Positions 1-64,000 of a DNA stretch of 64,000 bases are shown one piece after another. The stretch comes from Prauserella marina (GTDB taxonomy: Bacteria; Actinomycetota; Actinomycetes; Mycobacteriales; Pseudonocardiaceae). The notes beneath the pieces were generated by a model. That model was not told where the DNA came from and did not search any database. It was given only the letters and a program-made list of their open reading frames with translations. The position numbers and the translations under genes were made by a program. The number at the start of each line of letters is the position of its first letter. The stretch's first letter is position 1. The stretch is taken from the NCBI RefSeq assembly GCF_002240355.1, contig NZ_CP016353.1, positions 3,150,501 to 3,214,500 of the forward strand. The letters are read 5' to 3'.

Positions 1-1092
1 AACGGGCTGCTGCTGTCGAACGGGAAGTTCCACCTTCGGCAGCGCAGGCTGATCCAGCCCGCGTTCCACCGCGACCGGATCGCGCGGTACGCGACGACGA
101 TGGTGTCGGCGGCGACCGAACTGACCGATTCGTGGCGAGCCGGTGAGGTGCGGGCCGTCGAGGAGGACATGCAGGCTCTCGCGGTCACGATCGTCGGCGA
201 GGCGCTGTTCTCCACCGATATCGGAAAGCGGGCCATCGCCGAGGCGCGCAGGTCGATCTTCCTGGTGATCAAACAGGGGATGGCGCGGGCGCTGTCGCCG
301 GGCATCGTTGAGCGGCTTCCGTTGCGTGCCAACAGGGAATTCGACGAGGCGATCGCGCGTATGCGCGCGATCGGCATGGAGGTCATCGCCGATTCTCGCG
401 AAGGTGGAGCCGATCACGGCGACGTGCTGTCGATGCTGTTGCTCGCGCAGCACGAGGACACCGGCGCCGGAATGACCGACCGGCAGGTCTACGACGAGGT
501 GCTCACCCTGCTGACGGCGGGAATCGAGACGACGGCGCTGGCGCTGGCCTGGGTTTTCCACGAGGTCGCCGCGCATCCGGACGTGGAAAGGAAATTGCAC
601 GCGGAACTGGACGAGGTGCTGGAAGGGCCGGTGACGTTCGCCGACATTCCGCGATTGACCTACACCGCGCGAGTCGTGGACGAGGTACTGCGCATGTATC
701 CGGTGTGGATTCTCATGCGGCGCGCGCTGACCGATGTCGAACTCGGGGGCGTGCGCATTCCGGAAGGCGCTGAGGTTATCGTGAGTCCACACGCGCTTCA
801 TTTCGATCCGGATTCCTACGAGGACCCGCATCGTTTCGACCCCGACCGGTGGTCGCCCGCTCGCGCGAAGGATATTCCCAAAGGGGCTTTCATTCCGTTC
901 GGGGCAGGAACCCGGCAATGCGTGGGCAACGTTTTCGCGAGGACCGAAATCATCATCACGCTGGCGACCGTGGCCGCGAAATGGTGGCTGGTGCCCGTTC
1001 CCGGAAAACCGGTGAAGATGAAATTCACCTCCGCCGCTTACCCGGACGGGCTGCTGATGACGGTGACGCCGCGGACGCCCCGCGAACAGTGA
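1..1092 (+). CDS. Cytochrome P450, 3' part (5' end outside window)
   Basis: Haem monooxygenase lacking its N-terminus because the gene enters from the left edge; the reading frame is open from base 1. The first visible residues include RRLIQPAFH, which matches the conserved helix C region of P450s. Numbered from base 1, the I-helix oxygen-binding motif AGIETT is at about 172-178, the ExxR motif (EVLR) at 229-232, and the haem-binding FGAGTRQCVG at 300-309 with Cys307 as thiolate ligand. The substrate cannot be read from the sequence. The next gene, for a secreted hydrolase, follows after about 20 bp and is probably cotranscribed. Confidence 0.95.
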   Translation, partial: NGLLLSNGKFHLRQRRLIQPAFHRDRIARYATTMVSAATELTDSWRAGEVRAVEEDMQALAVTIVGEALFSTDIGKRAIAEARRSIFLVIKQGMARALSPGIVERLPLRANREFDEAIARMRAIGMEVIADSREGGADHGDVLSMLLLAQHEDTGAGMTDRQVYDEVLTLLTAGIETTALALAWVFHEVAAHPDVERKLHAELDEVLEGPVTFADIPRLTYTARVVDEVLRMYPVWILMRRALTDVELGGVRIPEGAEVIVSPHALHFDPDSYEDPHRFDPDRWSPARAKDIPKGAFIPFGAGTRQCVGNVFARTEIIITLATVAAKWWLVPVPGKPVKMKFTSAAYPDGLLMTVTPRTPREQ

Positions 1093-1112
1093 GAAACAGT
1101 GGAGGTAGTTTC

Positions 1113-2126
1113 GTGCACAGCCGTTTTCGTCGGCTTGGTGCCGTTGTCGGCGCGGCGCTCGGTCTCACTCTCGTCGTCGCGCCCGGCCCCGCGGGGGCAG
1201 GTCCGGCGGCGACGTGCGAGGACCTGCGGACCCCCGTGACCGTCGCCGGTACGGCGCAGGCCATGTACGGCAGGCTGTGTGTGCCCGCAGGGGCGACACA
1301 GGTCCAGGTGCTCATTCCCGGCGGCACCTACGACAGCTCGTACTGGGACATCGGGTACGAACCGTCGCTTCGCTCCTACCGGCTCGCGATGAACGAGGCG
1401 GGAATCGCGACGCTGGCGCTCGACCGGCTGGGAACCGGGCGGAGTTCGAAACCGCTCAGCGCGCTGGTGACCGCGTCGGCCCAGGCCAGTGCCGCTCATC
1501 AGGTGATACGGACGCTGCGGCCGAGATTCGACGAGGTCGTCGTCGGCGGCCATTCGATCGGCGCGGCGATGGCGATGATCGAGGCGGGCAACTACCACGA
1601 CGTCGACGGTGTCGTCGTCACGGACATGACCCACCGGATGAACTATCTGACGGTGATCCCGGTGCTGGCCAACATGATTCCGGCCCCGCTCGACCCCGTT
1701 CTCCGGAGCAGGGGACTCGACCTCGGCTATCTCACGACGGCACCCGGCACGCGCTACGACGCGTTCCACTCCCCGGGGCCGGAGGACGACGGCGCGATCG
1801 CCTACGACGAGTCCACGAAGGATGTCTTCGCCGCGACGGAGGCCGTCGACACGATTCTGATGACCAACGTGGTCATCCCGGCGACGAAGCGGATCGACGT
1901 GCCGGTGCTGCTCGTCGTCGGTGACGGCGACGAGCACTTCTGCGGCGCGCCGCTGGGCAGCGATTGTTCCTCGGCCGAGGCGCTGCGGGCTTCGGAGGCA
2001 CCGTACTTCTCGCCGGAGGCGAGGCTGGAGACCTACGTCCTCGACGGCTACGGGCACGCCATCAACTACGCGCCCAACGCGCGGCAGTACTTCTCCGTCG
2101 TCGCCGAGTGGGCGAGCCGCCTCTGA
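1113..2126 (+). CDS. Secreted alpha/beta hydrolase
   Basis: 337-aa alpha/beta-hydrolase-fold protein. The GTG at 1113 was chosen because GGAGG lies 7 bp upstream and because it yields a clean signal peptide: basic residues (RFRR), then a hydrophobic stretch ending in GPAGAGPA. The frame stays open upstream into the P450 gene, but that part would precede the signal peptide. The nucleophile elbow is GGHSIG, with Ser at about 148. The C-terminal part has GDGDEHF and YGHAINYAP, fitting the acid and histidine of the triad. Exported esterase or lipase-like activity is inferred; the substrate is unknown. An imperfect hairpin (2140-2158) after the stop may end the P450-hydrolase transcript. Confidence 0.85.
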   Translation: MHSRFRRLGAVVGAALGLTLVVAPGPAGAGPAATCEDLRTPVTVAGTAQAMYGRLCVPAGATQVQVLIPGGTYDSSYWDIGYEPSLRSYRLAMNEAGIATLALDRLGTGRSSKPLSALVTASAQASAAHQVIRTLRPRFDEVVVGGHSIGAAMAMIEAGNYHDVDGVVVTDMTHRMNYLTVIPVLANMIPAPLDPVLRSRGLDLGYLTTAPGTRYDAFHSPGPEDDGAIAYDESTKDVFAATEAVDTILMTNVVIPATKRIDVPVLLVVGDGDEHFCGAPLGSDCSSAEALRASEAPYFSPEARLETYVLDGYGHAINYAPNARQYFSVVAEWASRL

Positions 2127-2302
2127 GTCCAGCGTGCCCGGTCCACTCTCAGTGGTCCTTCTGTCCGGAATCGTCGTTAAGTCCGCTCGTTTTGTCGGCC
2201 GAATGACCGACACGGCCCTCCTCGCGCGCTGGATAGCGTCGCTGTCAGTAAAAGAGGTGTGGCGTCTCCGGTGACGGTGAGGCGAGGCGTGAGAGGACGA
2301 AG

Positions 2303-4168
2303 GTGGACCGGGTTTCTATTGGCATTCTTGGCGATCTCGATGTACGTGTCGGGGGCAAGCAGGTGCCGATTCCGAGAGGGAGACTCCACCTGCTGCTCGC
2401 CGCGCTCGCCTTGCGCGCCGGTCAGTTCGTCAGCACCGAGGAACTGATCGACCACGTGTGGGGCGAGGAGGTCCCGCCCGGTGCGAGGACGACGCTGCGT
2501 GCCTATATCAAGCGGCTGCGGGCCAGGCTGCGCGAGCCGGGCGCGGGCGGCGAGGACGGCGCGGCACGGCTCATCGAGGCCCGGCCCGGCGGTTACCTGC
2601 TCGCCGTCGAGGAGGCAGGCACCGATCTGCACGGCTTCCGGGCGCTGTGGGCGCGTGCCACCTCGGGTGAGGGAAACGAGCTGGCCGCGCTCGACGAGGC
2701 ATTGGCGCTGTGGCGGGGAAAACCCCTCGCCGGTTTGCAGCCGCTGCCGTGGGTGGTCGAGACGGCGTCCGGTCTGACCGAGGAGTGGTTGCGGGCCGTC
2801 GAGCGCAGGGCCGACCTGCTCATCGAGCGCGGTGGCAAGGCCGCTTTCGACGCGGTGGCCGTCGAGTTGCGAGTACTGCTGGCCGAGTACCCGTTCAGGG
2901 AAAGCCTGTGGCGGCGGCACATTCTCGCCCTGCATCTCGGTGGCCGGAGCGCGGAGGCGCTGCTGAGGTACGACGAGGTGCGCAGGTTGCTCGCCGACCA
3001 GCTCGGGGTCGAACCCTCGGCCTCGCTGCGCTCGCTGTACCACCGCATTCTCACCGCGGCCGACGACGGCGGCGAGCCGGACATCGCCGAGCCCGGTGTG
3101 CCGTCCCCGCCGTCCCAGCCACCCAGAGGGCGGCAACCGGGGGAGACCGGCGACGACGGTGCGGCGGCGCCTCGGCCCGAACTCGTCGGGAGGCGGCGCT
3201 GTCTCGCCGCGCTGGACGCGTTGCTGGATTCGCGGCACCGGCCGGGGATCATCGTCGTCGACGGGCCTGCCGGTGTCGGGAAGACCGCGCTCGCGAGGTA
3301 CTGGGCAGCCTCGGCCGCCGGGAAGTTTCCCGGTGGACCGGTGCGGGTCAATCTGCGTGGTTTTCATTCGCGGCCACCGCTCGGGGTGCGGGAGGCGCTG
3401 GCGAGGCTGCTGCAAGGGGCAGGGGTCGGCGAAGCCGAACTGCCGAGGGGACTTTCCGGTCGCTCGGCGATGTTCACCGAGCTCACGGCGGCGCGGCCGA
3501 TGCTGGTGCTGCTCGACAACGCGCACGATGCCGAGCAGGTCAGGCATCTGCTTCCCGCCAGCGGCAGCCTCGCGGTCGTCACGAGCCAGCGGCAGCTCAG
3601 GGGACTCGTCGCGAGGGAGGGAGCCAGCAGGCTGACGCTTGGCAGGCTCGATCCGGACGAGGGAGTCCAGCTCGTCACCGCGCTCGGCGGCCCGGCGGTC
3701 ACCGGCGCGCGCCGCGGCGAGATCGAGGAACTGGTGGAGTTGTGCGCAGGGCTGCCACTCGCGCTGCGGATCGCCGTCGAACAGCTTGCCAGGGTCCCCT
3801 CGCTGACCCCTGCCGGGCTCGCGGTGGAATTGCGGGACGAGCGGAGCAGGCTGGCGTTGCTGGAAACCGGCGACGACGACTCGGCGAGCATCCGCGGAAC
3901 CCTCGGCAGAGCACACCAGCTTCTCGGTCCGGGTGAGGCGACGTTGCTGGGAAAGCTCGCACAGCACGCGGAAGCCGAATTCGGCCTCGACGACGCCGCT
4001 GCCCTGCTCGCCGTGGGCCAGGGCAAGGCGCACACGCTGCTGAACGGCCTCGTCTCGCTCAACCTCGTCGAGCAGCTCAGCCTGCGCCGCTACCGGTTGC
4101 CCTGCCTGCAACGCGCCGTCGCCGGCGAACTGCTGCCGAAGCCGAGGGCGCTCAACGCCGTGCGATGA
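2303..4168 (+). CDS. SARP/AfsR-like transcriptional activator with NB-ARC domain
   Basis: 621-aa regulator starting at a GTG. Residues about 5-95 form an OmpR-type winged helix (LRAYIKRLRARL recognition region). Residues about 100-245 form a bacterial transcriptional activation domain, as in SARPs. An NB-ARC ATPase module begins around residue 300, with P-loop GPAGVGKT at 320-327, a Walker-B-like MLVLLDNAHD and a GLPLALRI motif. It lacks the long TPR tail of full AfsR. SARPs usually activate secondary-metabolite genes, and the P450 and secreted hydrolase upstream are candidate targets (inference). It converges on the response regulator gene with only a few bases between the stops. Confidence 0.9.
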   Translation: MDRVSIGILGDLDVRVGGKQVPIPRGRLHLLLAALALRAGQFVSTEELIDHVWGEEVPPGARTTLRAYIKRLRARLREPGAGGEDGAARLIEARPGGYLLAVEEAGTDLHGFRALWARATSGEGNELAALDEALALWRGKPLAGLQPLPWVVETASGLTEEWLRAVERRADLLIERGGKAAFDAVAVELRVLLAEYPFRESLWRRHILALHLGGRSAEALLRYDEVRRLLADQLGVEPSASLRSLYHRILTAADDGGEPDIAEPGVPSPPSQPPRGRQPGETGDDGAAAPRPELVGRRRCLAALDALLDSRHRPGIIVVDGPAGVGKTALARYWAASAAGKFPGGPVRVNLRGFHSRPPLGVREALARLLQGAGVGEAELPRGLSGRSAMFTELTAARPMLVLLDNAHDAEQVRHLLPASGSLAVVTSQRQLRGLVAREGASRLTLGRLDPDEGVQLVTALGGPAVTGARRGEIEELVELCAGLPLALRIAVEQLARVPSLTPAGLAVELRDERSRLALLETGDDDSASIRGTLGRAHQLLGPGEATLLGKLAQHAEAEFGLDDAAALLAVGQGKAHTLLNGLVSLNLVEQLSLRRYRLPCLQRAVAGELLPKPRALNAVR

Positions 4169-4171
4169 GCG

Positions 4172-4822
4172 CTACAGGTCGTCGACCTGGACGAGCCCGT
4201 CCTGGATGGCGCGGGCGACGAGCGCGGCCTTGCTCCTGGCCGGGCGGCCGACGTTGGCGTACTTGAGCCGGACCCGGTCGAGGTAGGTGGTGACCGTCTT
4301 GGCCGAGATGTTGAGGCGCTGCGCGACGAGGTCGCGTGACTCGCACTGGAACCATTCGACAAGCACCTCCTCTTCCCTCGCCGAGAGCTGCGGCCGGTCC
4401 GAGCGGGTGTTGGCACTCAGCGCACCGGCCAGCGCGGGCGGCGTGTACGGCCGGTCCTCACCGGCCGCGATGGTGGCGGCGACGAGGTGGTCGGCGCCCT
4501 CGGTCTTGGTGAGGTAGGTGAACGCGCCGATGTCGAGGCAGGTGAGCGCGGCCTGCTCGTCGTCGCGCATCGTGTACACGATGACTCGGCGGCCCGCGTC
4601 GACCAGCCTGCGCAGGTCCCCGTAAGCCGGGACGCCTCTGCTGGACAACTGCAAGTCGAACACCACGACGTCGGCCGTGTCCCCCGGCGGCAGCCAGGCC
4701 GCCTTCGCGGTCGCTCCAGCCGCGACCACCCTGATCGGCCGTGGCGCCGAGGCATACCAGTGCTCGACGCCGACGACGATGGCGGGATGGTCGTCGACCA
4801 CCGTCACCGTTATCTCGGCCAT
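4172..4822 (-). CDS. NarL/FixJ-family response regulator
   Basis: 216-aa two-component regulator. The receiver domain has acidic pair D10-D11, phospho-acceptor D56 (VVVFDLQL) and a lysine in YLTKTEG. The C-terminal LuxR-type HTH contains QLSAREEEVLVEW and RLNISAKTVTTYLDRVRLKY. The ATG at 4822 is preceded by GGAGG; a GTG 15 bp upstream is in frame but has no ribosome site. The start lies inside the 3' end of the preceding membrane protein gene (13-bp overlap), indicating translational coupling. It is the third gene of a minus-strand operon with two kinase-like proteins. Confidence 0.92.
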   Translation of the reverse strand: MAEITVTVVDDHPAIVVGVEHWYASAPRPIRVVAAGATAKAAWLPPGDTADVVVFDLQLSSRGVPAYGDLRRLVDAGRRVIVYTMRDDEQAALTCLDIGAFTYLTKTEGADHLVAATIAAGEDRPYTPPALAGALSANTRSDRPQLSAREEEVLVEWFQCESRDLVAQRLNISAKTVTTYLDRVRLKYANVGRPARSKAALVARAIQDGLVQVDDL

Positions 4823-5994
4823 CGCGCCTCCACCCACAACTTCCCGTCCTTGATCGTGACACTGACGTCGACGTGCTCCGCCGGCGCGAGCGCCTCGGTC
4901 GTGTCGCCTGGCGCGTCCGCGACGACGCTCACCCTCACCGTGCTACTGGTCCGGACCACTGTGGCACGTGCGGCCGACCCCGCGGCGGTCAGCACCGCGG
5001 ACGCGACGCCGACCAGTTCGTGCCGTGCCGGTTTCGGTATCTCCCTCACCGCGCCGCGCACCGCGAGATGCACCGAGACCCCGTGCCGTTCGGCCACGTC
5101 GATGCCCGCTCTCAGCTCGTGCACCAGCCGGTCGGCGACGTCGTCGCTTTCCGCGAAGAGCTGCCGCATCCGCGCGGCCTCGACGGCGCAGGCGCGCCGG
5201 GTGTGCGGATCATCGGGATCGCGGGTCCCGTCCGCGAGGCCGCGCAGCAGCGGCACCGTCGTGCCCGCGAGCGTCGCGTAGCGAGCTTGATAGTCCCTGT
5301 GCGTGTAGTCGGCGACCGCCTCTTCCGTGCGCAGGCGCTCCTCCTGCGCGGCGGCCTCAGCCGCGACAACGGCTGTCCTGCGCAACAGGTGGGTGGTGAG
5401 CCCGACGGCGAACTGGAAACCGCACACCGACACCGCGGCCATCGCCATCGCGGCGAGCGCCGCGCTGTGCGGAATGCCCTTCAGCACCACCTCGCCCGCG
5501 CTGATCAGCACGTGCAACACGAGAAAGGCGCCCATTGCCCTCAGTGGAAGGTCGAACAACAACGCGAGGCCGTACCAGCCGATGAGCCCGAACGACCAGT
5601 CCGGCGCGGAGATCAGCCAGTCCGAGGGGATCGCGACCGAGGCGAGAACACCGGCGAGCAGGCAGACCACCGCCATCGAGGTGTTGCGCTTTCCGCACAC
5701 ATTCTTGTCGGCCGCGATCACGTAGATCGTGCCCATCGCCACCGCCGTCAGCATCCCGAAGGCGACGAGTTCCGGCCACCACGGCCGGTGTGCCTCGCTG
5801 TTCGCGATGAGCCGGGGCAGGCACATGACGAACTGCACGGTGAGCGCGACGAGCAGGATCGCGATCCGCGTTCCCCTCAGCAGCCGGTCGCGGGTGCGCT
5901 CGGCGACTCCGGGTTCCGCGCGCTGGTCCCTCCCGCGGAGGTTGTCACTGCCGCTGCCCGTGCTCGGGGCGGGCAGGGCCGCCGGTTCAGCCAT
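4810..5994 (-). CDS. Membrane sensor protein with degenerate kinase C-terminus
   Basis: 394-aa protein translated from an ATG that overlaps the stop of the upstream kinase gene by 8 bp. The N-terminal half has about six hydrophobic segments, from IAILLVALTVQFVMCL to VCGFQFAVGLTTHLL. It is followed by a charged helical linker (AAAQEERLRTEEAVADY) of the type that precedes a DHp domain, then a C-terminal fold that looks like a worn-down HATPase. I see no phospho-acceptor HD motif and no N/G boxes, so catalysis is doubtful. It may act as a partner or adaptor for the true kinase next door. I do not recognise a named family. Confidence 0.75.
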   Translation of the reverse strand: MAEPAALPAPSTGSGSDNLRGRDQRAEPGVAERTRDRLLRGTRIAILLVALTVQFVMCLPRLIANSEAHRPWWPELVAFGMLTAVAMGTIYVIAADKNVCGKRNTSMAVVCLLAGVLASVAIPSDWLISAPDWSFGLIGWYGLALLFDLPLRAMGAFLVLHVLISAGEVVLKGIPHSAALAAMAMAAVSVCGFQFAVGLTTHLLRRTAVVAAEAAAQEERLRTEEAVADYTHRDYQARYATLAGTTVPLLRGLADGTRDPDDPHTRRACAVEAARMRQLFAESDDVADRLVHELRAGIDVAERHGVSVHLAVRGAVREIPKPARHELVGVASAVLTAAGSAARATVVRTSSTVRVSVVADAPGDTTEALAPAEHVDVSVTIKDGKLWVEARWPR

Positions 5995-7186
5995 GCCAGC
6001 TCCAGCGGACGGTCGTGCCCTCGCCCGGCGCGGATTCGATCTCGGCGCTGCCGCCTGCCGCCGCCATCCTGCCGACGATGGAACCGGCGAGCCCGCGCCG
6101 GTGCTCCGCGACTGCATTGGGGTCGAAACCCCGGCCCTCGTCGGCCAGTTCGACGACGAGCCCGCCACCGTGGCCACCGACGATGCTGTCGACGCGCAGT
6201 GTCGCGGTCCGCACGGAGGCGTGTCTCGCGACGTTGCTGATCGCCTCAGCGACGCCGTGCGCGATGGCGAGCCCCGGCGTCGCGGGCAGCAGAAGTGAAG
6301 GGGGGAGCCGGTGCTCGACCGCCAGCGCGGGATGCTCGATCGCGTCGGCGAGCAGTGCGACGAGGTCGACCTCGGCGCCGGGGCTGCCGAGCGTGGCTGG
6401 CCCCCGCTCGGCCGGTGCCGAGGTCAGTGCGGTGAGGATGGCTACGTCCTTGCCCGCGCGCTCGGGTAGCCAGGCCCTGCTCCGCTCGTTCGTCCCGGCG
6501 ACCCCGAGCGACACCATGAGCAGGGTCGCGCTCGCGGTGTCGTGCAGCGTCGCCAGATACTCCCGTTCGGCTGCCCTTCGCGCGGCGGCGACACTCGCGG
6601 CTTTGCGCTGTTCGGCCGCTCGCGCGATACTGCGGTCCGCGGCTCGCGCGCGCGATCTGATGACGACGTAGGCCAGGCGGGACAGTCCCGTCTCGGCGAG
6701 CAGTCGCACACCGAGCAGCAGGTCGTCCGGCTTCGTGGAGGGCAGCGCGGTGCCGGCCGTGTAGGCGATGGCGGCGGTGACCGAGACCGCGAGCGCGAGC
6801 CACGGCCGGTTCGGCAGCTCGTACTGGATGCCGATGGCGGTGATGGAGGCGATCGCGAATGCCCAGCCGTTGAAGGAATCCGGCCCTGTCCATTGCTGGG
6901 TGAGCCCGGCGACCAGCACGACGAGCGCGGCGGCGGCAGCGACGACCGGCTCCGGCGGCCGCTGTCGGAGCCAGCGGAGACTGAACCCGCACCAGATCAG
7001 CGCCAGCGCGCCCACCGCGATCGCGGCGGGGAGATACGGATCGGGGGTCACCATGACCCCGATTCCGGCGCACGGTAGGACGACCAGCACCCTGACCCAC
7101 ACCGCGTAGCGCTGGAAGGCCCTGTTGAGACTGTGCTCGGTCGTCCGCAGGTCGCCGTGCCGAGGCGCCGCAACGGCGGTTGTCAC
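5987..7186 (-). CDS. NarL-type sensor histidine kinase
   Basis: 399-aa histidine kinase. The N-terminal membrane region has several hydrophobic segments up to about residue 165, then a basic coiled linker (RARAADRSIARAAEQRKAA). The dimerisation box has a phospho-acceptor His at about 215 in TLHDTASATLLMV. The HATPase_c domain has an N-box (AEAISNVARHA), a G1 box (ELADEGRGFDP) and a G2-like box (RRGLAGSIVGRMAAAGG). It starts at a GTG with GGAGGA upstream. First gene of a three-gene operon with a degenerate kinase-like membrane protein and a response regulator, each overlapping the next. The 250-bp gap upstream toward mrf should hold the promoter, but no clear element was found. Confidence 0.92.
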   Translation of the reverse strand: MTTAVAAPRHGDLRTTEHSLNRAFQRYAVWVRVLVVLPCAGIGVMVTPDPYLPAAIAVGALALIWCGFSLRWLRQRPPEPVVAAAAALVVLVAGLTQQWTGPDSFNGWAFAIASITAIGIQYELPNRPWLALAVSVTAAIAYTAGTALPSTKPDDLLLGVRLLAETGLSRLAYVVIRSRARAADRSIARAAEQRKAASVAAARRAAEREYLATLHDTASATLLMVSLGVAGTNERSRAWLPERAGKDVAILTALTSAPAERGPATLGSPGAEVDLVALLADAIEHPALAVEHRLPPSLLLPATPGLAIAHGVAEAISNVARHASVRTATLRVDSIVGGHGGGLVVELADEGRGFDPNAVAEHRRGLAGSIVGRMAAAGGSAEIESAPGEGTTVRWSWHG

Positions 7187-7437
7187 GGCTGTCCTCCATT
7201 CACGGCGCGGCGGTCAGTGGCTCCTCGCGCCGAGCCTCCTGTTCGCGGTGACGAGGTGTGGCACGTTCGGCAGGCGGAGGTTTCGGGGCCGCGTTCGCCG
7301 GGCCGTGCCTGCCGGGAAGTGGGGAGCCGCAGCGAGGTTACCCGATCGTGACGCGGCGCCGGTGGGGGTCCGGGCAACCCCGCGCCGTGCTGATCCGGCC
7401 GCCCCGTGACCTCGGCGGATGCCGTCGCGCACCGGGC

Positions 7438-8592
7438 TTACCCGGTCTTGTGCCGCCCGGTGATCACCGTGCCGCGCTCGGCGATCTCCTCGTCGGTCAG
7501 CAGCGCGTGCTCCAGTGCCTCGGTGATGGTGGCCGGATCCGCGGCGTCGGCGACGATCACCAGTTCCTGTGCCCTGTCGCCGAAGACCGGATGCCAGCGC
7601 AGCGAGGCGAGTGTCCTTCGCTCCGGAGAGACCTCCGCCCACGCCGGTCCTTCCGGTGCATCGAGCCAGCCGCCCGCGTGCCCGATCCCGAGCCCGCCTC
7701 CCGCCGATTCGATCCACAGCGTGATGTCGGGCCGCCCCGCCACCCACGCCCTTCCTCTCGTCCGCACGACGCCGTCGAGCAAAATCTCCAGCGCGTCGTG
7801 GAGCCGGTGTGGATGAAACGGGCGAGCCGAGGCGAACGGGACGATCGTGACGCCGCAGTCGGTGTGCAGCGGCGGCGCTCCCCGCAGTAGCGCCGCGTGT
7901 GGATCGCGGGGTCTGCCCCGGTACGCCTCGCCGGAGACGAAACCGGAGAGTGCCAGCGGGTCGATGGCCGACAGTTCGAGAATCGCGGCGAGCGGGGCGA
8001 TCCGCTCCAGCACGGCGCCCGTCTTCGCCGCCGACCACGCGTCCGTCGCGTCGCCGGAGACGGCGAGAATGTCGGCGAACTCGGCCTGCGCCAGTGCGAC
8101 CTGGGCGACGGTGCGGTCGTCGCCGTCGCACCCGCGCTCGGCCATGGTGTCCTCGCCGGTCGCGTCCCCGAGCCAGGTCGCGACGTCGATGGCCGTGACG
8201 ACGGCTTCGACCTCGACGTCGGTGCTCACCGGACGGCCGTCGACGAGGACCTCGCCGAGTGCCCTGCATATCGGTTCCGGCTCCAGCGCCTCGTCGAGCC
8301 GGACGACGATCCGGTTCACCTCCGGCCTTCCGGCGAGCTCCCGCAACAGGGGCAGCAGGTCGTCCCTCAGCGTGCAGGAGGCGCACCCGTGCGCGAGCGC
8401 GACGGTGGTGAGCGCTTCCCTCGGGCCGCATCGCAGGTGTCGTGACACGAATCCGGCGGCGATGTCGCGCAGGTCGTGGTGGACGACCGCGGTGTGGCGA
8501 TCAGCGGCGTGGAACCGGTCGGCCAGCAACCGGGCCGCTTCGGTGGCGAGTCCGCCGATGAGGACGAGGGGTACGCGGTGCGTGTCGGTCAC
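7438..8592 (-). CDS. mrf: Ribosome-hibernation-factor-recruiting protein Mrf (COG0523/CobW-like)
   Basis: 384-aa COG0523-type protein closely resembling mycobacterial Mrf (Rv0106-like). Shared stretches include AHGCASCTLRDDLL, QAEFADILAV, RPFHPHRLHDALEILLDGV and an ESAGGGLGIG segment. The CobW metal site is present as HGCASC. The N-terminal nucleotide loop (LIGGLATEAAR) lacks the canonical GxxGxGKS/T, as I recall for Mrf. In mycobacteria Mrf helps the hibernation factor bind 70S ribosomes under zinc starvation (known of the family). It is divergent from the alternative ribosomal genes across a Zur-like box, so zinc repression is likely. Confidence 0.85.
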   Translation of the reverse strand: MTDTHRVPLVLIGGLATEAARLLADRFHAADRHTAVVHHDLRDIAAGFVSRHLRCGPREALTTVALAHGCASCTLRDDLLPLLRELAGRPEVNRIVVRLDEALEPEPICRALGEVLVDGRPVSTDVEVEAVVTAIDVATWLGDATGEDTMAERGCDGDDRTVAQVALAQAEFADILAVSGDATDAWSAAKTGAVLERIAPLAAILELSAIDPLALSGFVSGEAYRGRPRDPHAALLRGAPPLHTDCGVTIVPFASARPFHPHRLHDALEILLDGVVRTRGRAWVAGRPDITLWIESAGGGLGIGHAGGWLDAPEGPAWAEVSPERRTLASLRWHPVFGDRAQELVIVADAADPATITEALEHALLTDEEIAERGTVITGRHKTG

Positions 8593-8608
8593 GGTCGGCT
8601 ACTCTAAA

Positions 8609-8623
8609 TGAAAACGATAACCA
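8609..8623. promoter_or_regulatory. Zur-like operator between mrf and rpmB2
   Basis: The 15-mer TGAAAACGATAACCA fits the actinobacterial Zur-box pattern TGNNAAYSRTTNNCA with one deviation. It lies in an unusually A/T-rich 30-bp stretch, 17 bp from the mrf start and 21 bp upstream of rpmB2, so one box could repress both divergent units. Confidence 0.7.
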
Positions 8624-8643
8624 ATATCAACAAGGGAGATCGC

Positions 8644-8880
8644 GTGTCCGCGGTGTGTCAGGTCACGGGCAGTGGGCCCGGGTTCGGGAAACAGGTGTCG
8701 CATTCGGGAATGAGGACGTCGCGGCGATGGGGCGTCAACGTCCAGTCGCGGCGGTACTGGGTGCCCAGTATGGGCCGCTGGGTGCGGCTGACCGTGTCGG
8801 CGAAAGGCATCAAGACCATCGACAAGCAGGGGATCGACGCGGTCGTCGCGCGCCTCGCCGCGCGAGGGGAGAGGTTCTGA
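8644..8880 (+). CDS. rpmB2: Ribosomal protein bL28, zinc-free (C-) paralogue
   Basis: 78-aa bL28 recognised by [28 protein letters not shown] and [16 protein letters not shown]. Only one cysteine remains near the N-terminus (VCQVTG) where zinc-binding L28 has CxxC, so this is the C- form that replaces the zinc-containing protein when zinc is scarce. The GTG start at 8644 has GGGAG upstream. An ATG further upstream would place the Zur-like box inside the coding region and is rejected. First gene of an operon with rpmG2 and rpsN2. Confidence 0.93.
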
Positions 8881-8881
8881 C

Positions 8882-9046
8882 ATGGCACGTAACGAACTGC
8901 GTCCGATCGTCAAGCTGCGCTCGACCGCCGGTACCGGTTACACCTACGTGACCCGCAAGAACCGCCGGAACGATCCCGATCGCCTGGTACTGCGCAAGTA
9001 CGACCCGGTCGTGCGCGCACACGTGGAGTTCAGGGAGGAGCGCTGA
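8882..9046 (+). CDS. rpmG2: Ribosomal protein bL33, zinc-free (C-) paralogue
   Basis: 54-aa bL33 with the typical [18 protein letters not shown] start and [18 protein letters not shown]. It has no cysteines at all, so it lacks the CxxC pairs of the zinc-binding form. Its ATG follows the rpmB2 stop by one base and its stop overlaps the next ATG by one base (TGATG), a tightly coupled operon. Confidence 0.95.
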
Positions 9047-9351
9047 TGGCGAGGGCTTCGGTGATCGCGCGCAACAGGCGGCGTGAGCTGCTCGTCGCCA
9101 GGTTCGCCGCGCGGCGGGCGGAGCTGAGGGCGCGTGCGCGCTCACCGCTGGCGGACGAGGGGGAGCGGGCGGCCGCGAGGGCGGCGCTGGCCGCGCTGCC
9201 GAGGGACGCCTGCCCCGTGCGGGTCCGCAACCGCGATGGCGTCGACGGGAGGCCACGCGGGTACCTCCGCGCGTTCGGGCTGTCCAGGATCAGGGTGCGG
9301 CAGCTCGCGCACCGGGGTGAGCTGCCCGGCGTCGCACCCGCTCGCCGCTGA
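9046..9351 (+). CDS. rpsN2: Ribosomal protein uS14, zinc-free (C-) paralogue
   Basis: 101-aa long-form uS14. The N-terminal basic segment [19 protein letters not shown] and the C-terminal [37 protein letters not shown] are diagnostic. There is one cysteine ([10 protein letters not shown]) and no zinc ribbon. The ATG overlaps the rpmG2 stop. In mycobacteria rpsR2 usually follows in this operon, but here the next gene is on the other strand, so rpsR2 is missing at this locus. Confidence 0.94.
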
Positions 9352-10863
9352 ATGGCGCGCCCGGCGCGCGCTGTTCGCTGCCCGTCCGTTCGGGGGTGCG
9401 CGGCCGGTGGGCGCCGGGAGTGCCCGGCGCGTCGCAGGCGCCGCCGGGTGCCCTCGGCGCCCTGCCGGTTCTGAGGAAGTCGGCGCCGAGTCGCAGCGCG
9501 CCCCGGCTCAGCAGGTCGTCGAGCGCGGCGACGAGCTGGTCCACGTGCTTGTGCTCGATGCCGAGCGGTGGTTGCAGGCGGAGGACGTTGCGGTTGTAGT
9601 CGGTGAATCCGACCAGCACCGAGTGCTCCGACTTGAGCAGGCTGCCGACGGCGACGGCGAGGCCGCCGGGAAGCGCCCTGTCCATGGCCGAGGCGACCGG
9701 GCCGAGCGCGCGCAGGCCCGCGCGGGCGGCCCCGGTGAACTCCAGCCCGATCATCAGGCCCTTTCCTCTGACCTCGGCGATGAGACCGGGGTGGCGGCGC
9801 GCCAGCGCCTCCAGTTCGCCGGTGAGGTAGGCGCCGATGATCCGCGCGTTGTCGAGCAGTCCCTCGTCGTAGAGCACGTTGAGGGCGGTGATCGCGGTCG
9901 CGCACGCCTCACCGGTGCCCGCGAACGTGCCGGGAGTGTGGTGCAGCGCGGCGCTTCCCCTGTGCGCGCGCCTGGCGACGGCCCTGGTGCAGATGGTCGC
10001 CGCGATCGCGGCTTTTCCACCGCCGAGCGACTTGGCCAGCGTGACGATGTCGGGCACCACGTCCTCGTGCTCGAAGGCGAAGAACCTGCCGGTGCGCCCG
10101 CAACCGGACTGCACTTCGTCGGCGATCCAGAGAACGTCGTGCTTGTCGCACAGCTGCCTGACGGCGGCGAGATATCCGGGAGGCGGGACCACGATCCCCG
10201 CGCCGCCCTGGACGGGTTCGAGTATCACGGTTCCGATGCTCCGGTCGCGGCGGAGCAGGCCGGCGAGCGCGGCGACGTCACCGAAGGGCACCCTGACCCC
10301 GCCCTGCGGCAGCCGCACCGTCGCCCTGCACAACGGTGAGTCGGTGACCGACAGCGCGCCACGGGTCTTGCCGTGGAACGAGTTCGTCGCGTAGGCGACG
10401 CCCCTGCGCCTGCGTCCTTGCGCGTGCTGCGCGAGCCGCAGCGCGTTCTCCACCGCTTCGCTGCCCGTGCAGGCGAGTTGCACACGACGTCCAGTTCGCC
10501 CGGCGCGATGGCGGCCAGGTTGGCGGCCAGCGCCGCCGCGTACTGGGAGGGAAACAGCATCGCCTGCTCGTGCCTCGACTCCTCGGCGAATCGCCTGCGC
10601 GCGGCGATGACGCGTGGATGGTTGTGCCCGAGCGCCATCGCGCCGAACCCGCCGTGGAAATCGAGGATGCGCTGGCCGCGCTGGTCGAACAGGTAGGGGC
10701 CGTCGGCTCCCGTGACGAGGGTCCGGTCGAAGCCCAGCCGCCGCATCAGTTTGAGCGCCCCCGCGTTGAGGTGCCGTCGCGACAGGGTCGCGACGGTCGT
10801 GGCCCTCATCGCGTGCGCGTCCTCCACGGTCAGCAGCCGCGTCGCGGTGGTGCGCTCAGCCAT
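9290..10863 (-). pseudogene. Class III PLP aminotransferase with internal frameshift
   Basis: Two reading frames together make one class III aminotransferase. The N-terminal half starts at the ATG at 10863 (GAGGG upstream) and runs from MAERTTATRLLTVEDAH through FHGGFGAMALGHNHPRV to GELDVV. The second half resumes in another frame at about 10480 with QLACTGSEAVENALRLAQ, EPVQGGAGIVVPP, IADEVQSGCGRTG and the PLP-lysine motif AKSLGGGK. A single base is missing around 10481-10485. Neither half alone is a full enzyme. The C-terminal 60 residues are low-complexity and run antisense into rpsN2, so the native stop is probably also lost. A real pseudogene or a sequencing error; both fit. Confidence 0.85.
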
Positions 10864-11076
10864 GTGACCCTCCGGTACTCGTCGGTGTTCGTCGGTACTC
10901 GTGGCCGGGGACCGATGCGAAAAAGTCGGTGCGAGCAGGTGAATCCGGCGGTGTCGTCGCGGAGTGGCCGGAGGCGGAAACTCGGTGCCGGACCCGGCTC
11001 TTCCCCGTCGTTCATACCGTCCGCCGCGGCACCTCGCAGCCTGGCCGACGGCGGGGTTCACGCGGAGGTGTGACGA

Positions 11077-11124
11077 AGCCCCCGCGATCGCCGGTCCACT
11101 GTAGACCGTCCAATCGCGAGGGCT
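11077..11124 (-). terminator. Hairpin downstream of CoA-transferase operon
   Basis: Inverted repeat AGCCCCCGCGAT / ATCGCGAGGGCT (12-bp arms, one mismatch) around a 24-base loop that itself contains GGTC/GACC. It lies 17 bp beyond the stop of the CoA-transferase beta gene on the minus strand. No T-run is visible, which is common in GC-rich actinobacteria. Confidence 0.6.
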
Positions 11125-11140
11125 GTCGACTCGTGCCCGC

Positions 11141-11887
11141 TCAGCTGGTGCCGTGCAGTTCCCTCAGCAGGGCGATTTCCGCCGGTTCCGGTTCCGGCAG
11201 CGTGCCGAGATCGTCGGCGACGAGCAGATCGAAACCGGTGGCCTTTTCGACCTCGCGGAGACTGACGCCCGGCTGGAGGGCGCGCACCCGCATCTGTTTC
11301 GTCCGTTCGTGGAAGTCCAGTACCGCGAGATCGGTGATCACGGTGCTGATGCCGCCGAATCCGAGACCGGCGGCAGCTCTGCCGTCGCCGCCGCCGAGAA
11401 ATCCCGGTGTCGTCACGTAGTCGACCCGTTCGACGAACCTGCGTGGTTCGTGCCTTGTCACCACGAGAGTTTCCGTGCACAGCGACGCGATGTCGTTGGC
11501 GCCCCCCGTACCGGGAAGGCGCACGGACGGAGCCGCGCGGTCGCCGATGACACTGCTGTTGATGTTGCCGTACTTGTCGATCTGAGCGCAGCCGAGGAAC
11601 CCGTAGTCGAAGAAACCGCGTTGTGCGGCAAGGAACACGTCGGCGATGCCGGTGAGCTGGTCGACGTCGACGGCGGCGCGCATTTCGTTGGTGGAGTCGG
11701 GCAGCTGCCCCGGCCGCAGCCGCAGCCCGACGATCCCGCCTTCGAGCACGATCGTGAGATCCGGTGCCTGCCTGCGTTTCGCCAGCGCGCACGCCACCGT
11801 GGGGATGCCGATACCGGCGAAGACGACCCTGTCGTCGGCGAGCAGTCTGCTCGCCGTGACGGTCATGAGCTCGTCGGGGCTGATCAT
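11141..11887 (-). CDS. CoA-transferase family protein, beta subunit (IpdB/GctB-like)
   Basis: 248-aa small subunit of a class I CoA-transferase-like enzyme. It has VVFAGIGIPTVACALAKR, an E in VLEGGIVGL at the usual active-site region, QIDKYGNINSSVIGD and LPGTGGANDIASL. The ATG overlaps the stop of the alpha gene (ATGA). The pair resembles the IpdAB group, which includes ring-opening hydrolases as well as true transferases, so the reaction is uncertain. Last gene of a three-gene operon with an LLM-type oxidoreductase; a hairpin follows the stop. Confidence 0.85.
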   Translation of the reverse strand: MISPDELMTVTASRLLADDRVVFAGIGIPTVACALAKRRQAPDLTIVLEGGIVGLRLRPGQLPDSTNEMRAAVDVDQLTGIADVFLAAQRGFFDYGFLGCAQIDKYGNINSSVIGDRAAPSVRLPGTGGANDIASLCTETLVVTRHEPRRFVERVDYVTTPGFLGGGDGRAAAGLGFGGISTVITDLAVLDFHERTKQMRVRALQPGVSLREVEKATGFDLLVADDLGTLPEPEPAEIALLRELHGTS

Positions 11888-12846
11888 CGCGGCATCAACT
11901 CCCTTGCCCGCTCGCGCAGTGAATCGCGCCGTGCCGGCTCGACACTCGTGACGAAACCACCGAAGTCCTCGTGCGCGAGCACGTGTTCGGCGACGTAACG
12001 GCGCGCGCCGTCGCAGGCGAGTTCTCCCGCGCTCGCACCGCCCTCGCCGCGCACGGCTCGCATGTACTCGGCGACATGATCGGCGTCGGCCTCGTACTCG
12101 CCGTAGCACTCGTGCGGGTAGCAACCGAACGGTGCGTGCACGACCGCGTCGACCGCGAAATGCGGGATGAGCGTCTCCCTCGGCGCTTGCCGCAGTTCCT
12201 CCGGTTCCACGATCCGCTCCGCGCTGAGCACGACCCTGCGGGCGGCGTGCACCATGTCGACGTCGAGGAAGGGATAGCCGTCGATCTGCGCGTTTCCGTA
12301 CCGGTCGGCCCTGTGGACGTGCACGAACGTCACATCGGGGTGCAGCGCGGGAACGGCGAGCAGCGTGGTTCCCGTGTAAGGGCATTCGACGGTGCGCGCG
12401 CCGGTGTCGAGCGCGAGGTCGGAGCCGAGCATCGTGTGGGTCGGCAGGAACGGCACGCCCATCGCGCCCGCGCGGTAGCGCATCGCCATCGCGAGGTGAC
12501 TCCACTCCTGGTATTCGGCGAGACCCCGTTCGACGTGGTGACGCACGACTCTGGCCAGTCCCCAGCCGTGGCCGATCCCGACCCAGCTCGTCATGAGCGT
12601 GCTCGCCGTTCCCGTCACCAGCAGCAGTTCGGCCTCGAAACAGGAGAGTGGGCGGGAGACCGTCAAGCCCTTGGCCTTGCCGCGCAGCAGCGCGAACACC
12701 AGCGCCATCGGGGTACGGGAGTAGTTGGTCCCTCCGATCGCGACGTGGTCGCCGTCGGCGACGAGTTGGACGGCGCTCGCCGCGCTCACCACCTTGTCCC
12801 GCATCGGTCTGCGGTGGGCTTCGAGGTCGGCGCGTGCCCCGCTCAC
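11884..12846 (-). CDS. CoA-transferase family protein, alpha subunit (IpdA/GctA-like)
   Basis: 320-aa partner of the beta subunit. Recognisable parts are VADGDHVAIGGTNYSRTPMALVFALLR, MGVPFLPTHTMLGSDL, HVHRADRYGNAQIDGYPF and RIVEPEEL. The GTG start overlaps the TGA of the upstream LLM gene (GTGA), and its own TGA overlaps the beta ATG. An upstream extension of the frame lies antisense-free inside the LLM gene and is ignored. Function is inferred as CoA transfer to, or CoA-ester hydrolysis of, an unidentified acid; coupling to a flavin/F420 oxidoreductase suggests a catabolic pathway. Confidence 0.85.
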   Translation of the reverse strand: MSGARADLEAHRRPMRDKVVSAASAVQLVADGDHVAIGGTNYSRTPMALVFALLRGKAKGLTVSRPLSCFEAELLLVTGTASTLMTSWVGIGHGWGLARVVRHHVERGLAEYQEWSHLAMAMRYRAGAMGVPFLPTHTMLGSDLALDTGARTVECPYTGTTLLAVPALHPDVTFVHVHRADRYGNAQIDGYPFLDVDMVHAARRVVLSAERIVEPEELRQAPRETLIPHFAVDAVVHAPFGCYPHECYGEYEADADHVAEYMRAVRGEGGASAGELACDGARRYVAEHVLAHEDFGGFVTSVEPARRDSLRERARELMPR

Positions 12847-13817
12847 CTGGCCACCGCCTCGGTCACCGGCGACCCGGCGGCACCGGGCAGCAGCGGAAGC
12901 ACCTCGGCCGCGATGCGCTCGACCTGGTCCGGCAGGTAGCGATGTGGCACCAGCGCGATGTGCGCCACCCCCGCCTCGATGTGTTCGGTCAGTTGTTCGG
13001 CGCACTGTTCGGGAGTGCCCCTGATGGCGCTTTCCGGGGTGGCGTCACTCCATTCCGGATTGTCGAAGTACTCGGCGAGGAACGGGCCGACCTTGCGGTC
13101 GGCCTCCTCGAACGAGGAGTCGACGCAGATCGGCAACTGGGCGACGTTGGTCAGCTCGGCGGGGTCGCGGCCGGCGTCCTCGGCGTGCTCGGTGATCCGT
13201 TTCCACGAGCGAGCGAAGGCGTCGGCCCGGTAGAAGTAGGTGAGCCAGCCGTCGCCCATCGTCGCCACCCTGCGCAGCACCCTGTCGACGTAGCCGCCGA
13301 TGAGGACCTTCGGGCGGGCCGACGGCCTCGGCAGCATGCGCACCCTGCGGAAGCTCAGCTCGTCCCATTCCCCGGTGACCTCGTCGTCGGTCCACAACCG
13401 GTAGCACAGGTCGAGGTTGCGCTCGAATCGCTTGCCCCGTGAGCGGAATGGGGAACCGGTCGCGGCGAACTCCCTTTCGTACCACCCGGCGGCGACGCCG
13501 AGGGTGAGCCTGCCGCCAGAGGTGGCCTGTAAGGTGGCCGCCGTCTTGGCCAGCAGGGCGGGATCCCTGATGGGGAGGACGAGCACACCGGTTCCCAGTT
13601 CGATGTCCGAGGTGTGCGCGGCGAGCGTCGTGAGCGTGGACAGCGCCTCGAAACAGGGGAAGGGCTGTTTCGAGCCGAGGAAGAGATGGTCCCACGCCCA
13701 CAGCGACCGGAAGCCGAGTCGTTCGGCGGTGCGCGCGTAGTCGATGAGCCCGGTGAAATTGGGATTGCCCTCGGCCGAGGTGAAGTTCTCGATGGCGAGG
13801 CCGTACGTGACTGTCAT
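12843..13817 (-). CDS. LLM-class (F420- or flavin-dependent) oxidoreductase
   Basis: 324-aa luciferase-like TIM-barrel enzyme. Typical features are YARTAERLGFRSLWAWDHLF near the N-terminus, TLAAHTSDIELGTGVLVLPIRDPALLAKTAATLQATSGGRLTLGVAAGWYEREFAATG written across residues about 65-125, and RPKVLIGGY. The ATG at 13817 gives the usual N-terminus (MTVTYGLAIENF) with GAGAGG upstream; the open frame continues 22 codons further but without a ribosome site. First gene of the operon with the two CoA-transferase subunits. The cofactor (F420 or FMN) cannot be decided from the sequence. Confidence 0.88.
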   Translation of the reverse strand: MTVTYGLAIENFTSAEGNPNFTGLIDYARTAERLGFRSLWAWDHLFLGSKQPFPCFEALSTLTTLAAHTSDIELGTGVLVLPIRDPALLAKTAATLQATSGGRLTLGVAAGWYEREFAATGSPFRSRGKRFERNLDLCYRLWTDDEVTGEWDELSFRRVRMLPRPSARPKVLIGGYVDRVLRRVATMGDGWLTYFYRADAFARSWKRITEHAEDAGRDPAELTNVAQLPICVDSSFEEADRKVGPFLAEYFDNPEWSDATPESAIRGTPEQCAEQLTEHIEAGVAHIALVPHRYLPDQVERIAAEVLPLLPGAAGSPVTEAVAR

Positions 13818-13927
13818 GCGGATGCTGCCTCTCGTCGTGCGGGAGATCAGTCGTTGCGGTAGAGCAGTCGTGCCGAAATCCACCGGCGAACCCGGTCCAC
13901 CGGCGCTTGTCGGTGTGCCGGGTGTGG

Positions 13928-14725
13928 CTATTCCCGTAGCTCGGAAACGGGAACGATCGAGATCCCGGCCGCGATCAGCGCGTCCCTCGTCTTGTGCGCC
14001 ATCGCCACCGCGCCTGGGGTGTCGGAATGCACGAGCAGCGCGCGAGCCGTCACCGGGATCGTCGAGCCGTCGACGGCGGGCAGCGTTCCCTCGGTGACCA
14101 TGCGCACGGCCCTTCGCGCCGCCTCGTCGCCGTCGCCGAGCAGCGCGCCCGGCTCGGCGCGGGACAGCAGCAGGCCGTCACTGGTGTAGGCGCGGTCGAC
14201 GAACGCCTCCGCGATGGCGCGGATTCCCGCTTCCCCGGCCAGCTTCCACGTCTGTGTTCCCTCCTGGGCGAGCACGGGCAGGCTGGGATCCCACAAGCGG
14301 GTCGCCTCGACGATGGCCGCGGCGTGCTCGGCGTTGGTCGCGGCCACGTTGTAGAGCGCGCCGTGTGCCCTGACGTAGGAGACCGTGGTGCCGGCGGCCT
14401 TGGCGAACGCCTCAAGCGCGCCGATCTGGTAGAGCAGGTCGTTGGTGAGGGTGTCGCCTGGCACGGCGAGGTAGCGGCGGCCGAACCCGGCGAGGTCGCG
14501 ATAGCTGACCTGCGCGCCGATGGAGACGCCGTTGCGGGCGGCGTGTTCACAGGTGCGCCGCATGATGTCGGGGTCGCCCGCGTGGAAGCCACACGCGACG
14601 TTGGCGCCCGACACCGTGTCGAGCAGCGTGGCGTCGTCGGCGATCACCCACTGCCCGAACCCCTCGCCCACGTCGGTCGTGAGCGCGACGGTGCTCTGCG
14701 GGGCCTGTGCCGGAGTGGTGGTCAT
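13928..14725 (-). CDS. pxpA: 5-oxoprolinase subunit A (LamB/YcsF family)
   Basis: 265-aa LamB/YcsF protein with N-terminal TTDVGEGFGQW (usually DLNEGFG), SGANVACGFHAGDP, GAQVSYRDLAGFGRR, YVRAHGALYN and a C-terminal VHSDTPGAVAMA. The family works with PxpB and PxpC to hydrolyse 5-oxoproline. No pxpB/pxpC homologue is present nearby, so this may be a lone paralogue with a different lactam or carbohydrate substrate. The start has a strong GAGGAAAGGA site. The PucR regulator gene lies upstream on the same strand and may control it. Confidence 0.88.
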   Translation of the reverse strand: MTTTPAQAPQSTVALTTDVGEGFGQWVIADDATLLDTVSGANVACGFHAGDPDIMRRTCEHAARNGVSIGAQVSYRDLAGFGRRYLAVPGDTLTNDLLYQIGALEAFAKAAGTTVSYVRAHGALYNVAATNAEHAAAIVEATRLWDPSLPVLAQEGTQTWKLAGEAGIRAIAEAFVDRAYTSDGLLLSRAEPGALLGDGDEAARRAVRMVTEGTLPAVDGSTIPVTARALLVHSDTPGAVAMAHKTRDALIAAGISIVPVSELRE

Positions 14726-14834
14726 GTTTTCCTTTCCTCAGCGGGTTTTCCGCGTCGTTCAAACCTAGCCGTCGCTGTCGCGAGTGCCTTCGTCGACAAC
14801 AGACAATCCTCGTTGTGGACTCCTGCCAACGAGA

Positions 14835-16397
14835 TCATGCTCTCCCGGACATGACGGAGTGGATTTGCAGCGCTACCGCGAGGTCGAGCGCGAGATCGGG
14901 ATCGCTGCCGAAGGGGCCCAGCAGCTTCTCCAGTTTGCCGACGCGGTAGCGCAGGGTGTTGTAGTGCAGATGCAACGCCCTCGCCGACTCCGCGACATTG
15001 CCGTGCTTGCGCAGGAACACCCGCAGCGTGTGGACCATGTCCTCGCGCTCGGCTTCGGGCAGCGAGAGCACGGGGGAGAGCAGATCGGTCACGAACGTGT
15101 CGAGTTCCGGGCGGGGGAGCTGACCGAACAACCGGAAGACGCCGAGGGTGTCGATCGCGGCGATGCCGCCCTCGCCCAGTGCGGCGGCCCTGTCGAGCGC
15201 GACCCGCGCCTGCCGGTAGAGCTGGGGCAGCGCGGAGGGGCCGTCGGCTCTTCTGCTCACGCCGACGGCGAAACCGGCGTGCGTCGCGTGTGTGATCGCC
15301 GTCCGCAGCTCGTCGGCTGCCTCAAGCACCCGGTCGTCGCCCTCGCCGAGTACGGCGACGAGTTCGCCGTCGAACGCGCCGCACGCCGCGGTGCCGTCGA
15401 CCCGGCCAGCCGAGGCCGTCCACGCGCGTTCGGCCCGCCGCACGAGATGCTGACCTCCGGTCAGCGGCCTCGCCAGCACCACGCTGACGGGGCGGGCCAG
15501 GTCCCAGGAGAAGCGCCGCGCCCAGCCCGCCGCTTCCTCGACCTCGTTCGCGCCGCCGCGCAGCAGCGCGTGCAGCACCGTGGTCGCGAACCGCCGTTGC
15601 ACCGCGACGATGTCGCGCTCCCTCGCCAGTTGCAGCGCGGCGACCTGTGCGGCGAGCGCGAGGAGGAAGGCGAGGCGCGGGGTGCCGGTGTCGCCGACGA
15701 ACAGCAGGCGCCCCAGCACCCCGCTGCCGTCCTCGACGGGATGGCTGAGCCACTTTTCGCCCGTGTGGGCGGAGGGGGAACCACGCAGCCTCGCGGTGTC
15801 GTCGAGCAGCGAGAGCGCCGCCAGTTCGGCCGCGGCGCCAGGCGATCCGGCCAGCAGCAGCCCCGTCTCGTCGCACAGTGCCACGGCTCCGCCGAGTACG
15901 TCGGCGAGTTCGCTGACCACGTCGGCGAGTCCCTGCCCGCGCAGGACGATCTCCAGCATGCGCGCGTGCCGCGCGTGCAAGCCCTTCGTGCCTTCGCCGT
16001 GCTCGCTGACGAGCGCGAGCCCTTTGCTCAGCACGTCGTCGAACGGGGTCGTCTCCGGAACGACCAGCAGCGGCATGCCGAGTTCGTCCGCGGTGTCCCT
16101 CACCAGCGACGGCAGCGAAGGCAGCCATTGGTCGAACTTGACCCCGACAGCGGCGATGCCGGCGGCGTCGAGGTCGCGGAGCAACAGCGCGATGCCGTCG
16201 GCGTCACGGGGCATCGGGTAGCCGGTCACGAGCAGGAATTGGTCCGGCTTCACGAGCTTCGCCACGTGCGGCACGCTCATGACGTTGAACCTGGACACCA
16301 CCCGCTCAAGCCCTCGGTCTCCCGCGACGACCTTCGCGTCGCGGATCACCTCGTTGTCGAGCAGCGTTCGGACGGAAACGGCACCGGTCGAGGTCAT
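14835..16397 (-). CDS. PucR-family transcriptional regulator
   Basis: 520-aa regulator. The N-terminal PucR ligand domain spans about residues 8-130 (VRTLLDNEVIRDAKVVAGDRGL, VSVPHVAKLVKPDQFLLVTGY). A middle GAF/GGDEF-like region follows. The C-terminal HTH_30 domain ends in FLRKHGNVAESARALHLHYNTLRYRVGKLEKLLG. Family members often control purine, amino-acid or lactam catabolism. The position directly upstream of pxpA, same strand, suggests regulation of that gene (inference). Confidence 0.92.
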   Translation of the reverse strand: MTSTGAVSVRTLLDNEVIRDAKVVAGDRGLERVVSRFNVMSVPHVAKLVKPDQFLLVTGYPMPRDADGIALLLRDLDAAGIAAVGVKFDQWLPSLPSLVRDTADELGMPLLVVPETTPFDDVLSKGLALVSEHGEGTKGLHARHARMLEIVLRGQGLADVVSELADVLGGAVALCDETGLLLAGSPGAAAELAALSLLDDTARLRGSPSAHTGEKWLSHPVEDGSGVLGRLLFVGDTGTPRLAFLLALAAQVAALQLARERDIVAVQRRFATTVLHALLRGGANEVEEAAGWARRFSWDLARPVSVVLARPLTGGQHLVRRAERAWTASAGRVDGTAACGAFDGELVAVLGEGDDRVLEAADELRTAITHATHAGFAVGVSRRADGPSALPQLYRQARVALDRAAALGEGGIAAIDTLGVFRLFGQLPRPELDTFVTDLLSPVLSLPEAEREDMVHTLRVFLRKHGNVAESARALHLHYNTLRYRVGKLEKLLGPFGSDPDLALDLAVALQIHSVMSGRA

Positions 16398-16470
16398 CCA
16401 GTGAGCCTAGGTCGGCGGGTAAACCCCTTGGTGGCACGCGAAACCGGCGCGCGGGGCCGCTCCAGCCGGG

Positions 16471-17388
16471 TCAGCTCACGTGTGCCGCCGCGGACCGCAG
16501 TGCTTCGCGCACCACGACGATCGCGGGATGCGTCTGGCTGCCCTCGCGTACGACGGTGGAGATGAGCCGTTCGTGGCCCGGCAGCACGACCGGCCGGACG
16601 CTGCCGATCCGGTCCGTGCCGTCCGCGCTGATCAGCGAGGGAAGCAGCGCGGTGGCCGCGTTGGCACGGACGAGCGCGAGGTGCACCGACATGTCGGTGG
16701 CCTCGTAGCGGACGTCGGGTTCGAAACCCGCCGCCGCGCACAGCGCCTCCGCCCACCGCCTCGCCGCCGTGCCCTCCGGTTCCAGCACCCAGGCGTCGTC
16801 GCTGGCCGCCGCCACGGCGGCCAGCGACGTGGGTGGACCGGGCTCCTGGGCGCTCCGGCCGCCGCCACGGGCGAGCAGCATCGGGTCGGCGCACAGCGGC
16901 TCGGTGTGGGATCCGGACACCGGCGCGGACGGCCGGTCCTGGTAGTCCTCGGTGACCACCAGATCGACGTCGTGGGCAAGCAGCGAGGGCAGCGCGACCT
17001 CCGGTTCGGCCTGCCGCAGCTCGACCCGCACCAGTTCGTGCTCCTCCAGCGCGCGCAGGGCGCGGGGCAGCAATGTCACCGCCGCGGTCTGGAAGCAGGC
17101 GATCGTGACCGTGCCTCTCGGCCGGTCCGCGAACCCGGCAAGGTCGGACTCCGCCTCCTCCAGCTGGGCGAGCACGGTCCTGGTGTGCCCGACGAGCACC
17201 CGGGCGGCCTCGGTGAGCCGCACGTTGCGGCCCACCCGTTCGAGCAAGGCGACGCCCGCTTCCGCCTCCAGCAGCGAGAGTTGTTGCGACACCCCGGACG
17301 GGGCGAGGTGCAGCGCGACGGCGACCGCGTTGATCGTGCCTCTGCGGTCGAGTTCGTCCAGCAGTCGCAGACGGCGCACATCCAGCAT
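16471..17388 (-). CDS. LysR-family transcriptional regulator
   Basis: 305-aa LysR protein. The N-terminal winged HTH is LRLLDELDRRGTINAVAVALHLAPSGVSQQLS in the first 40 residues. The substrate-binding domain starts near residue 90 (RGTVTIACFQTAAVTLLPRAL). Its start lies about 10 bp after the stop of the diaminopropionate-ammonia-lyase-like gene, so the two form an operon. This is unlike the divergent layout typical of LysR regulators. Confidence 0.93.
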   Translation of the reverse strand: MLDVRRLRLLDELDRRGTINAVAVALHLAPSGVSQQLSLLEAEAGVALLERVGRNVRLTEAARVLVGHTRTVLAQLEEAESDLAGFADRPRGTVTIACFQTAAVTLLPRALRALEEHELVRVELRQAEPEVALPSLLAHDVDLVVTEDYQDRPSAPVSGSHTEPLCADPMLLARGGGRSAQEPGPPTSLAAVAAASDDAWVLEPEGTAARRWAEALCAAAGFEPDVRYEATDMSVHLALVRANAATALLPSLISADGTDRIGSVRPVVLPGHERLISTVVREGSQTHPAIVVVREALRSAAAHVS

Positions 17389-17397
17389 GCGGAAACA

Positions 17398-18540
17398 TTA
17401 GGTCATGCCGGGGGCGCCGTCCGTGCTCACCAGCACGACCGTCGAGTCGGAGCCGGTGCCGAGACCGCGCTCTTCACCTGCCGGTACGCGGCTCAGCACC
17501 CGCCTGGCGCCGGCGAGCGTCGCCGCGCCGCAGGGGCCGGAGCGCACGCCGAGCCTTCGGAGGTCGCTCTCGGCCTCGCTGGCCATGTCGTCGGTGACGG
17601 TGACGACGGCGTCGAGCCCCGAGCTGAGCAAAGGCCAGGCGAGGCTTGACGGGGTGCCGCAGTTGAGTCCAGCCATGGCGGTCGTGCCGGTGGCGACGGT
17701 GACCGGCTCGCCGGCGACGAGACTTTCCAGTACGCAGGCCGCGCTGTCCGGTTCCACGGCCAGCAGCGCGGGGGAGTGAGCACCGCCCCGGTAGTGGCTC
17801 AGCGCGGCCTGCGCGAGCGAGCCGACACCCACCGGGACCGCGACGAGATCCGGTTCGGCGCTCGCTGCGGCCAGCTGGGTGTCGATCTCGGCGAACAGGG
17901 TCGAGTAGCCCTCGGCGATCCAGCGGGGGACCTCTTCGTAGCCCGGCCACGCGGTGTCCTGGATGAGGGCGCTGCCGTCGCCGGACGCCGCCTCCGGCGA
18001 CAGCGCCGCGCGGGCGGCGGCCCTGACCGCCTCGTCGTAGTCGCCGCTCACCGTGGTGACCTCGGCGTCTTCGGCCGTGATCGCCGCGATGGCCTTCGGT
18101 GACAGTGCCTCGGGGACGAACACGTGTGCCCGCCTGTCGAGCTGACGGGCCCTGCGCGCGACGGCCCTTCCGTGGTTGCCGTCGGTCGCGGTGACGAAGC
18201 ACGACACGTCGCCTCGCTGGCGCAGTACCTTCTCGATCGCCCAGTACGCGCCGAGCGCCTTGAAAGCGGGAAGCCCGAGCCGCATCGATTCGTCCTTGAC
18301 GAAGACCCGGCCAACCCCGAGTTCCTTCGCGAGGCCGGGCAGCTCGGTGAGCGGGGTCGGGGCGTAACCGGGCAGCGCCGTGTGGAAGGCGCGCACCTCG
18401 GAGGGAGCGGGAGCGCACCGCCAGGAGCGCGCGGGCCATGGTGCGAACCACACGCGAGACGCGGGAACGGAGGGAGATGCCGGGGACACTCCTTCACTGT
18501 CCGCGGGAAACATCCAGCGGTCCAGTGAGTGTTTCCGCAT
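17398..18540 (-). CDS. Diaminopropionate ammonia-lyase-like PLP enzyme
   Basis: 380-aa fold-type II PLP enzyme. It has LPGYAPTPLTELPGLAKELG, the PLP lysine in PAFKALGAYWA, the pyridoxal-phosphate-contacting TATDGNHGRAVA, and the glycine loop PVGVGSLAQAA. This arrangement matches diaminopropionate ammonia-lyases, which deaminate 2,3-diaminopropionate to pyruvate; related threonine/serine dehydratases cannot be excluded. The first 30 residues are poorly conserved, so the true start may be a later codon. A LysR regulator follows in the same operon. Confidence 0.85.
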   Translation of the reverse strand: MRKHSLDRWMFPADSEGVSPASPSVPASRVWFAPWPARSWRCAPAPSEVRAFHTALPGYAPTPLTELPGLAKELGVGRVFVKDESMRLGLPAFKALGAYWAIEKVLRQRGDVSCFVTATDGNHGRAVARRARQLDRRAHVFVPEALSPKAIAAITAEDAEVTTVSGDYDEAVRAAARAALSPEAASGDGSALIQDTAWPGYEEVPRWIAEGYSTLFAEIDTQLAAASAEPDLVAVPVGVGSLAQAALSHYRGGAHSPALLAVEPDSAACVLESLVAGEPVTVATGTTAMAGLNCGTPSSLAWPLLSSGLDAVVTVTDDMASEAESDLRRLGVRSGPCGAATLAGARRVLSRVPAGEERGLGTGSDSTVVLVSTDGAPGMT

Positions 18541-18765
18541 GACATCCGGCAGCGAAACCGATGAATCGCCGGGAACGGGCTCTCTGTGGCACTACGGTGC
18601 GCGCGCGTGGATTACGCGGCGCGCTGGCCGTTGGGCTGCTGCTCGTGATCGCGGGCGCGCGAACTGTCGCGGCGGGGCAAGAAGATCGCTGCCAGGAGGC
18701 GACCGGTGCCGGGCTGGCCGAGGCGAAGACTCCCGTCGAGCGCACGGAACAGGGCTGACCGGCGG

Positions 18766-19599
18766 TCAGAGGATTTCCAGCGGGGTCGCCCTCCTCGGCG
18801 CTGGAAAGCGGTCGTCGAGCTCGGCGATGTCCCGCGCGCTCAACTCGATACCGAGCGCGGCGGCGTTCTGCCCGACGTGCGCCGCGGTCGCGGCCTTGGG
18901 GATCGCGCAGACCCCGCGCCGGGAAAGCACCCACGCGATCGCGATCTGCGCAGGGCTCGCCTCGTGCCGCAGCGCGACCTCGCGCAGCACCGGATCCGCC
19001 AGCAGCCTGCCCTGCTCGATCGGCGAGTAGGCCATCACCGGAACGCCTTCGCGCCCGCACCACGGCAGCAGCTCGAACTCGGGACCACGCCGCGTGAGGT
19101 TGTACAGCACCTGGTTGACGGCGGACTCCGGCCCGTGCGGGGCTGACCACAGCCTGCTCATGTCCCCGGTGTCGAAGTTGCTCACCCCGAAGTGCCGGAT
19201 CTTGCCTTCCTCGCGTAGCCGGACGAACGCCGACAGTGTTTCCCCGAGCGGGATGCGGCCAGGCCAGTGCAACAGGTAGAGATCGATGTGGCCGGTGCGG
19301 AGCCGCGAGAGACTGCGTTCACACGCGGTGATCGTGCCGTTCTCGCTCGCGTTGTGCGGCAACACCTTGCTGACCAGGAACACCTCGTCGCGGCGGCCCG
19401 CGATGGCCTCGCCGACCACGGCCTCGGCGCCCCCGTCTCCGTACATCTCGGCGGTGTCGATGAGCCCGAGCCCGAGATCGAGCCCGTGCCGCAGCGCGGA
19501 GACCTCGGCGGTCCTTTCCCGCTCGCGCTCGCCCATGTGCCAGGTTCCCTGCCCGAGCACGGGGAGGCGGTCGTGCCCGCCCAGTTCGAGATAGCGCAT
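18766..19599 (-). CDS. Aldo/keto reductase
   Basis: 277-aa NADPH-dependent AKR. The catalytic tetrad is visible as D and Y in IDTAEMYGDG, K in VSKVLPHNA and H in LLHWPG. The cofactor-binding end contains AIPKAATAAHVGQNAAAL. It reduces carbonyl compounds; the substrate is unknown. It stands alone between a short unannotated gap and a divergent AraC regulator. Confidence 0.93.
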   Translation of the reverse strand: MRYLELGGHDRLPVLGQGTWHMGERERERTAEVSALRHGLDLGLGLIDTAEMYGDGGAEAVVGEAIAGRRDEVFLVSKVLPHNASENGTITACERSLSRLRTGHIDLYLLHWPGRIPLGETLSAFVRLREEGKIRHFGVSNFDTGDMSRLWSAPHGPESAVNQVLYNLTRRGPEFELLPWCGREGVPVMAYSPIEQGRLLADPVLREVALRHEASPAQIAIAWVLSRRGVCAIPKAATAAHVGQNAAALGIELSARDIAELDDRFPAPRRATPLEIL

Positions 19600-19714
19600 G
19601 CGCCCATTGTCCCCGTTGCCGGCCTGGTCCGCGAGGGTGCGCCGATGCCGGCCCTCCCTGGTCTACTATGGACTCCGGCGGGTCGGTGAACCGGCGCCCG
19701 GTTAGGCTCGGGCC

Positions 19715-20542
19715 GTGCGTTACGTGCGATTCCCCGCGCCACGAGGGGCGGGCGACTACATCGAACACGGCTGGCTCGTCGAGGCGAGCGCGACCGGTGA
19801 GGTCAAGCGGGAGATCCTGATCCCCAACGGGAGACCCACCGTGGTGCTGAGCCTCGCGGACCCTGGACGCAGGCACGATCCGCTGACCGGAGCGGGCCAC
19901 CCCAACGACAACGTCGTGTTCGGCGTGACCACCCGGCCGTTCGTGCTGGAGCAGGAAGGTGACTCCCTGCATGTCGGAGCGCAGCTCACCCCGTGGGGAC
20001 TGTCCGCGATGCTGCCGGGCACGCGGCTGGTCGACGAGTTCCGTCCACTCGCCGGCTGGTGGGGCGAGGAACCGACGGCCGATCTGCTGTCACGGCTGCG
20101 GACGGAAACCGGCGACCAGAGCAGAACCGGCCTGCTGTGCGAATTCCTGCGGCAACGGATCACGCCGCTGCCCGCGACGACCGTCGACGCGCTGCGCGCG
20201 GCGGTCGGCGCCGTCGACGAGGCGCGGGGCCAATGCGCGGTGAGCGAGCTGACCGAGCGGGCGGGGATCGGCTACCAGTCGCTGTACCGGTTGTTCACCA
20301 GGCACATCGGAGTGAGTCCCAAGCGCTACTGCGACATCCTTCGCTACTACCACTTCGCGGGCGGGTTGCTGCACGAGGCGGGAGGCAACTCCGCGGCGCT
20401 GCTCGCCATCCTGCACGGCTACTACGACCAGGCGCACGCCGCACGGACGTTCAAGCGGTACACGGGGGTCAGCGCGAGCACGTTCGCCAGGGTGCACAAC
20501 GGAATCGCGCAGCTCATGCACTCCGGCGAGGAAAAGGGCTGA
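19715..20542 (+). CDS. AraC-family transcriptional regulator
   Basis: 275-aa regulator beginning with GTG. The N-terminal DUF6597-like sensory region includes IPNGRPTVVLSLADP, and HVGAQLTPWGLSAMLP follows. The C-terminal pair of HTH motifs includes CAVSELTERAGIGYQSLYRLFTRHIGVSPKRY and LAILHGYYDQAHAARTFKRYTGVSASTF. It is divergent from the aldo/keto reductase and upstream of a VOC-family gene, either of which could be its target. Confidence 0.92.
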   Translation: MRYVRFPAPRGAGDYIEHGWLVEASATGEVKREILIPNGRPTVVLSLADPGRRHDPLTGAGHPNDNVVFGVTTRPFVLEQEGDSLHVGAQLTPWGLSAMLPGTRLVDEFRPLAGWWGEEPTADLLSRLRTETGDQSRTGLLCEFLRQRITPLPATTVDALRAAVGAVDEARGQCAVSELTERAGIGYQSLYRLFTRHIGVSPKRYCDILRYYHFAGGLLHEAGGNSAALLAILHGYYDQAHAARTFKRYTGVSASTFARVHNGIAQLMHSGEEKG

Positions 20543-20631
20543 GCTGACAGATTCGTACAAGCCGAGGGCACCGGCATCGTGGAAAGCTGCGCTGGTACCC
20601 GAAAACGGCTCCACGAAAGGCAACCGAACCA

Positions 20632-20982
20632 ATGGGAACAGTCATCCACGTCGAGATCACCGCCGACGACACCGCCCGCGCCGCGGAGTTCTACTCCACC
20701 GTGCTGGGCTGGCGGAGCAGCCCCTCGCCCGTGATCGACGGCTACCTGCTCGCCGACTCCGGTGATGGCGGCGGGATCGACGCCGCCATCATGCGGCGGG
20801 AATACCAGCCCCAGCCCGCGATCGCCTGGGTGGAGGTCGCCGACCTCGCCGAAGTGCTCGCCGCCGTCCCCGCCGCGGGAGGCAGCACGCTCGGCGACAC
20901 CCACACCATCCCCGGTGAGGGCATGGTCGCCTACATCAAGGACAGTGAGGGCAACGTGCTCGGGCTCAAGCAACCCGCCTGA
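20632..20982 (+). CDS. VOC-family (glyoxalase/bleomycin-resistance fold) protein
   Basis: 116-aa single-domain vicinal oxygen chelate protein. It opens with VIHVEITADDTARAAEFYSTVLGW and ends with GMVAYIKDSEGNVLGLKQ, carrying the expected His and Glu metal-ligand positions. Possible roles are lyase, dioxygenase or ligand-binding resistance protein; none can be chosen. It follows the AraC gene by about 90 bp. Confidence 0.88.
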   Translation: MGTVIHVEITADDTARAAEFYSTVLGWRSSPSPVIDGYLLADSGDGGGIDAAIMRREYQPQPAIAWVEVADLAEVLAAVPAAGGSTLGDTHTIPGEGMVAYIKDSEGNVLGLKQPA

Positions 20983-20987
20983 GCCGC

Positions 20988-21914
20988 TCAGCCGAGCGGA
21001 GTGACCGGCCCGAACCGGGGCACGTGGACGATCGCGGCGGCGGTTTCGGTCAGCGGACCCCCGTCGATCCGGAAATTCCGGTCCTCGGCGGGGTCGTAGA
21101 CCGGGCCGATCATCCTCGTTCGTACCGGCGCGCGCAGCCACGCGGCGACCCGGGGATCGGCGACGCCGGGATCGGGAAGCTCAAGCAGGACCGGTTCGCC
21201 GGTCCCCGCGAACGCCGACTCCAGGAAGTCGCCGGGCGGAGCCGGTACGGGAAACGGCGCGTTCCCGCTCCCCACCGTCAGCGCGACCGCGGCGTACCCC
21301 GCACCCAGCTCGGCCCTCAGGATCCCGCCCGCGTTGCGGCCGGCCGTCGCGGGCGGGATCACCCTGGGGTCGGCGGGAAGCGTGTGCGCCGTCCCTCCCC
21401 AGTGGACAATGCGCTGCCCGGTCCGCTCCAGCCAGGTGAGGTTGCGCAGGGCCAGATCGCGCTCGACGTCGTCCAGGCTCGACGCGCCGCCCGGCGAATC
21501 GAGGTGGACGACCGAGACCGGGTCGGCGGGATTGCGGATGTTCCAGTCCCTGAGCCAGCCCACGATCTCAAGCGCTTCCCTCGTCCGCAGAAAACCCTGG
21601 CTCGCGGCGAGCAGCGCGGAGGGGTCACCGTCTCCGGTGCGCACGTACCGGTCGAGCGCCCCGGCCGTGCCGTATCCGGAGTCGGTGCCCTCGATGTTCA
21701 CCGCGCGAAATCCCGCCGTGTCCACAAGCGAAGCCAGCAACACGTGTGTCGCGAGGACCAGCTCACGTGCGTGTCTGATCGACGCGGCCAGCCCCGCCAC
21801 GTCGGCCGTCGCCAGCGTGGAGGGGAGCGCGACCGGAGAGGCTGCCGGATCGAGGGACAACGGTGCGGCGTGCTCGCCGATCCAGTCGCGCACGGGGGTG
21901 CTCTTCACTGACAT
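20988..21914 (-). CDS. Erythromycin esterase-family protein
   Basis: 308-aa protein of the erythromycin-esterase/EreA-like fold. Segments HARELVLATHVLLASLVDTAGFRAVNIEGTDSG and REALEIVGWLRDWN match the family core, with a conserved Glu in NIEGTDSG. It is shorter than typical EreA/EreB (about 400 aa). Macrolide inactivation should not be assumed, as most chromosomal members have unknown substrates. AAAGGA precedes the ATG. Its stop faces the stop of the VOC gene only 5 bp away. Confidence 0.8.
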   Translation of the reverse strand: MSVKSTPVRDWIGEHAAPLSLDPAASPVALPSTLATADVAGLAASIRHARELVLATHVLLASLVDTAGFRAVNIEGTDSGYGTAGALDRYVRTGDGDPSALLAASQGFLRTREALEIVGWLRDWNIRNPADPVSVVHLDSPGGASSLDDVERDLALRNLTWLERTGQRIVHWGGTAHTLPADPRVIPPATAGRNAGGILRAELGAGYAAVALTVGSGNAPFPVPAPPGDFLESAFAGTGEPVLLELPDPGVADPRVAAWLRAPVRTRMIGPVYDPAEDRNFRIDGGPLTETAAAIVHVPRFGPVTPLG

Positions 21915-22032
21915 GACGTCCTTTCCACGGTGGCGGGTTCGCGCGCCGTCCCGCCACCGTAGAACCTCGACTATGGTTCAGGTCAATTGAAGCCGGGTAT
22001 CAGTGTTCAGCGTGGAAGGGCGAAGGGCAAGA

Positions 22033-22626
22033 TCATTCGCCGAGGCAGTCGGCCGTCGCGAAGGGCCCGGACGCCGTCTTGGTGTCCACCTCGGTGCCGT
22101 CGACGGTGATCACGCAGGTGACCGAACCGCCTGCCTCCCCGGTCGTCACACTGAGCGTTCCGCCCTTGAAGACGCCCTTGTTCTCGACGTCCTTCTCCCA
22201 CGGCAGCTCCGGCGCCGTTTCGCTCACCGGCTCCAGAATCTCGCCGTAGAGGATGTCGACGTCCTTCGCGTCGCCGGTCACCTCGTAGTGCACCTTCGCG
22301 ACTCTGTTGATTTCCGCGTCGACCTCGTCGACGGCTTGCTTGAACGCGACGGCCCAGATCACGCAGACGGCGAGCCCCAGTACCGACAACACGAGCCCCG
22401 CGATCGAGAGTGCCTTGTTGGTCGCCTTTCCGTTGAGTGCTCTGAACAGGCCGATCGCGGAGAACACGGCACCGAGGATCACCAGCGGCCAGGCGACGAC
22501 GCCGATGAACGGAACCGGCGAGAACACCAGACCGACGAGGCCGAGTACGAACCCGGTCGTGCCGAGGCCGTTGCTCGGCTGCCGCGCCTGGGTCTGCACG
22601 GGCGGGTGCGGTGCGTGCTGGGTCAC
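22033..22626 (-). CDS. DUF4190-type membrane protein with extracellular MmpS-like domain
   Basis: 197-aa protein starting at GTG with AAAGGA upstream. A proline/glutamine-rich N-terminus is followed by two membrane segments (LGTTGFVLGLVGLVFSPVPF and LSIAGLVLSVLGLAVCVIWAV), the DUF4190 layout. The outside C-terminal domain has HYEVTGDAKDVDILYG, which resembles MmpS-like/beta-sandwich domains of actinobacterial cell-envelope proteins. Its function is unknown. Transcribed away from the truncated kinase gene. Confidence 0.75.
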   Translation of the reverse strand: MTQHAPHPPVQTQARQPSNGLGTTGFVLGLVGLVFSPVPFIGVVAWPLVILGAVFSAIGLFRALNGKATNKALSIAGLVLSVLGLAVCVIWAVAFKQAVDEVDAEINRVAKVHYEVTGDAKDVDILYGEILEPVSETAPELPWEKDVENKGVFKGGTLSVTTGEAGGSVTCVITVDGTEVDTKTASGPFATADCLGE

Positions 22627-22809
22627 GGGTGTGTCCTTTCGGGAATGCGGGAGAAGACAAACGCAAGGACGGATACAAGCAGCGGACGGCGCTCCACCGC
22701 GTCGTTCGTGAGGCCATGGCGACTACGACGAAAGTCGTCACTTCCGCCCGCCCGGCCGAGCCGATCCGCTGATGCCGGGGCGGTGGCGGGCAACCGTAAG
22801 CTCCAGCAC

Positions 22810-23709
22810 ATGAAACGCCGCGCACGGGACGTGCTGAGCACCGTGATCGCCGTCGCGGCGAGTCTGGTCAGCAGCATGTACGTCGCCGGAGCCGAGGACT
22901 ACGTGCCGGGCACCGGGGTGGTCGCGTTCACCTGGTGGTCGGGACTGAGCTTGCTCACGGCGGCCGGTGCGGCCGTGCTGCTGTGCTGGCGGCACACGCT
23001 GCCGGAGATCGTCACCGCCGTCGCGGTCGCTCCGCCGCTGCTGCTCGGTGCCGACTCGCTCGCCGCGCTGATCGCGCTGGCGGCGCTCGCGGCGAGCAGG
23101 AGGGACTGGGTGCTCTGGGTGGGCGGGGTGCTCGTGTTCACGGCCACCGCGCTCGCGGTCGGCAGGGATCTCGGCAGGCATCCGGACGTCACCATCGCCG
23201 GAGAACTGGCCGATCTGGACGGCACGAACGGCACACTGGTCTGGACGGTCGTCCTCGCGGCCGTGCTGACCGCCGTCGCCCTGCTGACCGGAGCCACCAG
23301 GGGGGTGCGCGGGGATTTGCGGCGCAAGGAAGCCGAGGAACAGCGGTTGCGGGCGGAGATGACCCGCAGGGCCGAACGCACCAGGATCGCGAGAGAAATG
23401 CACGACGTGCTCGGCCACCGGCTTTCCCTGCTGTCGTTGCAGGCCGGCGCGCTGGAGGTCGGCGGGCACGCCGATCCGGAGAAAGCCGCCGAGACCGCGC
23501 GCACGGTGCGCGGCACCGCGCGGCAGTCCCTTGAGGACCTTCGTCAGGTCATCGGCGTACTCAGGGACGGAAAGGGGTTCGCCGAACGCGAGGGTGACCG
23601 GGAACCGGCCGAGCGGGCCCTGCCCGGTCTGGCCGACATTCCGGAACTGGTGGCCAATTCGCGGCGCTCGGGGCTCACGATCAACGTGACCGTGCTGATC
23701 GACGTGTGA
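22810..23709 (+). pseudogene. Histidine kinase truncated by IS481 element
   Basis: 299-aa remnant of a NarL-type kinase. Five or so N-terminal membrane segments are followed by a coiled linker and an intact DHp box with phospho-acceptor His in IAREMHDVLGHRLSLLSLQAGAL. It then runs to GLTINVTVLID, after which the frame enters the left inverted repeat of an IS and stops two codons later (TGA at 23707). The entire HATPase domain is absent and is not found beyond the IS, so insertion was accompanied by deletion. The downstream NarL regulator was presumably its partner. Confidence 0.9.
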
Positions 23710-23725
23710 TGTCCAGGGAGGTTGT
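23705..23725. repeat. Left terminal inverted repeat of the IS481 element
   Basis: 21 bp, exactly complementary to 24787-24807. It supplies the stop codon of the truncated kinase frame. Confidence 0.93.
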
Positions 23726-23813
23726 GTGATCGGGTACGGCGAGTCGTAGATGGGCGAAGGCCTCCCCGATGTGGAGTGGAGCTGTCTAGGAACCTCTCCA
23801 CGAGGAGGCCTTC

Positions 23814-24812
23814 ATGGCTCACGCTAACGCGGCTTTGACCCCGAGACACCGTCTTCGTTTGGCGCGGCTGATCGTGGAGGAGGGTTGGCCACCGTCGAGG
23901 GCTGCTGAGTTCTTCCATGTCTCGTGGCGCACGGCTGCGAAGTGGGCCCAGCGCTATCGCGAGGAGGGCCTGGCGGGGATGGTCGATCGGTCTTCGGCTC
24001 GGCGGACGCAGGCGGCCAAGACGCCCCAGCCGGCGGTGCGCAAGATCGTGCATCTGCGCTGGAAACAGCGGCTCGGACCGGTGCAGATCGGCTCGAAGTT
24101 GGGGATGCCGGCCTCGACCGTGCATGCGGTGCTGGTGCGCTGCGGGCTCAACCGGCTCTCCCACATCGACCGCGTCACCGGTGAACCCGCGCGACGTTAC
24201 GAGCGGTCCCGGCCTGGTGAGTTGATCCATGTCGACGTCACCAAGTTCGGCAACGTTCCCGACGGTGGTGGCTGGCGGTTCGTCGGTGTTCAGCAGGGCT
24301 ACCGCAACTCTGCCGCGACCTCACGGCGCACCGGCCGACATGGCGGCAACTATCGGCCTGCGGTCGGGACCTGCTTCGTGCATACCGTGATCGACGACTA
24401 CTCGCGCGTGGCCTACGCCGAGTGCCATAACGACGAGACGGCTGCGACCGCCGCCGCGGTCCTGCACCGGGCAGTGGCCTGGTTCGCCGATCGCGGCATC
24501 ATCGTCGAGCGCGTGCTGTCCGACAACGGAAGCGCCTACAAGTCGTTCCTATGGCGTGACACCTGCCAAGAACTCGGCATCACCATGAAGAAAACCCGAC
24601 CCTATCGGCCACAAACCAACGGGAAGATCGAGAGACTCCACCGCACAATGTCGGATGGCTGGGCCTACAAGAAGCTCTACTCCTCAGAAGACGCCCGCCG
24701 CAACGCACTGGCAGGATGGCTGCACCAGTACAACCACCACCGGCCCCACTCCGCACTCAGCGGCCGTCCGCCCATAACACGGTTGGACAACCTCCCTGGA
24801 CATCACAACTAA
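23814..24812 (+). CDS. IS481-family transposase
   Basis: 332-aa DDE transposase. The N-terminal HTH (RHRLRLARLIVEEGWPPSRAAEFFHVSWRTAAKWAQRY) is followed by an rve integrase core. D residues are in LIHVDVTKFG and the SDNGSAYK motif, and the final E is in NGKIERLHRTMSDGW. It ends in RPHSALSGRPPITRL, typical of IS481. The frame is complete and its last residues run through the right inverted repeat, so the copy could still be active. Confidence 0.95.
   Translation: MAHANAALTPRHRLRLARLIVEEGWPPSRAAEFFHVSWRTAAKWAQRYREEGLAGMVDRSSARRTQAAKTPQPAVRKIVHLRWKQRLGPVQIGSKLGMPASTVHAVLVRCGLNRLSHIDRVTGEPARRYERSRPGELIHVDVTKFGNVPDGGGWRFVGVQQGYRNSAATSRRTGRHGGNYRPAVGTCFVHTVIDDYSRVAYAECHNDETAATAAAVLHRAVAWFADRGIIVERVLSDNGSAYKSFLWRDTCQELGITMKKTRPYRPQTNGKIERLHRTMSDGWAYKKLYSSEDARRNALAGWLHQYNHHRPHSALSGRPPITRLDNLPGHHN
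24787..24807. repeat. Right terminal inverted repeat of the IS481 element
   Basis: 21 bp, reverse complement of the left repeat; overlaps the 3' end of the transposase frame. Confidence 0.93.
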
Positions 24813-24972
24813 GGCGTGTCTGACAAACCCGTTGCCTGCTGCGCGGGGCCAGCGTGTCCCCTCGCCGCGTTGTCGGAAAGCCCGAGTACAACCCGGTACG
24901 AGGGCCTTCCTCCGCCTTGCGAGGAACCACGCTGATCCCCGCTCGCACGGCAGAGATTTATCAGACACGCCT
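24812..24972. mobile_element. 161-bp MITE-like element flanked by TA
   Basis: Perfect 12-bp terminal inverted repeats AGGCGTGTCTGA / TCAGACACGCCT, with partial matching continuing inward. TA dinucleotides lie directly outside both ends (24810-24811 and 24973-24974), as expected for TA-targeting IS630/IS5-type transposition. There is no transposase coding capacity. Internal imperfect hairpins are present around 24880-24912. It begins 4 bp after the IS481 right end and finishes 6 bp before the response regulator start. Confidence 0.75.
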
Positions 24973-24978
24973 TAGACT

Positions 24979-25653
24979 GTGCGGGTGGATCGGCGCCCCC
25001 TGAATGTGCTGCTCGTCGATGACGACCCGCTCGTCCGAACCGGATTGTCGATGATTCTCGGCAGCACGGGCGACATCGTCGTCGTCGCGGAGGCCAGTGA
25101 CGGAGACGAGGTCGTCCCCAAGGTCGCGCTTCACGCGCCCGACGTGGTGCTGATGGACATCCGGATGCCCCGCGTGGACGGGCTCGCGGCGACCGCGGCG
25201 GTGACGGCGCTCCCCAGGCCGCCGAAGGTACTGGTGCTCACCACCTACGACCTCGACGAGTACGTTTTCGACGCGCTCGCCGCCGGTGCCAGCGGGTTTC
25301 TGCTGAAGGAAGGCTCACCACAGGAGATCGTCGACGCGGTGCGGGTGGTCGCGGCAGGGGAGGCGATGCTGTCTCCTCGTACGACACGCACGCTGATCGG
25401 TCACTTCGTGGCCGCGAGGACCAGCCCGCGCAGGCAACGCGCGAGGGCCGCGCTCGATGTCCTCACCGACCGGGAGCGGGAGATCGTCACCGCCGTCGCC
25501 TCCGGAAAGTCCAACGCGGAGATCGCCTCGGGCCTGTATCTCAGCGAGGCCACCGTGAAGACTCATCTCACGCGGATCTTCGCCAAGATCGACGCGGCCA
25601 ACCGGGTCCAGCTCACGATCTTCGCCTACGAGGCGGGTCTGGTCACGGTGTGA
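24979..25653 (+). CDS. NarL-family response regulator (orphaned)
   Basis: 224-aa regulator. The receiver has DDD near residue 14-16, phospho-acceptor Asp in VVLMDIRMP and Lys in FLLKEGSP. The LuxR-type HTH has LTDREREIVTAVASGKSNAEIASGLYLSEATVKTHLTRIFAKI. All key residues are intact. The upstream kinase is truncated by an IS and a miniature element ends at 24972, so neither native kinase nor native promoter/ribosome site remains. The GTG start at 24979 has no visible Shine-Dalgarno; GTG 24985 is an alternative. It may be poorly expressed or driven from the element. Confidence 0.88.
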   Translation: MRVDRRPLNVLLVDDDPLVRTGLSMILGSTGDIVVVAEASDGDEVVPKVALHAPDVVLMDIRMPRVDGLAATAAVTALPRPPKVLVLTTYDLDEYVFDALAAGASGFLLKEGSPQEIVDAVRVVAAGEAMLSPRTTRTLIGHFVAARTSPRRQRARAALDVLTDREREIVTAVASGKSNAEIASGLYLSEATVKTHLTRIFAKIDAANRVQLTIFAYEAGLVTV

Positions 25654-25660
25654 ACGAAAC

Positions 25661-25697
25661 GAGCCCGCCGGTCACACTCGTGGTGACCGGCGGGCTC
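25661..25697. terminator. Bidirectional terminator hairpin
   Basis: Perfect 15-bp stem (GAGCCCGCCGGTCAC with its complement) around the 7-base loop ACTCGTG, between the convergent stops of the response regulator (25653) and the lipoprotein gene (25703). Confidence 0.88.
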
Positions 25698-25702
25698 GGG
25701 CA

Positions 25703-27307
25703 TCAGCTCGCGAAGTACTGCTCCACGACCTTGGTCATGACCTCGTCGGCGCGGGCAAGCGTCTCGGGATCGGGCTTGCGTTCCCCTACCAGCACTCCGC
25801 GTTCCGGCAGCAGCTCGACACCGATGTGCACGTGGCCGTGTGCCGCGACGTCGTTGTCGGGTGAGAGATAGATGTCGTAGGCGGTCTTGCCGCTGTCGTA
25901 GAAGCTCACCGCCTGTTTGCCGCCGAACTCGGTTTCCCGCCGTTCGCTGTAGAGCGATTCGTCGGTGCCGTAGTCACCGGCTGGATAGGCAGGAGTGACG
26001 TTGACGGTGATCGCGACGCTGTGCGTCTCCTCGACGAAGATGCAGTGCGCGCCGAAGGTCAGTGGCTCGAACTCCGGACCGTAGATGTCGCGGATGGCGT
26101 CGCGGAACACGGCGCACTGGACGCGGTTGTCCTCGCCGGATGCCTCGATGATGGCTTCCTTGCCCTGCGGCACGGTCACGTCGTCCTCGTAGGGCGCGCA
26201 CTCTTCCCTGTTGTTGGGCGCGCCGAAGTGCTCGCAGGCGCCCTTTTCACCGTTGTCCCGCTCGTCCGGCCCGTACAGCAGCGGGCGCTGCACCTTGTCA
26301 TTCGGCGGTGGTGCCTGGTCGACAAGACCGATGGCCTGTTCGGCGAGGCCGGCGGCCGCATCGCAGTCACCGGCTTCGAGTTCGAACTCCAGATCCTTGA
26401 GGTGTTCGTTGCCGGTCTTCGAGTCCGTCTGAGCCCAGGTGGCCTTGCAGCCGGAGGACTGCTGATAGACGAACACCGTCTTGCCCGCGATGTCGGTGGG
26501 ATCGCCGAGCGGGGAATCTCCGACCGTGTTGTAGCGCACCGACAGCACCGGAGTCTGCGAGTAATCACTGGCATCGGCGGGGAACGTCTCGCAGCTCGCG
26601 AGCGGGTCGTAGCCCCGGTTCGGGGCGAACCGGTACTGCTCGCTCTCGTCGCCGAGCAGGGTGCGCAGGAAGGTACAGCCGTCCCACCGCGAGAACGGCC
26701 TGCCCTGCTGATCGAGTTTCAGCGTGTCGGGATCCTGCAACTTCTTGACGGCGGCCGTCGCGTACTCGGCGACGATGGGGCAGGTGTCGGAATCGGCGAA
26801 GGCGTAGTCGAACTCGATGCCCTTGCTGAAGCTCACCGGGATCGTCAGCACGCACCGGTTCCTGCTCTCGCCGTAGTCCCTCAGCTCATAGGCGGTCACG
26901 CCGCCGAGGTCGACCGGCTTCCCCGTGTAGCGGGTCATGTGGTCGACAGGTGCCCCTACCGCGACGTTGAGCGGCTCGCCGCCCGGCTCGTACTCGCCTG
27001 CCGGGGTCAGCATGCAGGAGTGCGGGCCGCGCGGGGTGGCCGTCGTTCCCGGTTCGCCGATGCGTTTGTTCGCGACGTCCATGTCGAACAGCAGGCACGG
27101 GTCGAGTTGGCGCAGCGCCTCGTCCACGGCCTCGGCGTCGCGTGGGTCGGGGGCGGGGCCCGGCCCGGATTCCTCGGCGGCGGGGCCGCCGTCCTGTGGC
27201 GCTTCACCCGCCTTGAACGCGGTACCGCTGGTGGTCGTCGAGCAGCCTGCCACCATGAGCGCGCACGCGAACACGGAGACGGCCGCGGTCAGCATTCTCT
27301 GCCGCAT
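25703..27307 (-). CDS. Secreted lipoprotein with repeated DUF3558-like modules
   Basis: 534-aa lipoprotein. The signal peptide ends in a lipobox (MVAGC, Cys22). The mature part opens with a Pro/Gly/Glu-rich linker and then three cysteine-containing modules of DUF3558 type: around LDPCLLFDMDVANKRIG, RWDGCTFLRTLLGDE and VQCAVFRDAIRDIYG. DUF3558 lipoproteins are common in Pseudonocardiaceae, usually about 180 aa and single-module, so this is a tandem version. Function unknown; a cell-surface location is predicted. Confidence 0.85.
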   Translation of the reverse strand: MRQRMLTAAVSVFACALMVAGCSTTTSGTAFKAGEAPQDGGPAAEESGPGPAPDPRDAEAVDEALRQLDPCLLFDMDVANKRIGEPGTTATPRGPHSCMLTPAGEYEPGGEPLNVAVGAPVDHMTRYTGKPVDLGGVTAYELRDYGESRNRCVLTIPVSFSKGIEFDYAFADSDTCPIVAEYATAAVKKLQDPDTLKLDQQGRPFSRWDGCTFLRTLLGDESEQYRFAPNRGYDPLASCETFPADASDYSQTPVLSVRYNTVGDSPLGDPTDIAGKTVFVYQQSSGCKATWAQTDSKTGNEHLKDLEFELEAGDCDAAAGLAEQAIGLVDQAPPPNDKVQRPLLYGPDERDNGEKGACEHFGAPNNREECAPYEDDVTVPQGKEAIIEASGEDNRVQCAVFRDAIRDIYGPEFEPLTFGAHCIFVEETHSVAITVNVTPAYPAGDYGTDESLYSERRETEFGGKQAVSFYDSGKTAYDIYLSPDNDVAAHGHVHIGVELLPERGVLVGERKPDPETLARADEVMTKVVEQYFAS

Positions 27308-27675
27308 TGTCTTTCCTCCCCAGGGGAACTGAGGAGGACCTTAACAATCGAAAACAGCTCGGCGAAAACGGGTCCGGAGAATGCGCTGAGCGCACTCGTC
27401 GGGCGATTTACTGAGGTGACAGTACTGTGGCACTCGGGTGACTATTCGGTGGCACTGCGGTGGCAGCGGGCGATCGGGCAGTTCTCGGAAATGCTGGGAG
27501 CGGTCCGGTTATTTCCGGTGCCGGAACGGGTGGGCGGGTCGATCTAATGCGGCCGGAAATGTATTCCGTGTCATCCGGCGGCATTCGACGTGCGTTATCG
27601 GGTTGGCCGCGGTGGCGTCTTCGGTGGCACCGGATCGCGAAAACGAGTTGTCCGGTTCCGGTACGCGTGGGCAGT
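27308..27675. other. Intergenic region between lipoprotein and monooxygenase genes
   Basis: 368 bp between divergent genes, so it should contain two promoters. It is somewhat less GC-rich than coding DNA, with scattered GGTGGCA/GTGGCAC repeats between about 27425 and 27640. No clear operator, RNA or conserved ORF was seen. Confidence 0.4.
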
Positions 27676-28740
27676 ATGGGCGTGATGGAGCAGGTGATCG
27701 TCATCGGAGCCGGCCAGTCGGGTATCGCCGTGGCGGGCGCCTTGCTGCGGAGAGGGCTGCGCCCGCTGGTACTGACGGCCGATGCCGAACCGGCAGGCGC
27801 GTGGCCGCACTATTACGACTCCCTCAAGGTGTTCACCCCTGCCTGGTTCAACGCCTTGCCCGGACAGCCCTTCCCCGGCGACCCGCACCGTTACCCGCAC
27901 CGGGACGAGGTCGCCGATTACCTGCGTTCCGGCGCGGCGCGGCTCGACTGCGAGATCAGAACCGGGCAACTGGTCACCGAGGTCACGAGGCAGGATTCCG
28001 GCTACCGCGTGCTGACGGCGGATGGCGCCGAACTGCGCGCGCTGGCCGTCGTCGCGGCGAGCGGTCAGTTCACCAATCCGCACCGGCCGCCGCTTCCCGC
28101 GCTCGCCGGATACGCGGGGACCGTCCTGCACTCGGCCGACTACCGGGGACCGGAGCCCTTCGCGGGCAAGCGGGTCGTGGTGGTCGGCGCGGGCAACTCC
28201 GCCGTGCAGATCGCCGTCGAACTCGCCCTGCGCGCCGAGGGGGCCGAGGTGACACTGGCCAGTCGCGGCCCCGTCCATTACGCGACGAACGAGCCGGTAC
28301 CCGGCGGCTCCCGGTTCTGGCCGGTGCTCGCCGCGGCGGCGAAGCTTCCCGTCGGCAGGTTCCTCAAGCCGGGAAGCATCCCGGTCATCGACACCGACGG
28401 GTACCGCGAGGCGATCGAGGCGGGCAAGCCCGAACGCAGGGAGATGTTCACCGGATCGCGCGGCACCAAGCTGGAGTGGAAGGGGAGGGCGGCCGACGAC
28501 GTCGACGTCGTCCTGCTGGCCACCGGATACCGGCCCGCGCTCGACTATCTTCGCCCGCTCGGCGCGCTCGGTGCCGACGGTCTTCCCGCCCACCGCAACG
28601 GGTTGTCGAAGACTCACCGGGGACTGGCCTTCGTCGGGCTCGACTACCAGCGCACGATCCTGTCCGCGACCCTGCATGGGGTCGGTGCCGACGCCGCCTA
28701 CGTCGCGAAGCGCCTCCGGCCGGCCCGCCCGCCCCGGTGA
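27676..28740 (+). CDS. Flavin-containing monooxygenase / NAD(P)-binding oxidoreductase
   Basis: 354-aa FMO-like enzyme. The FAD-binding Rossmann motif is VIVIGAGQSGIAVAGALLRRG at the N-terminus. The NADPH-binding motif is VVVVGAGNSAVQIAVELAL at about residue 170. The C-terminal ATGYRP motif is also present. The conserved context SLKVFTPAWFNALPGQPFPGDP resembles CzcO-type monooxygenases. The ATG at 27676 is preferred since it starts just before the dinucleotide fold; ATG 27685 is possible, and neither has a strong ribosome site. The substrate is unknown (Baeyer-Villiger or heteroatom oxygenation are family activities). Confidence 0.87.
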   Translation: MGVMEQVIVIGAGQSGIAVAGALLRRGLRPLVLTADAEPAGAWPHYYDSLKVFTPAWFNALPGQPFPGDPHRYPHRDEVADYLRSGAARLDCEIRTGQLVTEVTRQDSGYRVLTADGAELRALAVVAASGQFTNPHRPPLPALAGYAGTVLHSADYRGPEPFAGKRVVVVGAGNSAVQIAVELALRAEGAEVTLASRGPVHYATNEPVPGGSRFWPVLAAAAKLPVGRFLKPGSIPVIDTDGYREAIEAGKPERREMFTGSRGTKLEWKGRAADDVDVVLLATGYRPALDYLRPLGALGADGLPAHRNGLSKTHRGLAFVGLDYQRTILSATLHGVGADAAYVAKRLRPARPPR

Positions 28741-28889
28741 CCCACCCTTAGGGGAAGGTACGTCGACGTACGTATCCGACCGTCGCTTTCGCACGGACGA
28801 CAGTGCGCCCCGCGCTGCCTAAAGTCGGAATCGACCGGAGGCGGCTGTGCTTCCGGCACATCCGTTTTCGTGTTCTGACAGGGGTATCT

Positions 28890-29414
28890 GTGCGAGACAG
28901 ATTCACGTTCGTGTGGTCGCTGGGGTATGTGTGGGTGGCGATGGTCGCCTTCGGAGGGATCCTCGTCGACAGCATCGTCATCTATCCCAACGTGTTTCAC
29001 GACCCGCCCGCGTCGCTGGAGGGATCGATGGACTTCTTTTTGATCACCGGCCCCGCTGATCTCTTCCCGCCGCTCGGTGCCGCGACCGTCATCGCGGGAG
29101 CGGTGACCCTGGTGCTGGTGTGGCGCACCTCGGCGAGGTTGTGGATCGGGGGCAGCCTGCTGACCCTGGTGCTCGGCGAGTTCCTGTTCTCGATGCTGTT
29201 CTTCTGGCCGCGCAACGACATCATGTTCGAGGAGGGCATCGCGGTGCACTCCGTGGAGTTCCTGCGCGAGACGGCGGCCCAGTTCCAGGCCGGGCACTGG
29301 GTGCGCCTCGCGATGAGCGGCGTGACGGCGACGCTCGTGCTCATCGGTTTCCTGCGCTACCACCGTGACCGGGTCATCGCCGCCACCGAACAGAAGAAGC
29401 TGGTGACCGCATGA
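28890..29414 (+). CDS. Four-helix membrane protein, unknown function
   Basis: 174-aa protein with about four hydrophobic segments: FVWSLGYVWVAMVAFGGILV, GAATVIAGAVTLVLVW, IGGSLLTLVLGEFLFSMLFF and VTATLVLIGFL. The GTG at 28890 (AGGGG upstream) places the first helix near the N-terminus; an ATG at 28803 would add a basic 29-residue extension. Conserved-looking features are an IYPNVFHDPP loop and FWPRNDIMF. I do not recognise the family. Its stop overlaps the ATG of the next membrane protein gene (ATGA), so the two are probably partners. Confidence 0.7.
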   Translation: MRDRFTFVWSLGYVWVAMVAFGGILVDSIVIYPNVFHDPPASLEGSMDFFLITGPADLFPPLGAATVIAGAVTLVLVWRTSARLWIGGSLLTLVLGEFLFSMLFFWPRNDIMFEEGIAVHSVEFLRETAAQFQAGHWVRLAMSGVTATLVLIGFLRYHRDRVIAATEQKKLVTA

Positions 29415-29884
29415 GCGAGAAGAAGAGGTTGCTCGGCAAGGAATCGCTGGGACTGTCCTTCGGCGCGTTGGTGGGGCTCGCGCTCGTCGGGGTCCCGAGG
29501 GTGATCGCGCACGACCTCGAACTCGTGGGCTCCGCGGTGAACTCGGTGCTCGTGTTCGTACCGCTCGCGGTGTGGCTCGCGGTCGTGCTGTGGCGGCGGG
29601 TACCGAACCCGTTTCTCACGTTGCTGGTCATCGGGGTGTACTACGGTTTCCTGCTGGCCGTCGTGCACCAGATACTGTGGACGGAGGCATTCGAGGGTGA
29701 CCCGCCCGCGCTGGGCGGCAATCTGGCCGGAGCCCTGTCCGGGCCCATGGAAGCGGTGGTGCTGCGGGGATTCGCGTTCCTCAGCAGCCTGGTGACCGGT
29801 GCCGCCGTAGGTGCCGCGGTCGGCGTCGTGGGCTGGCTGCTCGCGAAGACGGTACCCGCTCTCCGCCCCCATTCGAGAACCTGA
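29411..29884 (+). CDS. Membrane protein, unknown function
   Basis: 157-aa protein with four predicted membrane segments: FGALVGLALVGVPRVIA, SVLVFVPLAVWLAVVLW, LLVIGVYYGFLLAVVHQI and LVTGAAVGAAVGVVGWLLA. Translationally coupled to the preceding membrane protein by a 4-bp overlap. It has no soluble catalytic domain. A 21-bp repeat array starts just after the stop. Confidence 0.72.
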   Translation: MSEKKRLLGKESLGLSFGALVGLALVGVPRVIAHDLELVGSAVNSVLVFVPLAVWLAVVLWRRVPNPFLTLLVIGVYYGFLLAVVHQILWTEAFEGDPPALGGNLAGALSGPMEAVVLRGFAFLSSLVTGAAVGAAVGVVGWLLAKTVPALRPHSRT

Positions 29885-29903
29885 GCCCCCGGCCGCCTGT
29901 CCG

Positions 29904-29987
29904 CGCGAGTCCCCCGCCTCGGACGCCGAGATCCGCATCCGGGCTGCCGAGATCCGCACTCGGAACGTCGAGATCCGCGCCCGGAGC
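29904..29987 (+). repeat. Array A of 21-bp intergenic repeats (4 units)
   Basis: Four contiguous 21-bp units (boundaries 29904, 29925, 29946, 29967). The best unit carries CCGAGATCCGCACTCGG, i.e. a CCGAG/CTCGG stem with a 7-base loop. A degenerate fifth unit may follow. All units point in the same direction. The array lies between a membrane protein gene and the ABC importer operon, both on the plus strand. Two relatives are at 51.2 and 57.0 kb. Confidence 0.88.
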
Positions 29988-30071
29988 CGTGAGCACTGTC
30001 TCCGGCTCCGGGCGTATCCGGGCGAAACGAGGCCCTGTTGCCCTCCCGGAAGAGATATCCACAATAGACTG

Positions 30072-31661
30072 ATGCGGTGTCGTGGGCCGGGTGACACCAG
30101 AGCACGATTCACGGTGCGAAGGGTGCGGTCGTGCGTCGCGGGGCCAAAAACGTGGCCTGCGGTTTTCCCGCGACCGGTGGTGGTCGTCATCACCGCGATC
30201 ATCACCGTGGCCCTCTTCGCCGCCGCCTGTACCGGAACCGGGCTGCGCAGCGGAGACCGGCAGCGGTCCTCGCAGCTCATCGTCGGCTTCACGCAGGAGC
30301 CGGCCGACTGGAACTTCCTGCGCAACCCCACGACGGCCATTCGTTCGCTGTTGTTTTACAACGTGGTGGAAACGCTCATCACCCAGGACGCCGACGGCCG
30401 GTTGCGGCCATTGCTCGCGAAGGATTTCCGGGTCACCGCCGACGGGAAGCGGTACGTCTTCGAACTGAGGAACGCGACTTTCCACAACGGCGAACGCCTG
30501 TCGGGTGAGGACGTCGTCTACTCGGCGAAACTGGCGCGCGCGTCGCCGCTTTCGGAGATTTCGGCGCCCTTCCGGGACGTCAGGCGGATCGCGAAGATCG
30601 ACGACCGGACCGTCGAATTCACGCTGGCCACGCCGAGCCGCGCGTTCGCGCTGGCCATGGCGACGAAGGTGCCGATCATTCCCAGCGGTTCCGAACCGGA
30701 GCTGGCGAGCCATCCGGTCGGGACCGGTCCGTTCAGCTTCGCGGAATGGCGCAACGGAGTGCGGGTCGTGCTGGAGGCCGACAGGGACTACTGGGGCAGG
30801 CCACCCGCGTTCGCTCGCGTCGAGTGGCGGTTCATCGCCGACCTCAACGCGGCGCTCAACGCCCTGCTCGCCGGTGACATCGACGTGTTGCCTGCCGTCA
30901 TCGAGAAGAACGAGGTCAGGAAGGTGGACAACAGCGAGGGGTTCACGTCGGTCCCCGTCGCGAGCCAGGAAATCCTGTACGTCACGCTCAACGCGCGAAG
31001 CCCGAAGTTCCGCGACCCGCTGGTCAGGCAGGCCATCGCGCACGCCATCGATCGCGACACCCTCGCCGAGGGCATGGAACTGGTGGCGAAGCCGACCTGC
31101 GTGCTCATCAATCCGCCGACGGAACTGCTGCACAGCGACCACTGTCCCTACCGTTACGACCCCGCGCTCGCCAGGAGATCGCTCGCCGAGGCGGGGGTGG
31201 AAGGGCTGCGGGTGCGGTTTCCCTATTTCACCGATCAGTTCTCGATCGTGACCGAGATACTTGCCCAGCAACTCGGGCACGCGGGCGTGGAGCTCGAACC
31301 GGAGAACATGGATCTGGCGACGTACGCGGACCGGGTCGTCGGCAACAACGACTTCGAGGCGACCGTCGTCAGCGGCCCGCAACAGATCGAGAGCTGGCGG
31401 TGCCCAGGGTGGTACACGGGCGACTGCCTTCCCGCGCTCGACCGGCTGCTCGCGGAGGCGGATGCCGCCGCGACCGAAGCGGAATGGGCGAGGTCACGCC
31501 GGGCCGCCGCCGAGCTACAGGCCGAAAGGGCGTTCGTGATTCCACTCGGCACGGTCGTGCAGAACGCGCTGCACCGGGACGACCTGACCGGATTCGCCAC
31601 GTCGAGCGCGGCGAGCGAATTCGACCTGCGCGGAATCCACTGGGTGAACGAGCGGCACTGA
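30072..31661 (+). CDS. ABC transporter substrate-binding lipoprotein (SBP family 5)
   Basis: 529-aa extracytoplasmic binding protein of the peptide/nickel importer class. The hydrophobic signal PVVVVITAIITVALFAAAC ends in a lipobox. Then come FTQEPADWNFLRNPTTAIRSLLFYNVVETLI, AKDFRVTADGKRYVFELRNATFHNGERLSGEDVVYS and RQAIAHAIDRDTLAEGM, all SBP_bac_5 hallmarks. The start is uncertain. ATG 30072 gives a long n-region, while GTG 30114 or 30123 would give a shorter signal peptide, and none has a good ribosome site. First gene of a five-gene importer operon. The ligand is unknown. Confidence 0.88.
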   Translation: MRCRGPGDTRARFTVRRVRSCVAGPKTWPAVFPRPVVVVITAIITVALFAAACTGTGLRSGDRQRSSQLIVGFTQEPADWNFLRNPTTAIRSLLFYNVVETLITQDADGRLRPLLAKDFRVTADGKRYVFELRNATFHNGERLSGEDVVYSAKLARASPLSEISAPFRDVRRIAKIDDRTVEFTLATPSRAFALAMATKVPIIPSGSEPELASHPVGTGPFSFAEWRNGVRVVLEADRDYWGRPPAFARVEWRFIADLNAALNALLAGDIDVLPAVIEKNEVRKVDNSEGFTSVPVASQEILYVTLNARSPKFRDPLVRQAIAHAIDRDTLAEGMELVAKPTCVLINPPTELLHSDHCPYRYDPALARRSLAEAGVEGLRVRFPYFTDQFSIVTEILAQQLGHAGVELEPENMDLATYADRVVGNNDFEATVVSGPQQIESWRCPGWYTGDCLPALDRLLAEADAAATEAEWARSRRAAAELQAERAFVIPLGTVVQNALHRDDLTGFATSSAASEFDLRGIHWVNERH

Positions 31662-31676
31662 GCCGAGGGGGTCACG

Positions 31677-32636
31677 ATGATCCGTCTTGCCGCGCGGTCG
31701 GCCGCGGTGCTGCTCGGCTCCGCGCTGGCCGGTTCGCTCGTCATCTTCCTGCTGCTGAGAGTGCTCGGCGGGGATGCGGCCGTGGTGATACTCGGCAGGA
31801 GCGCGACGCCGGAATCGCTCGCGGCACTGCGGGCCGAACTGGGACTCGACCGGTCGTGGTTCGTCCAGTACACCGACTGGCTCGGTGGTCTCGTGCGCGG
31901 TGAGCTGGGGCGGTCCTACGCGGCGTCCTACGACATCGCGGGCGAGATCGGCGCGAGGCTCGGGGTGACCCTGAGTCTCGCGCTCGTGTCGATCGTGCTG
32001 GCGGCTCTGCTCGCGTTGCCACTCGGTACGTTCGCGGCCGTCAACGCCCGCCGCGCCGCTGGTGGATTCGTCGACGTGCTCACCCAGTTCGGCCTCGCGA
32101 TCCCGGTCTTCTGGGGCGGGCTGCTGCTGATCGTCGTCTTCTCGATCCGGCTCGGCTGGTTTCCGGCAGGCGGGTACGTGCCGTGGACGGTGAGCCCGCT
32201 GGACGCCGTCCGCGCATTGACCCTGCCGGTGGTGGCGCTCACCGTGCCGGTCACCGCGGTGTTCGCGCGGTACGTCAGGGCGGCGATGCTCGACATCCTC
32301 GATCAGGATTTCATCAGAACGGCCATGGCGAAGGGCAGAACCCTTGGCGGCGCGGCCATGGTGCACGGAGTCCGCAACGCCTCGGTGTCCCTGCTGACCA
32401 TCGGGGCGCTCCAGCTCGGCACGCTCATCGCGGGCACGGTGGTGATCGAGAACGTGTTCACGTTGCCAGGGCTCGGCGGCCTGTTGCTCAGCGCGCTCAC
32501 CGGCAGGGAGGTCATGGTCGTCCAGTCGGTCGCGTTCGTGATCATGCTGATCATCCTGGTGCTGAACTTCCTGCTCGACCTCAGCTACGGGCTCGTCGAT
32601 CCGCGCATCAGGGACCGCGAAGGGGAACGGGCATGA
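31677..32636 (+). CDS. ABC transporter permease (DppB/OppB type)
   Basis: 319-aa inner-membrane permease with six predicted helices. Diagnostic parts are the N-terminal segment with LGLDRSWFVQYTDWLGGLVRGELGRSY and the EAA-type loop DFIRTAMAKGRTLGGAAMVHGVRNA. A GAGGGGG ribosome site precedes the ATG. Its TGA overlaps the next permease ATG. Confidence 0.93.
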   Translation: MIRLAARSAAVLLGSALAGSLVIFLLLRVLGGDAAVVILGRSATPESLAALRAELGLDRSWFVQYTDWLGGLVRGELGRSYAASYDIAGEIGARLGVTLSLALVSIVLAALLALPLGTFAAVNARRAAGGFVDVLTQFGLAIPVFWGGLLLIVVFSIRLGWFPAGGYVPWTVSPLDAVRALTLPVVALTVPVTAVFARYVRAAMLDILDQDFIRTAMAKGRTLGGAAMVHGVRNASVSLLTIGALQLGTLIAGTVVIENVFTLPGLGGLLLSALTGREVMVVQSVAFVIMLIILVLNFLLDLSYGLVDPRIRDREGERA

Positions 32637-33460
32637 AGCGCAGGTCTTTCTCGTTGTTCGCGGGCGGGCTGTTGCTGGTGCTGTTCCTGGGTTCGGGTCT
32701 GCTGTCGCTCTTCTGGACCCCGTTCGCGGCCGACACCATCGACATTCCGCACCGGCTTGCCCCGCCAGGCACCGACGGTCACCTGCTCGGGACCGACGCG
32801 CTCGGCAGGGACGTGGTGTCGCAACTGATGGCGGGAGCGCGCAACTCGATGCTGGTCGCCGTCGTGTCGACGGTGCTGGCGACGGTTCCCGGCGTGCTCG
32901 CGGGCCTCGTCATCGCGGGCGCGGGCCGGACCGCGCGCACGGTGATGAGCAGGCTGGTCGACCTCGGCGTCGCGTTGCCGGGCATTCTGATCGCGCTGGT
33001 ACTGGCCACGACGCTCGGCGCGGGCAACTCGGCCGCGATCATCGCCATCGTCATCTCGTTCATCCCGATCGTGATCAGGGTGACGATGGCCCCCGCGAGG
33101 CAGGTGCTCGCGCTCGACTACGTCGAGGCGGCGCGAGCCTACGGAAGAGGCCGCTACTTCGTGCTTTTCCGGCACGTCCTGCCCGGCATCACGCCGGTGC
33201 TCATCGTGCTGAGTTCGGTGCTGTTCGCCTCGGCGATCCTGACCGAAGCCGCACTTTCCTATCTCGGAGCGGGCGCGCAGCGGCCGGTCCCTTCGTGGGG
33301 CCGGATGCTGAACGAGGCGCAGGCGACCATCGACATTGCCCCGCAGCTCGTCGTGTTTCCCGGACTGGCCATCGTCGTGGCGGTGCTCGGCTTCAACCTG
33401 TTCGGCGACGGGGTGCGCGCGGTCCTCGACCCCCGGCAGGCGAGGACGGTGGTGAGCTGA
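32633..33460 (+). CDS. ABC transporter permease (DppC/OppC type)
   Basis: 275-aa permease. It has HLLGTDALGRDVVSQLMAGARNSMLVAVVS near the N-terminus, as in OppC, and the coupling loop LDYVEAARAYGRGRYFVLFRHVLPG. The true start is the ATG at 32633 overlapping the upstream stop (ATGA); the longer frame upstream is a shadow of the first permease. Its stop overlaps the ATPase start by one base. Confidence 0.93.
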   Translation: MKRRSFSLFAGGLLLVLFLGSGLLSLFWTPFAADTIDIPHRLAPPGTDGHLLGTDALGRDVVSQLMAGARNSMLVAVVSTVLATVPGVLAGLVIAGAGRTARTVMSRLVDLGVALPGILIALVLATTLGAGNSAAIIAIVISFIPIVIRVTMAPARQVLALDYVEAARAYGRGRYFVLFRHVLPGITPVLIVLSSVLFASAILTEAALSYLGAGAQRPVPSWGRMLNEAQATIDIAPQLVVFPGLAIVVAVLGFNLFGDGVRAVLDPRQARTVVS

Positions 33461-34431
33461 TGCTGGACATCGAAGGGCTCGCGGTGAGCATCGGCGGCAC
33501 CGAGGTGCTTGCCGTCGACCAGCTGAGTCTCGGTGAGGGCGAACGCCTGGGCGTCGTCGGCGAGTCGGGGTCGGGCAAGACGATGCTGGCGATGGGCGTG
33601 GCCGGACTGTTGCCGAGGCAGGCGCGGGTCACCGGGTCGATCCGGTTCGAGGGAACCGACCTCGCGGGGCTGCGCGGCCGTCAGCGCGCGGCGGCGCGCA
33701 GAGGCCGCGTCGGCGTCGTCTTCCAGGACCCGCAGCAGGCCCTCAATCCCATGATGCGCGTCGGAAGGCAAATCGGGGAGGCGCTGCGGCTGGGAGCGGG
33801 CAGGGCGGCCGCGGCGCGCTCGCGGGTCGCGGAGTCGCTGGCCGAAGTGCGGTTGCCGGCACCGGCCGAGCTGATGCGGCGGTATCCGCATCAGCTTTCC
33901 GGAGGTCAGCGGCAGCGGGTGCTGCTGGCGATGGCGATGGCGTGCAGACCGGCGCTGCTGATCGCGGACGAACCCACGACCGCGCTGGACGCGACGGTGA
34001 GGGTGGAGATTCTGGAGCTGATCGACGAGCTGAGCGCGGCACACCGGATGGCGGTGCTGTTCGTGAGCCACGACCTCGGCGTCGTGCGGAAGGTGAGTGA
34101 CCGGATCGCGGTGCTGTACGGCGGAACGCTGATGGAGCAGGGGCCCTCGGCCGACATCGTCGAGCGCCCGCTGCACCGCTACACCGAGGCTCTGATCGCC
34201 GCGAACCCCGGTGCGCCCGATCCGGACGAGCCGCGCGGGCGCCGGTTCGGCACGATCGAGGGCTCGGTTCCTCCAGCCGGTGAGTTCCCTTCGGGGTGCC
34301 GGTTCCGCGACCGGTGTCCACATGAGACTGACCGGTGCTCGGTGCCCCCTCCTCGCGCCGAAGCGAGGCGCGGGCACGTCTTCCGGTGCTGGAATCCCGT
34401 GACGCGCGAAGGGAGCCGAGGTGATTGTTGA
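33460..34431 (+). CDS. ABC transporter ATP-binding protein (DppD/OppD type)
   Basis: 323-aa ATPase with Walker A GESGSGKT, Q-loop FQDPQQALNPMM, signature LSGGQRQRV, Walker B LLIADEPTTALD and switch His in SHDLG. The C-terminal oligopeptide/dipeptide extension holds a cysteine cluster (GCRFRDRCPHETDRCSV) that binds Fe-S in some family members. Starts at ATG 33460 (TGATG with the permease). It overlaps the second ATPase gene by 11 bp. Confidence 0.94.
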   Translation: MLDIEGLAVSIGGTEVLAVDQLSLGEGERLGVVGESGSGKTMLAMGVAGLLPRQARVTGSIRFEGTDLAGLRGRQRAAARRGRVGVVFQDPQQALNPMMRVGRQIGEALRLGAGRAAAARSRVAESLAEVRLPAPAELMRRYPHQLSGGQRQRVLLAMAMACRPALLIADEPTTALDATVRVEILELIDELSAAHRMAVLFVSHDLGVVRKVSDRIAVLYGGTLMEQGPSADIVERPLHRYTEALIAANPGAPDPDEPRGRRFGTIEGSVPPAGEFPSGCRFRDRCPHETDRCSVPPPRAEARRGHVFRCWNPVTREGSRGDC

Positions 34432-35239
34432 GGCGAGGGGACTCGGCTTCACCCACCGAGCAGGGACGGCAGCGCTCAGCGACGTCGGTTTCGCCGTCGA
34501 GCGAGGACAGACCGTCGGCATCGTGGGGGAGTCCGGTTCGGGGAAGTCCACGTTGGTCCGGCTGTTGTGCGGGCTGCTTCCCGGTTACACCGGTTCGGCG
34601 ACGTACGCGGGCCGGGAGATCGGTGACTGGCTCAGGGAGGACGCCCGTGAGTTCCGCTCGCGCAATCAGCTCGTGTTCCAAAGCCCCTCCGGTTCCTTCG
34701 ACCCGAGACTGCGGCTGGCCACGTCACTGGCCGAACCGCTCAGATCGCTCGCGCGGAGAAAGCCGGAGCCTGGCGAGCTGGAGACCCAGCTCGGCGAGGT
34801 CGGGTTGAGCGCGGAGCTGCTGTCGCGGTATCCCCACGAGCTCTCAGGGGGCCAGTTGCAGCGCATGGCGCTGGCCAGGGCGCTCGTGGTGAACCCGGCC
34901 GTGCTCTACGCCGACGAACCGACCAGCGCGCTCGACGTGTCGGTGCAGGCGCAGGTGCTCAACCTGTTGATGGACATCCAGGACCGGCTCGGGGCCACGC
35001 TCATCGTCGTCTCGCACGATCTGGCCGTCGTCGCGAGATTGTGCGAGTACGTGTTCGTGCTGCGCGCGGGAAGCGTCGTCGAACACGGGGAGACCACCGC
35101 GCTGCTGCGGTCACCGGCTTCGCCCTACACGCGCGCGCTGATCACGGCAGCCGAGTCGGTCGCCCTCGACCGGGGGGTCTCGCCCGTGCGGGGCGGCGCT
35201 GCCCGGCGGACGATACGGGGATGGAGACCTCACGGCTGA
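34421..35239 (+). CDS. ABC transporter ATP-binding protein (DppF/OppF type)
   Basis: 272-aa second ATPase. It has Walker A GESGSGKST, Q-loop FQSPSGSFDPRL, signature LSGGQLQRM, Walker B LYADEPTSALD and SHDLAVVARL. It starts at a GTG inside the end of the first ATPase gene. It lacks the cysteine-rich C-terminal extension of its partner. Its last 19 bp overlap the DUF2252 gene. Confidence 0.93.
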   Translation: MIVEARGLGFTHRAGTAALSDVGFAVERGQTVGIVGESGSGKSTLVRLLCGLLPGYTGSATYAGREIGDWLREDAREFRSRNQLVFQSPSGSFDPRLRLATSLAEPLRSLARRKPEPGELETQLGEVGLSAELLSRYPHELSGGQLQRMALARALVVNPAVLYADEPTSALDVSVQAQVLNLLMDIQDRLGATLIVVSHDLAVVARLCEYVFVLRAGSVVEHGETTALLRSPASPYTRALITAAESVALDRGVSPVRGGAARRTIRGWRPHG

Positions 35240-36636
35240 CCCGCGCCGAACGGGCCGCGCGTGGCAAGGCCGCTCGCGCGGTCGCGCCGCGATCGAGCCA
35301 CGCCGAGTTCGCCCGTCCTGAGGGGGCCCCTTCGCCGCTGACGCTGCTGGCGGGCCAGGACGAGACCCGCGTACCCGAGTTGCTGCCGATCAGGTACGCC
35401 AGGATGGCCGCGTCCGCGTTCACCTACTTCCGGGGCGCCGCGCTGCCGATGGCTGCGGATCTGGCCCGCACCCCGAGCACGGGACTTGAGGTGCAGGTGT
35501 GCGGCGACGCGCACCTCATGAACTTCGGCCTCTTCGCCTCTCCGGAACGGCGCATGGTGTTCGACATCAACGATTTCGACGAAACGCTCCGGGGGCCGTG
35601 GGAGTGGGACGTCAAGCGCCTGGCGGCGAGCCTTGAGATCGCGGCGAGGGACAACGGCTATCCGGCGAAGCGGCGCACCGGCATCGTCGTCTCCGCCGTT
35701 GCCGAGTACCGCCGGGCCATGCGTGAGTTCTCCGGCTGGACCGCGTTGCGGGTCTGGTATGCCCACGCCGACGTGCGCGAGATCAGGGCGATGTACGCGG
35801 ACAAGCTCGGCGCGTCCCGGCGCGAGAACCTCAAACGGGACGTGCGCAAGGCGGGCGCGAGGAACAACCTCGGTGCGTTGCGGCGGTTCGCGCACGTGCG
35901 CGAGGGACGGCTGTGCATCGCGGCCGAACCGCCGCTGATCGTGCCCGTCGACCAGCTCACCGGAACCGAGGCGGGGCTGGCGGAAGGCGGAGAGCCGGGC
36001 GCGCTGACCGCGATGCTCGGCGACATCCTCTCCTCGTACCGGGCGACGCTGGAACCGGAGCGAAGGGCGGTGCTCGACCGGTACCGCTACGTCGATCTCG
36101 CCCGCAAGGTCGTCGGCGTCGGCAGTGTGGGAACCCGGTGCTGGATGGCGCTGCTGCTCGGCAACGACGAACACGATCCGCTGTTCCTCCAGGCCAAGGA
36201 AGCGGGCCCGTCCGTGCTGGAGCGGTTCGTCGGCCCCAGCCGCTACCGCAACGCGGGCAAGCGGGTCGTCGTGGGGCAACGCCTGATGCAGACGGTGAGT
36301 GACGTCTTCCTCGGCTGGGTGCGAGCGGATTCGTTCGACGGCGGGCGGCGGGACTTCTACTTCCGGCAGCTGCGGGACGGCAAGGGCAGCGCCGACGTCG
36401 AGTCGATGACGCCGAAGGGCATGCTGGCCTACGGCAGGCTGTGCGGGTGGACGCTGGCGCGGGCGCACGCGAGGACGGGTGACCCGGTCGCGCTGGCCGC
36501 CTACCTCGGCTCCGGCGCCCGGTTCGAGGAGGCGATCGGGGAATTCGCGCGCGGCTACGCCGACCAGAACGAACGTGACCATGTCGCGTTGCGGGAGCGG
36601 ATCGCATCCGGATCCATCGCCGCGGCCGAGGGGTAG
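35221..36636 (+). CDS. DUF2252 protein (kinase-fold-like)
   Basis: 471-aa DUF2252 protein. It has YARMAASAFTYFRGAALPMAADLA, VQVCGDAHLMNFGLFASPERRMVFDINDFDE (kinase-like HxxN and D motifs) and GPWEWDVKRLAASLEIAAR. The ATG at 35221 overlaps the preceding ATPase gene by 19 bp, so it is expressed from the importer operon. The biochemical function is not established; the fold suggests small-molecule phosphotransfer. The coupling to a peptide-type importer is unusual enough to suggest a shared substrate (inference). Confidence 0.87.
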   Translation: METSRLTRAERAARGKAARAVAPRSSHAEFARPEGAPSPLTLLAGQDETRVPELLPIRYARMAASAFTYFRGAALPMAADLARTPSTGLEVQVCGDAHLMNFGLFASPERRMVFDINDFDETLRGPWEWDVKRLAASLEIAARDNGYPAKRRTGIVVSAVAEYRRAMREFSGWTALRVWYAHADVREIRAMYADKLGASRRENLKRDVRKAGARNNLGALRRFAHVREGRLCIAAEPPLIVPVDQLTGTEAGLAEGGEPGALTAMLGDILSSYRATLEPERRAVLDRYRYVDLARKVVGVGSVGTRCWMALLLGNDEHDPLFLQAKEAGPSVLERFVGPSRYRNAGKRVVVGQRLMQTVSDVFLGWVRADSFDGGRRDFYFRQLRDGKGSADVESMTPKGMLAYGRLCGWTLARAHARTGDPVALAAYLGSGARFEEAIGEFARGYADQNERDHVALRERIASGSIAAAEG

Positions 36637-36704
36637 AGCCGTGTCGCGACAGGGCTGGCCGTTCGTGTCCGGCCACGCCGGGGTTCCCGTCCTAGACTCG
36701 GGGC

Positions 36705-37235
36705 ATGGCGTCCACGCCACCAGCGAGGGGCGGGTACCCGAGCCGGTGGTTTCTGCTGCTGGCGATCGCGAGGCCGGTGCTCACCGTCGCCGTACTCGTG
36801 GTGGGTTACTACCTGCTTCCCTCCGAGGCCCGGTCCGGTGCCGTCAACGTGCTGCTGCTCGTCGCGGAGCTGGCAGTGGTCGTGCTGCTGCTCGGAGTTC
36901 AGGTGCGGCTCATCCTGCGATCGAGGCACCCCACGATGCAGGGTGTCCAGGCACTGGCGTTGATCATCGCGCTCTTCCTGCTCGCCTTCGCCCACGGCTA
37001 CTACCTGCTCGCGATGAACGCGCGCGGCAGCTTCTCGGCCGATCTCTCGAAGACTGACGCGGTGTACTTCGCGATGACCGTGTTCGCCACCGTCGGGTTC
37101 GGCGACATCGTCCCCGCGAGCCAGGAAGCACGTGTCGTCGTCACTTTCCAGATGGTCGGCAACCTGCTGATCCTCGGGCTCGTGCTGAAAGTGATCGTCT
37201 CCGCCGTCGACAGGGTCAGACAGCGGGAGCACTGA
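36705..37235 (+). CDS. Potassium channel, ion-transport-2 domain
   Basis: 176-aa membrane protein. Two N-terminal helices are followed by a pore module with the K+ selectivity filter TVGFGD in AVYFAMTVFATVGFGDIVPASQ, flanked by LIIALFLLAFAHGYYLLA and FQMVGNLLILGLVLKVIV. It has no cytoplasmic RCK domain. It stands alone between DUF2252 and the SRPBCC gene. Confidence 0.9.
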   Translation: MASTPPARGGYPSRWFLLLAIARPVLTVAVLVVGYYLLPSEARSGAVNVLLLVAELAVVVLLLGVQVRLILRSRHPTMQGVQALALIIALFLLAFAHGYYLLAMNARGSFSADLSKTDAVYFAMTVFATVGFGDIVPASQEARVVVTFQMVGNLLILGLVLKVIVSAVDRVRQREH

Positions 37236-37246
37236 CGAATGGTCTG

Positions 37247-38197
37247 CTACGCGGCAGCCCGGGCGGCGCCTGACCGCGCGCTTTCGCGGGCCAGCCTGCG
37301 CGCGGCTCTGGTGAGCAACGCGCGCACGATCAACGGGTGGATGCGGCGGACGAGCGCGTAGTAGGCGCGTCCGCGCCGGTTGTGCAGTCGCACGGCGCCG
37401 CTCAGCACGACCCGGTCCGGCTCGCATCGCACGGCGGTGCGGAAATCCAGATGACCGGCGTCCGCGCCGAGCAGTACCTCGTTCTCGTTCCGCTCGATGA
37501 CGGCGAAGGTACCGGGCTCGCCCCGGTCGATCCAGGGAAGGTGCTGTCGCGCGGTCATCAGCGCACCGGCCCACGGCGGCGGGTCGGTGAAGATCGCCCG
37601 CGCCCATGCGTCCGGGTCGGCAGGCGTCTCACGGCGGCGCTCGATGACGAACATGTCGGAGTCGTCGGCCTCGGGCAGTGCGTCGGAGATCAGGCCGGTT
37701 CGCGACGGTTCGACGGCGCGTGCTCGCGGTCGCTCGAACCAGCGCAGCAGTCGCGCGTAGCCGGAGAGGGTGGTGGCCGGGGCCGCGAGCGCCGTACTCA
37801 CGGCGGCTTGTAGCCGGTCGAGTACCTGCTCCAGGACGGCGTCGTGGGACGGCTCGATCAGGAGCTTCCAGGCGAGCCACGCGGTCGGCCCGGCTTCCGC
37901 GTCGACCTCGTGCCTGACAAGCGAACGTTCCCGATCGAGCGTGGTCACGGTGAAGGTGTGCGTGCCGGTGACGCCGATGCCGTCGGGAAAGGTGAACTCG
38001 ATCAGCCTGCCCGGCTCGTAGGCGCTGATCGTGCCGTGAGTGCCGCTCGCACCGACCGCGACCGGTCCGTCCAGCCGCATCGGCTCCCACAGCGGTGGGT
38101 AGAGCAGGTCGCCGGGCTGTCCCATCGTGGCCAGCAGGGGGGCGATGTCGTCGGCGTCCGCGTCGACGACTCTGGCGTGGATATTGCGGATTCTCAT
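37247..38197 (-). CDS. SRPBCC / DUF2867 two-domain protein
   Basis: 316-aa protein. The N-terminal half (about 1-150) looks like an SRPBCC/START-like ligand-binding domain (GTISAYEPGRLIEFTFPDGIGVTGTHTFTV). The C-terminal half (about 190-316) is DUF2867-like (MFVIERRRETPADPDAWARAIFTDPPPW, NRRGRAYYALVRRIHPLIVRALLTRAAR). ATG 38197 has GGAG 6 bp upstream; ATG 38203 would abut it. It is divergent from a TetR gene across two identical operators and so is its probable target. The ligand is unknown. Confidence 0.75.
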   Translation of the reverse strand: MRIRNIHARVVDADADDIAPLLATMGQPGDLLYPPLWEPMRLDGPVAVGASGTHGTISAYEPGRLIEFTFPDGIGVTGTHTFTVTTLDRERSLVRHEVDAEAGPTAWLAWKLLIEPSHDAVLEQVLDRLQAAVSTALAAPATTLSGYARLLRWFERPRARAVEPSRTGLISDALPEADDSDMFVIERRRETPADPDAWARAIFTDPPPWAGALMTARQHLPWIDRGEPGTFAVIERNENEVLLGADAGHLDFRTAVRCEPDRVVLSGAVRLHNRRGRAYYALVRRIHPLIVRALLTRAARRLARESARSGAARAAA

Positions 38198-38210
38198 GGC
38201 CATCTCCGTA

Positions 38211-38226
38211 CATACGGTACCGTATG
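38211..38226. promoter_or_regulatory. TetR operator 1 (perfect 16-bp palindrome)
   Basis: CATACGGTACCGTATG, identical to the copy at 38234-38249, in the 49-bp divergent gap between the SRPBCC/DUF2867 gene and the TetR gene. The half-site CATACGGT is typical in size for TetR-family operators. Confidence 0.85.
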
Positions 38227-38233
38227 GTTCGAC

Positions 38234-38249
38234 CATACGGTACCGTATG
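38234..38249. promoter_or_regulatory. TetR operator 2, overlapping the regulator start codon
   Basis: Second identical palindrome, centre-to-centre 23 bp from the first. Its last three bases are the ATG of the TetR gene, so binding here would block both transcription start and the 5' end of the regulator mRNA. Confidence 0.85.
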
Positions 38250-38822
38250 CACGTGCCACCGAGACAACGTCTTTCCGTCGCCGACTGGGTGGCCGCGGCA
38301 TTTGACGCACTCGCCGAAGGCGGGCTCGCGGCCATCGCCATCGAACCGATCGCGGCCCGGCTCGGTGCGACCAAGGGCAGTTTCTACTGGCACTTCGACA
38401 GCAGGAACGCGCTGATCACGGCCGCGCTCGAACTGTGGGAACTCCGCCACACCGAGGACGTCATCGCCGAGATCGACGCATTGTCGCCCGGTCTGCCTCG
38501 CCTGCGTGCCCTGGTCGTCGGGGCTGTGGAGAGCCGCGACGACCAGGGAGCGCGCGCGGAACTTGCGCTACAGCCGACCGCGGGCCACCCGCTCGTCGCG
38601 CCGGTACTGGCCAGGGTCACCCGGCGGCGTCTCGGCTACCTCGCCGCGCAGTTCGCCGAGCTGGGGTTCTCGCGGGAAGGGGCCATGCGCAGGGCCCAGC
38701 TCGCCTACACCGGGTATCTCGGGCTCGCGCAGCTGGCGCACGCGACTCCCGGCGAAGTCGATCTTTCCTCCGACTACCTGGACACGATGCTTGAGGTGCT
38801 CGCCGGTTCCGCTCCGCGATGA
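38247..38822 (+). CDS. TetR-family transcriptional regulator
   Basis: 191-aa regulator. The HTH is LSVADWVAAAFDALAEGGLAAIAIEPIAARLGATKGSFYWHFDSRNALITAALELWE; the rest is an all-helical ligand domain. The ATG at 38247 lies within operator 2, so there is no room for a ribosome site and the transcript is probably leaderless. GTG 38253 is an alternative. Likely autoregulated and repressor of the divergent SRPBCC/DUF2867 gene. Confidence 0.92.
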   Translation: MHVPPRQRLSVADWVAAAFDALAEGGLAAIAIEPIAARLGATKGSFYWHFDSRNALITAALELWELRHTEDVIAEIDALSPGLPRLRALVVGAVESRDDQGARAELALQPTAGHPLVAPVLARVTRRRLGYLAAQFAELGFSREGAMRRAQLAYTGYLGLAQLAHATPGEVDLSSDYLDTMLEVLAGSAPR

Positions 38823-38831
38823 CCGGGACGG

Positions 38832-39860
38832 TCAGTGTCCTGAGGTGAACAAGGGGCTCAGGCTGAGCAGCCGATCGCTCGACGCGGGCAGTGCATCGGC
38901 ATCGCGGGCGACTCTCGCCGCCGCCGCTGCCCTGGCCGCCTCGGGTGCCTGCTGTATGCCGAGCGCGACGCGGGCGCGTTCGGCCAGCAGCGCGAGCCGG
39001 AGGCCCAGTCGCCTCGCGAGCGGGAACGGGCTGGGTCGCAGGATGCCTCCGTTTTCGTGGTAGGCCGCCAGTCCCTTGGAAAGCCGGTCGCGGCGGGGGA
39101 GCCCGTCGGGGCCCTCGCAGAACACGAACAGCGCGTGCGCGGCTTCGAGCGTCGCGCAGTCGGGTCCCGCGGTGTCCCAGTCGATGAGCACGGGGCCTGT
39201 CGTCCCCGCCATCAGCACGTTGCGGGGCAGCAGATCCCGATGGGTCAGCACGGGGTCGCCGCACGCGGCGAAGGCGGCCACGACCCGGTCGGTGAGCTCG
39301 CCGATCAAGGTGAGCCGCTTCCGCAGCGACGGCGCCCAATCGTGGCCTCCGGTCTCGCCCCGCTCCACCAGTTCCAGCCAGGCGGCGAGAGGCTGGACGC
39401 CGTACCAGTCCTGGCTTGGCTCGGCCTCGCCGCCGCCGCCGTCGCCGCCGCCGCCGCCGTCGCCGTCGGGCTCTGGCCGGTGCAGGATCGCGAGCACGGT
39501 CCCCAGCCACGCCGAGACGTCGTCACCATCGGCGGGCGGCCCGCCTTCGAGCCATTCGTAGGCCCTGACGAGTCCGTGCCCGTCGCCGAGGTCGGCGAGC
39601 GGTCCTCGGCCGGTCACCGGCCGCAATTGCCGGGGCACGGGAACTCCCGCTGCCGCGGCCCTGTTCTCGACGGAGATGGCGATGGCGAGATCCGGAAGCC
39701 GCCGTGGTTGCGCGGCCGGTCTTTTGACGAGAAAAGAACCAGCGGCGGTGTCCAGCCGCCAGGTTTCCTCCGCGCTGCCGGCGATCGGTGTCAGCGGGCC
39801 GGTGTGCTCAGGAAGGCCGAACGCCGCGCACACCGCCATCGGATCGGGGGAGATCGGCAC
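38832..39860 (-). CDS. Aminoglycoside-phosphotransferase-fold kinase
   Basis: About 342-aa APH-family phosphotransferase. It has a nucleotide-lobe lysine in SFLVKRPA, the catalytic loop THRDLLPRNVLM and a metal-binding LIDWDTAGP. A glycine/aspartate stretch of 16 residues (about 133-148), coded by a CCG-type trinucleotide run at 39425-39475, interrupts the linker before QDWYGVQPL. The start is uncertain: GTG 39860 chosen, TTG 39869 and ATG 39839 possible, none with a clear ribosome site. Substrates of chromosomal members vary, so drug resistance should not be assumed. Confidence 0.83.
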   Translation of the reverse strand: MPISPDPMAVCAAFGLPEHTGPLTPIAGSAEETWRLDTAAGSFLVKRPAAQPRRLPDLAIAISVENRAAAAGVPVPRQLRPVTGRGPLADLGDGHGLVRAYEWLEGGPPADGDDVSAWLGTVLAILHRPEPDGDGGGGGDGGGGEAEPSQDWYGVQPLAAWLELVERGETGGHDWAPSLRKRLTLIGELTDRVVAAFAACGDPVLTHRDLLPRNVLMAGTTGPVLIDWDTAGPDCATLEAAHALFVFCEGPDGLPRRDRLSKGLAAYHENGGILRPSPFPLARRLGLRLALLAERARVALGIQQAPEAARAAAAARVARDADALPASSDRLLSLSPLFTSGH

Positions 39861-39903
39861 GAGCGCCAACGCTAGCAGCGCGCGGCGCCCGGATTTCCGC
39901 CGC

Positions 39904-40299
39904 TCAGCCGGACCGGTAACGGGCGAGATAGCGCTCGTGCGCCGATCGGTGCCGGGCGTTCCGCGCCTCGGCGCGGGTCCGCCGGCCGGTGCCGTAGGCG
40001 TAGCCGTGTTTGGCGAGCCGGTTCTCCGCGCCCTCCTCGGCGTAGGCGAAGGAGTAGAAGTAGCCGACGAGGGCGGCCATCAGCACGAGCGGAAGCCGCA
40101 GGCCCAGCGGGCCGGGCAGCAGCAGCCAGACCGAGCACAGCGGGGCCAGCATGACGGTGGAGCGGCACGCGTGCCGCCACAGCCAGGTGCGGGTGGTGAG
40201 GTCGTGCAGCACCCAGGCACGGTGAGCGGCGGGCAGCCGCCCACCCAGTGCGTACCAGACCCACCTGGCGGGGTTGGGCCGTCCTCGCTCGCTTGCCAT
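39904..40299 (-). CDS. DUF5313 membrane protein
   Basis: 131-aa actinobacterial DUF5313 protein. It has the typical start ASERGRPNPARWVWYALGGRLP, a WVLHDLTTRTW segment, two central membrane helices (VMLAPLCSVWLLLPGPL and LPLVLMAALVGYFYSFAYAEE) and the ending ENRLAKHGYAYGTG. The ATG at 40299 is two bases from a long operator shared with the divergent MarR gene, so co-regulation is likely. Role unknown. Confidence 0.88.
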   Translation of the reverse strand: MASERGRPNPARWVWYALGGRLPAAHRAWVLHDLTTRTWLWRHACRSTVMLAPLCSVWLLLPGPLGLRLPLVLMAALVGYFYSFAYAEEGAENRLAKHGYAYGTGRRTRAEARNARHRSAHERYLARYRSG

Positions 40300-40301
40300 G
40301 A

Positions 40302-40328
40302 TTAGTACACTAACAGTTAATGCACTAA
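40302..40328. promoter_or_regulatory. Probable MarR/OhrR operator
   Basis: Inverted repeat with 13-bp arms TTAGTACACTAAC and GTTAATGCACTAA (11 of 13 positions complementary) separated by one base. It lies between the divergent DUF5313 and MarR starts in an A/T-rich patch, 18 bp upstream of the MarR start. Confidence 0.78.
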
Positions 40329-40346
40329 GCAATCTAGGATGGTGTG

Positions 40347-40805
40347 ATGCGGATCGACCTGGGTGAGGACCCGCTGGCGCTGGACCGGCAGGTGTGTTTC
40401 GCGCTGTCCGTCGCCTCGCGCAGCGTGATCGCGATCTACCGGCCCCTGCTCAAGCCGTACGGGCTGACGCATCCGCAGTACCTCGTCCTGCTCGCGCTGT
40501 GGGACTCCGCGCCGCGCACGGTGAGAGACCTTTCCGACGTGCTGCGTGCCGAGCCCGCGACGCTCTCTCCGTTGCTCAAGCGGCTGGAGACACTCGGCTA
40601 CGTGAGCAGGGGCAGGGGCAGGGGCGACGAGCGCACGCTCACCGTCGACCTGACCGAGAAGGGAAAGGCACTGCGCGCCGAGGCGGAGAAGATCCCCTAC
40701 CGCGTGGTGGAGACGCTGGGCATGGAAGTGTCCGAACTGGAGCGACTGCACGCGGTGCTCGGCAAGGTCATCGCGGCCACCGACAGGGCGGGCGCGCGAA
40801 GCTGA
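40347..40805 (+). CDS. MarR-family regulator, OhrR-like
   Basis: 152-aa winged-helix repressor. The N-terminal LDRQVCFALSVASRSV contains the cysteine position used for peroxide sensing in OhrR. It continues with YGLTHPQYLVLLALWD and the recognition region LRAEPATLSPLLKRLETLGYVSR. ATG 40347 with AGGA upstream is preferred over GTG 40344. No ohr gene is adjacent, so the target is probably the divergent DUF5313 gene plus itself; redox sensing is inference. Confidence 0.9.
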   Translation: MRIDLGEDPLALDRQVCFALSVASRSVIAIYRPLLKPYGLTHPQYLVLLALWDSAPRTVRDLSDVLRAEPATLSPLLKRLETLGYVSRGRGRGDERTLTVDLTEKGKALRAEAEKIPYRVVETLGMEVSELERLHAVLGKVIAATDRAGARS

Positions 40806-40912
40806 CGGCTAAAGGTCCGTTGTGGACTCCGGTCGGCACATCGCCGACATTCCGGTCGCACGTTCGGAGGACAATCTCGGTGTGCCACGGCGGGCGTGCC
40901 TAGGTTCATGGC

Positions 40913-41698
40913 ATGTCCACGGTCGTCACGGCCTTCGCGATGTCGGAGAGCGCGCCGACCGGCATCGACGTCGCCACCCGCTACCTCGACCTCGCGGGAG
41001 TTCTCGCGTGCGCGCTGCTCGGTGGCGCCGTCGCCCGCGCCGAGCGGCTGGACCTGTTCGGCTTCATCGTCGTCGGCATCGTTTCCGGGCTCGGCGGCGG
41101 TGTCATCAGGGACGTGCTGCTGCAACACGGCACCCCTGTCGCGCTCACCGACTACGCCTACCTGCCGACCGCGCTGGCCGGTGCGCTCATCGCGTTCGTG
41201 ATCAGTACGAGCCAGGAGACCTGGGACCGGCTGTTCACCGTGCTGGATGCCGCCGTCATCGGATTCTGGTCGGTGACAGGGGCACAGAAGACCCTGGCGG
41301 CCGGATTGAGCTGGCTGCCCGCGATCCTGCTCGGAACCGTCACCGCCGTGGGCGGCGGTGCGACGAGGGACGTGTTGCTCGGCAGGGTTCCCGCCGTCTT
41401 CGGAGGCAACGCCCTCTACGCCACGGTCGCCGCCGCGACGGCGACGGTCATGGTGGTCTGCTCCTATCTCGGAGTCCCCGTCGCGGGCATCGTCGGGGGA
41501 ATCCTGTTCGCGCTCGTGTTCCGGCTCGTCGCGGTGAGGCGCGGGTGGAGCCTGCCCAACGGGAGGGACTGGCAGCCGCAGTCGCGGCTCGCCGCGATCA
41601 TGCGCGGTGGCGCGCGCACCGCGCGGCGCGGCCTGCCGTCGGCCTCCTGGCAGCGTTACCGCCGATGGCGCTACCGCAAACGCGGCGAGGAGCAGTGA
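40913..41698 (+). CDS. TRIC-type cation channel family protein (UPF0126)
   Basis: 261-aa membrane protein with the internal duplication typical of UPF0126/TRIC: GLGGGVIRDVLLQHGTP in the first half and VGGGATRDVLLGRVPAVF in the second. Each sits between three hydrophobic helices. It has a basic C-terminal tail (RYRRWRYRKRGEEQ). The family forms trimeric cation channels. Confidence 0.9.
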   Translation: MSTVVTAFAMSESAPTGIDVATRYLDLAGVLACALLGGAVARAERLDLFGFIVVGIVSGLGGGVIRDVLLQHGTPVALTDYAYLPTALAGALIAFVISTSQETWDRLFTVLDAAVIGFWSVTGAQKTLAAGLSWLPAILLGTVTAVGGGATRDVLLGRVPAVFGGNALYATVAAATATVMVVCSYLGVPVAGIVGGILFALVFRLVAVRRGWSLPNGRDWQPQSRLAAIMRGGARTARRGLPSASWQRYRRWRYRKRGEEQ

Positions 41699-41781
41699 AC
41701 GGTCCCCGCGAAAACCGTTGGCGGACAAGGGGGCCGGCCCGGCATCCTTGAGGTTCGCCACGACGCGGGAAGGACGATGAC

Positions 41782-42972
41782 ATGCACACGGCTGTGGACG
41801 GCGCCAGGGTGCCGATCCGGATGTGGGCCGACCCCGCCTCGGTCGAGGACGAGGCGATGCGCCAGTTGCACAACGTCGCGAACCTGCCGTGGGTGCACGG
41901 GCTTGCCGTGATGCCGGACGTCCACTATGGAAAGGGCGCGACGGTAGGCAGCGTCATCGCCATGAGCCAGGCCGTGTCGCCGGCCGCGGTGGGCGTGGAC
42001 ATCGGCTGTGGCATGAGCGCGGTGCGGACGTCGTTGACGGCGAGTGACCTTCCCGACGACCTCGGCGGTTTGCGCCGTCGCATCGAGTCGGCGGTTCCGG
42101 TGGGCTTCGCGGCGCACCGCGACCCGGTCGATCCGGCCAGGGTGCCCGGAACCGGGGGCTGGGCGCCGTTCTGGGACCGATTCGCGGACCTGCACTCCGC
42201 TGTTCAGCCGATGCGCGAGCGGGCAAGGAACCAGATCGGCAGTCTCGGCGGCGGCAACCATTTCATCGAGGTGTGCCTCGAACAGGGCGGCACCGACGAG
42301 GGCAGGGTGTGGCTCATGCTGCATTCCGGTTCGCGGGGCATCGGCAACGAGCTGGCCAAACGGCACATCGACATCGCGAGGAAACTGCCGCACAACGCCG
42401 GTCTCGTCGACCGCGATCTCGCCGTTTTCGTCGCGGGCACCCCGGAGATGGCCGCCTACCGCAGGGACCTGTTCTGGGCGCAGGAATACGCCGCGCGCAA
42501 CAGGGCAACGATGCTCGCGCTCGTCCAGCGCGCGCTGGCGGACACGGTCGCGGGTACCCGGTTCGACCCGCCGATCGGCTGTCACCACAACTACGTGGCC
42601 GAGGAGCGGCACGAGGGCGTCGACGTGCTGGTGACCCGCAAGGGCGCGATCAGGGCCGGGCGCGGTGAACTCGGGATCATTCCCGGCAGTATGGGAACGG
42701 GCTCCTACATCGTGCGCGGGCTCGGCAACGAGAGTTCGTTCCTTTCCGCCTCGCACGGAGCGGGAAGGCGGATGTCGCGGACGAGGGCACGCAAGACCTT
42801 CACCGCGCACGACCTCGCCGAGCAGACCGAGGGGGTCGAGTGCAGGAAGGACACCGGAGTCGTCGACGAGATTCCGGCGGCCTACAAGGACATCGATTCG
42901 GTGATCGCGGCGCAGACCGACCTGGTCGAGGTCGTCGCCTCGCTCAAACAGGTGGTGTGTGTGAAGGGCTGA
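41782..42972 (+). CDS. rtcB: RNA-splicing ligase RtcB
   Basis: 396-aa RtcB, which joins 2',3'-cyclic phosphate or 3'-phosphate RNA ends to 5'-OH ends using GTP and Mn2+. Metal and guanylylation motifs are present: MPDVHYGKGATVGS, VGVDIGCGMSAV (Cys ligand), GGGNHFIEV, HSGSRGIG, GCHHNY and SASHGAGRRMSR, with His accepting GMP. No archease or RtcR gene is adjacent. A strong hairpin follows the stop. Confidence 0.96.
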   Translation: MHTAVDGARVPIRMWADPASVEDEAMRQLHNVANLPWVHGLAVMPDVHYGKGATVGSVIAMSQAVSPAAVGVDIGCGMSAVRTSLTASDLPDDLGGLRRRIESAVPVGFAAHRDPVDPARVPGTGGWAPFWDRFADLHSAVQPMRERARNQIGSLGGGNHFIEVCLEQGGTDEGRVWLMLHSGSRGIGNELAKRHIDIARKLPHNAGLVDRDLAVFVAGTPEMAAYRRDLFWAQEYAARNRATMLALVQRALADTVAGTRFDPPIGCHHNYVAEERHEGVDVLVTRKGAIRAGRGELGIIPGSMGTGSYIVRGLGNESSFLSASHGAGRRMSRTRARKTFTAHDLAEQTEGVECRKDTGVVDEIPAAYKDIDSVIAAQTDLVEVVASLKQVVCVKG

Positions 42973-42987
42973 CCGGGGCGTGCCCGG

Positions 42988-43020
42988 CGAGCCTCGCGGT
43001 CAGGGGGGCCGCGAGGCTCG
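42988..43020. terminator. Terminator hairpin after rtcB
   Basis: Perfect 12-bp stem CGAGCCTCGCGG / CCGCGAGGCTCG with a 9-base G-rich loop, 15 bp after the rtcB stop. Confidence 0.85.
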
Positions 43021-43077
43021 TAGGCTGGCCCGGACACCTGATCAGCCGACCGCCCAGTGCCGAAAGGGAGCCCGTTC

Positions 43078-43725
43078 GTGCCGACGTTGCTGCGCCTGGA
43101 CTCTTCCGCCGATCTCCGCTCGTCGACCTCGCGCACGCTCACCGGCGTGTTCGCCGAGACGTGGCAGGCGAGGGGCCCTGGCCACCCCGTCGTCGAGCGG
43201 GACCTGCACCGCTCACCACTGCCGCACCTGCCGGACGCGGCGCTGCACTACGCGCCGCGCTTGCGGGCCGAAGGCGAGAATCCCGTTGCCGACGCCGAGC
43301 GGGTGCAGGAGGAGTTGCTCGCCGAACTGTCCGCGGTGGACGCCGTGGTGATCGGCGCCCCGATGTACAACTGGTCGCTGCCATCCACGTTGAAGGCGTG
43401 GCTCGACTACGTGCACGTACTCGGCACGAGCGTGCCGTTCGACACCGACGACCAGCCGTTCGCGGGCCTGCCGGTGGTCGTGGTGGCCAGCAGGGGGCAG
43501 GCATACAGCGAGGCGACCGAGAACGCGGGCGACGACAACGCCGTACCGCCACTGGTGCGGGTGCTGGCAACCTCGATGGGCATGGCCGTCACGGTGGTCA
43601 CCGCCGAGTTGACGCTCGCCGAGCGCATCCCGGCCATGGCCCCGCTGGCTGGCAAGGCGCGGGCGAGTCTCGACGCGGCGACCGAACGGGTGCGGGAACT
43701 CGCTGCGACCCTCGGCGGGAGCTGA
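43078..43725 (+). CDS. FMN-dependent NADH azoreductase / flavodoxin-fold quinone reductase
   Basis: 215-aa AzoR-like protein. It has an N-terminal [22 protein letters not shown] phosphate-binding loop, the central [23 protein letters not shown] (AzoR signature) and [16 protein letters not shown] 43078 follows an AAGGGAG site and removes a 7-residue upstream extension. It converges on the LigD-polymerase gene with 8 bp between the stops. Confidence 0.9.
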
Positions 43726-43733
43726 CCTTCGGC

Positions 43734-44741
43734 TCAGTCCAAATCGATCGGTTCCACCGGGTTTCCGGAACCAGCCGAATCGCCACCTGGGTCGCGAGCG
43801 CCGTCGCGTTCGTCGCGATCGGCCCACTCCAGCAGGCCCGTCAGCGAGAACACGGCGTCGTCGATGCCCGCGTGCGGATCGCCGATCTCGGCGAAGCGGG
43901 CGGGGACCGTCGCGATGGTGAAATCGCCGGGGTCGATGTCGTCGATCTCGGCCCAGGTCACCGGGGCCGACACGGTGCCATCCGCGTTGCCCCTCACCGA
44001 ATACGCGCTGGCGATCGTGTGGTCGCGGGCGTTCTGGTTGTAGTCGACAAACAGCATGGCCGGGTCCCTGTCCTTGCGCCACCACGCCGTCGTCACGTCG
44101 TGCGGTGCCCTGCGCTCGACCTCCCTCGCGAAGGCCAGCGCCGCCCTTCTCACGTCGGTGAAGCCGTACTCGGGACTGATCCTGACGTAGATGTGCAGGC
44201 CGCGTCCTCCCGAGGTTTTCGGCCAGCCGACGGCACCGAGTTCATCGAGCACCTCGTGTGCGACGTGGGCGACGCGCCGCACCCGGTCGAACCCGCACTC
44301 GGGCATCGGGTCGAGATCGATGCGCCATTCGTCGGGAACCTCGGTGTCGGCGCGCCGCGAGTTCCACGGATGAAACTCCACTGTGGACATCTGGACGGCC
44401 CAGATCACGTCGGCGAGCTTGGTGACGCACAGTTCGTCGGCGTGCCGTCCATAGCGGGGGAAGTGCACGCGCACCGTGTCCAGCCATGGTGGCGCGCCGT
44501 GCGGTACGCGCTTCTGGTGAACTTTCTCCCCGCTGACCCCTGAGGGAAAGCGGTGCAGCATGCAGGGGCGCTCGCGCAGGGCCCTCACGATCCCGTCCCC
44601 GACGCCGAGGTAGTAGTTGGCGAGGTCGAGCTTGGTCTCCCCACGAGCGGGGAAGTACACCCGCTGCGGATTGGACAACCGCACCGGATAGCCGCCGACA
44701 TCCAGTGTCACCGAGGGGCTGGGCTCTTTCCGCGAAGCCAT
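43734..44741 (-). CDS. Stand-alone LigD-type polymerase/primase domain protein
   Basis: 335-aa primase-polymerase of the LigD PolDom family. It has the N-terminal SNPQRVYFPARGETKLDLANYYLGV, metal-binding aspartates in WRIDLDPMPE, the SGGRGLHIYVR motif and the distal Asp in LFVDYNQNARD. No ligase or nuclease domain is fused and no ku gene is nearby, so it is like the free-standing mycobacterial PolD proteins that act in end joining or gap filling. It has an acidic, glycine-rich C-terminal tail. Confidence 0.93.
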   Translation of the reverse strand: MASRKEPSPSVTLDVGGYPVRLSNPQRVYFPARGETKLDLANYYLGVGDGIVRALRERPCMLHRFPSGVSGEKVHQKRVPHGAPPWLDTVRVHFPRYGRHADELCVTKLADVIWAVQMSTVEFHPWNSRRADTEVPDEWRIDLDPMPECGFDRVRRVAHVAHEVLDELGAVGWPKTSGGRGLHIYVRISPEYGFTDVRRAALAFAREVERRAPHDVTTAWWRKDRDPAMLFVDYNQNARDHTIASAYSVRGNADGTVSAPVTWAEIDDIDPGDFTIATVPARFAEIGDPHAGIDDAVFSLTGLLEWADRDERDGARDPGGDSAGSGNPVEPIDLD

Positions 44742-44791
44742 GTCCGGAAACTACCTCGCTTTTCCCGTTCCCCGGTGCCGAAGCGCCCGCC

Positions 44792-45802
44792 TCAGCGGGG
44801 TTCGTCCTCGGGCTTCTTCGAGGGGCGCGCGCGCAGCGAGCCGGGGTGTGCCTTGGCTGAGGGATCCCGCCGGGTCTTGACCAGGCTCGCGACGGTGACC
44901 ACGGCCAGCACCACGACGATGACGCCGAGGCTCACCACCGTGTCGATCTCCGGGATGCGGTCGTCGATGTCGACGTGCAGCCAGTGCAGGATCAGCTTGA
45001 CGCCGATGAAGGCCAGGATCAGCGACAGTCCCGTCGACAGGTAGACCAGCCGGTCGAGCAGGCCCTTGACCAGGAAGAACAGCGCCCTGAGTCCGAGCAG
45101 CGCGAACGCGTTGGCGGCGAAGACGATGTAGGGCTCCTTGGTGACCCCGAAGACCGCGGGGATGGAGTCGAGCGCGAACAGCAGGTCGATGCTGCCGATG
45201 GCGAGCAGCACGATCAGAAGTGGCGTCACCATGCGCCTGCCGTCGATCTTGGTGACGAGCTTGCCGCCGACGTACTCGCTGGTCACCGGAAGCACCTTGC
45301 GGGCGGTGCGCACCATGACGTTGTCCTCGACGTCCGGATCCTCGTTCCGGTGCCGGAACAGTTGCACGGCCGTGTAGATGAGCAGCAGGCCGAACAGCAG
45401 GAACATGAACGAGAAGAGGGAAAGCAGCGTCGCGCCGACGGCGATGAAGATGCCGCGCATGATGAGCGCGAGCACGATACCGAAGGTCAGTACCTTGTGC
45501 TGGTGCTCTTCGGGGACCGCGAACGTGCTCATGATGATCACGAACACGAAGAGGTTGTCGACGGAAAGGCTCTTCTCCACGATGTAGCCTGCGAAGTACT
45601 CGGTGCCGAACTGCCCGCCGTGCGCGAGCGTGAACCACACGCCGAAGGCCACCGCGACGAGGATGTAGAACACCGACCACGCGGTGGCCTCGCGGAATCC
45701 GACCCGGTGTGGTCTCGCGGCGGCGATGGCGAGATCCATCGCGAGCAACGCGACGATGACCGCGATGGTGATCGCCCAGGTGAGTCCGTCGATGTCGAGC
45801 AC
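44792..45802 (-). CDS. TerC-family integral membrane protein
   Basis: 336-aa protein with about nine hydrophobic helices. The conserved TerC signatures are EKSLSVDNLFVFVIIMSTFAVP and LFALDSIPAVFGVTKEPYIVFAANAFALLGLRALFF. Acidic residues within helices (VDN, LDS) are the proposed metal-interacting sites. The GTG at 45802 with GGAGG upstream was chosen over a longer frame with a basic N-terminal extension. The family is implicated in Mn2+/metal export or membrane-protein metalation. The C-terminal tail is basic and hydrophilic. Confidence 0.92.
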   Translation of the reverse strand: MLDIDGLTWAITIAVIVALLAMDLAIAAARPHRVGFREATAWSVFYILVAVAFGVWFTLAHGGQFGTEYFAGYIVEKSLSVDNLFVFVIIMSTFAVPEEHQHKVLTFGIVLALIMRGIFIAVGATLLSLFSFMFLLFGLLLIYTAVQLFRHRNEDPDVEDNVMVRTARKVLPVTSEYVGGKLVTKIDGRRMVTPLLIVLLAIGSIDLLFALDSIPAVFGVTKEPYIVFAANAFALLGLRALFFLVKGLLDRLVYLSTGLSLILAFIGVKLILHWLHVDIDDRIPEIDTVVSLGVIVVVLAVVTVASLVKTRRDPSAKAHPGSLRARPSKKPEDEPR

Positions 45803-46116
45803 ACTGCCTCCGGATTTCTTCGCGGGCGAGTCCCGGTCACCGCGTTTGCAGGGGCCACGGTAATGGCAGCCGCGAAAACTCCGCCACTTCAAGCGTCTCC
45901 GCCGGGGGAGTCGCGAGCGGAGCCTCATCGCACTGGGTGATTCGTCAATGACACTGCGCAAAAAGACGCGTAAATGTCACCGTATCGTTGTGTTGTATGT
46001 CAAAGTCTGTGGATTCGAAGCAACCCGCCCACGCATAGTTCCGATGCCCCGACCCCAGCGCAGGTCACTGGTTCCCCCGCCACTGACGTGCGCGTCAACC
46101 CCGTATGGAGCAGTAC
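45803..46116. other. Divergent intergenic region between TerC and M23 peptidase genes
   Basis: 314 bp. The half nearest the peptidase gene (about 45940-46020) is relatively A/T-rich and probably carries its promoter and a long leader. I looked for a Mn2+ (yybP-ykoY) riboswitch upstream of TerC and for a c-di-AMP-type leader upstream of the peptidase, and recognised neither. Confidence 0.4.
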
Positions 46117-47226
46117 ATGGCCGCGCGCCATTCGCTCAGAAAGGCCGTGCCCGCCTCGTTGTTCGCGGCGATGGTGTGTGCCGCCACGCTGGGCCCCGCC
46201 TCCGCGTTCGCCCAGGCGGATCCGGACTCCCTCTCCGATCGGATCGCCGCCGCCGAGGCGGAACTCGGCGAGGCGCAAGCCGCCCTCGCGACGACCTACG
46301 ACACGTTCACCTCGGCGCGGCACCGGTTCGACACCGCGACGAGGAAGGCCCAAGAGGCCCAGCGCGAGGCCGACGAGGCCACCGTGTCCGCGCGAGCCGC
46401 GGCGAAGCAGGCCACCGAGGCGCAAGGCAACGTCGACGAACTCGCCTCGGCCAGTTTCCGGCAGGGCAGTGTCATCGGTTCCTCGCTGACCACCTATCTC
46501 GGCTCCCGCACGCCTGCCGAGATGATGGAACGGTCCTCGCTGCTCAACGCGCTCGGCAGTGAGCATCTCGATTCGCTCGGCACCCTCCAACGCGCCGTGG
46601 ACGAGCAGCGGTCGTTCGAGGCGACCGCGAAGACCTCGCTGAGGGAGGCCAAGGACAACGAGGCCGAGGCCGCCGTAGCGAAGACCGAAGCCGAGAAGGC
46701 CTACACCGCCGCGACCGACCAGCAGGAGTCGGCCAAGGCCGACACCGACCGGCTGCTCGCGCAGAAGGCGTCGCTGGAAAGTCAGCTCGCGGACACCGGA
46801 GCAGCCGCGGCGACCGTCGAAGGCGCCCCGGTTCCCTCCGCGAGCGGGGTCGTCAAGCCGACGACCGGCACGCTCACCTCGACCTACGGCCCGCGGGGCG
46901 GGACCATCCACTATGGAATCGACATCGCCAACAGCATCGGGACCCCGATCGTGTCCGTTTTGGACGGCGAAGTGATCTCGGCTGGTCCGGCGAGCGGATT
47001 CGGCCTGTGGGTTCGAGTCCAGCACGCGAACGGGCTCATCACCGTGTACGGGCACATCGATCAGGCGCTGGTGTCGGTGGGGCAGCGGGTCACCGCGGGA
47101 CAACAGATCGCGACACTCGGAAACAGGGGAGAGTCGACCGGCCCTCACTTGCACTTCGAGGTGCACGACAACGGTCAGAAGATCGATCCGCTGGTGTGGC
47201 TGCGCAGCAACGGCGTCGACATCTGA
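46117..47226 (+). CDS. Secreted M23-family peptidoglycan endopeptidase
   Basis: 369-aa exported protein. Its signal peptide is KAVPASLFAAMVCAATLGPASAFA. A long alpha-helical coiled coil (about 35-230, rich in A, E, K and Q) follows, as in the RipA/EnvC type. The C-terminal M23 zinc peptidase has metal ligands HYGID and GPHLHFEV plus the intermediate VYGHID. ATG 46117 is preceded by GGAG; ATG 46105 is possible. Predicted to cleave peptide cross-links during cell-wall remodelling. Confidence 0.93.
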   Translation: MAARHSLRKAVPASLFAAMVCAATLGPASAFAQADPDSLSDRIAAAEAELGEAQAALATTYDTFTSARHRFDTATRKAQEAQREADEATVSARAAAKQATEAQGNVDELASASFRQGSVIGSSLTTYLGSRTPAEMMERSSLLNALGSEHLDSLGTLQRAVDEQRSFEATAKTSLREAKDNEAEAAVAKTEAEKAYTAATDQQESAKADTDRLLAQKASLESQLADTGAAAATVEGAPVPSASGVVKPTTGTLTSTYGPRGGTIHYGIDIANSIGTPIVSVLDGEVISAGPASGFGLWVRVQHANGLITVYGHIDQALVSVGQRVTAGQQIATLGNRGESTGPHLHFEVHDNGQKIDPLVWLRSNGVDI

Positions 47227-47347
47227 GTGAGATCGGGCTAATCCCGAAGCCGCCTGTATAACGTCCTATACGGCTCGGCGTTGTTGCCGCGACCTTCGGC
47301 AACCCCGCGAAACCCCGGCAAGGACCTGGACCGATAGTCCACAGTGG

Positions 47348-48721
47348 TCAGTGGTGGAACGCGATGGGTCTGCCTTCGCGGGGATTCCGCAGGTGAGCGA
47401 CCGCGTCGCGCAGGTCACGCGCGAACAGGGCCGCCTTGTCGGTACTGATCCCGTGCCGGATCAGCACCCGGTGGATGACCGTCTCCTGACGCCGGGGTGG
47501 AAGCGGGTAGGCGGCGACCTGCCAGCCGCGCATGCGCAGTTCGTCGGACAGTTCGTACAGGGTGAACCCGGCCTCGCCTGGGTCGCTCAGCGTGTAGGAC
47601 AGCGCGGGGAGCGCGCCCCTTCCGGAGTACAGCATGGTGAACGGCCCCATGGCGGCCACCTGGTCGGCGAGCCACGCCGCGGTGTCGGAGCACGCCTGCT
47701 GGACCCTCCGGTAGCCTTCCCTTCCCAGTCGCAGCAGCAGGTAGTACTGGGCGATGACCTCGCTGCCAGGACGGGAGAAGTTCAGCGCGAACGTCGGCAT
47801 GTCGCCGCCGAGGTAGTCGACCCGGAACACCAGTTCCTCGGGCAGGTCCTCCGCTGAGCGCCACACGATCCAGCCGACCCCCAGTGGGGCGAGCCCGTAC
47901 TTGTGTCCCGAGGTGTTGATCGAGCTGACCCGTGTTATCCGGAAGTCCCATTCCAGTTCGGGCTGGATGAACGGCGCGATGAACCCGCCGCTGGCCCCGT
48001 CGATGTGGATGGGGATGTCGAGGCCGGTGTCCCGCTGGATCGCGTCCAGTTCGGCCGCGATCGCCTTCACCGGCTCGTAATCGCACGTGAACGTTACGCC
48101 GAGGATGGCGACGACGCCGATCGTGTTCTCGTCGACGTAGTCGCGCAGTTGTTCGGGCCTCAGCCCGGTCGCGTCGTCGAGCAGCGGAACCTGACGCAGT
48201 TCGACGTCGAAGTAGCGCGCGAACTTCTCCCAGCACACCTGAACCGGCCCGCACACCAGGTTGGGGCGGTCGGCCGGTTTGCCATCGGCCTTCCTGCGGG
48301 CCCGCCACCGCCATTTCAACGCGAGCCCGCCCAGCATGCCCGCTTCGCTCGAACCGGTGGTCGAGCAGCCGACCGCCGCTGCGTCACGGCCCGCGTGCCA
48401 CAGGTCGGCGAGGATGTTCACGCAGCGCGATTCGATCTCGGCCGTCTGCGGGTACTCGTCCTTGTCGATCATGTTCTTGTTCATGTTCTCGTTCATCAGC
48501 GTGTGAACGAGCGGGTCGTTCCAGGTGGTGCAGAAGGTCGCGAGGTTCTGCGCGGCGTTTCCGTCGAGGTCGAGTTCGTCGTGGATGAGCTGGTACACGA
48601 CGGCCGGGTCGTGGGGTTGCTCGCCGATGCGCAGCTTCGCGAGTTCCCGCCCGCTGAGCGGGCTCGCGTACACGTCGTCGAAGCGGGCGCCGTCCTCGTC
48701 GCCGATTTTGTGCAGTGCCAT
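47348..48721 (-). CDS. gadB: Glutamate decarboxylase
   Basis: 457-aa PLP-dependent decarboxylase converting glutamate to GABA plus CO2 while consuming a proton. It has NMIDKDEYPQTAEIESRCVNILADLWH near the N-terminus, IHIDGASGGFIAPFIQP, and the PLP lysine in SSINTSGHKYGLAPLGVGW. Length and motif order match GadB throughout. No GABA antiporter gene is adjacent. Confidence 0.96.
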   Translation of the reverse strand: MALHKIGDEDGARFDDVYASPLSGRELAKLRIGEQPHDPAVVYQLIHDELDLDGNAAQNLATFCTTWNDPLVHTLMNENMNKNMIDKDEYPQTAEIESRCVNILADLWHAGRDAAAVGCSTTGSSEAGMLGGLALKWRWRARRKADGKPADRPNLVCGPVQVCWEKFARYFDVELRQVPLLDDATGLRPEQLRDYVDENTIGVVAILGVTFTCDYEPVKAIAAELDAIQRDTGLDIPIHIDGASGGFIAPFIQPELEWDFRITRVSSINTSGHKYGLAPLGVGWIVWRSAEDLPEELVFRVDYLGGDMPTFALNFSRPGSEVIAQYYLLLRLGREGYRRVQQACSDTAAWLADQVAAMGPFTMLYSGRGALPALSYTLSDPGEAGFTLYELSDELRMRGWQVAAYPLPPRRQETVIHRVLIRHGISTDKAALFARDLRDAVAHLRNPREGRPIAFHH

Positions 48722-48809
48722 GGGTGACTCCTTCGCCGGAGACCGACCCGTTCAGTATTGGTGAGGACGACCCTGCCCGCATGCGCTGCCGCGTATGTCC
48801 ATTGAGGAC

Positions 48810-49340
48810 CTATCGAGGGTCGGGCTCGCCGATGTGGGTGAGCAGTTCCGGCACCGGCTTGCGGCCGGAGGGGATCGCCGATCGCCCTGGCGGGGCAGGG
48901 GCGGGGTGGCCGAGTGCGATCGCGTGGTTGGCCAGCCACGGCCGGTCGTAGCCGACCATCGCGGCGGCGGTGACGGCGTTGGCCTCCGGATAGAGCGAGA
49001 CGGGGCAGCTTCCCAGTCCCGCCGCGTGCGCGGCGAGTACCAGCGACTGGCACACCCTGCCGAGGTCGAATTCCGTGTCGCGCCCCGAGGAGGAGTCGGA
49101 GAGCAGCACCAGCGCGGCAGGCGCCGTCGCGATCGGCAGCGCGTACTGGCCGAGCGCCGCCAGCCGCTGTCGGAGGGCATGGCCGGTCACCGATACGAAG
49201 CGCCACGGTTGCCGGTTTCTCGCCGAGCCCGTCCACCGCGCCGCGTCGACGATCGCCTCGATGTCGGCCCGCGTCACCGGCCGGTCCGCGAAGTGCCGGG
49301 TGGCCCGCACGGCCGCAGGCGTGCGTCGCCCATGATCCAC
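48810..49340 (-). CDS. Nitroreductase-family protein
   Basis: 176-aa FMN-dependent nitroreductase. It has AVRATRHFADRPVTRADIEAIVDAARWTGSARNRQPWRFV at the N-terminus, FDLGRVCQSLVLAAHAAGLGSCPVSLYPEANAV in the middle, and ALGHPAP near the end. The GTG at 49340 is taken as the start; the same frame is open far upstream in shadow of the Nramp gene. The physiological substrate is unknown. Confidence 0.87.
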   Translation of the reverse strand: MDHGRRTPAAVRATRHFADRPVTRADIEAIVDAARWTGSARNRQPWRFVSVTGHALRQRLAALGQYALPIATAPAALVLLSDSSSGRDTEFDLGRVCQSLVLAAHAAGLGSCPVSLYPEANAVTAAAMVGYDRPWLANHAIALGHPAPAPPGRSAIPSGRKPVPELLTHIGEPDPR

Positions 49341-49427
49341 GGTCGGTACGCTAACACCGGCCCCCGCCCAACCGGCCCGCGGTGCGCGCCGTTCACGGCG
49401 GGCGCCCCGAGCAACGAGGTGAGTCCG

Positions 49428-49805
49428 ATGACCACGACGACCGAGCAGGACGCCACCCGGACCCAGCGGCTCACGCGGCTGTTCTCGATCATCGCGATCG
49501 TGGAGGCGTTCACCTGGGCGGGTCTGCTGACCGGCATGTACTTCAAGTACATCCCCGAGACGACGACGGAACTGGGCGTGAAGATCTTCGGCCCGCTCCA
49601 CGGTGCCGCCTTCGTGTGCTACGGGATCGTGACGATCCTGCTCTCGATCAAGCTGAGGTGGCCGGTGCGCTGGCTGACGGTCGTCGCGCTCGCGGCCGCG
49701 GTGCCCCCGTTCACGACCGTCGTCTTCGAGATCTGGGCCCGCCGCACCGGACGGCTCACCGCCCGCGGCGACGTCGCTCAGACTGCTCAGGCGAAAGTCA
49801 GGTAG
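49428..49805 (+). CDS. DUF3817 membrane protein
   Basis: 125-aa protein with three hydrophobic segments. It has the DUF3817 start LFSIIAIVEAFTWAGLLTGMYFKYI, KIFGPLHGAAFVCYGIVTILLSI, and LTVVALAAAVPPFTTVVFEIWA. The ATG has GAGGTGA upstream. Its 3' end overlaps the convergent Nramp gene by 19 bp. Confidence 0.9.
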   Translation: MTTTTEQDATRTQRLTRLFSIIAIVEAFTWAGLLTGMYFKYIPETTTELGVKIFGPLHGAAFVCYGIVTILLSIKLRWPVRWLTVVALAAAVPPFTTVVFEIWARRTGRLTARGDVAQTAQAKVR

Positions 49806-51022
49806 AGCAGGGCCACGTTCAGCACGATGATCACGCAGGCGACCAGCCAGGCGACGGTCGTGGTGACGACGTGGTTGGTGGCCTCGCCCATCAACCGGCG
49901 ATCGCTCGTGAGCCGCACCAGCGGCGCCAGCGCGAACGGGATGCCGAACGACAACACGACCTGGGACAGGACCAGTGCCCTGCTCGGGTCGACGCCGATC
50001 GCGAGAACGAGCAACGCGGGCAGCAGCGTGACGAGCCTGCGCAGCAGCAGCGGGTAGCGCTTCCGCAGCAACCCCTGCATGATCATCGCGCCCGCGTAGG
50101 CGCCGACCGAGGTCGACGCGAGTCCCGAGGCGAGCAGCCCGACGGCGAACAACAGGCCGACGACGGGGCCGAGGGCGGTCTGCACCGCGGAGTGGGCTCC
50201 CTCGATGGAGTCGACGTTGTCCTGGCCTTTGAGGTTGGTCGCCGCGAGCAGCAGCATTCCGATGTTCACCGCGCCCGCGAGCACCATGGCGAGCCCGACG
50301 TCGAGCTTCGTGGTCTTGAGCAATCTCCTGAGCCGCGTGCCCGTGGTGTGGCCGTGCCGGTCGCGGGCGAGCCCGGAATGCAGATAGACGGCGTGCGGCA
50401 TGATCGTCGCGCCCAGCATCGCCGCCGCGAGCAGGACGCTTTCCGTCCCGCTGAAACGGGGGATCAGTCCGTCGAGCGTCGCGGTCGGCGACGGTGGCTC
50501 GACGACGACGCCCACCAGGAATCCGGTGGCGATGATCAGCAGGAAACCGGTGATCACCCGCTCGAAGCGCCTCGGTCCGCCCTTGTCGTAGACCGCGAGC
50601 AGGAACAGGCTCACGATGCCGGTGATGATTCCGCCGACCACGAGCGGCAGGCCGAACAACAGATACAGGGCGATGGCTCCACCGACCACCTCGGCGATGT
50701 CGGTGGCGATCGCCACGAGCTCGGCCTGTGCCCAGTAACCGAGCCTCGCGGGTTTGCCGAGCCGGTCGCGCAGTGCCTCCGGCAGCGAGAGCCCGGTGAC
50801 GAGCCCGAGTTTGGCGGACAGATACTGGACGAGGCCCGCCATCAGATTGGCCGCGACGAGGACCCACACCAGCAGGTACCCGAACTGCGCGCCCGCGCTG
50901 ACGTTGGCGGCGACGTTGCCGGGATCGACGTAGGCCACGGCGGCGACGAACGCGGGGCCGAGCAGGAGCAGGCTGGTCTTGGCGCGGGCCAGGCGTGGCC
51001 GCATCCCGTCCAGCAGTGCCAT
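49787..51022 (-). CDS. mntH: Nramp-family divalent metal (Mn2+/Fe2+) transporter
   Basis: 411-aa proton-coupled metal importer with about eleven helices. Helix 1 carries the metal-binding DPGN (FVAAVAYVDPGNVAANVSAGAQFGYLL). Helix 6 carries GATIMPHAVYLHS. A transport signature ASGLASTSVGAYAGAMIMQG is present. ATG 51022 fits an AAGG site; GTG 51031 is possible. The upstream region has a short tandem repeat (51046-51112) and a DtxR/MntR-like inverted repeat at 51122-51137. Confidence 0.92.
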   Translation of the reverse strand: MALLDGMRPRLARAKTSLLLLGPAFVAAVAYVDPGNVAANVSAGAQFGYLLVWVLVAANLMAGLVQYLSAKLGLVTGLSLPEALRDRLGKPARLGYWAQAELVAIATDIAEVVGGAIALYLLFGLPLVVGGIITGIVSLFLLAVYDKGGPRRFERVITGFLLIIATGFLVGVVVEPPSPTATLDGLIPRFSGTESVLLAAAMLGATIMPHAVYLHSGLARDRHGHTTGTRLRRLLKTTKLDVGLAMVLAGAVNIGMLLLAATNLKGQDNVDSIEGAHSAVQTALGPVVGLLFAVGLLASGLASTSVGAYAGAMIMQGLLRKRYPLLLRRLVTLLPALLVLAIGVDPSRALVLSQVVLSFGIPFALAPLVRLTSDRRLMGEATNHVVTTTVAWLVACVIIVLNVALLYLTFA

Positions 51023-51045
51023 GTCGCGCACCTTCCCCGTGGCCC

Positions 51046-51112
51046 CTGAGTTCGCCGCACCCGAGAACTCGCCGTGCCCGAGAACTCGCCGGTTCCTGAG
51101 TTCGCCGAGCCC
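51046..51112. repeat. Short tandem repeat in the mntH leader
   Basis: Four consecutive 16-18-bp copies alternating TGAGTTCGCCG and CGAGAACTCGCCG cores (starting near 51046, 51062, 51079 and 51097). They lie immediately upstream of mntH and differ in period and sequence from the 21-bp arrays. Confidence 0.7.
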
Positions 51113-51121
51113 GAATCAGAG

Positions 51122-51137
51122 TTTAGGCGTGCCGAAC
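51122..51137. promoter_or_regulatory. Possible MntR/DtxR-type box
   Basis: TTTAGGCGTGCCGAAC resembles the TTAGGC..GCCTAA inverted repeat bound by DtxR/MntR proteins, with two mismatched positions in the arms. It lies about 100 bp upstream of mntH. Suggestive only. Confidence 0.4.
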
Positions 51138-51172
51138 TAGTGGCGGTACCCGGGATGACCGGGTGCGCCTTC

Positions 51173-51365
51173 CGCGAGTCCCCAGTCCTGGCGCGCGAGT
51201 CCCGCGTTCGGGACGCCGAAATCCGCACTCAGGCGCGCGAGTTCGGCATTCGGGTCGCCGAGATGCGTACTCGGGCGCGCGAGGTCCGCACTGGCGCGGG
51301 TGGACCTGAACGCGGATGTCGCGTGCACCGATGCGGATCTCGCGTGCCTGAGCGGGGGACTCGCG
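51173..51365. repeat. Array B of 21-bp intergenic repeats (6 forward + 3 inverted units)
   Basis: Six forward 21-bp units (51173-51298) are followed after 4 bp by three units in reverse orientation (51303-51365). Units share the CGAG-ATCCGCA-CTCGG core with substitutions, e.g. CCGAGATGCGTACTCGG near 51258. The array occupies the divergent gap between mntH and the formate-dehydrogenase-like gene. Confidence 0.88.
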
Positions 51366-51444
51366 AGCCCGCCGGATCGCCCGCCACGATTACCGGCCGC
51401 CGTTCCTGGGAACACGTTGTGACGAACCACAAAGGAGGATCCAG

Positions 51445-52449
51445 GTGAAGGTCGTCTACGTGTCCTACCCGGACGAGGCCACGCCGCCGGTACTGGCTTC
51501 CAGTCCCGGCGCGCTCGGGTTGCGCCCGTTGCTCAAGGAGAACGGGCACGAGCTGGTGACGACAAGTGACACCGGAGCCGCGCTCGACGAGGAACTGGCG
51601 GAGGCGGAAGTCCTGATCACGACGCCGTTCTGGCCCGTGTACCTGTCCGAACAGCAGGTGCGGAACGCGAAGAAGTTGCGCCTCGTGCTGACGGCCGGTA
51701 TCGGTTCCGATCACCTCGACTGGGATGTCGCGCGCGACAACGGGATCACCGTCGCCGAGGTGACCGGATCGAACGTGGTCAGCGTGGCCGAGCACAACGT
51801 GCTCCAGATTCTGGCGCTTGTCAGGAACTTCGTTCCTGCCCACCGCCAGGCCGTCGAGGGCGGCTGGGACGTCGCGGGCGTGTCAAGGCACGCGCATGAC
51901 CTCGAGGGCAAGACCGTCGGCATGGTGGGGCTCGGCGCGATCGGGGCGCGAACGGCCTTGCGGCTCAAGAACTTCGACGTCCGGCTGCTGTACTACGCGG
52001 GTCACCGTCGCTCACCCGCCGACGAGGCCGTGCTCGGCGCGAAGTACGCGAGGTTGGACGACCTGATCGCGGAGTCCGACGTGGTGTGCCTCGCGTTGCC
52101 CCTCACGGCGGGCAGTGAGGCGTTGATCGGCCCGCGCAGGCTTGCCGCGATGAAGGAAGGAGCCTGGCTGGTCAACACCGCGCGAGGCGCGATCGTCGAC
52201 AGGGACGCGCTGGTGGAATCGCTGGCGAACGGCCACATCGGCGGTTACGCGGGTGACACGTGGCATCCGCAGCCCGCGCCGGGAGACCACCCGTGGCGCA
52301 CCATGCCGGCGCACGCGATGACGATCCACTACTCGGGCATGACGGTGGAGGCGCAGCGGCGTATCGCCTCCGGCATCGCCGAACTGCTGCGACGCTACTT
52401 CGCCGGAGACGAACTGCCGAGGGACTACGTACTGGTGACGCCGGAGTGA
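51445..52449 (+). CDS. NAD-dependent formate dehydrogenase-like D-2-hydroxyacid dehydrogenase
   Basis: 334-aa protein of the D-isomer-specific 2-hydroxyacid dehydrogenase superfamily with formate-dehydrogenase hallmarks. These are TAGIGSDHLDW, GSNVVSVAEHNVLQILALVRN, NAD-loop VGLGAIGARTA, and NTARGAIVDRDALV. The FDH-specific DTWHPQPAPGDHPWRTMP is followed by the catalytic His in IHYSGMT. It is shorter than classical bacterial FDH (about 400 aa), mainly at the N-terminus. It is predicted to oxidise formate to CO2 with NAD+, metal-independently. AAAGGAGG precedes the ATG. The downstream membrane gene overlaps its stop (GTGA). Confidence 0.82.
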   Translation: MKVVYVSYPDEATPPVLASSPGALGLRPLLKENGHELVTTSDTGAALDEELAEAEVLITTPFWPVYLSEQQVRNAKKLRLVLTAGIGSDHLDWDVARDNGITVAEVTGSNVVSVAEHNVLQILALVRNFVPAHRQAVEGGWDVAGVSRHAHDLEGKTVGMVGLGAIGARTALRLKNFDVRLLYYAGHRRSPADEAVLGAKYARLDDLIAESDVVCLALPLTAGSEALIGPRRLAAMKEGAWLVNTARGAIVDRDALVESLANGHIGGYAGDTWHPQPAPGDHPWRTMPAHAMTIHYSGMTVEAQRRIASGIAELLRRYFAGDELPRDYVLVTPE

Positions 52450-53528
52450 GCGGCGAAAGGACTTCCGGAGCGGCGGAGCACGAGGTCCGCATCGGACTCA
52501 TCGCCGAACCGGATTCGCCGGAGCGCACGGCGGACTGGCTTGTCGAGACCTTGTCCGAACAGGGAAAGAACGGATACCGGTTCGAAGCCGAGATCAGCGT
52601 GGTGGTGGCGGGCAAGCAGCGGCCTGCCGACATGCTCGACGCCATCACCGAACTCATGCGCGAACGGGAATGGACCTTCGCCATCTGCCTGAGCGACCTT
52701 CCCGTGCGGGAGCGCGGGCGCACGGTCGTGGCCGATGTGCGCCCGGCCACCGGGGTCGCCCTGGTGTCGTTGCCGGCGCTCGGTACCGTCCGGATCGGCG
52801 AGCGGGCCCGCCGCGTCGTGCTCGAACTGCTGGACGACCTCGCCGACGAGCGCGCGCCCTCGCGAGGGCTTTCCTCCGTGCGCACTCGCCGCGACGATCG
52901 CGTTCCCGCCGACGAGACCAGCACCGGCGGAACCGGGGACGTGCGTTACCTCGCGGAGGGAAAAGCGGGCAGGCTGCGGCTGATCAGCGGCATGGTGCGT
53001 GCCAACAGCCCGTGGAAGCTGATCTTCGGGCTTTCCGGCGCGCTCGCCGCGGCGGGCGCGGCCAGCGCCTTCGGGCTGACGTCGAGCACCATCTGGCAAC
53101 TCGGTCACCAGCTGGAGACCTACCGGCAGGTGCTGGCCGCGCTGGTCGCGGTGGGGGTGCTCGTGTTCTGGCTCATCGCGGGACACGGGTTGTGGGAGAA
53201 CCGGCGCAGTGCGCTCGACCGCGAACAGGCCGGGCTGTACAACGTGTCGACGGTGATGTCGCTGGTCATCGGCGTCGCGGTGATGTACACGCTGCTGTTC
53301 GTCATCAACGTCGGTGTCGTCCTGCTGATGCTTCCCTCCGGGCTGCTGGCGAGTACGGTCGGCGAACCGGCCGGGCCGACCACGTATCTGTCGCTGGCGT
53401 GGGCCTTCACCACGATGGGTGCCATCGCCGGTGCGCTCGGCGCGAGCGTGGCCAGCGACAGTTCGGTGCGCAGGGCCGCCTACGGGTACCGGGAGCAGCG
53501 CCGCCGCGACAGGCGAGAGCGAACGTGA
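52446..53528 (+). CDS. Membrane protein of unknown function coupled to FDH-like gene
   Basis: 360-aa protein starting at a GTG that overlaps the FDH-like stop. Residues about 1-140 are soluble, alpha/beta-like (VRIGLIAEPDSPERTADWLVETLSEQG, WTFAICLSDLPVRERGRTVVADV). They are followed by a polar linker and about four C-terminal membrane helices (LIFGLSGALAAAGAASAFGL, VLAALVAVGVLVFWLIAG, VMSLVIGVAVMYTLLFVINVGVVLLML, AWAFTTMGAIAGALGASVA). I do not recognise the family. Translational coupling suggests a link to formate metabolism or membrane tethering, but there is no direct evidence. Confidence 0.75.
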   Translation: MSGERTSGAAEHEVRIGLIAEPDSPERTADWLVETLSEQGKNGYRFEAEISVVVAGKQRPADMLDAITELMREREWTFAICLSDLPVRERGRTVVADVRPATGVALVSLPALGTVRIGERARRVVLELLDDLADERAPSRGLSSVRTRRDDRVPADETSTGGTGDVRYLAEGKAGRLRLISGMVRANSPWKLIFGLSGALAAAGAASAFGLTSSTIWQLGHQLETYRQVLAALVAVGVLVFWLIAGHGLWENRRSALDREQAGLYNVSTVMSLVIGVAVMYTLLFVINVGVVLLMLPSGLLASTVGEPAGPTTYLSLAWAFTTMGAIAGALGASVASDSSVRRAAYGYREQRRRDRRERT

Positions 53529-53629
53529 TCAGCCACGGTGCGCTGTTGCCACCGCACCATCAGTGAACAGCCGGTCAGCCGTCCCGCACGGGGTCCGGCC
53601 GCCGTGACCGGTGCGCTACCTTGACCGGC

Positions 53630-54979
53630 ATGAGCGAGGTTGGTGGCCAGGACCCATCCTGGAACCGGTGGCGGCGCCCGAAGCCGACCGCGGCTCAGCA
53701 GCGCAACGACGTGTGGATCATGCTCGCGGTGCTGGCGGGCGCGGTCGTGGCGACGGTGCTCATCAACAGCATGGGCGCCTTCGTGTTCGACAACACGCCG
53801 TCGCTGGTGGAGCAGTTCGCGTGGGCGGCGGCGGTCACCCTGCCGCTCGTCGTGCGCCGCCGCTTCCCGCTGCCTGTCCTGATCGCCGTCGGTGTGCTTT
53901 TCGTGATGACCCAGGTGCGCCAGATCGGCGACACCCTGGTGCCGTCCATCGCGTTGTTCCTGGCGATCTACACCTCGGGGGCCTGGGAACACAACAGGAC
54001 GGTCGCGCGGTGGTCGCGGGTCATCGTCATCGTCGGCATGTTCTGCTGGCTCGGATACGGGCTGCTGGACTTCCTCGTCGACCCCGGCCCCGGTTTCGAG
54101 GGCGCCGCGGGACCGCTGGATCCCGTGCTCGCCTCCGTCCTCTACAACATCGGGTTCAACCTGTTGTTCTTCCTTTCGGCCTACTTCTTCGGCAATCTCG
54201 CGTGGCTTTCGGCACGCAGACAGGCCGAACTCGAACAGCGAGCCGAGCAGTTGCGCTTTTCGCAGGAACAGAACATGCAGGGCGCGGTGGTCGCGGAGCG
54301 GGTTCGTATCGCGAGGGACCTGCACGACGTGGTCGCCCACCACGTGTCCGTCATGGGTGTGCAGGCGGGAGCGGCGAGAAGGGTGTTCGACCGCGACCGC
54401 GAACTGGCGTTGTCGGCACTGCGCACGGTGGAGTCGACGGCCCGTACCGCGATCGGCGAGTTGCGCGGCCTGCTCGGCGTGCTCCGCGCGGAGCAGGGCG
54501 AGCGGGACGGCGCTGACAAGCGTCCTGACGAGTCACATCCGGCTTCGCCGGGCCTCGCGCAAGTGCCCGACCTCGTGCCCGTCGCCGAATCCGCGGGACT
54601 CGACGTGCGATTGGGCGTATTCGGCGACCCGCTGCCGGTTCCGGAAGGCATCGCGCTTTCGGCCTACCGGATCGTGCAGGAGGCGCTGACCAACGTCGTG
54701 AAGCACGCCACCGCGCGCAAAGTGGACCTCAGAATCCGTTATCTGGACAGCGCCGTCGAGGTCGAGATCACCGACGACGGCCGAGGTCGCGCCGCGGCGG
54801 CTCCCCGGCTTCCCGGCAGCGGTTTCGGTCTGCTCGGCATGCGGGAAAGGGTCGCCGTGCACGACGGAGAGCTCGAAGTCGGCCCTCGGCCCGACGGTGG
54901 TTACCGGGTCAGAGCGAGCTTCCCCGTTCGCAACGACGATCAGTCCACATCGGACAGCAGGGAGATCCCGGCAACGTGA
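53630..54979 (+). CDS. NarL-type sensor histidine kinase
   Basis: 449-aa kinase. The N-terminal membrane domain has about five helices, then a coiled linker (ARRQAELEQRAEQLRFSQEQ). The DHp box is RIARDLHDVVAHHVSVMGVQAGAARRV with phospho-acceptor His. HATPase_c has QEALTNVVKHA, TDDGRG and GFGLLGMRERV. ATG 53630 was chosen over TTG 53621. The regulator gene overlaps its stop (GTGA). Closely parallels the domain layout of the kinase destroyed by the IS at 23.7 kb. Confidence 0.94.
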   Translation: MSEVGGQDPSWNRWRRPKPTAAQQRNDVWIMLAVLAGAVVATVLINSMGAFVFDNTPSLVEQFAWAAAVTLPLVVRRRFPLPVLIAVGVLFVMTQVRQIGDTLVPSIALFLAIYTSGAWEHNRTVARWSRVIVIVGMFCWLGYGLLDFLVDPGPGFEGAAGPLDPVLASVLYNIGFNLLFFLSAYFFGNLAWLSARRQAELEQRAEQLRFSQEQNMQGAVVAERVRIARDLHDVVAHHVSVMGVQAGAARRVFDRDRELALSALRTVESTARTAIGELRGLLGVLRAEQGERDGADKRPDESHPASPGLAQVPDLVPVAESAGLDVRLGVFGDPLPVPEGIALSAYRIVQEALTNVVKHATARKVDLRIRYLDSAVEVEITDDGRGRAAAAPRLPGSGFGLLGMRERVAVHDGELEVGPRPDGGYRVRASFPVRNDDQSTSDSREIPAT

Positions 54980-55695
54980 ACGAACAATCCGCCAGTCCCA
55001 TGGCCGAACGTGGCGCCGATGCCGGGCCGTTGCGGGTCGTCCTCGCCGACGATCAGGATCTGGTGAGAGCGGGATTCAGGGTCATCCTCGGCGCGGAGCC
55101 CGGCATCGAGGTCGTCGGCGAGGCCGGTGACGGCGAGGCCGCGGTCGAGTTGGTGGAGGCCGTGCGTCCCGACGTGGTGCTGATGGACGTTCAGATGCCC
55201 ATATTGGACGGACTGGCCGCGACGAGAAAGATACTGGGAGCGACGCGGGAGGACCATCCGGTCAAGGTGGTCATCCTGACCACGTTCGACAGGGAAGACT
55301 ACCTTTTCGAGGCGTTGCAGGCCGGTGCGAGCGGCTTCCTGCTCAAGAACGCGTCGCCGGAGGACCTTGTCGAGTCGATCCGGATCGTCGCACGAGGCGA
55401 CGCGTTGCTCTCGCCGGAAGTCACGCGCAGGGTCATCGCCAGGTTCTCCGCCCCCGCCCCTGCCACGGTGCCGGTCAACCGGCCAGCCGAGCTCACCGAC
55501 CGCGAGTTCGAAGTGCTCGAACAGCTCGCGAAAGGCGCGAGCAACGCCGAAATCGCCGGTTCGCTCTTCCTCGGTGAGACGACGGTGAAGACCCACGTGT
55601 CACGAGTGCTGGCGAAACTCGGCCTGCGCGACCGCACTCACGCGGTGGTCTTCGCCTACGAGAACGGGATCGTGGCGCCTGGCGGCAACACCTGA
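54976..55695 (+). CDS. NarL-family response regulator
   Basis: 239-aa regulator. The receiver has the acidic pocket ADDQD, phospho-acceptor Asp in VVLMDVQMP and Lys in FLLKNASP. The LuxR-type HTH is LTDREFEVLEQLAKGASNAEIAGSLFLGETTVKTHVSRVLAKLGLRDR. Starts at a GTG overlapping the kinase stop. It forms the intact two-component pair of this region; the target is unknown. Confidence 0.95.
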   Translation: MNEQSASPMAERGADAGPLRVVLADDQDLVRAGFRVILGAEPGIEVVGEAGDGEAAVELVEAVRPDVVLMDVQMPILDGLAATRKILGATREDHPVKVVILTTFDREDYLFEALQAGASGFLLKNASPEDLVESIRIVARGDALLSPEVTRRVIARFSAPAPATVPVNRPAELTDREFEVLEQLAKGASNAEIAGSLFLGETTVKTHVSRVLAKLGLRDRTHAVVFAYENGIVAPGGNT

Positions 55696-55725
55696 GGTCA
55701 GCCTGCCGCCTGATCCACCGGCGGG

Positions 55726-56266
55726 TCACCGGCTGACGGTCGCCAGATGCAGGCGCAGGTCCAGAAACCGGCCCCGCCATGCCCCGCATCGCGGTAATGC
55801 CGAACTCGAAGCGGGCGACGGTGCCGGTGGCCAGCAGGTCCCATCGCGATCCCGAGGGGCCTGCCCTTTCGATCCGGACAGCCAGCGGCCGGGTGCCGCC
55901 ACGGGCTGTCAGCCCGCCGCGCGGAACCCAGGTCGCTGCCACTTTGCCGGGCGCGGTCGAGGCGAACGAGATGACGGGAAACGCCGACGTGTCGAGGTAG
56001 GCCGCCGAGCGAATCGCCCAGTCTTTCGGGGGGTTGCGGGTGTTCAGGCTCGCCGACGACACGGTCGCGATCGCGGTCGCGGACGAGGCGTGCACTGGCC
56101 TTGCCACGTGTATCGAACCGTCGACGACCGCGAACGTTCCCCGCACCGGCAACAGGCCGAAGAACTGGCGGGTGGAGAACGAGACCGACGACCGCCGCGG
56201 ATCGATGGGGTAGTCGCCCTCGGCGGGAACGCGGACGGGCGTGGAAGCCGGTTCGTCGCTGGCCAT
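55726..56266 (-). pseudogene. YceI-family protein with C-terminal frameshift
   Basis: A YceI beta-barrel domain starting at ATG 56266. It contains GDYPIDPRRSSVSFSTRQFFGLLPVRGTFAVVDGSIHVARP and DTSAFPVISFASTAPG, ending in RFEFGITAMRGMAG. At 55770-55775 (a GGGGCC run on the coding strand) one extra base shifts the frame. Removing it gives RFLDLRLHLATVSR and a stop at 55726, the normal YceI ending. As read, the frame instead runs a further 230 bp antisense into the response regulator gene. No signal peptide is visible, so it would be a cytoplasmic polyprenoid-binding-type protein. Confidence 0.82.
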
Positions 56267-56396
56267 GGGGCCAGGCCCCGCACGCGCGGAGCCCGCGTCC
56301 GGTGTGGATGCCGTCGCTCGCCGGGCCGGGGGAGAATGGGCGAGTTCTTGGTGTCGGCCTGGTTCGGCTCATGCGCCACGGGGAGGGGGAGCCGCC

Positions 56397-57008
56397 GTGC
56401 ACACTGTCGTCGACAGTCCGCTCGGGCCGTTGACGCTCGTCGGTGACGATGATCTTGCCGGTGGCGTCGCTTTGACTGGTTTGTACCTGGAGCGGCAGTT
56501 GTACCGGCCAGGGGAGGAAGCGTTCGGTGAGCGGGCGGCGGAGCCCTTCGCGGGGATGATCGAGCAGTTGAGCGCCTACTTCGCGGGTCGGCTGACCGAA
56601 TTCGACGTGCCTACGGCGTTGTCCGGTACGCCGTTTCAGCGTCAGGTGTGGGAGATGCTGCGGGAGATTCCCTACGGCGAGACGGTGACCTATGGCTGGC
56701 TGGCTCGCCGGATGGGCAAGCCAGCTGCCGCGCGGGCGGTCGGACTGGCGAACGGCAAGAACCCGGTGAGCATCATCGTGCCGTGTCACCGGGTGGTCGG
56801 CGCGAATGGGGACCTCACCGGCTATGGCGGTGGCGTCGAGCGGAAGCGGCACCTGCTTGCCCTGGAGCGGTCAACCGCCGCACGGCTCCAACCGTGCGAG
56901 TCCCGCGCCCAGGATGCCGAGATCCGCACTCAGGGCGGCGAGTCCCGCGCCGCGGACGTCGAGATCCGCACCCAGCCGCGCGAGATCCGCACTCGGGCGG
57001 GTGGGTAA
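56397..57008 (+). CDS. ogt: Methylated-DNA--protein-cysteine methyltransferase with repeat-encoded tail
   Basis: 203-aa MGMT/Ogt that transfers the O6-alkyl group of guanine to its own cysteine. The DNA-binding wing FQRQVWEMLREIPYGETVTYGWLARRMGKPAAARAVGLANGKNP leads to the active site PCHRV (Cys at about 130). It then runs GANGDLTGYGGGVERKRHLLALE, where the family normally ends. The last roughly 40 residues (AEIRTQ-type repeats) are coded by the five forward units of a 21-bp intergenic array and are probably non-functional. GTG 56397 has GGGGAGGGGGA upstream; longer starts lie antisense to yceI. Confidence 0.9.
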   Translation: MHTVVDSPLGPLTLVGDDDLAGGVALTGLYLERQLYRPGEEAFGERAAEPFAGMIEQLSAYFAGRLTEFDVPTALSGTPFQRQVWEMLREIPYGETVTYGWLARRMGKPAAARAVGLANGKNPVSIIVPCHRVVGANGDLTGYGGGVERKRHLLALERSTAARLQPCESRAQDAEIRTQGGESRAADVEIRTQPREIRTRAGG

Positions 57009-57190
57009 AGCCGAACCAGGTCAGGCGCTCAACCCGGCTGTGGACATCCGGGCCGTGGACATGGCATCGGGGCGCGGGCCGTTCGGGCCGAGTGCGGATC
57101 TCGGCGACCCGAACGCGGATCTCACCTGCCTGGATGCGGATCTCGGCGTCCTGAGCGTGGAAGTCGGTGGTCGTGAGCGCGGATCTCGCG
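56895..57190. repeat. Array C of 21-bp intergenic repeats (5 forward + 5 inverted units)
   Basis: Five forward 21-bp units (56895-56999), a non-repetitive centre of 86 bp, then five inverted units (57086-57190). The two halves could pair into a long cruciform or RNA stem. It lies between the convergent ogt and GlsB/YeaQ genes and ends 10 bp from the latter. The forward units are inside the ogt reading frame. Confidence 0.9.
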
Positions 57191-57199
57191 TGCCTGGCG

Positions 57200-57472
57200 T
57201 CAGTTCCGGCGTCTCCCCGGTGAACCGATCACGAGCCGGTAGATGGCGAGAATGATCAAGGCGCCCAGAATGGCGAGTCCCCAGGTCCGGGCCTCGAAGA
57301 ACCGGCCGAGGTCGACATCGAACAACGAACGGCCCACCCAGCCGCCCAGCATCGCGCCACCGACACCGAGCAGGATGGTGATGATGCATCCGCCAGGGTC
57401 TTTGCCGGGCATGAGCATCTTGGCGATGCCCCCCGCGATGAGACCCAGGATGATCCAACTGACGATACCCAT
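57200..57472 (-). CDS. GlsB/YeaQ/YmgE-family membrane protein
   Basis: 90-aa transglycosylase-associated-type stress membrane protein with three helices. It has MGIVSWIILGLIAGGIAKMLMPGKDPGGCIITILLGVGGAMLGGWVGRSLF, and AILGALIILAIYRLV near the C-terminus. The glycine-rich first helix and MPGKDPGG loop are family signatures. The function is only generally linked to stress. Confidence 0.93.
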   Translation of the reverse strand: MGIVSWIILGLIAGGIAKMLMPGKDPGGCIITILLGVGGAMLGGWVGRSLFDVDLGRFFEARTWGLAILGALIILAIYRLVIGSPGRRRN

Positions 57473-57701
57473 GGCCCCACCCTACGACCCCGGAACCCGG
57501 CGTCTCCGAACCGGGCGAACCGCACCATCCACGCGGCACCCGCGCCGGGACCGCGACCGCGATCATGGCCGCACCTTCTCGATCCACAATGGATTCAACG
57601 CGAGTTGACGCGCCGGGACGATATTTTCCTCCCCGCCGGTGAAACCGTTGCCCCGGAACACAATCCCGGTTCACCGGAAGTGGCGGTACATTGGTCACGA
57701 C

Positions 57702-60700
57702 ATGCGTATCGAGCTTCTCGGCGAGTTCGCCGTCGAGAGCAATGGGGACCTGATCGACGCGCGCCGCTGGCGGTTGCGCAAGGCCCGCCTGCTCGTGATC
57801 GCCCTCGCCCTTGAGCCCGCGCAACGGCTGCACAGGGACAAGGTGATCGAGCGGTTGTGGCCCGGGGCAGTGCCTTCCTCGGCCAACCACAATCTGCACC
57901 AGGCCCTCTACGTCGCGCGAAAGGCCATTGGTGAAGCGGGCGCGCTGACCGTGCGCGACGAGAACGTGCTGCTCAACGCCGACGGCGACGTCGCGGTGGA
58001 CGTCGTCGAGTTCGAGCGTGCCGCTGAGATGGCGCTCGCCACTGGCGACGAGCGTGACCTGCTGGCCGCGCTCGCGGTCTACCGGGGCGACCTCGCGCCC
58101 GACCTCGCCTACACGGACTGGCTGGAGAGGCGAAGGGCCACGGTGCGAGAAACCTGGCACGCGGTGTTGCTGCGGGTGGCCGAACTCAAGCTCGCGGGCG
58201 GTGCCTTCGACGAGGCCAACCTGCACTTCACGAGGGTGCTTTCGGCCGACCCCTACAACGAGATCGCCGTGCGGGGCACGATGTCCGTGCTCGCCGCGAC
58301 CGGCCGGGTGCCCGAGGCGCTGGCGAGGTACGAGCGGCTCAGGGACGACCTGCGGGAACTGTCGGGAGCCGATCCCGATGCCCTCACGAAAGGGCTGTTC
58401 CGCCGCCTGCTGCATGGTTCGGCGGAAGGCGGGAGCGCGCCCGTGCGACCTCGGCTGCCTTCGGCGTTGAGCAGCTTCGTCGGAAGAGACCGCGAGCTGA
58501 GCGAGGTCGGGGCGTTGCTGGGCCGTACCCGGCTGCTGACGCTCACCGGCGCTGGCGGTTGCGGGAAAACCCGGCTCGCCGTCGAGGCCGCTCGCGCCGC
58601 CGCCGGTGCGTACCCCGAAGGGGTGTGGTTCGCCGACTTGGCCGCACTGCGCGAACCGGCGCTGGTACCCGACGCGATCGCGGCCGCGCTCGATCTGACC
58701 CCCGGCGCGGGGCCGGATCAGACGAGGTCACTCGTCGAGCAGCTCGGTCACGGCCGCCGCCTCGTCGTGCTCGACAACTGTGAGCAGGTGGTGCAGGCCT
58801 GCGCGCGGGTGTGCGGCACGGTGCTGGCGCACTGTCCCGGAATCCGGATCCTGGCCACCAGCAGGGAGACGCTGCGCGTCGAGGGTGAGATCACGTTCCG
58901 GGTCCCCTCGCTGCGCATACCCGAGTCCACCTGCGATCCGGATCGGCTTGCCGATTTCGAATCGGTGCGGCTGTTCGTCGAGCGGGCCGCGAGCGTGCGC
59001 CCCGGATTCGTGCTCGGCACCGGCAACGCCGGGGCGATCGCCGGCCTGTGCAGGCGGCTCGACGGCATGCCGCTCGCGCTGGAACTGGCGGCGGCGCGGA
59101 TCGCGTTGCTCGAACCGGACGAGATACTGGCCAGGCTCGGCGACGCGCTCACGGTACTGGGGACGGGAACGTTCGGCGCGACGAGACACCAGACGTTGCG
59201 CGCGGCGTTGCAGTGGAGCTATGACCTGCTCGACGCCGACGAGCGGGTGCTTCTGCGCAGGCTCTCCGTTTTCGCTGGGCTGTTCTCGCTCGACGCCGCC
59301 GAGATCGTCGGCGGGCCCGCGCCGCTGGGCAAGGACAGGGTGCTCGGCCTGCTCGGCAGGCTCGTGGACAAGTCGCTGGTACATCGCGAGCCTTCGGGGG
59401 AGGGCACGAGGTACCGGTTGCTGGACACCGTGCGGCAGTTCGCCGCCGAGGTCTTGCGGGAGGCGGGGGAGCACCGCGCGACGGCGGCGGCGCACTGCGC
59501 CTACTTTCTCGACGTCGCCGGACGACACGATCCGGAACACGTGGTCGGTGTCGTCAGGGAGAATCCCCGGCTACTCGACCACGATCACGACAATTTCCGG
59601 GCCGCGCTGCGCTGGTCGCTCGCGGCCGACCCGTCCGCGGCACTGACGCTGGCCGCGCGGCTGTGGCGGTACTGGTTTCTCAGGGGGCACGCCGTCGAGG
59701 GCGCGGGCTGGCTTGAGAAAGCGCTCGCCGCGGCCCCTTCGCCGAGCACGACACGTGCCAGAGCGCTCGTCGGGCTGACCGGTCTCGACGCGCGGCGAGG
59801 CCGGGCCGACCGGCTGCTGCGCGAGGGCGGGGAGGCCGTCACGCTCGCCGAGCGCCTCGCGGGGGCGGACGTCGCCGAGCTGTACCGGCTGGTGTACGCC
59901 ACGCTGGTGTGGGGCACGTTCGACGTGACGGAGGCCGAGCGGATCGCCGAGGACGTCAGGGAGCGCGCGGCCGGTCCCGGACTGCGCGCCGGTGCGGTGT
60001 GGCTCGCCGGTATGTGCGCGTTGTCGCGTGAGGACGCGACCGCGGCGGGCTCGCTGTTCGGGGAGTGTCTCGTCGCCGTGGAAGCCCTCGATCCGGGCGG
60101 TCCCGCTTTCCTGCCGGTCATCACCCCGTGTATCCAGCTCGTCCCGGTCGGGGAGCGGTTCGTGCCTTCGTTCGAGGAGTCGCTGCTGGTCGGCAGGAGG
60201 GTGGGTGCCGAGCAGGCTGCGGGCTACGTACTCGGGGCACTCGGTTACGCGGCACGGCTGGAGCACGAACTCGGTCTCGCCACGGTGACGGTGCGGCGGT
60301 CGGTCGAGCGGTTCGGCGCGCTCGGCGACGATCTCGGCAGGGCACACGGTCTGCATCACCTCGGGTGCGTGTTGCGCGATGCCCGGATCTTCGCGGAGGC
60401 CGAGGACCGGTTCGCCGAGGCGCTTGCGATCCGGCACTGGCTCGGTGATCGGCGGGGAGAGCTGCTTACCCGGGCCAACCTGGCTTTGTCCTGGGCGGTG
60501 GCGGGCGATGCCGAGCGGGGACGACACGCGGCACGAGACTGTCTCGGCGCGTTCGAGGCGGCGGAGGATGTGCCGGGGATCGCGGGAGCGCTGGGACTGC
60601 TGGCCAACATCGAGCTTTCCGCTGGGAAGCCGCTGGCGGCGAAGGAACTCTACGCCGAAGCGGTACGAGGGTTCGGCGATCAGTCGTGGCCGAGGATCGA

Positions 60701-60863
60701 GGGCTGGTACCGGTTGCTGGTCGCCGAACTGGCCGCCGAGTGCGGAGAGGCGGCCGAGGCAGCCGGCTGGTTGCCGAGCGCGGTCGCACGGTTCGACCGG
60801 CAGCGCTGCGCACTGGCCGAGCGGCGGGTGCGCGCGCTGCGTGCCGCGCTCGGCCGGGTGTGA
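57702..60863 (+). CDS. Large AfsR-like regulator (BTAD, NB-ARC, TPR)
   Basis: 1,053-aa regulator. It has an N-terminal winged-helix-like segment (MRIELLGEFAVESNGDLIDARRWRLRKARLL) and a BTAD at about 90-235. The NB-ARC ATPase has P-loop GAGGCGKT at 283-290, a Walker-B-like LVVLDNCEQV and GMPLALELAAARI. The C-terminal half is helical TPR-like repeats. ATG 57702 begins directly at the conserved domain; an in-frame ATG at 57639 has no support. The FAD-linked oxidase gene starts 82 bp downstream and is a likely target or operon partner. Confidence 0.9.
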   Translation: MRIELLGEFAVESNGDLIDARRWRLRKARLLVIALALEPAQRLHRDKVIERLWPGAVPSSANHNLHQALYVARKAIGEAGALTVRDENVLLNADGDVAVDVVEFERAAEMALATGDERDLLAALAVYRGDLAPDLAYTDWLERRRATVRETWHAVLLRVAELKLAGGAFDEANLHFTRVLSADPYNEIAVRGTMSVLAATGRVPEALARYERLRDDLRELSGADPDALTKGLFRRLLHGSAEGGSAPVRPRLPSALSSFVGRDRELSEVGALLGRTRLLTLTGAGGCGKTRLAVEAARAAAGAYPEGVWFADLAALREPALVPDAIAAALDLTPGAGPDQTRSLVEQLGHGRRLVVLDNCEQVVQACARVCGTVLAHCPGIRILATSRETLRVEGEITFRVPSLRIPESTCDPDRLADFESVRLFVERAASVRPGFVLGTGNAGAIAGLCRRLDGMPLALELAAARIALLEPDEILARLGDALTVLGTGTFGATRHQTLRAALQWSYDLLDADERVLLRRLSVFAGLFSLDAAEIVGGPAPLGKDRVLGLLGRLVDKSLVHREPSGEGTRYRLLDTVRQFAAEVLREAGEHRATAAAHCAYFLDVAGRHDPEHVVGVVRENPRLLDHDHDNFRAALRWSLAADPSAALTLAARLWRYWFLRGHAVEGAGWLEKALAAAPSPSTTRARALVGLTGLDARRGRADRLLREGGEAVTLAERLAGADVAELYRLVYATLVWGTFDVTEAERIAEDVRERAAGPGLRAGAVWLAGMCALSREDATAAGSLFGECLVAVEALDPGGPAFLPVITPCIQLVPVGERFVPSFEESLLVGRRVGAEQAAGYVLGALGYAARLEHELGLATVTVRRSVERFGALGDDLGRAHGLHHLGCVLRDARIFAEAEDRFAEALAIRHWLGDRRGELLTRANLALSWAVAGDAERGRHAARDCLGAFEAAEDVPGIAGALGLLANIELSAGKPLAAKELYAEAVRGFGDQSWPRIEGWYRLLVAELAAECGEAAEAAGWLPSAVARFDRQRCALAERRVRALRAALGRV

Positions 60864-60944
60864 GCTGCCGGTGAGCGCGATGTTGAACCGTTGTTGAGCC
60901 CCGATTCCTACCGTTGCCGGAAAGACCAAGAGGAGCGGGTGATC

Positions 60945-62348
60945 ATGACCATCGACCACAGTGCCAGACACGTCGGGGAGGCGACGCTCGGCGAGTTCGC
61001 CGCGGCATTGCGCGGCACCGTCGTGCGGGACGGAGACGAGACCTACGAGCGCGAACGCGCCGTGTGGAACGCGGCGCACGACCGGCGGCCCGCGTTGATC
61101 GCGAAGTGCGCCGGGGTGGCCGACGTGACGCGCACCGTCGAGCTCGCCCACAGCGAGGGTTTGCCGCTCGCGGTGCGCGGCGGAGGACACTCCATTCCCG
61201 GGTTCTCCACCTGCGACGACGGCATCGTGCTCGACCTTGCCGCCATGAAGGGCGTGCGGGTCGACGTCGGTTCGCGCACCGTGAGCGCCGAGGCGGGCTG
61301 CCTGTGGCGGGACGTCGACGCCGAGACGCAGAACTTCGGCCTCGCCGTCACCGGTGGTCTCGTTTCCACGACCGGGATCGCGGGGTTCACGCTCGGTGGT
61401 GGCATCGGCTGGCTGGTGCGCCGGTACGGGCTGACCATGGACAATCTCATCGGCGCCGACGTGGTGACAGCCGACGGCGGCTACCTGCGGGCCGATGACG
61501 ACCACAACCCCGACCTGTTCTGGGCGTTGCGGGGCGGCGGGGGAAACTTCGGTGTCGTCACCTCGTTCGACTACCGGCTGCACGACATCGGCCGGACCGT
61601 CTATTCAGGACTGGTGTTCTATCCGGCCGAGGAGGCCGAATCGGTGTTGCGCGGCTATCCGCTCGCCTGCGCGCAGGCACCCGACAACCTGACGACACTG
61701 GTCAACATGACGACGGCGCCACCGCTGCCGTTCCTTCCGGAGTCCGTTCACGGCAAGCCCGTCGTCGCGATCGCGGGCTGCTGGGTCGGTGAGGGAAGCC
61801 ACGGTGACGAGGCGACCCAGCCGTTCCGGTCGCTCGGAACGGTGATCGCGGACGTGTTCGCGCCGCACCCGTACACGGCGTGGCAGCAGGCGCTCGACCC
61901 GCTGTACCCGAGGGGCCTGCACAACTATTTCCGGTCGTCGTTCCTGCGCACCGCCGACAAGTCCGCATTGGACACGTTGCACACCGGATTCGCCGAGATC
62001 CCCAACGGGTTGTGCGAGATCCACCTGCACCATCTCGGCGGCGCGATGGCGAAGACACCGCCGGAGGCGACCGCGTTCGCGGTGCGCGATCACGACTACA
62101 TCGTCAACGTCATCGCCCGCACGGCAACGGCGAGCGGCTACCGCGAGGCTGTCGACTGGGCGAAAGGCGTGACCTCGATGCTGGGTCCGGACGCGGCCAC
62201 CTACGTCAACTTCACGGGTGAGGGCAGCGCGGACAGGGCGCGTGCGGCCTATCCAGGCGGGACCTATCGCAGGCTCGTCGAGGTGAAGGACCGCTACGAC
62301 CCCACCAACCTGTTCAGCCTCAACCAGAACATCCAGCCGTCGCGGTGA
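60945..62348 (+). CDS. FAD-linked oxidase (berberine-bridge-enzyme type)
   Basis: 467-aa FAD_binding_4/BBE oxidoreductase. The covalent-flavin histidine is in RGGGHSIPGF. FAD-binding segments include TTGIAGFTLGGGIGWLVRRYGLTMDNL, where the second covalent cysteine of bicovalent members is absent, and WALRGGGGNFGVVTSF. The C-terminal BBE motif YDPTNLFSLNQNI closes the protein. AGGAG precedes the ATG. Such enzymes oxidise sugars, alcohols or secondary metabolites; the neighbouring SARP-like regulator favours the latter (inference). Confidence 0.93.
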   Translation: MTIDHSARHVGEATLGEFAAALRGTVVRDGDETYERERAVWNAAHDRRPALIAKCAGVADVTRTVELAHSEGLPLAVRGGGHSIPGFSTCDDGIVLDLAAMKGVRVDVGSRTVSAEAGCLWRDVDAETQNFGLAVTGGLVSTTGIAGFTLGGGIGWLVRRYGLTMDNLIGADVVTADGGYLRADDDHNPDLFWALRGGGGNFGVVTSFDYRLHDIGRTVYSGLVFYPAEEAESVLRGYPLACAQAPDNLTTLVNMTTAPPLPFLPESVHGKPVVAIAGCWVGEGSHGDEATQPFRSLGTVIADVFAPHPYTAWQQALDPLYPRGLHNYFRSSFLRTADKSALDTLHTGFAEIPNGLCEIHLHHLGGAMAKTPPEATAFAVRDHDYIVNVIARTATASGYREAVDWAKGVTSMLGPDAATYVNFTGEGSADRARAAYPGGTYRRLVEVKDRYDPTNLFSLNQNIQPSR

Positions 62349-62363
62349 ACCAGGCGTGGCTGC

Positions 62364-62993
62364 TCAGAGCCTGCGGGCTCTGGCCAGCCACGCGGCCATG
62401 TCGGCGGTTGTGCCTTCGGCGAGGCCGAGCCGTCGCGCGTCCTGCTCGCCGACGACGACCCGGTACGTGCTCGGCCGCAGGTTTTCCAGTTCCCAGCCGT
62501 CCGTGAACGCCTCGCGGATGACGCTGTCGCTGATCTGCGGCCCCAGCCCTGGTTCGGTGTCGGCCAGCGCGAGTACGTGCACGCGTGCTCCCGGAACGCA
62601 CACCCCGTGCAGGCTGCCCGTGTAGGCGACGCGCTCGGCAGGCCCGAACACGTGGAACAGCGCGCTGTCCACGACCGTGTCGAATCTTGGCCCGCCGGTC
62701 AGCCTCGTCGCGTCGGCGACGTCGAACCGCGCGGTGACCCCGCGCCGCGCGGCATTGGCGCGCGCCTTGTCGATGGCAGGGACCGAAAAATCCACGCCAA
62801 CCACGTCGTAGCCGCGTTCGGCCAGGTAGATCGTGTGCTCGCCCATACCGCACCCGGCGTCGAGCACCGCGCCGTGGATCTCGCCCCGCCGTTCGAGTTC
62901 CACGATCGCGGGCTGTGGCTCGTCGATGATCCACGGCGCGCCCGCCCCCTCGTAGGCATCGTCGAACGGGGAACGTGGTACCGAAGAATCCAT
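62364..62993 (-). CDS. SAM-dependent methyltransferase (class I)
   Basis: 209-aa methyltransferase. Motif I is AVLDAGCGMGEHTIYLAERGYDVVGVDFS, with an acidic residue ending strand 2. Motif IV-like FDTVVDSALFHVF follows. An N-terminal FDDAYEGAGAPWIIDEPQPAIVEL as in TehB/thiopurine-type enzymes suggests detoxifying methylation, but the substrate is unknown. ATG 62993 has GGGAG upstream; ATG 63023 is less likely. It converges on the oxidase gene. Confidence 0.88.
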   Translation of the reverse strand: MDSSVPRSPFDDAYEGAGAPWIIDEPQPAIVELERRGEIHGAVLDAGCGMGEHTIYLAERGYDVVGVDFSVPAIDKARANAARRGVTARFDVADATRLTGGPRFDTVVDSALFHVFGPAERVAYTGSLHGVCVPGARVHVLALADTEPGLGPQISDSVIREAFTDGWELENLRPSTYRVVVGEQDARRLGLAEGTTADMAAWLARARRL

Positions 62994-63165
62994 GCCGTGG
63001 CTCCCTTTTCGCCGCTCGGCCACCTGAGGTCGAGGTTACCGGTGCGTGCCGTGATTCGCCCGCGCTTGTCGTGCCTGCTGAGACGGCTGTGGTGGAACGA
63101 GGGTTTGCCGGGCGGCGGCACCGGGTACGGCCAAGGAGGTCCATGTCGGTCGAGGGAGGTGCGGG

Positions 63166-63459
63166 TTGCCAAGCGCAGCGACCATCACGCGCCTGCTCGG
63201 CCAGGGGCTCGACTACGTCGCCGTCGCGAGACGCCTCGGCATTTCGCCCGGCACGGCCTACCTCATCCGCACCGGTGTACCGGCCGACGGTGGAGACACC
63301 GTCGCGGGCGCCCGGCGTGAATTGTTGCTGTCACACAGTCAGTCGCTGGTGCAGCCCAATTCGCACAACCCCACCGAACACGCCGAGGTGATGACGTGGC
63401 TGCGCCACAGGGCGCTTGGTGATCCGCAGATGCAGGCCGCCGCGTGGGAGACCCGCTGA
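63166..63459 (+). CDS. Small helix-turn-helix protein upstream of formate dehydrogenase
   Basis: 97-aa protein starting at TTG 63166 with a strong GGGAGG site. The N-terminus ITRLLGQGLDYVAVARRLGISPGTAYLIRTG reads as a helix-turn-helix. The remainder contains SLVQPNSHNPTEHAEVMTWLRHRALGDPQMQAAAWE. It lies 39 bp upstream of the molybdenum formate dehydrogenase gene on the same strand and is probably cotranscribed. It may be an accessory or regulatory protein for that enzyme; no named family is recognised. Confidence 0.75.
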   Translation: MPSAATITRLLGQGLDYVAVARRLGISPGTAYLIRTGVPADGGDTVAGARRELLLSHSQSLVQPNSHNPTEHAEVMTWLRHRALGDPQMQAAAWETR

Positions 63460-63498
63460 ACCGTCGTGGCACCGCCGCTACGGGTGAGGAGGTTGGCC

Positions 63499-64000
63499 GT
63501 GGGGTTTCGCGAGTGGATCGGCTCCTGGCCGGTGTACCGGCAGTTGAACGGAACGGACAGGGCGGGCAAGGCGGCCGCCGCGCGCTCGGCTGCCAGTCGC
63601 GCGCTTTCGGCGCGCACCCGCACGGCCGACAGAGTGGTGAAGTCGGTCTGCCCCTACTGCGCGGTGGGCTGCGCGCAGAACGTGTTCGTCAAGGACGACA
63701 AGGTGGTGCACGTCGAAGGCGACCCCGATTCGCCGGTCAGCAGGGGGCGGTTGTGCCCCAAGGGCGCGGCGACGCTACAGCTCACCACCGGCTCCGGACG
63801 GCGGACCGGAGTGCTCTACCGCGCGCCGAAAGCCACCGAATGGCGGGAAATCGACCTGGATACCGCCATGGCGATGGTGACCGACCGGATCATCGAAACC
63901 AGGCGGCGAACCTGGCAGGCCGAACTCGACGGCAGCCGTACGAACCGGACGATGGGCATCGCGAGCCTCGGCGGGGCGACCCTCGACAACGAGGAGAACT
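63499..64000 (+). CDS. Molybdopterin-dependent formate dehydrogenase alpha subunit, 5' part
   Basis: First 167 residues of a large molybdo-enzyme cut by the window edge. GTG 63499 follows GAGGAGG. It has an unusual N-terminal extension of about 50 residues (WIGSWPVYRQLNGTDRAGKAAAARSAA). Then comes the [4Fe-4S] cluster motif CPYCAVGC ... LCPKG with VFVKDDKVVHVEGDPDSPVSRGRL between, as in FdhA/FdnG. The active-site Cys or selenocysteine lies beyond the right edge. Predicted to oxidise formate with a bis-MGD cofactor. Confidence 0.88.
   Translation, partial: MGFREWIGSWPVYRQLNGTDRAGKAAAARSAASRALSARTRTADRVVKSVCPYCAVGCAQNVFVKDDKVVHVEGDPDSPVSRGRLCPKGAATLQLTTGSGRRTGVLYRAPKATEWREIDLDTAMAMVTDRIIETRRRTWQAELDGSRTNRTMGIASLGGATLDNEEN

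Follow-up and report, generated by a model that had tools for sequence, protein, structure and literature searches.

The window analysed here, a stretch of 64,000 nucleotides from Prauserella marina, contains three arrays of a 21-bp tandem repeat unit, designated A, B and C (Table 1). Array C was originally predicted to consist of five forward and five inverted units facing each other across an 86-bp centre, between convergent genes. The observation of five units facing five is confirmed, the flanking ogt-like and GlsB/YeaQ-like genes do converge on the array, and the centre measures 86 bp when counted to the conserved core at 57088 and 81 bp otherwise. The inner units of the two arms contain a perfect 16-nt inverted match (56981-56996 / 57088-57103). 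Because the ogt frame covers all five forward units, the repeats encode the C-terminal tail of its product, in which the Pfam match stops at residue 158 of 203; the repeat-encoded tail, ESRAQDAEIRTQGGESRAADVEIRTQPREIRTRAGG, lies just before the stop codon (region 56871-57008). An Rfam search restricted to 56300-57800 returned a single weak match far below the gathering score, which we take as chance.

Table 1. Coordinates of repeat arrays and flanking genes in the window
Feature	Position	Strand	Description
Array A	29906..29989	+	One-armed, four units: three called, first (outer type CGAGTCCCCCG) by eye
Array B left arm	51175..51300	+	Six units: five called, outermost (51175-51195, outer type) by eye
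Array B right arm	51301..51363	-	Three inverted units
ogt-like gene (6-O-methylguanine-DNA methyltransferase)	56397..57008	+	Frame spans entire array C left arm
Array C left arm	56897..57001	+	Five 21-bp units, family consensus CGAG[AT]TCCGC[GA][CT]TC[AG]GGnCGC
Array C centre	57002..57082	.	Without match to other centres
Array C right arm	57083..57188	-	Five inverted units
GlsB/YeaQ-like gene (Transgly_assoc)	57200..57472	-	Converges on ogt; 11 bp between gene end and array C right arm

The arrangement of six forward and three inverted units proposed for array B also stands, with the sixth forward unit recognized by eye beside the five forward and three inverted units that were called. Array B does not lie between convergent genes: its neighbours, encoding Nramp on the - strand and a 2-hydroxyacid dehydrogenase on the + strand, are divergent. 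A search with the array B region gave no match, an uninformative result. A (CGC)n run, imperfect and 12.7 copies long, also lies in the window at 39428-39465.

Abundance and range of the repeat unit

Allowing at most one mismatch, GAGATCCGCAC occurs 14 times in the window, against a mean of 3.03 and a largest count of 8 in 100 shuffles. In the source genome (G000; 6.99 Mb, 2 contigs) the 14-nt core occurs 343 times at the same stringency (157 forward, 186 reverse) and the reversed-pattern control 0 times. A position matrix for the unit was built from 864 kb of G000, comprising the window and 40 further stretches. Searching this first sample yielded 474 matches, of which 359 were kept for having an in-phase neighbour or a high score; reversed and complemented sequence together gave 24 matches at equal score, counted before the neighbour/score filter. 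The unit consensus begins with CGAG and ends with CGC or CGG.

A single pattern, CGAGT repeated every 21 bp, served to survey the range of the family. Three in-phase CGAGT are present in 113 of 297 Pseudonocardiaceae genomes, with up to 391 matches per genome, and by hand count 45 of the 297 hold at least 10, a level that the reversed control pattern reaches in 4 of 297; among 245 genomes of the same class outside the family the maximum is 5. The G000-type pattern is narrower: G000 has 218 matches, and none of the other 296 family genomes has more than 13. A strict two-unit pattern search of genome contigs returned nothing, and a looser one returned four loci, in Prauserella endophytica and Amycolatopsis thermalba. 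A related repeat of the GTGTCGAACGTTCGGGACC type, with a 22-bp period, is found in another genome (G223; L063:6988-7170, L064, L065), where the L063 copy is inverted and lies between convergent genes. Within one Prauserella congener (G001), 20 spaced stretches (L163-L182, 400 kb) contain zero arrays, and a 6-kb query with one array has 60 matches, most of them, among the matches listed, on its arms; arrays may be patchy along this chromosome.

Array layout and polarity

Array calling covered 944 kb of G000, including the window, 240, 267 and 110 kb of the three Prauserella congeners (G001, G002 and G003, respectively) and 97 kb of A. thermalba (G129). Two-sided arrays were defined as having at least two units per side, with single-unit runs excluded; arms separated by over 500 bp were scored as separate one-armed arrays, as is the case at L047. 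Under this definition, two-sided arrays account for 21/46 arrays in G000, 17/27 in G001, 20/30 in G002, 4/5 in G003 and 4/5 in G129, and one-armed arrays for 25/46 in G000, 10/27 in G001, 10/30 in G002 and 6/7 in a further genome, G227.

Random orientation of units across many arrays, named in the original prediction as counter-evidence, was looked for and not found: in the sampled stretches all 62 two-sided Prauserella arrays (21, 17, 20 and 4 in G000 to G003) run + then -, that is, inward. These 62 arrays are not all independent, as one locus (L015) contains a duplicated pair and orthologous sites recur; the G001 and G002 stretches were chosen by similarity to a 6-kb query holding one G000 array, and half of the G000 stretches came from a partial match list. 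Tandem gene contexts account for 24 of the inward arrays and divergent ones for 7. We considered and rejected the idea that unit direction is set by the nearest gene. With genes turned to run left to right, the right arm is antisense in all 24 two-sided tandem-context arrays, or in all 23 if array C is left out; the latter entered this count as tandem, though convergent, because the short GlsB gene was missed by the gene caller. The mirror layout is real and is not set by gene direction.

Polarity is reversed in A. thermalba, where 4/4 two-sided arrays run - then +, one doing so twice in succession. The same order is seen in other genomes of the family (G204, 6/6; G055, 9/9), the Prauserella order in G200 (3/3) and G227 (1/1), and a mixture in G238 (2 and 1) and G213 (8 and 2). 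Most species sampled thus have one uniform polarity, and which one it is depends on the species. The arms also have a preferred first unit: read in unit direction, the first unit is CGAGTCCC in 44/64 arms of G000 versus 5/304 other units, in 36/44 versus 96/284 in G001 and in 36/48 versus 79/259 in G002. The preference is weak in G129 (5/10 versus 5/31, p 0.045) and is not seen in G003 (1/8 versus 1/33). This unit type sits at the outside of arrays in Prauserella and at their centre in A. thermalba, where the arms point outward.

A local duplication is seen at L015:14536-16888, where the 60-bp centres and the innermost units of two inward arrays, separated by about 2 kb, are identical. At L047:12313-13887, the two arms of an inward pair enclose a 1179-bp centre with a called gene (12492-13415, +).

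Gene context

Gene contexts rest on a gene caller written for this analysis. In G001-G003, array edges facing the 3′ end of a gene lie at a median of 9 bp from the stop codon, with 74/89 within 30 bp, and edges facing a 5′ end at a median of 119 bp from the start, with 3/34 within 30 bp. The first G000 sample behaves likewise, with 24/34 arms at 60 bp or less from a facing 3′ end and 1/26 from a facing 5′ end. Convergent contexts are enriched in G001 (13/27 arrays, p 5e-6) and G002 (15/29 arrays with known context, p 3e-7), in both cases relative to a spaced sample of G001, where 19/155 intergenic regions are convergent; in G000 the spaced sample shows no significant enrichment (3/19 versus 8/140, p 0.13). 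Divergent contexts are depleted in G001 (2/27) and G002 (2/29), and hold 9/46 arrays in G000.

Predicted folding and arm matching

The two halves of array C had been proposed to form a long stem with nested small hairpins, which might act as a terminator, insulator or topology element. The long stem is indeed predicted for array C, with a folding z-score of -6.15 (200 shuffles). The z-scores of 19 G000 elements range from -2.8 to -20.4 (12 shuffles each), and those of 16 elements from other species from -5.5 to -16.7. Flipping the right arm of the G000 elements costs a mean of 63 kcal/mol, and the predicted long stem is due largely to the inverted orientation of the arms. Nested hairpins are unsupported, as arms folded alone resemble shuffles on average (mean z of 0.67 in G000, -1.25 in G001 and -0.21 in G002), with values below -3 in 2/53, 6/41 and 0/46 arms, respectively (8/140 overall).

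Arms in G000 measure 42-437 bp, and the centres, which would form the loops, reach 364 nt. When the 19 centres were compared all against all, only the two L015 centres matched over their length, the rest sharing matches of 11-21 nt. Between 50900 and 57800 there are three T-run terminator-like sites, against a mean of 2.7 in shuffles, and none lies in array C or B.

Site-specific matching between arms was not detected in five genomes: 24 of 25 tests gave p > 0.05 and one gave p 0.02, with only four elements available in G003 and five in G129. Since the arms of an array match each other no better than they match those of other arrays in the same genome, their complementarity derives from the shared unit and not from site-by-site compensation. 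This result, like the many one-armed arrays, speaks against selection for pairing at individual sites. Co-evolution of the stem at single sites was likewise not found, one earlier test having given p 0.026 in one of three measures.

As a separate observation, of the two strands, the deposited + strand gives the more stable fold in 54/67 two-sided elements (G000, G001, G002, G003 and G129) and in 31/36 of the elements in convergent contexts. The bias reverses when the input is reversed (12/67) and hence lies in the data; replication-strand skew would be a guess at its cause.

Orthologous sites

Two orthologous convergent sites were verified through flanking proteins that share 72-91% identity with their G000 counterparts. 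The flanking genes of site 1 resemble dapC and dapD, and those of site 2 are tatB-like and mrp-like. At site 1 all four Prauserella species carry two-sided arrays, which differ in the letters and the number of their units. Arrays are likewise present at site 2 in all four, two-sided in G000 and G002 and, according to the array finder, with the left arm only in G001 and G003. Across the species sampled, the layout is kept and the repeat letters change. A third site was not counted as orthologous because its flanking proteins had no match between G000 and the congeners, and a search with the SARP neighbour, which gave many paralogues, was dropped. For the ogt product, the three congeners yielded nothing at E 1e-20, so that array C has no comparable orthologous site.

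Discussion

Our best guess is that these arrays are repeat-built hairpin boundaries at gene ends, resembling REP/BIME elements but forming a distinct family. We put at roughly even the chance that 21-bp interspersed tandem repeats of the Pseudonocardiaceae, often arranged as two facing polar arms, mark gene ends. Transcription through an array would allow its two arms to pair in the RNA as a long imperfect hairpin, which might end or stabilise the transcript, and between convergent genes a single element could serve both. The units would be copied and homogenised genome-wide by recombination, which would keep left and right arms complementary whichever arrays they come from. Evidence for such gene-end hairpins comes from the inward orientation of 62/62 arrays, an inverted layout that persists under opposite polarity, placement at 3′ ends, the convergent enrichment in G001 and G002, the two orthologous sites and the cost of flipping an arm. 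Evidence against them comes from the lack of arm matching, the one-armed arrays, the divergent placements in G000, the long centres and the lack of a T-run. The combination of layout and turnover is in keeping with a stem, of RNA or DNA, at the ends of genes. It is more doubtful that many Pseudonocardiaceae possess dedicated, self-homogenising mirror arrays at gene ends that replace standard terminators, with letters rewritten in each lineage, polarity invertible and the mirror layout retained because pairing alone counts.

The absence of site-specific arm matching speaks for neutral or selfish repeats, a serious rival to which we assign an appreciable, if minority, probability. Slippage would lengthen the arms of such repeats and recombination would spread them from intergenic edges; arm direction would be fixed by some copying mechanism, the mirror layout would arise as a by-product and gene ends would be merely tolerated. 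This account is also favoured by the frequency in G000 of one-armed arrays and of placements between divergent genes, by the strong arm polarity seen there in the CGAGTCCC first unit and by the wide variation in copy number among genomes. It sits less well with the arrays found at two orthologous sites in four species despite letter turnover, and with the recurrence of the mirror layout under opposite polarity in other species.

The strict 21-bp phase, equivalent to two helical turns, and the conserved CGAG start could instead reflect DNA sites for a nucleoid, supercoiling or RNA-polymerase road-block protein that binds both arms, and in G000 arrays do occur in every gene context. Beyond CGAG, however, the unit varies by species, and the period is 22 bp in G223; this explanation seems improbable. 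Least credible is a small transposable element carrying transposase-site arrays at its two ends (a MITE, or Tn7-like ends): it would account for a pair of inward arrays built of short sites and for their preferred outer first unit, but the 19 centres compared share no homologous body beyond the L015 pair, no Y1_Tnp (RAYT) domain was found in the six genomes searched, and the arrays stay put at two orthologous places.

Gene-end hairpins or not, the arrays are numerous natural elements that preserve position and layout but not sequence, and with them one can ask directly whether bacterial interspersed repeats are driven by pairing, protein binding or repeat copying. They bear on how high-G+C actinobacteria of the Pseudonocardiaceae separate convergent genes and, as in ogt, can extend a protein by a tail that the repeats encode.

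The literature matches listed included no account of these repeats, in a search whose coverage mostly excludes subscription journals. REP/BIME elements, as described in PMC3733652, have many intergenic copies and opposite-orientation pairs able to build larger structures, lie mostly between convergent and same-direction genes, and are in some cases species-specific. The Prauserella copies are similarly opposed, at gene 3′ ends and between convergent genes (in G001-G003; not significantly so in spaced G000). Unlike the 20-40 bp REP palindrome, they consist of tandem 21-bp units whose arms alone have no unusual fold. The same paper distinguishes GTAG- and CGTC-tagged REPs, the latter said to lack a dedicated RAYT, and its text contains none of the four Pseudonocardiales names searched for. 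Judged by eye, our unit carries neither tag, starting with CGAG and ending with CGC/CGG, and the RAYT domain search (Y1_Tnp) was positive in 0/6 genomes, against 5/14 in the control.

The STAR elements of staphylococci, as described in PMC3532100, are interspersed intergenic direct repeats of variable copy number at stable loci and with no known function, built on a 14-bp motif, T(G/A/T)TGTTG(G/T)GGCCC(C/A), whose copies are spaced by 40 bp or more; neither "inverted" nor "convergent" occurs as a word in that paper. The 21-bp unit consensus differs, by eye, from this motif. Hairpin and clustered-hairpin intrinsic terminators are described in PMC8355165 as structures just past stop codons for which poly A/U trails are not necessary. 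Arrays C and B differ from the intrinsic type in having no U-tract after the stem, and the Prauserella elements more generally in deriving one predicted stem from two tandem arrays with a unit shared genome-wide. What they have in common with it is a stable predicted hairpin after the stop codon, as judged from the fold of array C and from the edge positions.
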